In this document: positions 1 through 34,900 of the stretch, piece by piece | How positions within the stretch are numbered: position 1 is the stretch's first letter | Layout of the letters: the number at the start of each line of letters is the position of its first letter | Assembly: GCA_903839695.1 (NCBI GenBank) | Contig: CAIMDI010000002.1 | Span: 1-34,900 of the forward strand | DNA: 34,900 bases | Source: Candidatus Tayloriibacteriota bacterium | GTDB lineage: Bacteria > Patescibacteriota > Minisyncoccia > Phycocordibacterales > PALSA-1337 | Direction: 5' to 3' | Translations under genes and position numbers: made by a program | The notes under the pieces: model-generated | The model's database searches: none | Seen by the model: the letters and a program-made list of their open reading frames with translations, nothing else | What the model was told of the DNA's origin: nothing

Positions 1-1
1 A

Positions 2-121
2 ACTACTAAGCCTATTCAGGCTCGTGTTGTCACAGTATCCGTTCAAGGAAATGATAAAGCAGGAATGAAATTATGTCTTGTTTCCAACGAGAATCATATT
101 CAAATTCTGATGATCAGATAG
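2..121 (+). CDS. C-terminal fragment of an unidentified protein, 5' end outside the window
   Basis: Open frame from the left edge to TAG at 119-121: TTKPIQARVVTVSVQGNDKAGMKLCLVSNENHIQILMIR*. No start codon in the window and no family recognised. Confidence 0.3.
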   Translation, partial: TTKPIQARVVTVSVQGNDKAGMKLCLVSNENHIQILMIR

Positions 122-275
122 ACAGAGACAAAACCAGACGCCGATGGCGACTTCTCTAACGCGCCCATCCTCAACTTCAACGATGGCAAGGTCAAGTTCG
201 ACACGAAGTATGTCGACAATGCCAACGACAACTATGGGTCAGCATCGTGGTTCTTTCCGAAGTCTCTCTTCTTTT
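122..275 (+). repeat. Candidate DGR template repeat (TR); boundaries approximate
   Basis: GC-richer segment with no in-frame start, next to Avd and RT. One frame reads DGDFSNAPILNFNDGKVKFDTKYVDNANDNYGSASWFFPKSLF, with many AAC/AAT/GAC codons as expected of a DGR TR. No variable repeat (VR) is visible in the window, so it could instead be a VR remnant. Confidence 0.5.
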
Positions 276-278
276 TTG

Positions 279-304
279 AAAGGCGTCATTTATTTGACGC
301 CTTT
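279..304 (+). terminator. Strong stem-loop (10-bp perfect stem, 6-nt loop) after the TR candidate; terminator or DGR-associated hairpin
   Basis: AAAGGCGTCA-TTTATT-TGACGCCTTT followed by a T-rich stretch. Confidence 0.65.
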
Positions 305-307
305 TAT

Positions 308-652
308 CTACTTTTGTGAACGCATCCAACCTCCGAGCATTCTTCCTATCTCATCTATATGTATTTGAATCACTAAGTATTTCTTTTGATCGAGTGAGCC
401 AGTGTCTTTCATGAGACGTATAAGGAAACGAAAAAGATTTAGCTTTACGCTTCCCTTTTCAAGGAGCATTATTTTGCCATTTTGTCTGGTATAGCCAGCT
501 TCTAGGAAAAATTCAAACATATCAAGTAGACTATTCTCGCTTCTCTCCCACACAGTATAGCGATCTAATTTAGGAACAACTTTTCTGTATTCATGGAACA
601 GTTTGTACAGGTCATATGATTTCTTTAATATTGGGATTTCAATTTCATTCAT
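308..652 (-). CDS. avd: DGR accessory protein, Avd-like four-helix bundle
   Basis: MNEIEIPILKKSYDLYKLFHEYRKVVPKLDRYTVWERSENSLLDMFEFFLEAGYTRQ...LFRFLIRLMKDTGSLDQKKYLVIQIHIDEIGRMLGGWMRSQK. The LIRL and C-terminal EIGRMLGGW features match the Avd/23S-rRNA-IVP-like family. The start at 652 is preferred to the 739 start in the track. Confidence 0.8.
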   Translation of the reverse strand: MNEIEIPILKKSYDLYKLFHEYRKVVPKLDRYTVWERSENSLLDMFEFFLEAGYTRQNGKIMLLEKGSVKLNLFRFLIRLMKDTGSLDQKKYLVIQIHIDEIGRMLGGWMRSQK

Positions 653-656
653 AAAT

Positions 657-1723
657 ATGAAGGTATATAAAAATATTTTTAATAAGGCGATTGAACTGGA
701 TAATTTGTTTTTGGCATGGGACGAATTCAAGGAAGGCAAAAGATCAAGGTCCGATGTTGCATATTTTGAGTTTGGATTGGAAACGAATATTTTTAAAATT
801 CATCATGAGCTTGAAGAACAAACTTACAGACATAGCCCGTATGAAGAATTTTATATAAGTGATCCAAAACGGAGACATATACATAAAGCAATGGTACGAG
901 ACCGAATCGTTCATCATGCAATCTTTAATATCCTCAATCCAATTTTTGACAAAACTTTCATTGCAAATTCTTTTTCTTGCAGGATAATGAAAGGAAGCCA
1001 TAAAGGAGTTGAGGTTGTAGCAAAAATGCTCAAAAAAGAAAGTCATAATAATTCCAGGTCATGCTATGCACTTAAGTGCGATATACAAAAATTTTTTGAC
1101 AGCATTGATCATCAAACCCTGACATTCTTCCTTTCTAGAAGAATTCAAGATGAAAAAATGATATGGCTCCTTAGGGAAATTATTGATGGCTACGAGAATA
1201 AAAGCGGAATCACGAGAGAGAGAGAGGGGGGGGGAGTTGCGCTTCGCGCAAAAAAGGAATACCAATCGGAAATCTTACTTCCCAAATTTTTGCTAATATT
1301 TATATGAATATCTTTGATCAATTTATTAAACATAATATGAAAGTTAAACATTATGCGAGATATACCGATGATTTTATCATTGTTTCTCACAACAAGATGT
1401 ATTTAGAAAGCCTAATTAAACCAATAAATGAATTCCTAATGAAGAACTTATATTTAAATTTGCATCCAAACAAAACAAGAATTAGGAAATACTCTCATGG
1501 TGTTGATTTCTTGGGATATGTCATTCTACCTCATTGTCAATTAATCCGAAAGAGAACATGGAAAAGAATACTGAGAAAATTCAAAGAAAAGGTTACGAAT
1601 TTCAAACAAGGTAAATTATCAGAAAAATCACTTAATCAATCATTGCAATCATATTTAGGAATCTTGTCTCATGCTGATGCTTATGAGCTTAGCGAGTATT
1701 TGAAGAATTTAAAACTATTCTAG
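657..1723 (+). CDS. DGR-type reverse transcriptase, split by a -1 frame change near 1250-1256 (programmed frameshift, phase variant, decay or assembly error)
   Basis: Frame 0 (657-1256): ...HIHKAMVRDRIVHHAIFNILNPIFDKTFIANSFSCRIMKGSHKGVE...ALKCDIQKFFDSIDH... . Frame -1 (1256-1723): GIPIGNLTSQIFANIYMNIFDQFIKHNMKVKHYARYTDDFIIVS...LNLHPNKTRIRKYSHGVDFLGY. A fused product would be 355 aa; zero-frame termination at 1307 gives 216 aa without YTDD. Confidence 0.85.
1237..1251 (+). other. Small hairpin TTGCGC-TTC-GCGCAA inside the RT, overlapping the 5' end of the A6G heptamer
   Basis: Perfect 6-bp stem with a 3-nt loop. Confidence 0.6.
1250..1256 (+). promoter_or_regulatory. Candidate -1 ribosomal slippery heptamer A AAA AAG
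   Basis: In the zero frame the codons are gcA AAA AAG. A -1 slip reads GGA ATA CCA ATC GGA AAT... = GIPIGN, the expected RT continuation. Confidence 0.5.
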
Positions 1724-1886
1724 TTATCAGAGTTTTATCATTCCTCCACTTAAACACAGTCAATATGAGTGGTTCTATTCCTCTACCCATCATGCCCAAA
1801 TACGCTCTATGCAGAGTTAAAAAACATTATATTAACGCCTCTCGAGCGCTCGACTGCCTCTTGACACTCGAGCTAACTCGTGTTGG

Positions 1887-1904
1887 CGGAGGGTAAGAGA
1901 TTCG
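1887..1904 (-). repeat. 18-bp duplicate of the tRNA-Ser 3' end (T-arm/acceptor), followed by CCA
   Basis: CGGAGGGTAAGAGATTCG at 1887-1904 is identical to 2036-2053. Minus-strand reading is CGAATCTCTTACCCTCCG-CCA. Confidence 0.75.
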
Positions 1905-1987
1905 GTCACGGATAATTTTCTGCAGAAAATTTCCGCTACCCCGCCTCGCACCGTCGTGCTCCGGCTTTCTCATCCTTACTACTCTCG

Positions 1988-2034
1988 CAATGATAATTTA
2001 TTCAGACGGCATTTAGCCGTCTTCATAAATCATT
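1988..2034 (-). terminator. Long imperfect hairpin downstream of tRNA-Ser
   Basis: Core AGACGGC-ATTTA-GCCGTCT, extended by flanking AATGAT...TTTAT / ATAAAT..CATT pairing with small bulges. Confidence 0.5.
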
Positions 2035-2035
2035 G

Positions 2036-2122
2036 CGGAGGGTAAGAGATTCGAACTCTTGATGCCCTTTCGGACATACATCCTTTCCAGGGATGCGCAC
2101 TAGACCGCTATGCGAACCCTCC
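2036..2122 (-). tRNA. tRNA-Ser(GGA)
   Basis: Minus strand GGAGGGT...GCA/TGC D stem, CATCC-CTGGAAA-GGATG anticodon arm (GGA), long variable arm TGTCC-GAAA-GGGCA, T arm AAGAG-TTCGAAT-CTCTT, acceptor ACCCTCC, discriminator G. CCA is not encoded. Confidence 0.93.
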
Positions 2123-2149
2123 TTTTTCCATTCTGAAATATCTGTACAC

Positions 2150-3034
2150 TTACCAACTTCCGCTCGATCCTCCACCCCCTGACGATCCTCCTCCGAAACC
2201 ACCGAAACCTCCTCCAGAACTTCCTCCGCCACCAAATCCCCCACCCCAAAAACCTCCATGCCCTCTACCTTTACCCGCATTTTTGGAAAGTAAATAATCC
2301 ATTCCTAAACCAAAAAGTGTCAATATTATTACAGATATTAATCCAGTTAATATTGAACCCACATAAAAGCCATATATAATTCCTATTACAGAACCGACAA
2401 CGCCTCCTAACCACCATGATTTTGTATTACCCATTATGCTAATAAATAAAATTAAAAGAAAAAAACCATATTTTTCTATTACATTAATTACATTTATTTT
2501 TATACCAGATTTTTCTTGAACAGGATAATAATTGGCTTCACTATTTAATACAGAAATCATTGCATTTACACCATTTGAAATTCCTTCTTCATAATTACCA
2601 TTTTTAAAAGATGGTAAAATAATTTTCTGAATAATGCCACTTGATTTTGCATCAGTTAATGTGCCCTCAACTCCATACCCTGTTTCGATTTTTAATTTTT
2701 TATCATTTAAAGAAACGAGTAATAGCACGCCATTATCGCTTCCTTTTTGACCGATTTTCCATTCCTCAAAAAGTTTAACAGCGTAACTTTCTATAGTTTC
2801 ATCGACTAATGACGGTATAGTAACTACAGCTATTTGAATACCTGTAGATTTTTCAAAATCTGAAATTGTTTTGTTTAAATTTTCTATTCCCGCAGGAGAA
2901 ATAGTCTTAGCAAAATCGCTTACATAACCCATGGATTTTCCAGGGCTATTGTAAGCGTATGCTAAAGGCACTATAGAAAAAACTATTAGAATAATTACAA
3001 TTCTTGCAAGTAATAGAAATGTTACTCGCTTCAT
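2150..3034 (-). CDS. TPM-domain (YgcG/Psb32-like) membrane protein with Gly/Ser-rich tail
   Basis: YVSDFAKTISPAGIENLNKTISDFEKSTGIQIAVVTIPSL...; TM segments; GGGGFGGFGGGSSGGGGSSGSW tail; adjacent to lemA. Confidence 0.9.
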   Translation of the reverse strand: MKRVTFLLLARIVIILIVFSIVPLAYAYNSPGKSMGYVSDFAKTISPAGIENLNKTISDFEKSTGIQIAVVTIPSLVDETIESYAVKLFEEWKIGQKGSDNGVLLLVSLNDKKLKIETGYGVEGTLTDAKSSGIIQKIILPSFKNGNYEEGISNGVNAMISVLNSEANYYPVQEKSGIKINVINVIEKYGFFLLILFISIMGNTKSWWLGGVVGSVIGIIYGFYVGSILTGLISVIILTLFGLGMDYLLSKNAGKGRGHGGFWGGGFGGGGSSGGGFGGFGGGSSGGGGSSGSW

Positions 3035-3037
3035 GAT

Positions 3038-3595
3038 TTAGAACTTAACCTTTGGAGCTTCTTCTGAACCTTTTGTCGCCTCAAAATATGATCTTTCAGC
3101 AAATCCAGTCATACTAGCGATTAAGGAACTTGGGAATTTCATTACCTTTAAATTGTAGAATTTAATACTGTCATTGAATCTTGATCTTTCTACACTAATA
3201 CGATTCTCAGTGCCCTCTTGTTGTGATATAAAAGTTTGCATTACTTCTGAAGATTTTAATTGAGGGTAGTTTTCCGCAATAACAAGCAATCTACCAATAG
3301 AACTTTCTACTTCACCAGCAGCTTTTGCCTTTGCATCTGGAGTTGTGGCACCAGAATATTTTGTACGAGCATTTGCTATAGCTGTAAACACATTTTCTTC
3401 TTGCTTCATTACACCCTTTACAGATTCTACTAGATTAGGGATAAGGTCAAAACGTCTTTGATAAACAGTTTCTACTTGTTTCCATTGTGCATCTGCATTT
3501 ATGTTTAAAGTGACAAGACCGTTATATGTTACAAGACCGTATGTCAATAACAATACAACAATAATCACAATCGTTATTAATATTTTTTTATTCAT
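3038..3595 (-). CDS. lemA: LemA family protein
   Basis: N-terminal TM then YNGLVTLNINADAQWKQVETVYQRRFDLIPNLVESVKG... Confidence 0.95.
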   Translation of the reverse strand: MNKKILITIVIIVVLLLTYGLVTYNGLVTLNINADAQWKQVETVYQRRFDLIPNLVESVKGVMKQEENVFTAIANARTKYSGATTPDAKAKAAGEVESSIGRLLVIAENYPQLKSSEVMQTFISQQEGTENRISVERSRFNDSIKFYNLKVMKFPSSLIASMTGFAERSYFEATKGSEEAPKVKF

Positions 3596-3619
3596 TATTT
3601 TATTTATAAATAATAATAC

Positions 3620-4300
3620 TTATTTCTTTGGAGCAATCTTTGTTTCATCTATTCCTACTGGAGGAACAACAAATGAGAATGTTTTTATCATATCTTTGAA
3701 TTGAGAATCTGCTGAATCTACCAATGTAACATTTCTAGCAGAAACCTTTTGTGCATTAGCACCTGTATAACCCTTACTTGAAGGACTTAGAGATATTGAA
3801 CTGAATGTGAAGTAATAACAAATAGAATCTTTTTGTAGAGTATACATTCTATTAAAATAATTTCTTCCTTGAACAGTATTTAGCATAGATATCATACTAA
3901 ATGTAAGATCTTTTACTTTTAAACTACTTCTCTCCTTTATAGAAGTTGTAGGAGGAAATCCACAAGTACCAGATACAATATCAATTTTTGACTCCAATTT
4001 ACCTATAGTATTCTTTTCCTTATCATCAAGATAATTTGAAATAAAAACGACATTTGATGGAGATTCTAATTTCTCCCATGTTGTAGGATATTTTACAGAA
4101 AATCCTAATTCTTCGTTTTTGTATTCTGATAATTTGTCAGACACCTTTACGGTCTGACTAGCAGGAATAGAAACTGTATCTACAGTTTGCTGTCCTTTAT
4201 CTGTAGTCACTGGAACAATTGGCTTTGATGAGCCAGTAATCTTCCAAACGACTAAACCAATAATAGCGAGAACAATAACAATAATTAATGTTTTTTTCAT
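3620..4300 (-). CDS. Membrane-anchored hypothetical protein (PsbP-like style)
   Basis: N-terminal TM MKKTLIIVIVLAIIGLVVWKI, then an extracytoplasmic domain with ELGFSVKYPTTWEK. Confidence 0.65.
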   Translation of the reverse strand: MKKTLIIVIVLAIIGLVVWKITGSSKPIVPVTTDKGQQTVDTVSIPASQTVKVSDKLSEYKNEELGFSVKYPTTWEKLESPSNVVFISNYLDDKEKNTIGKLESKIDIVSGTCGFPPTTSIKERSSLKVKDLTFSMISMLNTVQGRNYFNRMYTLQKDSICYYFTFSSISLSPSSKGYTGANAQKVSARNVTLVDSADSQFKDMIKTFSFVVPPVGIDETKIAPKK

Positions 4301-4322
4301 GATTTAAATAGTATAGCAAAAA

Positions 4323-6283
<1,961 letters not shown>

Positions 6284-6318
6284 ATTTTGTTTAATTAAAG
6301 TTAATAATGAGTAGGCAT

Positions 6319-6346
6319 ATTATATAGTAAGAAAGAGCTGAAACAA
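6319..6346 (-). promoter_or_regulatory. Candidate sigma70-type promoter for groES-groL
   Basis: Minus strand TTGTTT-N16-TATAAT (6341-6346 and 6319-6324). Confidence 0.5.
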
Positions 6347-6347
6347 C

Positions 6348-6376
6348 TTGACATTGCGTTAATATTGGTGTATAAA
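6348..6376 (+). promoter_or_regulatory. Near-consensus sigma70-type promoter for the 6490 ORF
   Basis: TTGACA (6348-6353)-N17-TATAAA (6371-6376). Confidence 0.65.
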
Positions 6377-6489
6377 TAAAGCAGAACAGTTAAGTAGTAG
6401 CGGTACGAAAATTCGGGCAATCCGTTATTGCCATGAAGAGCGCAAGTTAGCTCAAAGTACTAATACTATAAAACCGAAAGGTGAGTAAA

Positions 6490-6930
6490 ATGAGTACCAT
6501 GAAAATAAAAGAGGTACGGGTCTGTAAGGCGAGGTGCCTCAAATACCTATTGGTGTTTGCCATAAGTATGGCAACATGCTTGATGGTTGAAAAAACCATC
6601 GGACAAGACGATGTCGCCAGGAATTTGTTCGTGATAGCAGTCATCATGACCATTGCCTTGGCAGGTCTGGTTGCGATCTCTGACAAAATCGCAGCTATTT
6701 ATATAATAACGAAGTGGATTGGCATCAGCTTCGTCAAAACCAGCTGGTTGATTGCGACGAAACAGCAATCTCAGATCCGCACAGCTCTCTCAAGGTGCAT
6801 ACAAGAAGCACCAAAAAATGAGAGGCGCGAATTGGGCATAACGATGGCCCAACTCCTCAGAATTCTTGGTTTCAGATACAACTTGGTGTATCTGGAACCA
6901 ATTCACGATGAAAATCCAGAATCATTTTGA
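6490..6930 (+). CDS. Orphan hypothetical protein with N-terminal TM helices, GC-richer than its neighbours
   Basis: ATG 6490 preceded by SD-like AAAGGTGAG; MSTMKIKEVRVCKARCLKYLLVFAISMATCLMVEKTIGQ...; no family recognised. Confidence 0.7.
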   Translation: MSTMKIKEVRVCKARCLKYLLVFAISMATCLMVEKTIGQDDVARNLFVIAVIMTIALAGLVAISDKIAAIYIITKWIGISFVKTSWLIATKQQSQIRTALSRCIQEAPKNERRELGITMAQLLRILGFRYNLVYLEPIHDENPESF

Positions 6931-6943
6931 ATCTGGAACACGA

Positions 6944-6971
6944 AGCCCCGTTGCGCTAGCGCAACGGGGCT
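6944..6971. terminator. Perfect 28-bp palindrome between convergent genes; likely terminator
   Basis: AGCCCCGTTGCGCTAGCGCAACGGGGCT. Confidence 0.75.
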
Positions 6972-6977
6972 CTGTAC

Positions 6978-9452
6978 TTATCTACCATGACATTTTTTAT
7001 ATTTTTTACCAGACCCACAAGTACATAAATCATTTCTCCCAACTTCAGGTTTTTTGGAAACATTATTATTTGAAGTATTCCCTCCATCACCCTGTCCGAT
7101 AATCACCGCCTGTTCATGAACTTCATTTAATTTTACATTTTCTGGACTAGCGACTTCTGCAGCTATATGTGGTATGAGATTTATAATTTGATTGTTTATA
7201 GCAATCTGCATTTCTTTAAAAAGTCTCAAACCTTCTTTTTTGTATTCAACCAATGGATCGTGTTGACCATAAGCTCGAAGATTAACACTTGATCTAGTAT
7301 GATCCATAACTTCCAAGTGTTCCACCCAAAACATATCTATTGTCTGAAGCATAAGTTGTCTTGTAACAATCAAAAATCTTTCTTTACCAACTTGAGCGAT
7401 TTTTTGATCCATTTTACCCTTTAATTCTACATCAGCGCCAATAACCTCTAGTATTTTACTTTCTATTTCCTCTGAATTGCCGAGTAAAATATCTTTTCTC
7501 CTTTCATAAACAATTTTTCTCTGATGATTTAGAACATCGTCGTACTCAAGAATATGTTTTCGAGAATCAAAATTAAAACCTTCGATTTTTGTTTGTGCAC
7601 TTTCGAGTGAACGAGTAATAATGCGATTCTGAATCGGCTCATCTTCAGCAACACCCAATTTTCCCATTAAATTTTTAATAGTATCTGAAGCAAAAATACG
7701 CATAAGTGAATCTTCTAATGAAACAAAGAATTGAGTAGCACCAGGATCACCCTGTCTTCCAGATCTTCCTCGCAATTGATTGTCTATTCTTCTTGCTTCA
7801 TGTCTTTCAGTTCCCAAAACAAATAATCCCCCGAGTGATTTAACTTCTTCATACAAATCCTTACTTCCAGGATTACCACCAAGTTTTATATCCACACCAC
7901 GACCAGCCATGTTTGTAGCAATAGTAACACCGCCCTTTTTACCAGCTTGAGCCACTATTTCTCCTTCCCTTTCATGATTTTTTGCATTCAAAATTTCATG
8001 ATTTACACCTTCTGCTTTAAGAAAATCAGAAAGAACTTCATTTTTTTCAATAGAAACAGTACCGATAAGAACTGGCTGACCTTTTTTATTTAATTCTTTT
8101 ACTTTTTTTGCTATAGCCTTAAACTTTCCTATTTCTGTTTGGAAAATATTGTCATCATGATCAGTACGTTGAGTATTTTTATTTGTAGGAATAACAACAG
8201 TATCCAATCCATAAACTTTATAAAATTCCTCACTCGAAGTAGATGCAGTACCAGTCATTCCTGATAATTTTTTGTATAATCTAAAATAATTTTGGAATGT
8301 AATAGATGCAAAAGTTCTAGACTCCTTTTGTACAGGAAGATTTTCTTTTGCTTCTATAGCTTGATGAAGGCCTTCTGACCAACGACGTCCAGGTTGAAGT
8401 CTTCCAGTAAAAGTATCTACAATAACTATTTGATTTTCTTTTATAACGTATTCTGTATTTAAATTAAATAATGCTTTTGCCCTTACTGCAGTTTCCATAT
8501 GATGAACGTATTTTATACCTTTATCAGTATATATATTTCCCACACCAAGACTTTTTTCGGCTTTTTCAATTCCCTTTGGAAGCATTGAAATAGATCTCTG
8601 TTTTTCATCAACAGTATAATCTTCGTCTTTTATAAAATCTTTTACTAGATTTGCAAATATATGATAGAAATTTTCTGAATCAGTTGTAGGTGAAGAAATA
8701 ATGAGAGGAGTTCTAGCTTCGTCAATAAGAATAGAGTCTATTTCATCAACAATAGCGTAATTGAATGGTCTTTGACGTAATTTTGAAGGTTCGTATTCTA
8801 GATTATCTCTCAAATAATCAAAACCAAATTCGTTATTTGTACCATAAGTAATATCTGCATGATATGCATCACGTCTAGAAACTGGTCTCAAAAATTCATG
8901 TACAACTTTGAAAGATCCCAATTCATCTCTCTCATTATCAAGCTCTTTGTGTGAAGGATCATAAATATAAGAAACCTGATCATTTATAACTCCAGTAGTT
9001 AAACCCAAAAAATTATAAATCTGTCCCATCCAAACAGCATCTCGTCTTGAAAGATAATCATTTACAGTCACAACGTGCACACCTTTACCCGAAAGGGCAT
9101 TTAAATATGCAGGTAATGTAGCTACTAAAGTTTTTCCCTCACCTGTTCGCATTTCGGCAATACTTCCACTATGTAAAATAGATCCACCAATTATTTGAAC
9201 ATCAAAATGTCTTTGCTTCAAAACTCTTTTTGAAGCTTCACGAACTACAGCAAAAGCCTCAGCTGAAATATCATCTAAAGTTTCTCCTTTTTCTAATCTA
9301 GATTTTAATTCAACTGTTTTTGCTTTTAATGATTCATCAGACAATGAGGATAAAACATTTTCAAAATCGCCGACTTTTTTGATAATAGGCTCGTGTTTCT
9401 TTAATGCTTTTTTGTTTGGATCTCCGAAAATATTCTTTAATATAAATGCCAT
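6978..9452 (-). CDS. secA: Protein translocase subunit SecA
   Basis: GEGKTLVATLPAYLNALSGKGVHVVTVNDYLSRRDAVWMGQIYNFLGLTTGV...NMAGRGVDIKLGG...LRGRSGRQGDPGATQFFVSLED; C-terminal SEC-C motif CTCGSGKKYKKCHGR. Confidence 0.98.
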   Translation of the reverse strand: MAFILKNIFGDPNKKALKKHEPIIKKVGDFENVLSSLSDESLKAKTVELKSRLEKGETLDDISAEAFAVVREASKRVLKQRHFDVQIIGGSILHSGSIAEMRTGEGKTLVATLPAYLNALSGKGVHVVTVNDYLSRRDAVWMGQIYNFLGLTTGVINDQVSYIYDPSHKELDNERDELGSFKVVHEFLRPVSRRDAYHADITYGTNNEFGFDYLRDNLEYEPSKLRQRPFNYAIVDEIDSILIDEARTPLIISSPTTDSENFYHIFANLVKDFIKDEDYTVDEKQRSISMLPKGIEKAEKSLGVGNIYTDKGIKYVHHMETAVRAKALFNLNTEYVIKENQIVIVDTFTGRLQPGRRWSEGLHQAIEAKENLPVQKESRTFASITFQNYFRLYKKLSGMTGTASTSSEEFYKVYGLDTVVIPTNKNTQRTDHDDNIFQTEIGKFKAIAKKVKELNKKGQPVLIGTVSIEKNEVLSDFLKAEGVNHEILNAKNHEREGEIVAQAGKKGGVTIATNMAGRGVDIKLGGNPGSKDLYEEVKSLGGLFVLGTERHEARRIDNQLRGRSGRQGDPGATQFFVSLEDSLMRIFASDTIKNLMGKLGVAEDEPIQNRIITRSLESAQTKIEGFNFDSRKHILEYDDVLNHQRKIVYERRKDILLGNSEEIESKILEVIGADVELKGKMDQKIAQVGKERFLIVTRQLMLQTIDMFWVEHLEVMDHTRSSVNLRAYGQHDPLVEYKKEGLRLFKEMQIAINNQIINLIPHIAAEVASPENVKLNEVHEQAVIIGQGDGGNTSNNNVSKKPEVGRNDLCTCGSGKKYKKCHGR

Positions 9453-9500
9453 AATATGCGCTACTATATCACAATTTTTGATATAAAAAAAGCAAAGAAA

Positions 9501-9525
9501 AACAACTCAATCGTCTTGAGTTGTT
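9501..9525 (-). terminator. Rho-independent terminator downstream of the 19-aa ORF
   Basis: Minus strand AACAACTCAA-GACGA-TTGAGTTGTT then TTTC. Confidence 0.75.
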
Positions 9526-9540
9526 TGTTCTTTTAAACTG

Positions 9541-9600
9541 CTATTTCTTTGACTTCTTTGACGACTTCTTCGTTACCTTTTTTACTGTCTTCTTTTTCAT
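9541..9600 (-). CDS. Candidate 19-aa Lys-rich microprotein
   Basis: Minus strand ATG...TAG = MKKKTVKKVTKKSSKKSKK*; a terminator hairpin begins 15 nt past the stop. Below the ORF-track size cutoff; no clear SD. Confidence 0.5.
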   Translation of the reverse strand: MKKKTVKKVTKKSSKKSKK

Positions 9601-9765
9601 GGGAGTTATTAGAAAATATTTTTATTAAAAAATTTTCTTTTATTTATTTTTTAGAGTTCTAACGAAGCAAACAATTTTCGACTTAATATAAATTGCGTAC
9701 TTGTTTATATTATGAGTGCATATGAATTAATTTACAATACTTTTTTTAGAAAATCTGTGGACAAC

Positions 9766-10833
9766 TTATTCTAAATATTCTACTTCTGGTTCAATTTCAA
9801 TTCCAGTTTCTTCATAAACTTTATCAACCATTTTTTGTGCCAAATCAATAATTTCTTTTGCATTAGCATTTCCATAATTTATCAAAACAAGAGCTTGATT
9901 TTGATATGTTCCTACATTGCCCTTCTTTACGCCTCTAAATCCACAAACATGATCCAAAATCCACGCCAATGGAATTTTTGTTTTTTTATTATTTACTGCA
10001 TGTACAATCATTTCTGGATATTTATCCAATAATTCTTTGGCTTTAATACTAGATACAATTACATTTTTAAAAAATGAGCCGGCTGTTCCATAAGTTTTTA
10101 AATTAGGAAGTTTTCTATTTCTAATATCAATAATAATTTCCCTCATCTGCTTTAGATTTGGATTTTTAATTTTTTTAGCAGAAAGCGCTTCTTGAATATC
10201 TTTATAATTAAAATTTAATTTCCCTTTTTTATTTAATTTAAAAGTAACAGAAATAATAATGTATCGTTGTGGATTTTTCTTAAAAAAACTATCTCTATAA
10301 TCAAAATCACATTCAACATTTGTTAAAGTTTTGTATTCATCCTTAATAATGTCTAAAACATATACTGATTCTATGACATCTTTAGCTTCACTGCCGTAAG
10401 CGCCAATATTTTGTACAGGAGTCGCACCGACGGTTCCAGGAATATTTGAAAGATTTTCTAATCCATATAATCCTTTTTCTACAGTTTCTTCAACAAGCTT
10501 ATCCCAATTTTCCCCTGCCCCCGCTGTAACTTTGACAAAATCGCCTTCTTCAATATATTTTTTACCAGAAATATCCATCTTTATTACCATGCCATCATAA
10601 CCGGCATCAGCAATTAGTAAATTTGAACCTCCACCAATCACAAACATTTTAATTTTATTTTTTTTAGAAAAATTAAATGCTTCTATCAAATCATCTTCAT
10701 TTTTTACAATACAAAAAAAGCGGGCTGGTCCGCCAATTTTAAATGTCGTGTAGTCTTTTAATATAACGTGTTCCTGAATTTTCATTTGTTGGAAAGTTTG
10801 CGCCAAATGTTGGTGAACGGGTGTTAGCTCCAA
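9766..10833 (-). CDS. murB: UDP-N-acetylenolpyruvoylglucosamine reductase
   Basis: TTFKIGGPARFF...VIGGGSNLLIADAGYDGMVIKM...GLENLSNIPGTVGATPVQNIGAYG...; internal Met starts possible. Confidence 0.95.
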   Translation of the reverse strand: MELTPVHQHLAQTFQQMKIQEHVILKDYTTFKIGGPARFFCIVKNEDDLIEAFNFSKKNKIKMFVIGGGSNLLIADAGYDGMVIKMDISGKKYIEEGDFVKVTAGAGENWDKLVEETVEKGLYGLENLSNIPGTVGATPVQNIGAYGSEAKDVIESVYVLDIIKDEYKTLTNVECDFDYRDSFFKKNPQRYIIISVTFKLNKKGKLNFNYKDIQEALSAKKIKNPNLKQMREIIIDIRNRKLPNLKTYGTAGSFFKNVIVSSIKAKELLDKYPEMIVHAVNNKKTKIPLAWILDHVCGFRGVKKGNVGTYQNQALVLINYGNANAKEIIDLAQKMVDKVYEETGIEIEPEVEYLE

Positions 10834-10957
10834 ATATAATGTCTAAATTAAAATGTGAGTACAGCCGTCCACCATCACTTGGAACAATCTATCATAAGTA
10901 TAACAAAAATAATACAAAAATACACAAGTTATAAAAAATATAGTACAATCTGTAAAT

Positions 10958-12460
10958 ATGAATAAACAAATAATGTTAATAATACTTGACGGTTGGGGTC
11001 ATAGAGAGGACAAAACCAATAACGCGATAGCGCAGTCAAATACGCCATATTTTAATTCTCTTTGGAAAAATTATCCGCATTCCCTATTAAAAGCATCTGG
11101 AAATGCAGTTGGATTACCTGAAGGACAAATGGGAAATAGTGAAGTTGGCCACACAACCATAGGTTCTGGAAAACCAGCTGATACTGATTTGGTAAGAATA
11201 AGTAAAGCTATAGCAAATGGAGAATTAAAAACAAATTCTGCTTTTGTCGCATTATTTGATCATGTAAAAAAACGTGACTCCACTCTTCATGTACAAGGAC
11301 TAGTTAGTAATGGAGGTGTGCATAGTCATCAAGAGCATTTATTTGCATTTCTTAGAGAAGCAAAAGTACAGGGAATAAAAAAAGTGGCAATACATGTATT
11401 CACAGACGGAAGAGATACTCCACCTCAAAGTGCTTCTGGTTTTATAAAAGAATTAGAAAATTTAATTGCAGAATTGGGCCCAGAATTTTTTATTGCTACC
11501 ATTTCAGGGAGATATTATGCAATGGATAGAGACAATAATTGGGATAGATTGGCAAAAACAGAAAAGGCAATGTTTGATTGCGAAGGAAATGTTTGCAGTA
11601 TAAAACCTTCAGCTTACATGGAAGAACAATACAAATTAGGAAAAAATGACGAATTACTTGAACCAACAGTTTGCGCAAATATATATGGTAACGGATGTTC
11701 TCTAGGAAAAAATGATGGAGTATTCTTTTTCAACTTTAGAGCAGACAGAGCAAGAATGCTTACACAAAAACTTATTGAGAAACAAAAAACAGACAATATA
11801 TATGTAGTAACATTAACAGAATATTGTATAGATTATACTTGTCATGTTGCCTTTCCTCCTTCAAATATAGAAAAAACATTAGGTGAAGAAATATCTAAAG
11901 CAGGAATGAAACAATCCCATATTGCAGAAACAGAAAAATTTGCGCATGCAACATATTTCTTAAATGGTGGCAAAGAAAATCCATATGAGGGTGAAGTTGA
12001 TATCATGTTAGCAAGTAGAAAAGATGTCAAAACACACGATGAGGCACCGGAAATGCGTGCTGAAGGAATAGCTGATAAAGCAATAGAGGAAATTGAAAAA
12101 GGAGTAAATTTTATTTTTATAAATTTTGCAAATGCAGATATGGTTGGACACACAGCAAATGTACCGGCAATTATAAAGGCAGTAGAAGAAACGGATAAAC
12201 AATTAGGTAGAGTGATTGAAGCCTTAAACAATAAAGGAGGAGTCGCTTTTATAACAGCAGATCATGGAAATGCTGAAATAAACATTGACCCTGTTGCAGG
12301 AACAAAACACACAGCGCACACAACAAGTTTAGTTCCTGCTATTCTTACTGATAAAAATTACACATTAAATAATGGAGAATTGTCGGACATAGCACCAACA
12401 ATATTAAAAATGTTCAGTATAGAAATTCCAAAAGAAATGACAGGAAAACCTTTAGTTTAG
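10958..12460 (+). CDS. gpmI: 2,3-bisphosphoglycerate-independent phosphoglycerate mutase
   Basis: MLIILDGWGHRED...GNSEVGHTTIGSG...VHVFTDGRDTPPQSA...NFRADRARMLT...ADHGNAE. Confidence 0.97.
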   Translation: MNKQIMLIILDGWGHREDKTNNAIAQSNTPYFNSLWKNYPHSLLKASGNAVGLPEGQMGNSEVGHTTIGSGKPADTDLVRISKAIANGELKTNSAFVALFDHVKKRDSTLHVQGLVSNGGVHSHQEHLFAFLREAKVQGIKKVAIHVFTDGRDTPPQSASGFIKELENLIAELGPEFFIATISGRYYAMDRDNNWDRLAKTEKAMFDCEGNVCSIKPSAYMEEQYKLGKNDELLEPTVCANIYGNGCSLGKNDGVFFFNFRADRARMLTQKLIEKQKTDNIYVVTLTEYCIDYTCHVAFPPSNIEKTLGEEISKAGMKQSHIAETEKFAHATYFLNGGKENPYEGEVDIMLASRKDVKTHDEAPEMRAEGIADKAIEEIEKGVNFIFINFANADMVGHTANVPAIIKAVEETDKQLGRVIEALNNKGGVAFITADHGNAEINIDPVAGTKHTAHTTSLVPAILTDKNYTLNNGELSDIAPTILKMFSIEIPKEMTGKPLV

Positions 12461-12462
12461 TA

Positions 12463-13740
12463 TTATTTTTCTCTTACACTTTCGATTATCATTCCTATAT
12501 ATCTAGCAAGTAGAATCATAAGTGTTGTCCAAAACAATCCAAATGAAATACCGGCTACAGCATCAGAAAACCAATGAACACCTAGGTATAAACGACTAAC
12601 AGAGGTTAAAACAATAAGGAAAACAGAAAAAGAAATAAATACTTCTCTCCACAAAGTATGCTTTATTTTTCTAGCAAAGAAATAAATCAATAATGTAAAA
12701 AATACCGTCACTGCGATCGCATGACCACTCGGAAAACTGAAATCATTTTCTATAATTAAAGCGTATTCAGGACGCGGCCTTAATACTATTTCCTTTATGA
12801 ATGCCCCGATAAGCAAACCACCTGCAATTGATGTAAAAGAAATAATTGCATATCTCCAACTTTTTTTATAAATAAAATAAATAATTCCAAAAAACATAAA
12901 TATAGAAATATATGTTGGACTAAAAATATTCGTAATAGCAGTCATGAATGAAATTCCAAACTCGCTTAGATTTTTTGAAAAGAAAACATTTATCCATACG
13001 TCCAACTCCGCCATATACGCACGATCCTTTAATGCATCTTGAATTGTCTTAAAAAATCCATACAATCCGATAAGATTGAAGAATAGAGCAAATAATTCGT
13101 ATTTTGCAAAAATATGAAACTTTTTATTTACAATACTGTATCCCCAAACTATAAGTACAGATATTAAAATAGCGATTATTATGAATTTTCCCATTACCCC
13201 TGCGGCCATATGATAGCTAGCACCAAAAACGTATCCAATTCCAATAGACAATAATGTCCAAAATAACACACCAATAAAATCATAAAACCAAAATTTATTT
13301 TGATGAACATGACTTGCTCCTATTATAAATGGAACTAATGGTCTAGTTATGGGATTGAATCTACCAAAAATAATAGACTTGCCAGTATGCTTTCCGATAA
13401 TACCCTTAGCCTTTTCAATATATTCATCTTTAATAAATAATAATTTTCCAAAGGTTTTTAAAAAGCCGTATCCATACTTTTTTCCAAGAAAATAACCAGT
13501 GTAATCACCTATCATTGCCGCTACCACAACCACAGGAATTACAATACCAATATTCAATATATGAAGTCTTGATAAAAAACCGGAAAGAATGACAGCTGTA
13601 TGACCAGGAACCAAAGAACCAATTGCGGGTATTCCTTCAAGAATAGTTATAAGGAATAGAATAAAATAGCCCCCATGCTCAATAATAGACTGAAGATTAG
13701 ATATTATAGGACCAAAGAAATGTGTCATAAAGACCATCAT
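12463..13740 (-). CDS. DedA-family / PAP2 phosphatase fusion membrane protein
   Basis: N-terminal DedA/SNARE-associated-like region (LEGIPAIGSLVPGHTAVILSG...GDYTGYFLGKKYG...GRFNPITRPLVPFIIGASHV) and C-terminal PAP2 motifs (KEIVLRPRPEY, FPSGHAIA, SRLYLGVHWFSDAVAG). Confidence 0.9.
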   Translation of the reverse strand: MMVFMTHFFGPIISNLQSIIEHGGYFILFLITILEGIPAIGSLVPGHTAVILSGFLSRLHILNIGIVIPVVVVAAMIGDYTGYFLGKKYGYGFLKTFGKLLFIKDEYIEKAKGIIGKHTGKSIIFGRFNPITRPLVPFIIGASHVHQNKFWFYDFIGVLFWTLLSIGIGYVFGASYHMAAGVMGKFIIIAILISVLIVWGYSIVNKKFHIFAKYELFALFFNLIGLYGFFKTIQDALKDRAYMAELDVWINVFFSKNLSEFGISFMTAITNIFSPTYISIFMFFGIIYFIYKKSWRYAIISFTSIAGGLLIGAFIKEIVLRPRPEYALIIENDFSFPSGHAIAVTVFFTLLIYFFARKIKHTLWREVFISFSVFLIVLTSVSRLYLGVHWFSDAVAGISFGLFWTTLMILLARYIGMIIESVREK

Positions 13741-13786
13741 ATCATTGCTCTTGCATTAATTAAAGCGGTATGATAGATTATTGCCA

Positions 13787-14017
13787 ATGAAGATATTGAC
13801 CTCCATACTACCGTACATACAAATTGTACTAGCAGTGATTTTAATAACTGCAATACTACTTCAAAAAACCGGCTCTCAAATAGGCGGTGCATTTGGTGGT
13901 GGCGACAATTTCAGTTCGGCTTTTCACACTAGACGAGGATTTGAGAAGATACTCTTCACAATAACAATTGCCATTGCTATATTCTTTGTTGTCTCAGCAC
14001 TTATAAATCTTATTTAG
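13787..14017 (+). CDS. secG: Preprotein translocase subunit SecG
   Basis: IQIVLAVILITAILLQKTGSQIGGAFGGGDNFSSAFHTRRGFEKILF...; ATG 13787 preferred over TTG 13781. Confidence 0.9.
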   Translation: MKILTSILPYIQIVLAVILITAILLQKTGSQIGGAFGGGDNFSSAFHTRRGFEKILFTITIAIAIFFVVSALINLI

Positions 14018-14049
14018 TAGAATCCTAATCCACAACTCATAGGTAAAAC

Positions 14050-15768
14050 ATGAAAAAGGAATTCCGTATTAAAGGCGGCGATAAAATATTATTGATATTA
14101 AAACAATTTTCTGCAACAGAGAAAAGTATTTTTGCTTTATTAGTACTAATAATGATATTTACATCATTATTATTAGCAAACAAAGTAAATAGAAGCTTTT
14201 TGATTTCAATACCAACATATGGAGGAACATTAAGTGAAGGAATTGTTGGACTTCCCAGATCCATAAACCCAGTTCTGGCTTTTACGGACACAGATAGAGA
14301 CTTGTCTGAAATAGTATATTCTGGTCTTATGAAATATGAGCAAGGCAAATTGGTAACTGATATAGCCCAAAAATACTCCGTGTCTGATGATGGACTAATT
14401 TACACATTTTTATTAAAAAATAATGTACGTTTTCATGATGGCACACAATTAACCGCTGATGATATTGAATTTACAATACAAAAAATTCAAGACAGCACAA
14501 TAAAAAGTCCAAAAAGAGCAGACTGGGCAAATGTCACAGTAAAGAAAATTAGTCCTATCGAAATTCAATTCATACTTAAACAGCCATACTCACCTTTTAT
14601 TTCAAATGCCACAATAGGTATATTACCAAAACATATTTGGAAAAATTTAGATGCAGATAAATTTGTTTTCAGCCAGTTCAATACAGAGCCAATAGGATCC
14701 GGACCATACAAATTAAGTAATATAAAAAAGGCTAGTGACGGAATCCCAGAAAAATATAGTTTTGTATCTTTTGACAAATACTACAATAAAGTAGCAAATA
14801 TAAAATCATTAGAAATATTTTTATACTCAAATGAAAAATTGGCTATTGATGCATTTGAAAATGGCGACATAGAAAGTATAGCGGGAATATCAGCTCAAGA
14901 AGCTGTCAAAATCGCTTCCACTTCACCTGATTCAAATATTTTAACTGCTCCCCTTCCTAGAATTTTCGGAATATTTTTTAATCAAAGTAATGCAGTGGTT
15001 TTATCAAATCAAAAAGTTAGACTTGCATTAAATACAGCATTGGACAAAGACCGTTTTGTAAATGAATTATTGTATGGATACGGATTAAAAATAGACAGCC
15101 CTATTCCCTCTGGTCTTATAAATTCAAGTTCAAGCCCCATACAAAACAATAACAAAAGTCTAGCAATAGAAATACTGACCAAAGACGGCTGGGTAAAAAA
15201 TGCGGATGGAATAATGGAGAAAAAAGATAAAAAAAGCACTCAAACTCTAGAATTCTCTATAACAACAGCAGATACTCCAGAATTAAAAAAAGCTGCTGAA
15301 ATAGCAAAATCTGAATGGGAAAGTATCGGCGCAAAAATAACAGTCAAAGTATTCGAATATGGGGATTTATCACAAAATATTATTAAAACTAGAAAATACG
15401 ATGCTTTGCTTTTCGGAGAATTTGTAGGTAAAGACTTGGACTTATATGCATTCTGGCATTCATCACAAAGAAATTCACCAGGATTAAATGTCGCAATGTA
15501 TGTAAATAGTAAAACAGACAAATTACTTGAAACAGCACGGGAAACATTGGATTCTCTTATTGAAGAAAAAACTTATAAAGATTTTGAGAAAATAATTAAA
15601 GATGAAATACCAGCAGTATTTATTTACTCCCCAGACTATATATATGTTGTTCCAGAAAAGATTAAGGGCATAAAATTTGAGAAAATAACAAACTCTTCAG
15701 ATAGATGGTACGACATAAATAAATGGTATATAGAAACAGATGAAGTTTGGAAAATCTTTGCGAAATAA
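14050..15768 (+). CDS. ABC transporter substrate-binding protein, family 5 (peptide type)
   Basis: N-terminal TM; GLPRSINPVLAFTDTDRDLSEIVYSGLMKYE...FHDGTQLTADDIEFTIQKI...GSGPYKL. Confidence 0.9.
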   Translation: MKKEFRIKGGDKILLILKQFSATEKSIFALLVLIMIFTSLLLANKVNRSFLISIPTYGGTLSEGIVGLPRSINPVLAFTDTDRDLSEIVYSGLMKYEQGKLVTDIAQKYSVSDDGLIYTFLLKNNVRFHDGTQLTADDIEFTIQKIQDSTIKSPKRADWANVTVKKISPIEIQFILKQPYSPFISNATIGILPKHIWKNLDADKFVFSQFNTEPIGSGPYKLSNIKKASDGIPEKYSFVSFDKYYNKVANIKSLEIFLYSNEKLAIDAFENGDIESIAGISAQEAVKIASTSPDSNILTAPLPRIFGIFFNQSNAVVLSNQKVRLALNTALDKDRFVNELLYGYGLKIDSPIPSGLINSSSSPIQNNNKSLAIEILTKDGWVKNADGIMEKKDKKSTQTLEFSITTADTPELKKAAEIAKSEWESIGAKITVKVFEYGDLSQNIIKTRKYDALLFGEFVGKDLDLYAFWHSSQRNSPGLNVAMYVNSKTDKLLETARETLDSLIEEKTYKDFEKIIKDEIPAVFIYSPDYIYVVPEKIKGIKFEKITNSSDRWYDINKWYIETDEVWKIFAK

Positions 15769-15785
15769 AAATTAATAACAATAAA

Positions 15786-17687
15786 ATGATAAATAAACAA
15801 ATAGAAATTGATAATTCAAAACCGATAAGTAACACGGCTGATGCTACTATAAGAAGAGCTCCTTATGTTTCCCAAAACACAAGGGCTACAAAAAAGATTT
15901 CTACAAGAAGTCATGGAATGAGGCCATCAAGACCCCCTGAGGCTACACAAGTTCACAAAAAAATTGAGGATATTGTGCCCGCACTAAAGGCAAATACAAT
16001 AAGAATTATTCCATTAGGAGGAGTAGAAGAAATTGGTAAAAATATGACTATGATCGAATACGGAAGCGACATAGTGGTAGTTGATATTGGATTTCAATTC
16101 AAAGACGAAAATACGCCAGGAATAGATTATATTCTGCCTAACACAAAATACCTTGAAGAAAGAAAGGATCATATAAAAGCAGTAATAATCACTCACGGAC
16201 ACTTAGACCATATTGGTGGTATACCTTATGTTATGCCAAGAATTGGTAATCCCCCTTTATATACAAGAATGCTAACTTCTATCATGATAAAAAAGCGTCA
16301 AGAAGAATTTACACATGTACCACCTTTAGATATAAAGATTGTTGAAAAAGACGAAACTATAACTCTTGGTTCTCTAAAAGTAAAATTCTTTGCTGTAACA
16401 CACACAATACCAGATGCAATGGGAGTTATTATTCAAACTCCATTTGGTTCTATTGTGCATACAGGTGACTTAAAACTTGATCATGTAAATGGAATTCCAA
16501 CAGATGAAGAAGAGGAAGAATTTGCACGTGCATTTAAAAATCCTTCATTAAGAAGTGAGCAAGAAAAAGTTCTATTACTTATGGCTGATTCTACAAATGT
16601 AGAAAATCCAGGATTCTCTATACCCGAAAAAACTGTTCATAAAAACATAGAAGAAATAATTAAAAATACAAAAGGCCGCTTGATTATAGCAACATTTGCT
16701 TCCCTATTGGAAAGAATGTTGAAAATAATAGAATTTTCTGAGAAATATGGAAAAAAAGTTGTTGTAGAAGGCAGAAGCATGAAAACAAATATTGAAATTT
16801 GTAGAAATCTTGGATTATTAAAACCCAAAAAGGATACTTTGATTACTGTAGAAGAAATAGAAAATTATCCTCCAGAAAGAATTGTAGTTTTGGCAACAGG
16901 TGCACAAGGTGATGAATTTGCTGCGATGATGAGAATGTCTAACAAAACTCACAAGCATATCAAAATCAGCAAAAGAGATACTATTCTACTTTCATCTTCT
17001 GTTATTCCAGGAAATGAACGTGCAGTTCAAAAACTAAAAGATAATCTTTCTCGACAGGGTGCAAATATTATTCACTATAGAATAGCTGATGTGCATTCAT
17101 CTGGACACGCAAATAGAGATGAAACGGCTTGGATTCATAGAAAAATTCAACCTAAATTCTTTATGCCAGTTCACGGTTATCATTATATGTTACGTGTACA
17201 TGGAGAAATCGCAAAAGAAGCAAATGGATTAAAGGAAGAAGAAATAGTAATTCCAGACAATGGTTCTATTATTGAAATTCAAAACTCTGGGGAAAAAATA
17301 GTTAAATTGAAAGAAAAGGCACCTTCCGGAATAGTTATGGTAGATGGATTTGCAGTTGGAGATATTCAAGATGTTGTTATACGTGACCGTCAAATGCTTG
17401 CTCAAGATGGTATCTTTATAGTCTTTGCAATTATCAATGCACAGACTGGTAAATTGAAAAAGTCACCAGATATTATTTCTAGAGGTTTCGTATACCTAAG
17501 AGAATCTCAAGAATTATTACATCATGCAAGAATAATAATAAAAAATACTGTTGAAGAATCTACAAAAGGAATGAATCCTATAAATATAGATTATGTCAAA
17601 GGCGCCATTTCAGATAATGTAAGTAAATTCCTATTACAAAAAACTGCAAAGCGTCCGATAGTTATTCCTGTGCTACTTACAATATAG
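15786..17687 (+). CDS. rnj: Ribonuclease J
   Basis: IRIIPLGGVEEIGKNMTMIEYG...VVDIGFQF...ITHGHLDHIGGIPYVM...HTGDLKLDH...DSTNVENPGFS...HSSGHA; start at ATG 15786 avoids overlap with the previous gene. Confidence 0.96.
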   Translation: MINKQIEIDNSKPISNTADATIRRAPYVSQNTRATKKISTRSHGMRPSRPPEATQVHKKIEDIVPALKANTIRIIPLGGVEEIGKNMTMIEYGSDIVVVDIGFQFKDENTPGIDYILPNTKYLEERKDHIKAVIITHGHLDHIGGIPYVMPRIGNPPLYTRMLTSIMIKKRQEEFTHVPPLDIKIVEKDETITLGSLKVKFFAVTHTIPDAMGVIIQTPFGSIVHTGDLKLDHVNGIPTDEEEEEFARAFKNPSLRSEQEKVLLLMADSTNVENPGFSIPEKTVHKNIEEIIKNTKGRLIIATFASLLERMLKIIEFSEKYGKKVVVEGRSMKTNIEICRNLGLLKPKKDTLITVEEIENYPPERIVVLATGAQGDEFAAMMRMSNKTHKHIKISKRDTILLSSSVIPGNERAVQKLKDNLSRQGANIIHYRIADVHSSGHANRDETAWIHRKIQPKFFMPVHGYHYMLRVHGEIAKEANGLKEEEIVIPDNGSIIEIQNSGEKIVKLKEKAPSGIVMVDGFAVGDIQDVVIRDRQMLAQDGIFIVFAIINAQTGKLKKSPDIISRGFVYLRESQELLHHARIIIKNTVEESTKGMNPINIDYVKGAISDNVSKFLLQKTAKRPIVIPVLLTI

Positions 17688-17694
17688 AAAATAA

Positions 17695-18267
17695 TTAAAC
17701 AAATCTAGCTTCAAGATTAACCACTCTTTTATTTAAATCAAAGACTTCTTTTCTGCTAGCTTTTTCCTCCAATACATCTCTTATAATAGAAATATCATCC
17801 TTAACGCGTGAAAGTTGTAAATCGATATTAGTAACCTTATCATCAAGTCTATCAACTTTTTCATCAACAGATTTTACATATTCCCCTATACCCATGAGGC
17901 TATCAGTAAAAAATGTTTTTAAATCATTTGCATGCTGTTTAGAATCAAGCATAAAGATCTCCATGTCTTTTTTTGAGTCAACCATCATCAATCTCATTTC
18001 TTGTCTTGATGATTCCATAGAAATATCCATATCTTTTTTATATGTAGACATCATCAATCTTGTCTCTTTCCTTGATGATTCCATCATCAATCTCATTTCT
18101 TGTCTTGATGATTCCATGGAAATATCCATATCTTTTTTATATGTAGACATCATCAATCTTGTCTCTTTCCTTGATGATTCCATCATTAACTCTAAATCCT
18201 TTTTTGTAGCAAATTGTTTTGTATGCTCATCAAAATATTCTTTTGTAATAGTTTCTCCTTTGTTCAT
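17695..18267 (-). CDS. Coiled-coil protein with internal 33-aa tandem repeat
   Basis: MMESSRKETRLMMSTYKKDMDISMESSRQEMRL repeated; heptad-like C-terminus. Confidence 0.75.
   Translation of the reverse strand: MNKGETITKEYFDEHTKQFATKKDLELMMESSRKETRLMMSTYKKDMDISMESSRQEMRLMMESSRKETRLMMSTYKKDMDISMESSRQEMRLMMVDSKKDMEIFMLDSKQHANDLKTFFTDSLMGIGEYVKSVDEKVDRLDDKVTNIDLQLSRVKDDISIIRDVLEEKASRKEVFDLNKRVVNLEARFV
17981..18186. repeat. 99-bp tandem repeat, about 2 copies, nearly identical
   Basis: gaaatatccatatcttttttatatgtagacatcatcaatc... starts at 18020 and again at 18119. Confidence 0.85.
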
Positions 18268-18361
18268 GTATACATTTTACCCCCTGTAAACCCAAAGTCA
18301 AACAAAATATTGTGCAATAACTGTTAACTTTATGTGTAAAAGTCATGATACAATATTAACC

Positions 18362-19534
18362 ATGAAACATCACATTCATATTAAGAAATCTAATGCGCTT
18401 TATACAATAAGTGTAATGAGTTTTTTTCTTGCATTACACATTGCCCTACCTACTTATTTTAATTCCAGTTTTTTATCAACCATAACATCTGAAAATAATT
18501 TAAGTCTTATTTATTCTATTCAAGCAGTTCTTACAATAATAGGTCTTTTATTTATGTCTAGTATTTTAAGAAAATTTGGTAATTACAGAACATCTATTAT
18601 ATTAATAATTCTGCAAACTTTCTTTTTCTACGGAATACTAAATTTCACCTCACCATATATTATAATTAGCTTTTTTATACTTGCATTAACAATGGTAAAC
18701 CTAATAGGGTTTACTTTTGATGTTTTTCTAGGCGAAAATACTGATATAGAAAATACTGGCGCCATTAGAGGACATTATATGACAGTTACAAACAGCGCTT
18801 GGATCCTTGGTCCTTTAATCGGAGGAATATTGATATTGGGAGAAAATTATCGTGGTATATATATTGCAGCCTTTGCCCTTCTATTTCCACTTGTTTATAT
18901 TGTTTATAGAAATTTTTCAAACTTTGTCGACCCTCATTATCCAAATATCTCATTAACAAAAACCCTAAAATCAATTTTCAAAAATAGTGATATATCTAGA
19001 TTAATGATTATAAATACCGTACTTCAGATATTTTATGCTTGGATGACTATTTATACTCCTATTTATTTGTATAAATTTGTTGGTTTTAATTGGAGTGAAA
19101 TTGGTATTATTCTTACAATAATGTTAATTCCTTTTGTATTAATTGAGACGCCATTAGGTAGACTTGCAGATAAAAGATTTGGTGAAAAAGAAATAATGGC
19201 CATAGGTTTTATTATTATGGGTATTATGACAATTGCACTTAGTTTTATTATTGGCAAAAATATAATATTGTGGACAATATTCTTGTTTATAACTCGTATA
19301 GGTGCTGCAGCCGCAGAAATAATGATTGAAACTTATTTTTTCAAAAAGGTAGATAAAAAAGATTCAGAAATTTTAGGAATTTTTCGTGTAACTAGACCGA
19401 TTTCATATCTTATTGCACCATTAATAACATCTGTAAGTTTATTATTCATCGGTGATGAATATCTGTTTATTGTGCTCGGAGTACTATGTTTACTTACACT
19501 TATACCTATTTTATCAATAAGAGATACTGCATAG
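18362..19534 (+). CDS. MFS transporter
   Basis: About 12 hydrophobic helices; loop GRLADKRFGEKE typical of MFS; ATG 18362 likely start. Confidence 0.85.
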   Translation: MKHHIHIKKSNALYTISVMSFFLALHIALPTYFNSSFLSTITSENNLSLIYSIQAVLTIIGLLFMSSILRKFGNYRTSIILIILQTFFFYGILNFTSPYIIISFFILALTMVNLIGFTFDVFLGENTDIENTGAIRGHYMTVTNSAWILGPLIGGILILGENYRGIYIAAFALLFPLVYIVYRNFSNFVDPHYPNISLTKTLKSIFKNSDISRLMIINTVLQIFYAWMTIYTPIYLYKFVGFNWSEIGIILTIMLIPFVLIETPLGRLADKRFGEKEIMAIGFIIMGIMTIALSFIIGKNIILWTIFLFITRIGAAAAEIMIETYFFKKVDKKDSEILGIFRVTRPISYLIAPLITSVSLLFIGDEYLFIVLGVLCLLTLIPILSIRDTA

Positions 19535-19573
19535 CCTATAACTCAAAAATAAGCCTAATTTGAGTATAAAATA

Positions 19574-21898
19574 CTATTTAACATTAACAAAAGGATTTTT
19601 TCCTGATTCCACCTCTTTTATTAACTGTTCAATTTGAGTTTTTGTTTCTGGGAATTTTTCAGCGATGTATCTTAATTCCTTAAGTCCTAACCATGACTGA
19701 TTATTTGTGAAGTATGCTACTGCCAAAGAGAAACGCATTCTAGGATCATCAGGATTCTTTACTAGTAGTTTATTATAAATCTCAATAACTTTGTCATAAT
19801 TCTTTTTCTTTTGATAGATAGAAATGATTCTTTGATCAGCAAAAAGTGAATCATCATTACCAAATAAATCATGTGCAGTTTTTTCTTGATCAGCATTTAT
19901 CAAAGCAGCTATGTATGCGAATTTTGCTGTTTCATATCCCGTTGCTGATTCATATGCTTTTTTAGTTATATCAACAGCGTCCTGTGGTCTATTACTGCTC
20001 ATATAATTTATAGCGAGATCAAATGAAACAGACTGTTTAAGTGGCGTCAATTCTTTTGCTTTTTCAAGAAGAGGAAGAGCTGTTTTGTAATCCCCTATTG
20101 CATTAATTAATGATCCAGCAAGAACATAAATTCGCGCATCATTAGGAGTGCTGGAAATTTGCTTCTCAATTTCACCTTTTACAAAAGTATAAAATTCACT
20201 TTTTACTCCTGCGGGAACTTGGTCACTTGATAGTACATTGCCAGCACAAGATATTAATTGTTCACGAGTTTCTTGATTTGCAGTTGTTTGATTTAAACTC
20301 AAAACACTTTCAAATGTCTTTGTTGATAAAGTGTTTAATGCCTGACATGATCTTAATGCAGTTATGAGACGTGTATTAGCCTGAATATTTCTGACATTCA
20401 CAAAATATATAGTAATAACAAAACCAATCACGATAACTGGAATAAAAATATAATCACGAATAACAATAGCATCCTCCGACATTTTTTCACTAGAATTTCC
20501 TAGCCATTTATATGCTTTGCCCACAGTCATTGAACTAATCATTGCGAGTATAGTGAAAAACATTACATAACTAGTTTGATTGTCGAATACAAAAACATTG
20601 TGAATGCCGTAAGCAACAATTAATGCAATTAGCATACATTTCTGTCCCAAACTTAAATCAGTTTTGTATAAATAGAAAAGAGCAAAAAAATAAAAAGATA
20701 AATAAAATATCAAACCAATAAGACCGCTGGCAACAAGCCAATCCAAGAAAACACTATGTGCGCGATCGAACCACTGTTCCTGACCAAACATAAGTGGCGT
20801 ATAGTTTTTGTTGAAAATATAATTAAAATTTTCTTGACCAATACCGATCAAAGCAGTTTTAGGAGACGAGAATATTTCCTTAACAGCCATCGGCCAAATA
20901 TATCCTCTAGCCTGTGTCTTTGTGTCTGAGATGGAGATAGAAGACAAACGCCCCAGTACTTGATTATCTTTAACCCATTTTACTTCCTTTGCCATGTACA
21001 GAGCGAATGCTGAAGTAATAACAAATAATATGATACCTGCCGCAAAATATCGAGAGAAAATTGATTGCCCCCTCTCTACATCACCAACTATTTTAGAACG
21101 ACCAAATAGAGCATAAATACCACATGCAACAAGTATTCCAAATGCCCAACCGATAATAGAACCTCTAGTAGCTGTTTGGAAAAGTATAAAAGAAGATAAT
21201 ACAAAAATAATTGAGTATACAAATATCATTGCTAATGCACCGTCCTTCTTATCTAATTTATGTTTGTATGCGACAAGTGCTAAATAACCAGCAATAAACG
21301 AATTCATTATCATATACACAGCCATGTAAGCAGCATTACCTAGAGATGCATCAACTCGACTAGCACTTTGATGAACTTCTGCTAAACCAAAATATTGAAA
21401 TAATCCATAAAAAGCCGTAATAGTTCCAGAAAAAAGCATGACATTTAGAAAAATTCTCCAATTTTTTCTTCCCTCTCCTCCCTCGATATTTGCTTTACCA
21501 AAGATACTGGACATAACCATAAAATATGCCCACAAATGAACAATTGTTATCCAACCCTCCATTCTCTCGAAATTTGACCAAATACTACGTAATGGATTAT
21601 ATCCAATCAAATCAGCAATTAGAACAATAAAAGTAAATGCAGTAATAAAAATAGTCAAATAATTAACTTTTGGTGCAACACTTTTTTCAGAATTAGCTAT
21701 ATCTGTACCCTTTTCTCTGAAAACTAATACAAGCCAAAGTACAAATATAATCTCAACTATAATTCTGAACGCAAAAGCTTTTCCTGTTATGAATGGGAAA
21801 AATAAAGGATTTGCAACGTATAAAGGAATAAAAGCAATCAGTGATAAGCCAGTAATAATGGAATACTTGAGCACGGTGTTGATTATTGTGTTGTTCAT
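19574..21898 (-). CDS. O-antigen ligase/polymerase-like membrane protein with C-terminal TPR-like region
   Basis: Multi-TM N-terminus with RAHSVFLDWLVASGLIG, then LPLLEKAKELTPLKQSVSFDLAINY...VKNPDDPRMRFSLAVAYF. Confidence 0.85.
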   Translation of the reverse strand: MNNTIINTVLKYSIITGLSLIAFIPLYVANPLFFPFITGKAFAFRIIVEIIFVLWLVLVFREKGTDIANSEKSVAPKVNYLTIFITAFTFIVLIADLIGYNPLRSIWSNFERMEGWITIVHLWAYFMVMSSIFGKANIEGGEGRKNWRIFLNVMLFSGTITAFYGLFQYFGLAEVHQSASRVDASLGNAAYMAVYMIMNSFIAGYLALVAYKHKLDKKDGALAMIFVYSIIFVLSSFILFQTATRGSIIGWAFGILVACGIYALFGRSKIVGDVERGQSIFSRYFAAGIILFVITSAFALYMAKEVKWVKDNQVLGRLSSISISDTKTQARGYIWPMAVKEIFSSPKTALIGIGQENFNYIFNKNYTPLMFGQEQWFDRAHSVFLDWLVASGLIGLIFYLSFYFFALFYLYKTDLSLGQKCMLIALIVAYGIHNVFVFDNQTSYVMFFTILAMISSMTVGKAYKWLGNSSEKMSEDAIVIRDYIFIPVIVIGFVITIYFVNVRNIQANTRLITALRSCQALNTLSTKTFESVLSLNQTTANQETREQLISCAGNVLSSDQVPAGVKSEFYTFVKGEIEKQISSTPNDARIYVLAGSLINAIGDYKTALPLLEKAKELTPLKQSVSFDLAINYMSSNRPQDAVDITKKAYESATGYETAKFAYIAALINADQEKTAHDLFGNDDSLFADQRIISIYQKKKNYDKVIEIYNKLLVKNPDDPRMRFSLAVAYFTNNQSWLGLKELRYIAEKFPETKTQIEQLIKEVESGKNPFVNVK

Positions 21899-21948
21899 GC
21901 GAAGAAGTGTAACATATGTTTGAATATGGTAAAATAGGCAATACAATT

Positions 21949-23469
21949 ATGGAATACAACTCCCAAAGAGCCCTGACAAATACGGCTTGGAATATGATTA
22001 GCTATGGATGGCCAATCCTCTTTTCTATAATAATCACACCAATAGTCGTCAACTCACTTGGTATAAGGGACTACGGTATCTATACTTTCTTCAATACTGT
22101 GATTAGTCTACTTGGACTACTAGATCTTGGAGTATCTACTGCAATTAGTAAATATTTAGCAGAATATTATGGCCAAGGAAATAAAGAAAGAATAAAAAAA
22201 TTACTTGGAACGACTTTGTCAATTTTTCTTGGTATTGGGATTATTGGATTATTAGTTTTCATCTTGGGTGCAATAATTCCATCTTTATTTGATAATCTAA
22301 CTGATTATTCAAAATACCGAGTTGGCATAATATTTGCGGGAATGACATTTTTTGTTATGGTGATGAGTTCAATATACAGCATTACCTTTACCTCATTACA
22401 AAGATTTGATATTGGATCAAAGATTGGAATCACCATGCTGACAGCGCAACAGATTTCAATATTAATTCTTGTTTTACTAAAATATTCTATAAATGAGATT
22501 TTCGTCGTTCAATTCATTATAGCAATATTGTCATACTTTACCCAAAAACATATTGCAGAAAAAATCTTACCAGAATTACCAAAAGAATTTTCATGGGATT
22601 CTATTGAAGCAAAAAAATGCTATAAATTTGGTCTTGTGACTTTTGTGAATAACATAGCAACAACATCACTTACATATCTCGATCGTTTAATTATGCCCTT
22701 TTTCCTAGGACCATCAAGTCTAACCTACTATAGCCTTCCAGGAAATATAGCATCAAAAATCCCTGGAGTTTCAAATAGTCTTTCTGGAATATTATTTCCT
22801 ATGACCTCAAGTCTACATGGTCTAGGAGATTTAGAAAAAATAAAAACCTTATATATCAGATCTTTTAGACTGATAACTGTCATAGCCGCATCGGTTACGG
22901 TAACAATATTAGCTTACGCTTATCCAATTCTTAAATATTGGATATCTGTAGATCTTGCAGAAAAAGCAAGTTCAGTACTTATAATTTTAGCTATTACTAA
23001 TTTCATTCTAGCTCTTGCTGGTCCTTTATCGAGTTTCTTATTAGGTCTTGGGAAGCTAAAATTTCTTACAACACTTTCATTATCCATGGCATCTTTAAAT
23101 ACACTACTATTGGTTATATTATTACCGTTTGCTGGAATAAAAGGTGCGGCATGGGCATATCTACTATCTCTACTACCTGTAGCGTATATGTTTTATTTTA
23201 CTGAAAAGCACTATCTTTCATTATTAGAAAGAAAAAAATATTATAAAAAAATGTTTTTAGGAAATATTTTTGTTTCTATAATAATATTTATGATTGCAAA
23301 ATTTTTGTTAATTCAATTTATTACAAATTTAGTAATGATATTGGTAATCGGCGGGTTTACGATAATATTGTATATAGTACTTTATTGGCGCCTTGATTAT
23401 TTTGAAAAAGAAGATGTAGAATCGATAAAATTGTTTATCAGAAGAATTATTAAAAAAATATATAAATAG
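21949..23469 (+). CDS. Polysaccharide flippase (Wzx/MATE-like)
   Basis: NTAWNMISYGWPILFSIIITPIVVNSLGIRDYGIYTFFNTVISLLGLLDLGVSTAISKYLAEY. Confidence 0.92.
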   Translation: MEYNSQRALTNTAWNMISYGWPILFSIIITPIVVNSLGIRDYGIYTFFNTVISLLGLLDLGVSTAISKYLAEYYGQGNKERIKKLLGTTLSIFLGIGIIGLLVFILGAIIPSLFDNLTDYSKYRVGIIFAGMTFFVMVMSSIYSITFTSLQRFDIGSKIGITMLTAQQISILILVLLKYSINEIFVVQFIIAILSYFTQKHIAEKILPELPKEFSWDSIEAKKCYKFGLVTFVNNIATTSLTYLDRLIMPFFLGPSSLTYYSLPGNIASKIPGVSNSLSGILFPMTSSLHGLGDLEKIKTLYIRSFRLITVIAASVTVTILAYAYPILKYWISVDLAEKASSVLIILAITNFILALAGPLSSFLLGLGKLKFLTTLSLSMASLNTLLLVILLPFAGIKGAAWAYLLSLLPVAYMFYFTEKHYLSLLERKKYYKKMFLGNIFVSIIIFMIAKFLLIQFITNLVMILVIGGFTIILYIVLYWRLDYFEKEDVESIKLFIRRIIKKIYK

Positions 23470-23470
23470 T

Positions 23471-24247
23471 ATGGCTTTTCACGAATCAAATTTCACAAAA
23501 TTTAAAAAATTAATTACTAATCCGAAGACTGGAATAAAGAAAATAATCCCTTTTTTCAATAGTAAGATAGTGCCGTACAAAAGAGACTTCCTTGAGTTTT
23601 TAGGCATTGATCGCCTATCAAGACCTTATCGAGAAGAGAACAAGTTATTAAAATATATAAATAGAAATAATGGTTTTTTTATTGAATGTGGAGGAAACGA
23701 CGGACATAATTTTGATCCAACTTATTATTTAGAGAAATTTCTAGGATGGAGAGGTATAATTATTGAGCCACTTCCGATTGGGAAATTATGCATAAGGAAT
23801 AGAAAAAAGTCTTGGATATATCAAGTTGCTTTGGTTCCTTTTGGCTTTAAAGATAAGAATGTGAATTTCATTGATTGCAATGCAATGTCATTTATTGAAG
23901 GAACAATCGAAAATCAAGTGGAATGGATTAAAAGCGGAGAAGATACTCAAAAAATTGAGGCTCGTAAAATAAACGTACCAGCAAAGACAATCCAAAAAGT
24001 TATAGATGAGCATAAATTAAAAAACAGAACATTTGCCGATATAGATTTTTTTGTTATCGATGTTGAGGGATATGAGTTAGAAGTATTAAAAGGATTGGAT
24101 TTTTCGATTAACTCACCAAACTGGATTATGGCAGAAGCTCATACAAATGAAAGATTTAATAAAATTAAATCATATCTTGAACAAAAAAAATATTCTTATG
24201 TTTCTGAGATTGGATACAAAGATTTCCTATTCAAATTAAACAAATAA
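23471..24247 (+). CDS. FkbM-family methyltransferase
   Basis: GFFIECGGNDGHNFDPTYYLEKFLGWRGIIIEPLP...FFVIDVEGYELEVLKGLDF. Confidence 0.85.
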   Translation: MAFHESNFTKFKKLITNPKTGIKKIIPFFNSKIVPYKRDFLEFLGIDRLSRPYREENKLLKYINRNNGFFIECGGNDGHNFDPTYYLEKFLGWRGIIIEPLPIGKLCIRNRKKSWIYQVALVPFGFKDKNVNFIDCNAMSFIEGTIENQVEWIKSGEDTQKIEARKINVPAKTIQKVIDEHKLKNRTFADIDFFVIDVEGYELEVLKGLDFSINSPNWIMAEAHTNERFNKIKSYLEQKKYSYVSEIGYKDFLFKLNK

Positions 24248-24251
24248 TTAT

Positions 24252-24959
24252 TTAAATAATATCAATACCTAATTCATCAATCTTCCAAAGAGCCAAAGTT
24301 TTGTCCGCAAATTCTTCACCCTCTTTTCTTCCCTCATTTATCTCTAGAATAGCTTTGGGAAAATTGAATGGTATCATATTTAGATTTATAGCTCTCCAAC
24401 GTCCCGTAATAATATCTTTATTCTCCATATGCTCTGGAAACGTAGTCGTGAGTAGATATTTTGACTTACTTTTTACTATATTAACTATTGATTTCTTTAT
24501 ATCCTCATTCGAAAGATGCACTAGACAATCACGACAAATCACCAGATCAACTTTAGCTAATTCATCTTTTATAAGATCAAGTTGACAAAACACTTTATCT
24601 AAATTGCCATACTTTTCTTTATTATTATCAATTAACGGCTTTACTATGTCTGCACCTATATATTTAACTCCGTTAAAATTCACCGATTTCATCCAATAAA
24701 AATCTCCACATGGAATATCTAGAACCGTCTTTATATTATAATCTTTTACCAATTTATCAATAAAAACACGGATAACTTCAGTAGCTTCAAGATTTGATCC
24801 CGTACCAGAAATTGAACTGTTATCTCCCCAACCATTTTTTAAGAAAATATTTGTAAATCTTAACTCAACACTTTGTCTACTTAGACGACATTCTGCCACT
24901 TTATTCCAGAGATACTTTATACCAGGTAGATTCTTTAAAAAAAGTTTAACTTTATTCAT
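24252..24959 (-). CDS. Class I SAM-dependent methyltransferase
   Basis: TVLDIPCGDFYWMKSVNFNGVKYIGADIVKPLIDNNKEKYG. Confidence 0.8.
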   Translation of the reverse strand: MNKVKLFLKNLPGIKYLWNKVAECRLSRQSVELRFTNIFLKNGWGDNSSISGTGSNLEATEVIRVFIDKLVKDYNIKTVLDIPCGDFYWMKSVNFNGVKYIGADIVKPLIDNNKEKYGNLDKVFCQLDLIKDELAKVDLVICRDCLVHLSNEDIKKSIVNIVKSKSKYLLTTTFPEHMENKDIITGRWRAINLNMIPFNFPKAILEINEGRKEGEEFADKTLALWKIDELGIDII

Positions 24960-25058
24960 TATTTTTTATTATTTTACTAACAGTATAAAGTAAAATTTAA
25001 GCCATTACAAATATCAGCTTGATAATAAGTCCGAAAACAGCCATAATTAAATTATAAA

Positions 25059-25940
25059 ATGAAAAATATATTATTTAAAATTCAAGGTAAAATATATAGA
25101 TGTATTGCAAAACTTTTTAAATATCGACCAATAAGCTACCCATATATAAGTGGGGACGGTTTCCGCTCAATGGCTGAACACATTTATGATGAGACGGTTA
25201 AATGCGATGCGACCAACATAAAAAATAATAATATTGTATTTCTTAAGGCTGATATGATAAAAGAATGGTTTGAATTAATTCATCCACAAATTAATTGTAA
25301 GTATAAATTAATTACACATAATAGCGATAGCAGAGTTGGGGAAAAAGAAGCATTATTCGTAGATGACAAGATAATAAAGTGGTATGCACAAAATAATACA
25401 TTCAAACACGAGAAAATTATCCCGATCCCAATTGGTATTGAAAACAAAAGTATTTTTGTAAATGGCTGGTCACTAATGAAAGTTGCAAAGAAACTTAAAA
25501 ATGAAACTGGAAAAAGAAAAAAAGATAAAATTCTTTATGGTTTCAATGTAAACACAAATATAAAAGAAAGAACTACTGCACTTAATTCGTTAAAAAAATG
25601 TTCAGTTTCAGAGGGAATAAAAAGTAGGATTACTCCGATTGAATATAATGAAATACTCAGTAAATATAAATTCGTCGCATCGCCAGAAGGAAATGGGCCA
25701 GATTGTATAAGAACCTGGGAAGCAATGGTTTATGGAGTAATACCAATTATTAGAAATGTCTCAAATTGCCAAGTTATTTCACAGAATTCCCTACCAATAA
25801 TGTTAATAAATGATTGGAGAGAAATTGAAGGATTGAATGAAGAGAAATTAATAGAAATTTATAACAATTATGATTTAAGCAAGAAATCTGGTATAAATAT
25901 GTTTGATTACTGGCAAAAAATAATTAAAAATAATGAATAA
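25059..25940 (+). CDS. Exostosin-like glycosyltransferase
   Basis: YKFVASPEGNGPDCIRTWEAMVYGVIPIIRNV. Confidence 0.7.
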   Translation: MKNILFKIQGKIYRCIAKLFKYRPISYPYISGDGFRSMAEHIYDETVKCDATNIKNNNIVFLKADMIKEWFELIHPQINCKYKLITHNSDSRVGEKEALFVDDKIIKWYAQNNTFKHEKIIPIPIGIENKSIFVNGWSLMKVAKKLKNETGKRKKDKILYGFNVNTNIKERTTALNSLKKCSVSEGIKSRITPIEYNEILSKYKFVASPEGNGPDCIRTWEAMVYGVIPIIRNVSNCQVISQNSLPIMLINDWREIEGLNEEKLIEIYNNYDLSKKSGINMFDYWQKIIKNNE

Positions 25941-26793
25941 ATTATACAAGACAGTTCAACAAGCTACCCCACCTATTATATTTAACGCATTCAAACACAG
26001 CTTTTTATATCAAAAAGCAAAACCAACACTAAAGAAATTATTCGATACGAAGCTTCCACCGCAATGGAATCAAATAAATACTGGTATTCTAAAAGGTACA
26101 TGGCTATATTTCTATCCTCGCGGCGATTGGCAAGAGAAAATGTTAAAAGAAGAATATGACAAAGAACTTTTTGATGCTATAAGAAAATTTGATTTAAAGG
26201 GAAAAACAATATTTGATATTGGGTCACATGTTGGCTACCATTCTATTTTCTTTTCAAAATTAGTTGGACCAAGTGGAAAGGTTTTAGCTTTTGAACCAAA
26301 TCCATTTAACGCAAAAAGAATTCAAGAAAACATAGATAAGAATTCAATTAAAAACATAAAAGTATATAATATTGCTTTATCTTCAGAAAATTCTGAGACG
26401 GATTTCCTATTCAGTGAAAATATTGAAAACGGAACAAGCAGTGGAGGATTTATAGAGGCATCAGATACTTTCTACAGTAAAGATTCATACGAAAATGGTA
26501 TAGGATTCAAGCGAATGAAAGTCGCAACAAAAAGAATTGATGATCTAGATGAGATCAAAGAAGGAAAGCTTAAAGTTAATGTAATAAAGATCGACGTTGA
26601 AGGTGCTGAAAGTCTAGTCTTCAATGGTGCAATGGCGACAATAAAAAAAGATCGTCCGATTATTTTTATAGAGATACACTCAATGACGAATATGTATTAT
26701 TTCTTAAATATGTTACAGGATATAAATTATAGTTGTGAATTATTGAAGAGAGAGAGTGATGGTAGACACTTGATAATGGCAAGTCCTAAGTAG
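25933..26793 (+). CDS. FkbM-family methyltransferase
   Basis: TIFDIGSHVGYHSIFFSKLVGPSGKVLAFEPNPFNAKRIQENI...VIKIDVEGAESLVFNGA. Confidence 0.92.
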   Translation: MNKLYKTVQQATPPIIFNAFKHSFLYQKAKPTLKKLFDTKLPPQWNQINTGILKGTWLYFYPRGDWQEKMLKEEYDKELFDAIRKFDLKGKTIFDIGSHVGYHSIFFSKLVGPSGKVLAFEPNPFNAKRIQENIDKNSIKNIKVYNIALSSENSETDFLFSENIENGTSSGGFIEASDTFYSKDSYENGIGFKRMKVATKRIDDLDEIKEGKLKVNVIKIDVEGAESLVFNGAMATIKKDRPIIFIEIHSMTNMYYFLNMLQDINYSCELLKRESDGRHLIMASPK

Positions 26794-26825
26794 TCTACTA
26801 TAATATATACCCATCTATAAATAAG

Positions 26826-27644
26826 CTATTTTAACTTTTTGAAGACTACGACATAGCTCATTGATTTGATATCGTTATTTTTATTTTTCCACTCGTTATG
26901 ATAGACGATTTTCTCTATTATATTAAAAGCTATTTGTGGAATCCAAATGAAAATCGGACTAATCATTTTATAAAATATGTTTTTAGAATACTTTCTATCT
27001 CTTATCGAAATAGAAAAAACATATCGCTTAAAATAATTTTTCAATATACCCTCTTCATAGCTCTCAATTATTTTTTCATAGTTATGTTCACTAAAAAGTC
27101 TAGTTATTTCACTTGGGTGATAATGCTTGTAATGACCAAAATGATCTAGTTTTCCCCCGTCATGAAATAACTCTGTTTCGCAAGCTGGTCCGCAGAAAGT
27201 TGGGTTTGGGGTAAGTATATAGACAATTCCTCCTGCTTCTTGCAAAAAACTTACTCTGGAAACAAAATCTACTAAATCAGTTTCAGGAATATGCTCAAAG
27301 ACATCAGCCATCAAAATAAAATCAAATTTTTCTTTAAAATCCATTTTTTGAATAAATCCATTTCTAACAGTCAGATTTTTATATTTTTTACTAAGGTTAT
27401 CCAGATGGACATTTGAAGTGGCTTCAACCGCGGTACCTTTTCTGAATTTATGCAAAAAAGGTATTGAGTAATGTCCTGTTGACGCACCAATATCAAGAAA
27501 ATTATCCCACTTAGGGCATAAGTTGATCGCACTGTTCATAACCTCTAAAGTAAACTTCTTTGTTACATCAGGTAGTCTATGACTCAATCGATCATCTCCG
27601 TTATTCTTACGATATATCCAATACAAATCATTTTTCGCATACAT
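26826..27644 (-). CDS. Class I SAM-dependent methyltransferase
   Basis: NFLDIGASTGHYSIPFLHKFRKGTAVEATSNV...FDFILMADVFEHIPE. Confidence 0.85.
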   Translation of the reverse strand: MYAKNDLYWIYRKNNGDDRLSHRLPDVTKKFTLEVMNSAINLCPKWDNFLDIGASTGHYSIPFLHKFRKGTAVEATSNVHLDNLSKKYKNLTVRNGFIQKMDFKEKFDFILMADVFEHIPETDLVDFVSRVSFLQEAGGIVYILTPNPTFCGPACETELFHDGGKLDHFGHYKHYHPSEITRLFSEHNYEKIIESYEEGILKNYFKRYVFSISIRDRKYSKNIFYKMISPIFIWIPQIAFNIIEKIVYHNEWKNKNNDIKSMSYVVVFKKLK

Positions 27645-27690
27645 ATGGAATATACTAACAAATGATTAAAAAATATGATAGTATTATCGA

Positions 27691-28362
27691 ATGAAAATAA
27701 TTAGAGAAGCATACAAAGATAGACTATTAAAAAACTTCTGGGCATTAAGTAATTTTAATAAAATAATATACCTAATCCTAATTCGTCCATTCGAACCAAA
27801 AAAAGAACGTATTTTCTTTGATGGATCGTTTTTCTTACCAGGACAAATGTACAAAGCTGAACGTAAGGGTCTTTATGAAGCAGTAGTAAATGCTAGGCCT
27901 GATTACTGCTTCGAAATCGGAACATTCACAGGAGGAGGAAGTACTTTCTTTATTACTGAAGCCCTAAAAGATAACAATAAAGGCAAACTATTCACAACAG
28001 AAAATAATAAAACTTTGTATAAAAAAGCAAAGAGAAGATATGCTACTTTTATTAGGAGAAATTTCCCTTTCGTAAATTTTATATACAGCTCGACCCCTAA
28101 TCCATTTGAAAAATATCTTACAGAAAAAGACAAAAGCAATTTTATTTTTTTAGACGGAGCTGAAGATGGAAAACAAACTCTCGAACAATATAATTACTTT
28201 ACTCCCTATTTTAAAAATGGAACTGTGATTGCGCTTCATGATTGGAATACAGAGAAAACAGTCAAGGTTAAACCAGTGATACTTCAGAATCCTAGATGGA
28301 AAAAACTTGTCGAATTAAATCAGCCTGAAAGTGTCGGTTTTGTAATATTCAAATACACATAG
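27691..28362 (+). CDS. Class I SAM-dependent methyltransferase (Methyltransf_24/CmcI-like)
   Basis: DYCFEIGTFTGGGSTFFITEAL...NFIFLDGAEDGKQTLEQYNYFTPYFKNGTVIALHDW. Confidence 0.8.
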   Translation: MKIIREAYKDRLLKNFWALSNFNKIIYLILIRPFEPKKERIFFDGSFFLPGQMYKAERKGLYEAVVNARPDYCFEIGTFTGGGSTFFITEALKDNNKGKLFTTENNKTLYKKAKRRYATFIRRNFPFVNFIYSSTPNPFEKYLTEKDKSNFIFLDGAEDGKQTLEQYNYFTPYFKNGTVIALHDWNTEKTVKVKPVILQNPRWKKLVELNQPESVGFVIFKYT

Positions 28363-28364
28363 GC

Positions 28365-29549
28365 ATGCAACCAGATTTAAGCATAATAATTCCCTGTTAT
28401 AATTGTTCAAAAACACTTAAACAAGCTTTTGATTCTTGCTTTAGACAAAACCTAACAATAAACTACGAAATAGTCATGGTTGATGATTATTCAACCGACA
28501 ACACCAGAGAAATCATCAAGGAATTATCAGTAGGACATAATAATATTGTTCTAGAATTTCATAAACAAAACCGGGGTGGTGGTGCGACAAGAAATACTGC
28601 AGTAAAAAATGCGTCAGCACAAATAATCTTCTGCCTTGATAGTGATGATATTCTTCAAAACGGGACTTTAGAAAAAATGTATAATCTTATAAAGAGTACT
28701 AAGAGTGATGGAGTTGGAATACAGACATCAATTAAATTTAGCGAAAATGATACAAAAAAAGTAAGCTTTATAAATGAGTTTGGGTATGTGGGAAAAAAAA
28801 TTCCTTTTGAAAGTTTAATTGAAAAAGACAATACCAATATGTGTTCCTTGTATTCAACTTTTATGTTTACAAAAAAAGCTTTTGAAATTGTGGGTGGGTA
28901 CCCAGAAGGTCATGGGTTTGATACCCAATCTTTTGCATGGAGATTCCTTGCGAATGGCCTTACGGCATATACGTGTCCTAATGCTCAATATTTTCATAGA
29001 ATTAATTTTACAAAATCATACTACATTAGAGAATATGAATCAGGAAAAATAAACCACAATTGGTATAAAACTCTTGAGGAATTTCTATATTTGTTTGATA
29101 GAAACGTTCAAAAGGAAATTATGTACTTTGATTTAAACAGCACAACAAAAGTTCTTTTGAATTCAATAAAAAAATTTGATAAAATTTTTAAAGACGGCTA
29201 CGAAAATTTAGTTACAAACAATACTTCAGATCAATACGAAAAATATTTGAGTAATGTAAAAGAAATTAGTCGAGAAGATAAATACTGGCTTGGTACAAAA
29301 AAGTTTTCTACAGGCAAATTCTCAGAAGCATTTGATATTTTTGAGTTTCTAATAAAAGATGGGGTCAATACAGGCTATACACATTACTATTTACAAAAAT
29401 GTTCGGAGCTAAGTAATCGTGAAAGTAAATTGATTGATCAAAAGAAAATTGATCAGCTATTTACTTATGCAAAGCAAGGATCTAGGCTTAATATTTTTAT
29501 TAGAATTTACAGAAAAATTATAAGATTAATTAAAAAAATATATGATTAA
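28365..29549 (+). CDS. Family 2 glycosyltransferase
   Basis: LSIIIPCYNCSKTLKQAFDSCFRQ...EIVMVDDYSTDNTREII...IIFCLDSDDIL. Confidence 0.93.
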   Translation: MQPDLSIIIPCYNCSKTLKQAFDSCFRQNLTINYEIVMVDDYSTDNTREIIKELSVGHNNIVLEFHKQNRGGGATRNTAVKNASAQIIFCLDSDDILQNGTLEKMYNLIKSTKSDGVGIQTSIKFSENDTKKVSFINEFGYVGKKIPFESLIEKDNTNMCSLYSTFMFTKKAFEIVGGYPEGHGFDTQSFAWRFLANGLTAYTCPNAQYFHRINFTKSYYIREYESGKINHNWYKTLEEFLYLFDRNVQKEIMYFDLNSTTKVLLNSIKKFDKIFKDGYENLVTNNTSDQYEKYLSNVKEISREDKYWLGTKKFSTGKFSEAFDIFEFLIKDGVNTGYTHYYLQKCSELSNRESKLIDQKKIDQLFTYAKQGSRLNIFIRIYRKIIRLIKKIYD

Positions 29550-30426
29550 AGGTTTCATTTTCCAAATTAAATCAAGAGTAGAAAGACCTCATCTGATCCT
29601 GTATTTTATTATATTGAGAATAAAAAAATTTTTCAAAATTGGTTTTGAAACTGATACAAACAAGCATAGTCCAAAAATTGATATTATGATTCCAACTGTT
29701 TCAAAAGACTTCACACTTATTAAAGATGTTATCGATTCATTTTTAAAGATTAACCATGAGATAAATAAAATATTCGTGGTTGCGCCCCCTCACGAAGAAA
29801 TTGTCCAATATTGTTCCAAAAACAATTTACAATTTGTTGATGAAAAAACAGTATTAGGATATGGAAAAGATGCTATAAAATATTTTGTTAACAATACAAA
29901 TAGAAATGGTTGGATTTTTCAACAACTTCTAAAACTGTCTGGTGAGAATATTGTTGAAATGGATAATTATTTTATCCTTGACTCTGATACTATCATTGCC
30001 AATAATTTTTCATTAATTGAGAATGACAAATTTATTTTTTACCAAAACGAAGAATGGCATAGCGCATATTTCAAAGCTTTTTATAAAATTTTTGGATACA
30101 AAACAATTAATAAACTTTCATTTACATCGCACATGATGATATTCAACAAAAATATGCTTAGATTAATGAAAAAAGAGATGGAAGCCAAGAAAGGCAAAAG
30201 TTGGGATGAGGTATATTTGTCTACCATTGATCCAAATGAAGCGTCCTGCATATCTGATTATGATACTTACGCAAACTGGGTACTGTGCAATTTTCCAAAC
30301 AAAGTAATACAGAGACCATTGTACAATAAAGCTCTTTCTAGAGACAAATTACAAGAAGTAAAGAACAACATGGGCAGATATTCAAAGATTCTTAAGACAA
30401 TTTCATTTCACAGTTATATTAAATAA
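29542..30426 (+). CDS. DUF6492-like putative glycosyltransferase
   Basis: IDIMIPTVSKDFTLIKDVIDSFLKI...GWIFQQLLKLSG...YFILDSDTI. Confidence 0.7.
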   Translation: MIKGFIFQIKSRVERPHLILYFIILRIKKFFKIGFETDTNKHSPKIDIMIPTVSKDFTLIKDVIDSFLKINHEINKIFVVAPPHEEIVQYCSKNNLQFVDEKTVLGYGKDAIKYFVNNTNRNGWIFQQLLKLSGENIVEMDNYFILDSDTIIANNFSLIENDKFIFYQNEEWHSAYFKAFYKIFGYKTINKLSFTSHMMIFNKNMLRLMKKEMEAKKGKSWDEVYLSTIDPNEASCISDYDTYANWVLCNFPNKVIQRPLYNKALSRDKLQEVKNNMGRYSKILKTISFHSYIK

Positions 30427-30428
30427 TA

Positions 30429-31286
30429 ATGATAATTATCAATTTAAGCGGTGGGTTAGGAAATCAAATATTTCAATATGCTTTCGGCAGGGCTCTTTCA
30501 AAGAAATTAAATATTGAATTAAAACTAGATGGTAATTATTATTTTAGTAAAAAATGCATAAATAGCGATGTTCCAAGATCATATCTTTTAGATAAATTCA
30601 ATATTCATGCAAGCCTCGCAACAATTGAAGAAGTCAAAAAAGTAAACTCTATCTTGAAAAAAATAGTTAGAAAAGTAAATTTAAAAATTTATGGACCAGC
30701 GAATCCTTTTGATTTTAATGAAAAAAAATTCAACAAAAAAGATAATCAGTTCTATGTAGGCTTCTGGCAAAATGAAAAATACTTTAGTGAGATAAGTGAA
30801 GTTATAAGACAGGATATAACTTTAAAAAACGAAATGACTGGAATCTCTAGCAACCTAATGAATCAAATAACAAACTCGATTGATGCCACGTCTATACACG
30901 TCAGAAGAACTGATATACTTGATCCAAAAAATAAGTATGGAGGAATATGTGATGGAAATTATTATAAAAAAGCGATGGATATAATTAAAGAAAAAGTTTA
31001 TTCACCCACTTTCTTTATATTTTCAGATGACATCGAATGGTGCAAAGATAATTTTAAATTTGAAAAAAAAATCTATTTTGTATCTAATCCAATGACAAAA
31101 GATTACGAGGAGTTAGTACTAATGAGTAATTGTAAACATAATATCATTGCCAACTCATCTTTTAGTTGGTGGGGTGCATGGTTAAATAAAAATAATAATA
31201 AGATAATTATCGCACCTAGAAAGTGGCTAAATGTAAACGAAAAAGAATACAAAGATGTCCTCCCAAAAAATTGGATAAAAATTTAA
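30429..31286 (+). CDS. Alpha-1,2-fucosyltransferase-like, GT11
   Basis: IINLSGGLGNQIFQYAFGRALSKKL...SIHVRRTDI...CKHNIIANSSFSWWGAWLN. Confidence 0.9.
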   Translation: MIIINLSGGLGNQIFQYAFGRALSKKLNIELKLDGNYYFSKKCINSDVPRSYLLDKFNIHASLATIEEVKKVNSILKKIVRKVNLKIYGPANPFDFNEKKFNKKDNQFYVGFWQNEKYFSEISEVIRQDITLKNEMTGISSNLMNQITNSIDATSIHVRRTDILDPKNKYGGICDGNYYKKAMDIIKEKVYSPTFFIFSDDIEWCKDNFKFEKKIYFVSNPMTKDYEELVLMSNCKHNIIANSSFSWWGAWLNKNNNKIIIAPRKWLNVNEKEYKDVLPKNWIKI

Positions 31287-31307
31287 TTTTATTAAAACTA
31301 CTAAAAA

Positions 31308-32354
31308 TTATTTTGCACGCTGATTTTGTTCAAATAACTGGTTTTGACTTATGACTTTGTAGTGATTTAAATCATTTTCAACCATCATTTTCACAAGTTG
31401 CGCAAATGAAACCTTAGGCTTCCATTCGAGTTCTTTCCTAGCTTTTTTTGCATCACCACACAGAAAATCTACTTCTGCTGGACGATAAAATTTCGGATCT
31501 ATTTTTACAATTGTATTGCCATTTTGATCTTTTCCAATTTCATTAACACCCTTTCCTGACCATTTTATCTTTATACCAAGATTCAAAGCTGCTTCGTTTA
31601 CAAAATCTCTAACAGTATGACTTTCACCAGTAGCAATCACGTAGTCGTCAGCCTTCTTTTGCTGTAAGATTTTCCACATTGCTTCAACATAGTCACCAGC
31701 AAATCCCCAGTCTCTCTTTGCACCCAAATTACCCAATTCTAGTTGATCTTGAAGTCCGAGTTTTAATTTTGCAAGAGAAATTGTTATTTTTCTAGTTACA
31801 AACTGGGCTCCACGTCTGGGTGACTCATGATTAAATAGTATTCCGGAACAAATAAAATATCCCTTCTTTCTCATATTTACAACAAAGTCCTCGTGTGCTC
31901 GTCTTTTTGCTTCAGCGTACGGGCTTACTGGTTTAAAAGGAGTTTTCTCGTTCTGTGGTGGCTTACTTGACCCAAACATTTCGCTAGTTGAAGCTTGGTA
32001 AATTTTTACTTTTGGATTTACTCTAATTGCTTCATTTACAACTCTTCCTAGACCATAATAATTTATGTCTTCTGTTTCCTCTGGACAAGTAAATGATGTT
32101 GCCACATGTGACTGAGCTGCTAAATTATAAACTTCATCTGGAACAACCTTTTCCATGGCTCTTCGCACAGTTTCCAAATCCCTTAAATTTCCATCTATCT
32201 TATGTATCTTTATATTTGGGTAATCAAATCTAGCAAAAGGATCATTACTTGTTCTTCTGACAAGTCCGTAAACTTCATAGCCCTTTTTCAACAAAAATTC
32301 AGACAAATAAGAACCATCTTGACCGGTAATTCCTGTAATAAGGGCTTTTTTCAT
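31308..32354 (-). CDS. gmd: GDP-mannose 4,6-dehydratase
   Basis: MKKALITGITGQDGSYLSEFLLKKGYEVYGLVRRTS...YNLAAQSHVATSF...STSEMFG...YAEAKRRAHEDFVVNMR; ATG 32354 preferred. Confidence 0.93.
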   Translation of the reverse strand: MKKALITGITGQDGSYLSEFLLKKGYEVYGLVRRTSNDPFARFDYPNIKIHKIDGNLRDLETVRRAMEKVVPDEVYNLAAQSHVATSFTCPEETEDINYYGLGRVVNEAIRVNPKVKIYQASTSEMFGSSKPPQNEKTPFKPVSPYAEAKRRAHEDFVVNMRKKGYFICSGILFNHESPRRGAQFVTRKITISLAKLKLGLQDQLELGNLGAKRDWGFAGDYVEAMWKILQQKKADDYVIATGESHTVRDFVNEAALNLGIKIKWSGKGVNEIGKDQNGNTIVKIDPKFYRPAEVDFLCGDAKKARKELEWKPKVSFAQLVKMMVENDLNHYKVISQNQLFEQNQRAK

Positions 32355-32445
32355 ATTGATATAAGTATACACATGGTATTTATTTAATCAATACTTGTTC
32401 ATTTTATAATTATCTGTTTACATAATAATCTGATAAACTAGTAAT

Positions 32446-33330
32446 ATGTTAGTGATGAATATAAAAGGCGGTCTCGGTAATCAATTATTCCAATACGCAG
32501 CTGGAAGGGCTTTAGCGTTGAGAAGAGATGATGATAAAAAAGGAATAAATTCAATAAAATTAGACATAACTGGCTACGGAGAAAACAACGGCATTGACAC
32601 CATACGCCACTATGCCCTATCGCCATTCAACATAAATGCCGAGATAGCTTCTGCTGATGAAATCAAAAAACTGAAATACCCTCTTGGAAGAATTTCAAAG
32701 GTATTGCGATTTATTAAAATTAAAATACTTAGACAATTCAATACTGGCTTTAATTCATCAATTTATAATTCTAAAAAACCACTATATCTAGACGGCTTCT
32801 TCCAAACTGAAAAATATTTCATCGATAAAGAAGATGAAATCAGAAAAGATTTAACACTCAAGGATCCTTTGAGTCCAAGAGCTGTGGAAATATTGGCAAA
32901 AATAAATAGTTGCCCAAATAGCATCTCTCTACACATTAGACGTGGTGATTATGTTAGCGATAAAAATACAAACCAAAACCATGGTACATGCGATATGGAT
33001 TATTATAAAAAAGCGATTGAATATATAAATTCAAAAATTGGAAATGACATGCAAGTCTTTATCTTTTCAGATGATATAGAATGGGCAAAAGAAAATTTAA
33101 AATTTGATTATCCTACGATCTTCGTCTCTTCTCCAGAAATACCTGATTATGAAGAACTAATATTAATGAGCAAATGTAAACACAATATCATTGCCAATTC
33201 CTCTTTTAGCTGGTGGGGTGCTTGGCTTAATCAAAACCATGATAAAATAGTAATTGCCCCAAAAAAATGGGTATTAAAAAACGAAAATAATTTTAAAGAC
33301 ATAATTCCTGAAAAATGGCACAAAATATAA
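32446..33330 (+). CDS. Alpha-1,2-fucosyltransferase-like, GT11
   Basis: MNIKGGLGNQLFQYAAGRALALRR...SLHIRRGDYVSDKNTNQNHGTCDMDYYKKAIEYI...SFSWWGAWLN. Confidence 0.92.
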   Translation: MLVMNIKGGLGNQLFQYAAGRALALRRDDDKKGINSIKLDITGYGENNGIDTIRHYALSPFNINAEIASADEIKKLKYPLGRISKVLRFIKIKILRQFNTGFNSSIYNSKKPLYLDGFFQTEKYFIDKEDEIRKDLTLKDPLSPRAVEILAKINSCPNSISLHIRRGDYVSDKNTNQNHGTCDMDYYKKAIEYINSKIGNDMQVFIFSDDIEWAKENLKFDYPTIFVSSPEIPDYEELILMSKCKHNIIANSSFSWWGAWLNQNHDKIVIAPKKWVLKNENNFKDIIPEKWHKI

Positions 33331-34097
33331 ATAATCCTAAAGTTTCTATAATCATAATAACCTTCAATCGTGAAAACTATATTCATGAAGCTATTGATAG
33401 TATTTTAGAACAAACTTTTACTGACTGGGAAGCTATAATAATTGATGATGCATCTGAAGATAATACCGAAAAAATTGTTAAGAAATATATTGATAATAAT
33501 CCAAATATTAAATACCATAAAAATGAAAAAAATCTTGGTATAGCTAGATCCAGAAATAAAGGAATTGAATTAGCTCGTGGCGAATATATAGCACCACTAG
33601 ACAGTGATGATATTTGGTTAGACAAAAATAAACTTCAAAAACAAGTAGAATTTTTAGACATAAATCATGATTACGCACTTCTAGGTGGAGGCATTATGCA
33701 TATTGATGATCAATCAAAACCAATTAAAAAAGTACTTTTCCCTATTTATAATTCTGTAATTAGAAATATTATTTTGCAGTATAATCCCTTTGCTCAATCA
33801 ACACTACTTTTTAGGAAAAAAATTGCTATAGAACTTGGAGGTTATTCTACAGATTATAAAGTTTGTGATGATTACGAACTTTGGTTAAGAATGGGTATTA
33901 AATACAAATTTACAAATATTCCACAAATCCTTGCAGGATACAGAATACATGGCGGAAATATTACACATACAAAAAGGCTCACTACAGCACGAGAAATACT
34001 GGAAATAGTACGAAAGCATGCTTCTAACTACAATAGAGCGCGTATTGGCATTATAAAGGCTTATTTGCGTATATTATTGTCATATATACGGACTTAG
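33315..34097 (+). CDS. Family 2 glycosyltransferase
   Basis: VSIIIITFNRENYIHEAIDSILEQTFTDWEAIIIDDASEDNT...YIAPLDSDDIWL. Confidence 0.95.
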   Translation: MAQNINNPKVSIIIITFNRENYIHEAIDSILEQTFTDWEAIIIDDASEDNTEKIVKKYIDNNPNIKYHKNEKNLGIARSRNKGIELARGEYIAPLDSDDIWLDKNKLQKQVEFLDINHDYALLGGGIMHIDDQSKPIKKVLFPIYNSVIRNIILQYNPFAQSTLLFRKKIAIELGGYSTDYKVCDDYELWLRMGIKYKFTNIPQILAGYRIHGGNITHTKRLTTAREILEIVRKHASNYNRARIGIIKAYLRILLSYIRT

Positions 34098-34156
34098 AAG
34101 TCCTTAATATAAGGTTCAATTAACATTGTAAATTAGTTTATAGCCACATTTATTTA

Positions 34157-34894
34157 TTAAATCTTTAAAACCCCTCTCAGCTCGTCCTCTGGTATTTCTT
34201 TTATACTTTCTATATTTTTTTCTTCAATTTTAATTTCCTTTTTTTCTATCTTTTCTTCTTTTTCAACTTTTTCAACTTTATCAACTTTATCAACCTTATC
34301 AACTTTTTGCTGATTAATTTCAACTGGTTTTTCACTAGCCTTATGAGTAGCTAATATTGAAGCTAAAGCACTTTTTAATTCATTTACTCTTTGCGGTTGT
34401 GCTTCTTTTAAATTATTTCTACTGTTATTTTTTGAAATCAGAGAATTTAAAGAAATTGCAGATTGGGGTTGAGGTTGGGTTTGGGGTTGGATTGGATTTT
34501 GGATTTGAGATTGTATTTGTGGCGGTACTTGAGGCTGTATTTGTGGCTGAGGTTTAAGTTGAGCTGGAGATACAGGTTTCGGTATTATTTGAGGTTTTTG
34601 TATATTTGGAATTTGAGGTTGTGTTTGAGTTTGTGTTTGTGATTGGGGCTGATTTTGTGTTACTGGCTGAGGCTTTTGAACTGCAGGTGCAATAGTAGTT
34701 ACAATTGTAGATACGATTGGATTTGCAGCAACTGGCTGTGTTTTTATTTGGACATGAGTTTGAGCATGAGTTTGAATTTGAGGCTGTGACTGTGACTGAG
34801 TTTGAGTTTGTGTTTTATTTATAGCCTGCGGTGTATTGATTATAGGTTTTATAGCACTTGATGGATTTGTAGGATTAGCAGGATTAGCAGGCAT
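34157..34894 (-). CDS. Pro/Gln-rich low-complexity protein, possibly continuing past the right edge
   Basis: TQTQTQSQSQPQIQTHAQ..., KVDKVDKVDKVEKVEKEEK, C-terminus EIPEDELRGVLKI; ATG 34894 may be internal. Confidence 0.6.
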   Translation of the reverse strand: MPANPANPTNPSSAIKPIINTPQAINKTQTQTQSQSQPQIQTHAQTHVQIKTQPVAANPIVSTIVTTIAPAVQKPQPVTQNQPQSQTQTQTQPQIPNIQKPQIIPKPVSPAQLKPQPQIQPQVPPQIQSQIQNPIQPQTQPQPQSAISLNSLISKNNSRNNLKEAQPQRVNELKSALASILATHKASEKPVEINQQKVDKVDKVDKVEKVEKEEKIEKKEIKIEEKNIESIKEIPEDELRGVLKI

Positions 34895-34900
34895 TGCCTT

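Follow-up and report, generated by a model that had tools for sequence, protein, structure and literature searches.

The reverse transcriptase (RT) gene of a diversity-generating retroelement (DGR) in the window, a single entire contig of 34,900 bases, is split between two reading frames at a simple GA repeat. We put the probability at roughly three in four (about 0.77) that this RT is a phase-variable contingency gene, in which slippage of the tract would switch the mutator enzyme ON and OFF heritably. The reading is drawn from comparison of sequences: dozens of related bacteria and archaea carry a repeat at the same spot, which suggests a slippage switch, and among the tract-bearing RTs the reading frame is set by the length of this simple repeat within the coding sequence. 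The host, with a genome assembly of 732 kb in 36 contigs, is a tiny, probably symbiotic bacterium of the Patescibacteria type (CPR). The general view is that CPR bacteria and DPANN archaea live on other cells.

The locus, a chromosomal DGR, is made up of a template repeat (TR), a divergent Avd gene and an RT of the DGR type. It is assigned as such because of the Avd, the RT type and the homology of the TR, and because relatives have complete cassettes of TR, variable repeat (VR), Avd and RT, in which the VR lies in the 3′ end of the target gene and differs from the TR at adenines. The TR occupies approximately positions 133–262 of the plus strand, as placed by a profile match and by alignment to the TR of locus L049. 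A preliminary description had noted an Asn/Asp-codon-rich noncoding segment here, followed by a strong hairpin; homology to the relatives’ target proteins now identifies the segment as the TR, and a profile of four relatives’ VR-bearing target proteins has its single genome-wide match at 131–259 (E = 3.9e-10). The hairpin is present on the plus strand at 281–302, where the arms AGGCGTCA...TGACGCCT are followed by a run of T in a terminator-like arrangement. The avd gene (308–652, minus strand) is divergent from the RT gene, with the two start codons 4 bases apart. Its product scores 60 bits against Pfam bAvd (PF22296, cut-off 40 bits) and 73.2 bits against NCBIfam NF033474, slightly below the 80-bit cut-off, which bears out the Avd-like minus-strand reading frame of the preliminary description.

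Upstream of the TR, positions 1–130 of the plus strand are noncoding and align with the region upstream of the TR in two relatives: local alignments cover window positions 53–267 against L078 (158/209 identical) and 95–268 against L049 (139/171 identical). Pieces of a noncoding stretch of about 400 nt between VR and TR are common to several relatives (L049:4535-4963, L054:3260-3662, L056:5163-5566 and L078) and to window 1–130. Judged from this conservation, the stretch is a candidate structured TR-RNA leader, of which the window would hold the 3′ end only, truncated by the contig start. In a different part of the window, at 17982–18186, a 99-base unit is present in two copies of 99% identity inside a coiled-coil-like open reading frame (17695–18267, minus strand).

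A VR-like copy of the TR, which had been predicted to exist elsewhere in the genome, was not found in this fragmented assembly. BLAST, an 81-nt A-free pattern with 3 mismatches allowed and a shorter 3′ pattern all returned, over the 36 contigs, the TR itself only. Likewise, the target-family profile run over the host’s own genome matched the TR region alone and no target gene. Most simply, the assembly has no VR because the contig stops short of it. The contig starts about 130 nt upstream of the TR, and in the relatives all same-strand pairs but one have the VR at 334–583 nt upstream of the TR (the exception, at 1,508 nt, is the better pair of the two in L088; one artefact pair, from runs of N in L052, was ignored). 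The VR of the window would thus be expected off the contig, beyond its start.

The RT itself departs from a typical single gene. The frame that begins at the ATG at 657 encodes motifs 1–3 and, according to the open reading frame list and the translation, terminates at 1307 after an out-of-frame tail (657–1307, plus strand), while motif 4 (GIPIGNLTSQ) and the thumb are encoded on the same strand at 1256–1723 in a frame offset by 2 nt, with coding sequence at 1256–1720, a stop at 1723 and the catalytic YTDD at 1361–1372. The two halves match HMMs of the relatives’ RTs in different frames, with 248 bits for the upstream and 211 bits for the downstream half, the latter also belonging to PF00078. 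Since the motifs [ILV]GxxxSQ and YxDD are both present, the RT is of the DGR type, as had been recognised from IGNLTSQ and YTDD; the assumption that it is one plus-strand open reading frame does not hold, and with it falls the view of the locus as an ordinary compact DGR, the identification as a DGR being retained. The break lies at a simple-sequence tract, (GA)6-G9, at 1214–1234, between RT motifs 3 and 4 and just before motif 4, and of the 43 tract-bearing RTs the remaining 42 have (GA)n at the homologous site. Adjoining the tract are a perfect 6-bp hairpin, TTGCGC-TTC-GCGCAA (1237–1251), and, in the upstream frame, an A AAA AAG heptamer (1250–1256) that is a possible −1 slippery site. The best PDB match of a related in-frame RT (L074) is 8ub7_A (E = 1.1e-42), which we take to be the RT of the BPP-1 DGR. 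Two other interpretations of the sequence around the tract were rejected: a target-site duplication, seen by eye as GGAAT on either side of the tract, fails since (GA)n occurs there in relatives that have no GGAAT, and a DnaA box, TGTGGATAA before some tracts, fails since by eye L056 retains the peptide VDN by other codons.

The frame offset between the two halves was determined for 43 distinct tract-bearing RTs, from deduplicated loci with an internal tract of at least 10 nt. Offsets of 0, +1 and +2 occur in 7, 20 and 16 of them, so that 7 are in frame and 36 are shifted, as read from tract lengths in draft, mostly metagenomic assemblies, which may be off by units. All 45 RTs that have no tract are in frame, a difference from the tract-bearing set that gives 5e-18 in Fisher’s test. 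Among viral DGR RTs (IMG/VR), the 79 that have both halves are all in frame, without a tract in any; these come from 80 stretches examined out of at least 120, one of which has no upstream half. ON and OFF phases are found among close relatives: L024 is in frame and L084 is shifted, and their catalytic halves are 99% identical in amino acid sequence. In-frame alleles, at 7/43, are fewer than one third (P = 0.010), which simple neutral slippage does not predict and selection for the OFF state could. Three duplicates were dropped from the count (L086, L057 and L062, the same loci as L024, L003 and L004). L083 was omitted because its upstream half is too short; in an earlier HMM comparison it was shifted, in phase 2. 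L090 is in frame by its best upstream match and in phase 2 by the match beside the tract, and was counted as phase 2. A further frameshift upstream in L090 means that decay of some loci is possible.

The tract recurs in both CPR and DPANN organisms. Genomes whose RTs are closest to that of the window, including G049, G016 and G013, carry (GA)n at the corresponding position; the similarly close G031, G033 and G058 have no tract and an RT in frame. A scan of the whole of GTDB r220 for (GA)5.5, followed by 8–38 nt and motif-4 DNA, returned 41 stretches, 32 bacterial and 9 archaeal, whose names are of the Patescibacteria type, of the DPANN type or uninformative (“archaeon” and two “uncultured bacterium”), the spread beyond Patescibacteria and DPANN being judged by one motif-4 spelling only. 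Since the scan required an 11-nt tract, short tracts are undercounted; no internal tracts of 8–9 nt are present among the loci of the phase count. The scan of IMG/VR for the tract with motif 4 gave 0 matches, whereas the motif alone gives at least 120. In a sample not selected for the tract (47 RTs obtained through protein or profile searches), 5 have it, 4 of these 5 are shifted, and all 42 tract-free RTs are in frame. In a FastTree phylogeny of 89 of the 99 RTs, tract-bearing and tract-free lineages are intermixed, with many deep supports weak. The archaeal tract-bearing RTs (L061, L064, L067, L068, L069, L070 and L077) form one clade in it, and a search with a CPR Avd HMM found no Avd next to any of these seven. 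Wherever an Avd was detected beside a tract-bearing RT, it is divergent from the RT (26/26). A perfect stem of at least 5 bp lies beside the tract in 7 of 32 segments against 1.5 expected in shuffles, above chance and still in a minority, and the hairpin is therefore left out of the mechanism proposed below.

Both halves of the shifted RTs are under purifying selection and have not decayed. The halves of the 43 tract-bearing RTs contain 0 stops in 13,226 codons. Between L024 and L084 the catalytic half has a dS of 0.40 and a dN/dS of 0.007, and for two pairs in which both members are shifted the catalytic-half dN/dS is 0.087 (L054/L063) and 0.058 (L058/L089); the values were computed by the Nei–Gojobori method with our own script, and among the other 75 pairs silent sites are saturated in most. 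Over 50 pairs of shifted RTs, with sequences shared among pairs, catalytic-half differences at the first, second and third codon positions number 2180, 1243 and 3937. Tract length changes fast relative to the flanking halves: the GA tract measures 21 nt in L024 and 13 nt in L084, with 479/519 and 438/468 positions of the two halves identical, and 71 nt in L054 and 35 nt in L063, with 449/513 and 443/465 identical.

The TR/VR pairs indicate that DGRs with a shifted RT worked recently, since their differences are specific to adenines. In 25 shifted loci, TR and VR differ at 445 of 759 TR adenines and at 6 of 2,108 other bases. The initial 23 of these gave 408/694 and 5/1,926; the remaining two were fetched as a prediction and, as predicted, differ at 21/34 and 16/31 adenines, with 0 and 1 differences at other bases. 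The corresponding values in three in-frame loci are 49/84 and 0/229. A pair was missing in 17 of the 43 tract-bearing loci, by a pair finder that allows few non-A mismatches and is blind to old, degraded pairs. In all 17 the scored locus reaches less than 1 kb beyond the RT on its upstream side, so every tract-bearing locus with ample sequence had a pair, and when two of the 17 were extended, to give the two predicted loci, both had one.

In the proposed mechanism, the GA-dinucleotide tract, which is (GA)6 plus G9 in the window, would lie within codons for the loop between RT motifs 3 and 4, and replication slippage would alter its length, often so in cells that have no MutS. In one of the three phases a full RT would be made, and A-mutated copies of the TR could be written into the target gene’s VR. 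In either of the remaining phases the frame would be lost before the catalytic YxDD, the RT would be null, and the current variant of the target would be inherited unchanged. We infer that tract length varies inside populations and that RT activity depends on phase. Relative to the start of motif 4, the shifted frames reach their stops between 13 codons upstream and 43 codons downstream, with a median of +6. In L074, whose RT is in frame, YTDD starts 35 residues after motif 4; by this distance, 33 of the 36 shifted products end before YxDD; the remaining three would run past it in the wrong frame. An AlphaFold2 model of the L074 RT (mean pLDDT 89.6, pTM 0.86) has a single 10-residue block below 60 in pLDDT, residues 181–190 (57), which holds the tract-coded RERES and sits between a helix ending at 177 and a helix starting at 198; as modelled, this tract-coded loop should tolerate changes in length. 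A MutS core domain was not found in the window genome or in 58 of 60 relatives, in a search that was positive for 11 of 14 control genomes. Loss of mismatch repair favours repeat slippage, and the absence of MutS would therefore favour it here; slippage-prone repeats may be generally unstable in these genomes. It seems rather likely that the tract and the DGR together constitute a two-tier evolvability device, recurring at one RT site in CPR and DPANN, in which an unstable repeat arms and disarms targeted hypermutation at random and heritably, so that most cells would keep their target and a few would diversify it.

The main alternative is that ribosome or RNA polymerase slippage, programmed or leaky, yields full-length RT from every allele, the break being neutral or serving to throttle dose. 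There is a precedent in the phage Quimbyvirus, whose DGR RT spans three overlapping frames, with two programmed frameshifts inferred by the authors (PMC8008677). An active DGR is also compatible with programmed frameshifting, and a −1 shift at the canonical A AAA AAG of the window would restore the RT frame, so that for the window genome alone recoding is possible. It needs a fixed offset, however, and all three offsets occur among the 43 RTs. Moreover, a search for −1 heptamers of the form X-XXY-YYZ found one in the overlap of only one of the 16 loci needing −1, namely the window, and the 20 loci of the other phase are not restorable by −1. An efficient shift would also be expected to harm the in-frame alleles. 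As a general explanation, recoding is unlikely.

The excess of shifted alleles (36/43), the origin of most sequences in draft metagenome assemblies and the extra shift of L090 could instead mean that the RTs are dead pseudogenes or that the consensus repeat lengths are wrong. Dead genes would hardly retain stop-free halves, a catalytic-half dN/dS of 0.007–0.09 in the three closest pairs, or TR/VR differences confined almost wholly to adenines; error is hard to reconcile with an identical site in dozens of independent assemblies and with tract-free RTs that are unshifted, and wrong lengths would still mean a length-unstable tract. This account is very unlikely. That each half is intact in any phase would also agree with two halves made as separate polypeptides that assemble, phase being irrelevant. 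Such a split enzyme is extremely improbable: between the tract and motif 4, an ATG in the downstream frame occurs in 0 of 36 shifted RTs and any of ATG, GTG or TTG in 4 of 36, and the tract-free relatives are single-frame.

GA tracts are found at other places too. Among 285 genomes of the same class, 49 have (GA)8.5 tracts and 126 have DGR-type RTs. In 26 tract loci examined (L095–L120, with L122 added for the phase count only), a DGR RT lies beside the tract in 10 and there is no RT in 16, so tracts of this kind are not confined to DGRs, although DGR RTs are a frequent site. The tract is internal to the RT in two of the 10 (L095 and L110) and at its 5′ end in eight. Eleven RTs that have no internal tract carry a GA tract of at least 8 nt near the 5′ end (in L139 merely 8 nt, inside the gene); at the internal site 10 of these are in frame and L112 is shifted. 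In five of these RTs (L039, L096, L113, L117 and L122) the tract, at this second kind of site, falls at the starts of the divergent Avd and RT genes. Read along avd it is a (TC)n in the N-terminal codons, and none of the five has an ATG farther upstream in that frame; the tract may switch Avd, the RT or both. Another member of the class has a (GA)14 at 1500–1529 of L107; by its sequence (RERERE...FTLIELL) the gene there resembles a type IV pilin with the tract in its leader, and is perhaps a phase-variable pilin.

To our knowledge, it is poorly understood how DGRs in cellular genomes are restrained from mutating their targets constantly. If real, a contingency switch within the RT gene would be a direct answer for the DGRs of CPR and DPANN, and tract phase would predict which cells can diversify. 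A global DGR survey required RTs of 250–550 aa (PMC8144416). Since a shifted allele is usually two shorter open reading frames, DGR counts that require an intact RT frame miss such systems.

DGRs of CPR and DPANN organisms were reportedly described by Paul et al. in 2017. The system analysed here shares with these an RT with IGNLTSQ and YxDD, an Avd, a TR and an A-specific VR in the 3′ end of the target gene, and differs from them in that its RT contains a slippage-prone (GA)n, with 36 of the 43 tract-bearing RTs out of frame. The open-access literature searched yielded no paper on phase variation of DGR RTs, and a mention in Paul et al. 2017 is possible. Contingency genes switched by simple sequence repeats include the CT-repeat adhesin genes of Helicobacter pylori. 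The likeness to those genes lies in a dinucleotide tract within coding sequence, a frame that means ON or OFF and a host poor in mismatch repair, and the difference in that the gene switched here would be an enzyme that hypermutates a target protein, not a surface protein. The Quimbyvirus DGR is similar in having a frame-broken RT beside VRs whose differences from the TR fall at adenines; unlike there, where the section on this DGR names no repeat tract, the RT here has a single break at a simple repeat, and all three phases occur among relatives (PMC8008677).

Follow-up and report, generated by a model that had tools for sequence, protein, structure and literature searches.

The window analysed here is a stretch of 34,900 nucleotides from a 732-kb draft genome in 36 contigs, which its relatives mark as being of Patescibacteria type; it begins at a contig end and carries a diversity-generating retroelement (DGR) locus made up of a template repeat (TR), a gene for the accessory protein bAvd and a reverse transcriptase (RT) gene. 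The features of the locus are as follows.

About 131 to 266, forward strand: TR, placed by homology, its position and sequence matching the TRs of relatives L227 and L228
308 to 652, reverse strand: bAvd accessory protein gene (PF22296 bAvd, 1.8e-16; NF033474 DivGenRetAVD, 1.7e-20, just under the cut-off)
657 to 1307, forward strand: N-terminal half of the RT, in zero frame from the ATG at 657 to the stop at 1305–1307, 216 aa, with motifs up to motif 3
1214 to 1234, forward strand: compound simple-sequence repeat (GA)6-G9, with (GA)6 at 1214–1225 and G9 at 1226–1234, the proposed phase-variation tract
1237 to 1251, forward strand: perfect 6-bp hairpin TTGCGC-TTC-GCGCAA, immediately 3' of the tract
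1250 to 1256, forward strand: A AAA AAG (A6G) heptamer, rejected as a frameshift signal (see below)
1256 to 1723, forward strand: C-terminal half of the RT, with motif 4 (GIPIGNLTSQ), YTDD and thumb, its frame offset by 2 relative to the N-terminal half

By its sequence the split gene is the RT of a DGR. Both halves match RVT_1, motif 4 is of the xIGNLTSQ type and is followed by the [FY]xDD active site, and the accessory protein Avd (PF22296) is encoded beside it. The bAvd gene is intact, has no repeat and is divergent from the RT gene. TR/VR pairs of L227 and L228 differ at adenines only, and adenine-only differences, with no change at any other base, were found in nine relatives. The window has a recognisable TR without a VR: searches of its own genome by DNA, by protein and with the TR adenines free to vary, the last allowing up to three other mismatches, returned only the TR itself, and the VR is absent from the assembly. 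Start codons of RT and Avd lie 4 nt apart on opposite strands (645–660), and Avd is on the strand opposite to RT in most of the DGR loci examined; in some relatives a single tract lies inside the coding sequence of both genes.

The preliminary description had reported an RT split between two frames, and this is true of the deposited sequence, in which the zero frame runs to 1307 and a second frame from 1256 continues to 1723 with no internal stop and with no frame-matched start codon ahead of motif 4. Joining the two halves gives 355 aa, and the sizes of 216 and 355 aa claimed for the two products are reproduced from the open reading frames (ORFs); the (GA)n-G9 tract, the A6G heptamer and the hairpin upstream of it are likewise all present as described. 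In simple-sequence-repeat (SSR) contingency loci a tract lies within an ORF and its length sets the ON or OFF frame (PMC11475388). The (GA)6-G9 tract is a repeat of the hypermutable type inside a coding sequence, as in such phase-variable genes, and the window copy is at an OFF tract length according to the deposited assembly.

Relatives were gathered by searches within the family and then at the level of order and phylum. A simple-sequence repeat of 9–39 nt, (GA)n or once (CT)n, recurs in them between RT motifs 3 and 4; in same-family RTs it separates motif 4 from the helix that follows motif 3. We scored 29 tract genes with a recognisable upstream anchor, comprising 27 GA/AG tracts, one (CT)n tract (L358) and the compound tract of the window. 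The tract of L358 encodes Leu-Ser instead of Arg-Glu, and L395, which could not be scored, has a G10 tract at the same place. Hence it is the repeat that recurs and not the peptide. The RT nearest to that of the window, L076 (68% identity), is likewise out of frame, with a short GA tract. The sequence (GA)6.5 occurs once in the entire 732-kb genome and at about 13 sites among 54 family genomes, six of them exactly at this place in the RT, which is far from chance.

The frame offset between the halves is 0, 1 and 2 in 8, 14 and 7 of the 29 genes, respectively (uniformity, p=0.23), an in-frame share of about the one third that random lengths give. By comparison, all 194 RTs without a tract at this place are in frame (Fisher 2.8e-23 versus the tract genes). 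Tract length therefore varies between relatives such that some genes are in frame and others are not, both across the 29 genes and in the pair L012/L013; the lengths are assembly consensus calls from one genome per species, each tract-bearing genome coming from a different species (closest pair, dS ~0.4). Phase variation at the repeat, which the preliminary description had offered as a competing explanation, is thus backed by a recurrent tract running through all three frames. RTs with and without tracts are intermixed on an approximate FastTree phylogeny, whose well-supported branches force at least eight gains or losses; on this tree, tracts have been gained or lost repeatedly.

The window gene could nevertheless really be in frame if its run length were wrong in the assembly, which is a draft and contains in G9 a type of run that is hard to call. 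We regard this as unlikely, since 21 of the 29 tract genes are out of frame, most of them with pure dinucleotide repeats that are immune to a one-base homopolymer error. Moreover, a possible wrong run length in the window would leave the conclusion of phase variation unchanged, because the repeat at a recurrent site stays.

Slippage might also act during decoding rather than in the DNA. RNA polymerase or the ribosome can in principle slip on G9 and on long dinucleotide runs, and about a quarter of the tracts are followed by a hairpin, so that OFF genes might yield some full-length RT at a graded level. The hairpin and flanks are not conserved, however, and the tract of L374 is 2 nt away from motif 4. 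We consider such leaky decoding quite unlikely; it and phase variation are not mutually exclusive.

The preliminary description had centred on programmed −1 frameshifting at A AAA AAG, in the manner of Escherichia coli dnaX, as the source of 216-aa and 355-aa proteins from one gene. The window does hold the same A6G letters, and a −1 slip at 1250–1256 restores the RT, with a purine-rich tract and a hairpin in the vicinity. The conserved heptamer and constant −1 offset that go with this model are missing from the relatives, however: comparison of orthologues finds A6G in 3 of the 29 tract genes, at offsets 2, 1 and 0, as well as in 1 of 30 tract-free PIGN-type RTs, and the frame break is not constant. 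Because three different offsets occur, a single −1 signal cannot account for the relatives. AAA AAA GG is ordinary K-K-G coding before motif 4. The only hairpin found (1237–1251) lies upstream of the heptamer and ends inside it, instead of following it as a stimulator would, and no downstream stimulator was found within the region that was folded. The hairpin was also considered as a universal stimulator and discarded, a strong one following the tract in only about 7 of the 29 genes. Finally, the purine tract, read earlier as a Shine-Dalgarno stimulator, is instead a microsatellite; it lies at a recurrent site, and its length spans all three frames. A programmed frameshift is accordingly very improbable.

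OFF copies retain the marks of working genes. L012 (13-nt tract, OFF) and L013 (21-nt tract, ON) are 92% identical in DNA, and over the 148 codons of their C-terminal halves they differ by 28 synonymous changes and one non-synonymous change (dS 0.40, dN 0.003, dN/dS 0.007); omega for the N-terminal halves is 0.03. These codon comparisons place the RT halves past the break under strong purifying selection. In six OFF DGR loci VR and TR differ by 15–20 changes, all at TR adenines and none elsewhere, which indicates that these loci were recently active. Downstream frames of OFF genes are without internal stops and keep motif 4 and the [FY]xDD active site. The broken frame of the deposited sequence could in itself denote an ordinary decaying pseudogene, but the open downstream frames, the dN/dS of the OFF–ON pair and the confinement of VR changes to adenines make decay a highly improbable explanation.

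That the two halves are translated separately and then assemble, the purine-rich tract serving as an internal ribosome-binding site, is scarcely credible, since 15 of the 21 OFF genes, including that of the window, have no frame-matched ATG, GTG or TTG in the 75 nt before motif 4 and ON relatives make a single chain.

The predicted structure of an ON RT suggests how the tract is accommodated. The AlphaFold model (pLDDT 84) places the tract residues, ~184–201, at pLDDT below 50 in a disordered loop that links a palm helix to motif 4, and since the tract encodes such a loop, many in-frame tract sizes would be tolerated. The best match of the model in the PDB is the RT of the BPP-1 DGR (8UB7; Foldseek E 9.7e-22). 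The BPP-1 bRT–Avd system (8UB7 and related entries) resembles the present one in RT fold and motifs (phmmer 1.6e-41), in having an Avd partner and in adenine-specific change from TR to VR, seen here in relatives. It differs in that BPP-1 bRT lacks any repeat between motifs 3 and 4, where the RT described here has a slippage tract, and in that Avd is here on the opposite strand, divergent from the RT.

We conclude that slipped-strand phase variation very probably gates DGR hypermutation at this locus, with the window copy OFF. Slipped-strand mispairing would alter the length of (GA)n-G9 between RT motifs 3 and 4. At about one length in three the halves would be joined and an active RT of ~355 aa produced (ON); at the other lengths translation would stop (OFF), with presumed loss of RT activity in OFF cells. 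The reconstituted BPP-1 DGR needs bRT, Avd and TR, each one of them (PMC12875486), so a tract in either RT or Avd would gate the system. Switching of either gene, which we infer to be reversible within a population, would thereby start or stop targeted hypermutation in single cell lineages. Going OFF could preserve a favourable variant, and the benefit would lie in alternating between diversifying and keeping a variant.

Tracts also occur elsewhere in DGRs. In most of the other DGRs sampled in the order and the phylum, the divergently oriented RT and Avd genes have G8–G15, (GA)n, (GT)n or (TG)n at their 5' ends. Among DGRs without a mid-gene tract, 140 have poly-G, (GA)n or (GT)n within the opening codons of either RT or Avd, roughly one third of them in frame. 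The tract falls within the first RT codons in GLPLGNVTSQ-type RTs; in most GLPLGNLTSQ-type RTs the RT Met comes after the tract, which lies in the first Avd codons where Avd was recognised. Judged by ATG starts only, and with Avd recognised in about half of those loci, 22 of the 61 RTs that have to be read through the tract are in frame, as are 13 of 39 Avds, again one third, as random lengths give. A tract at either site, mid-gene or 5', was present in 173 of the 232 RTs with enough upstream sequence, which is not an unbiased rate because the sample consists of best-scoring matches; the 173 include L032, which is counted for an A9 run; its 5' site has G11 as well. The 54 family genomes contain 68 exact G9 sites, and 18 of these fall at DGR RT/Avd sites, which make up an estimated ~0.25% of the DNA.

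Among 79 DGR RTs on viral contigs, a control set that came from a broader alignment, one had a tract. The combined pattern of GA tract and motif was found in none of the viral contigs, and a protein search of these contigs with the RT C-terminal half returned no close relative. MutS was found in none of the 54 family genomes and in 11 of 14 control genomes, and without MutS slippage in the tracts should go uncorrected. We think it likely that DGR hypermutation is gated by contingency loci across the Patescibacteria, the repeat having arisen repeatedly in RT (middle or N-terminus) or in Avd. A random mutational switch would then control a targeted mutation machine, in cells that lack MutS in the family tested, and lineages would alternate between diversifying and fixing the variable protein.

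The SSR contingency loci of Neisseria, Haemophilus and Campylobacter are similar in their in-ORF repeats, in the use of several repeat types and in having about one third of genes in frame. Surface structures and DNA methyltransferases are what those loci are known to switch, whereas here it is an enzyme of targeted mutagenesis, or its accessory protein. The Patescibacteria DGR clade 2 of Roux et al. 2021 (PMC8144416) is alike in that it comprises cellular Patescibacteria DGRs, a likeness that does not imply a clade match, and that paper says nothing in its text of frameshift, phase variation or homopolymer. In the open-access literature we found nothing that joins DGRs with a slipped-strand or phase-variable RT. 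How DGRs are regulated in nature has been termed an exciting frontier (PMC12875486), and a heritable ON/OFF switch readable from DNA would, if correct, answer that question in a testable way for a large uncultured group of bacteria. It would also mean that annotation of such genomes may wrongly list DGR RTs and Avds as truncated genes or pseudogenes.

Several minor observations concern the repeats and their surroundings. Strong hairpins lie directly 3' of the GA tract in L014, L076, L101, L346 and L348 and at 1237–1251 of the window, several of them of the GCGC-TTC-GCGC type. Flanks of the tracts are often TTAC/TAC...GTAAA whatever the gene (L009, L012, L013, L048, L051, L077 and L083), which would fit a favoured sequence context for the repeat or a shared origin. 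In the family genomes L048, L051 and L044, long surface-like ORFs also have (GA)n/(TC)n tracts at their N-termini or in their signal-peptide regions and are candidates for further phase-variable genes. Elsewhere in the window, two 99-nt tandem copies at 17966–18163 that are 92–99% identical lie in a low-complexity region, and a diverged 210-nt direct repeat (71%) at 31077–31286 and 33121–33330 probably reflects duplicated genes.
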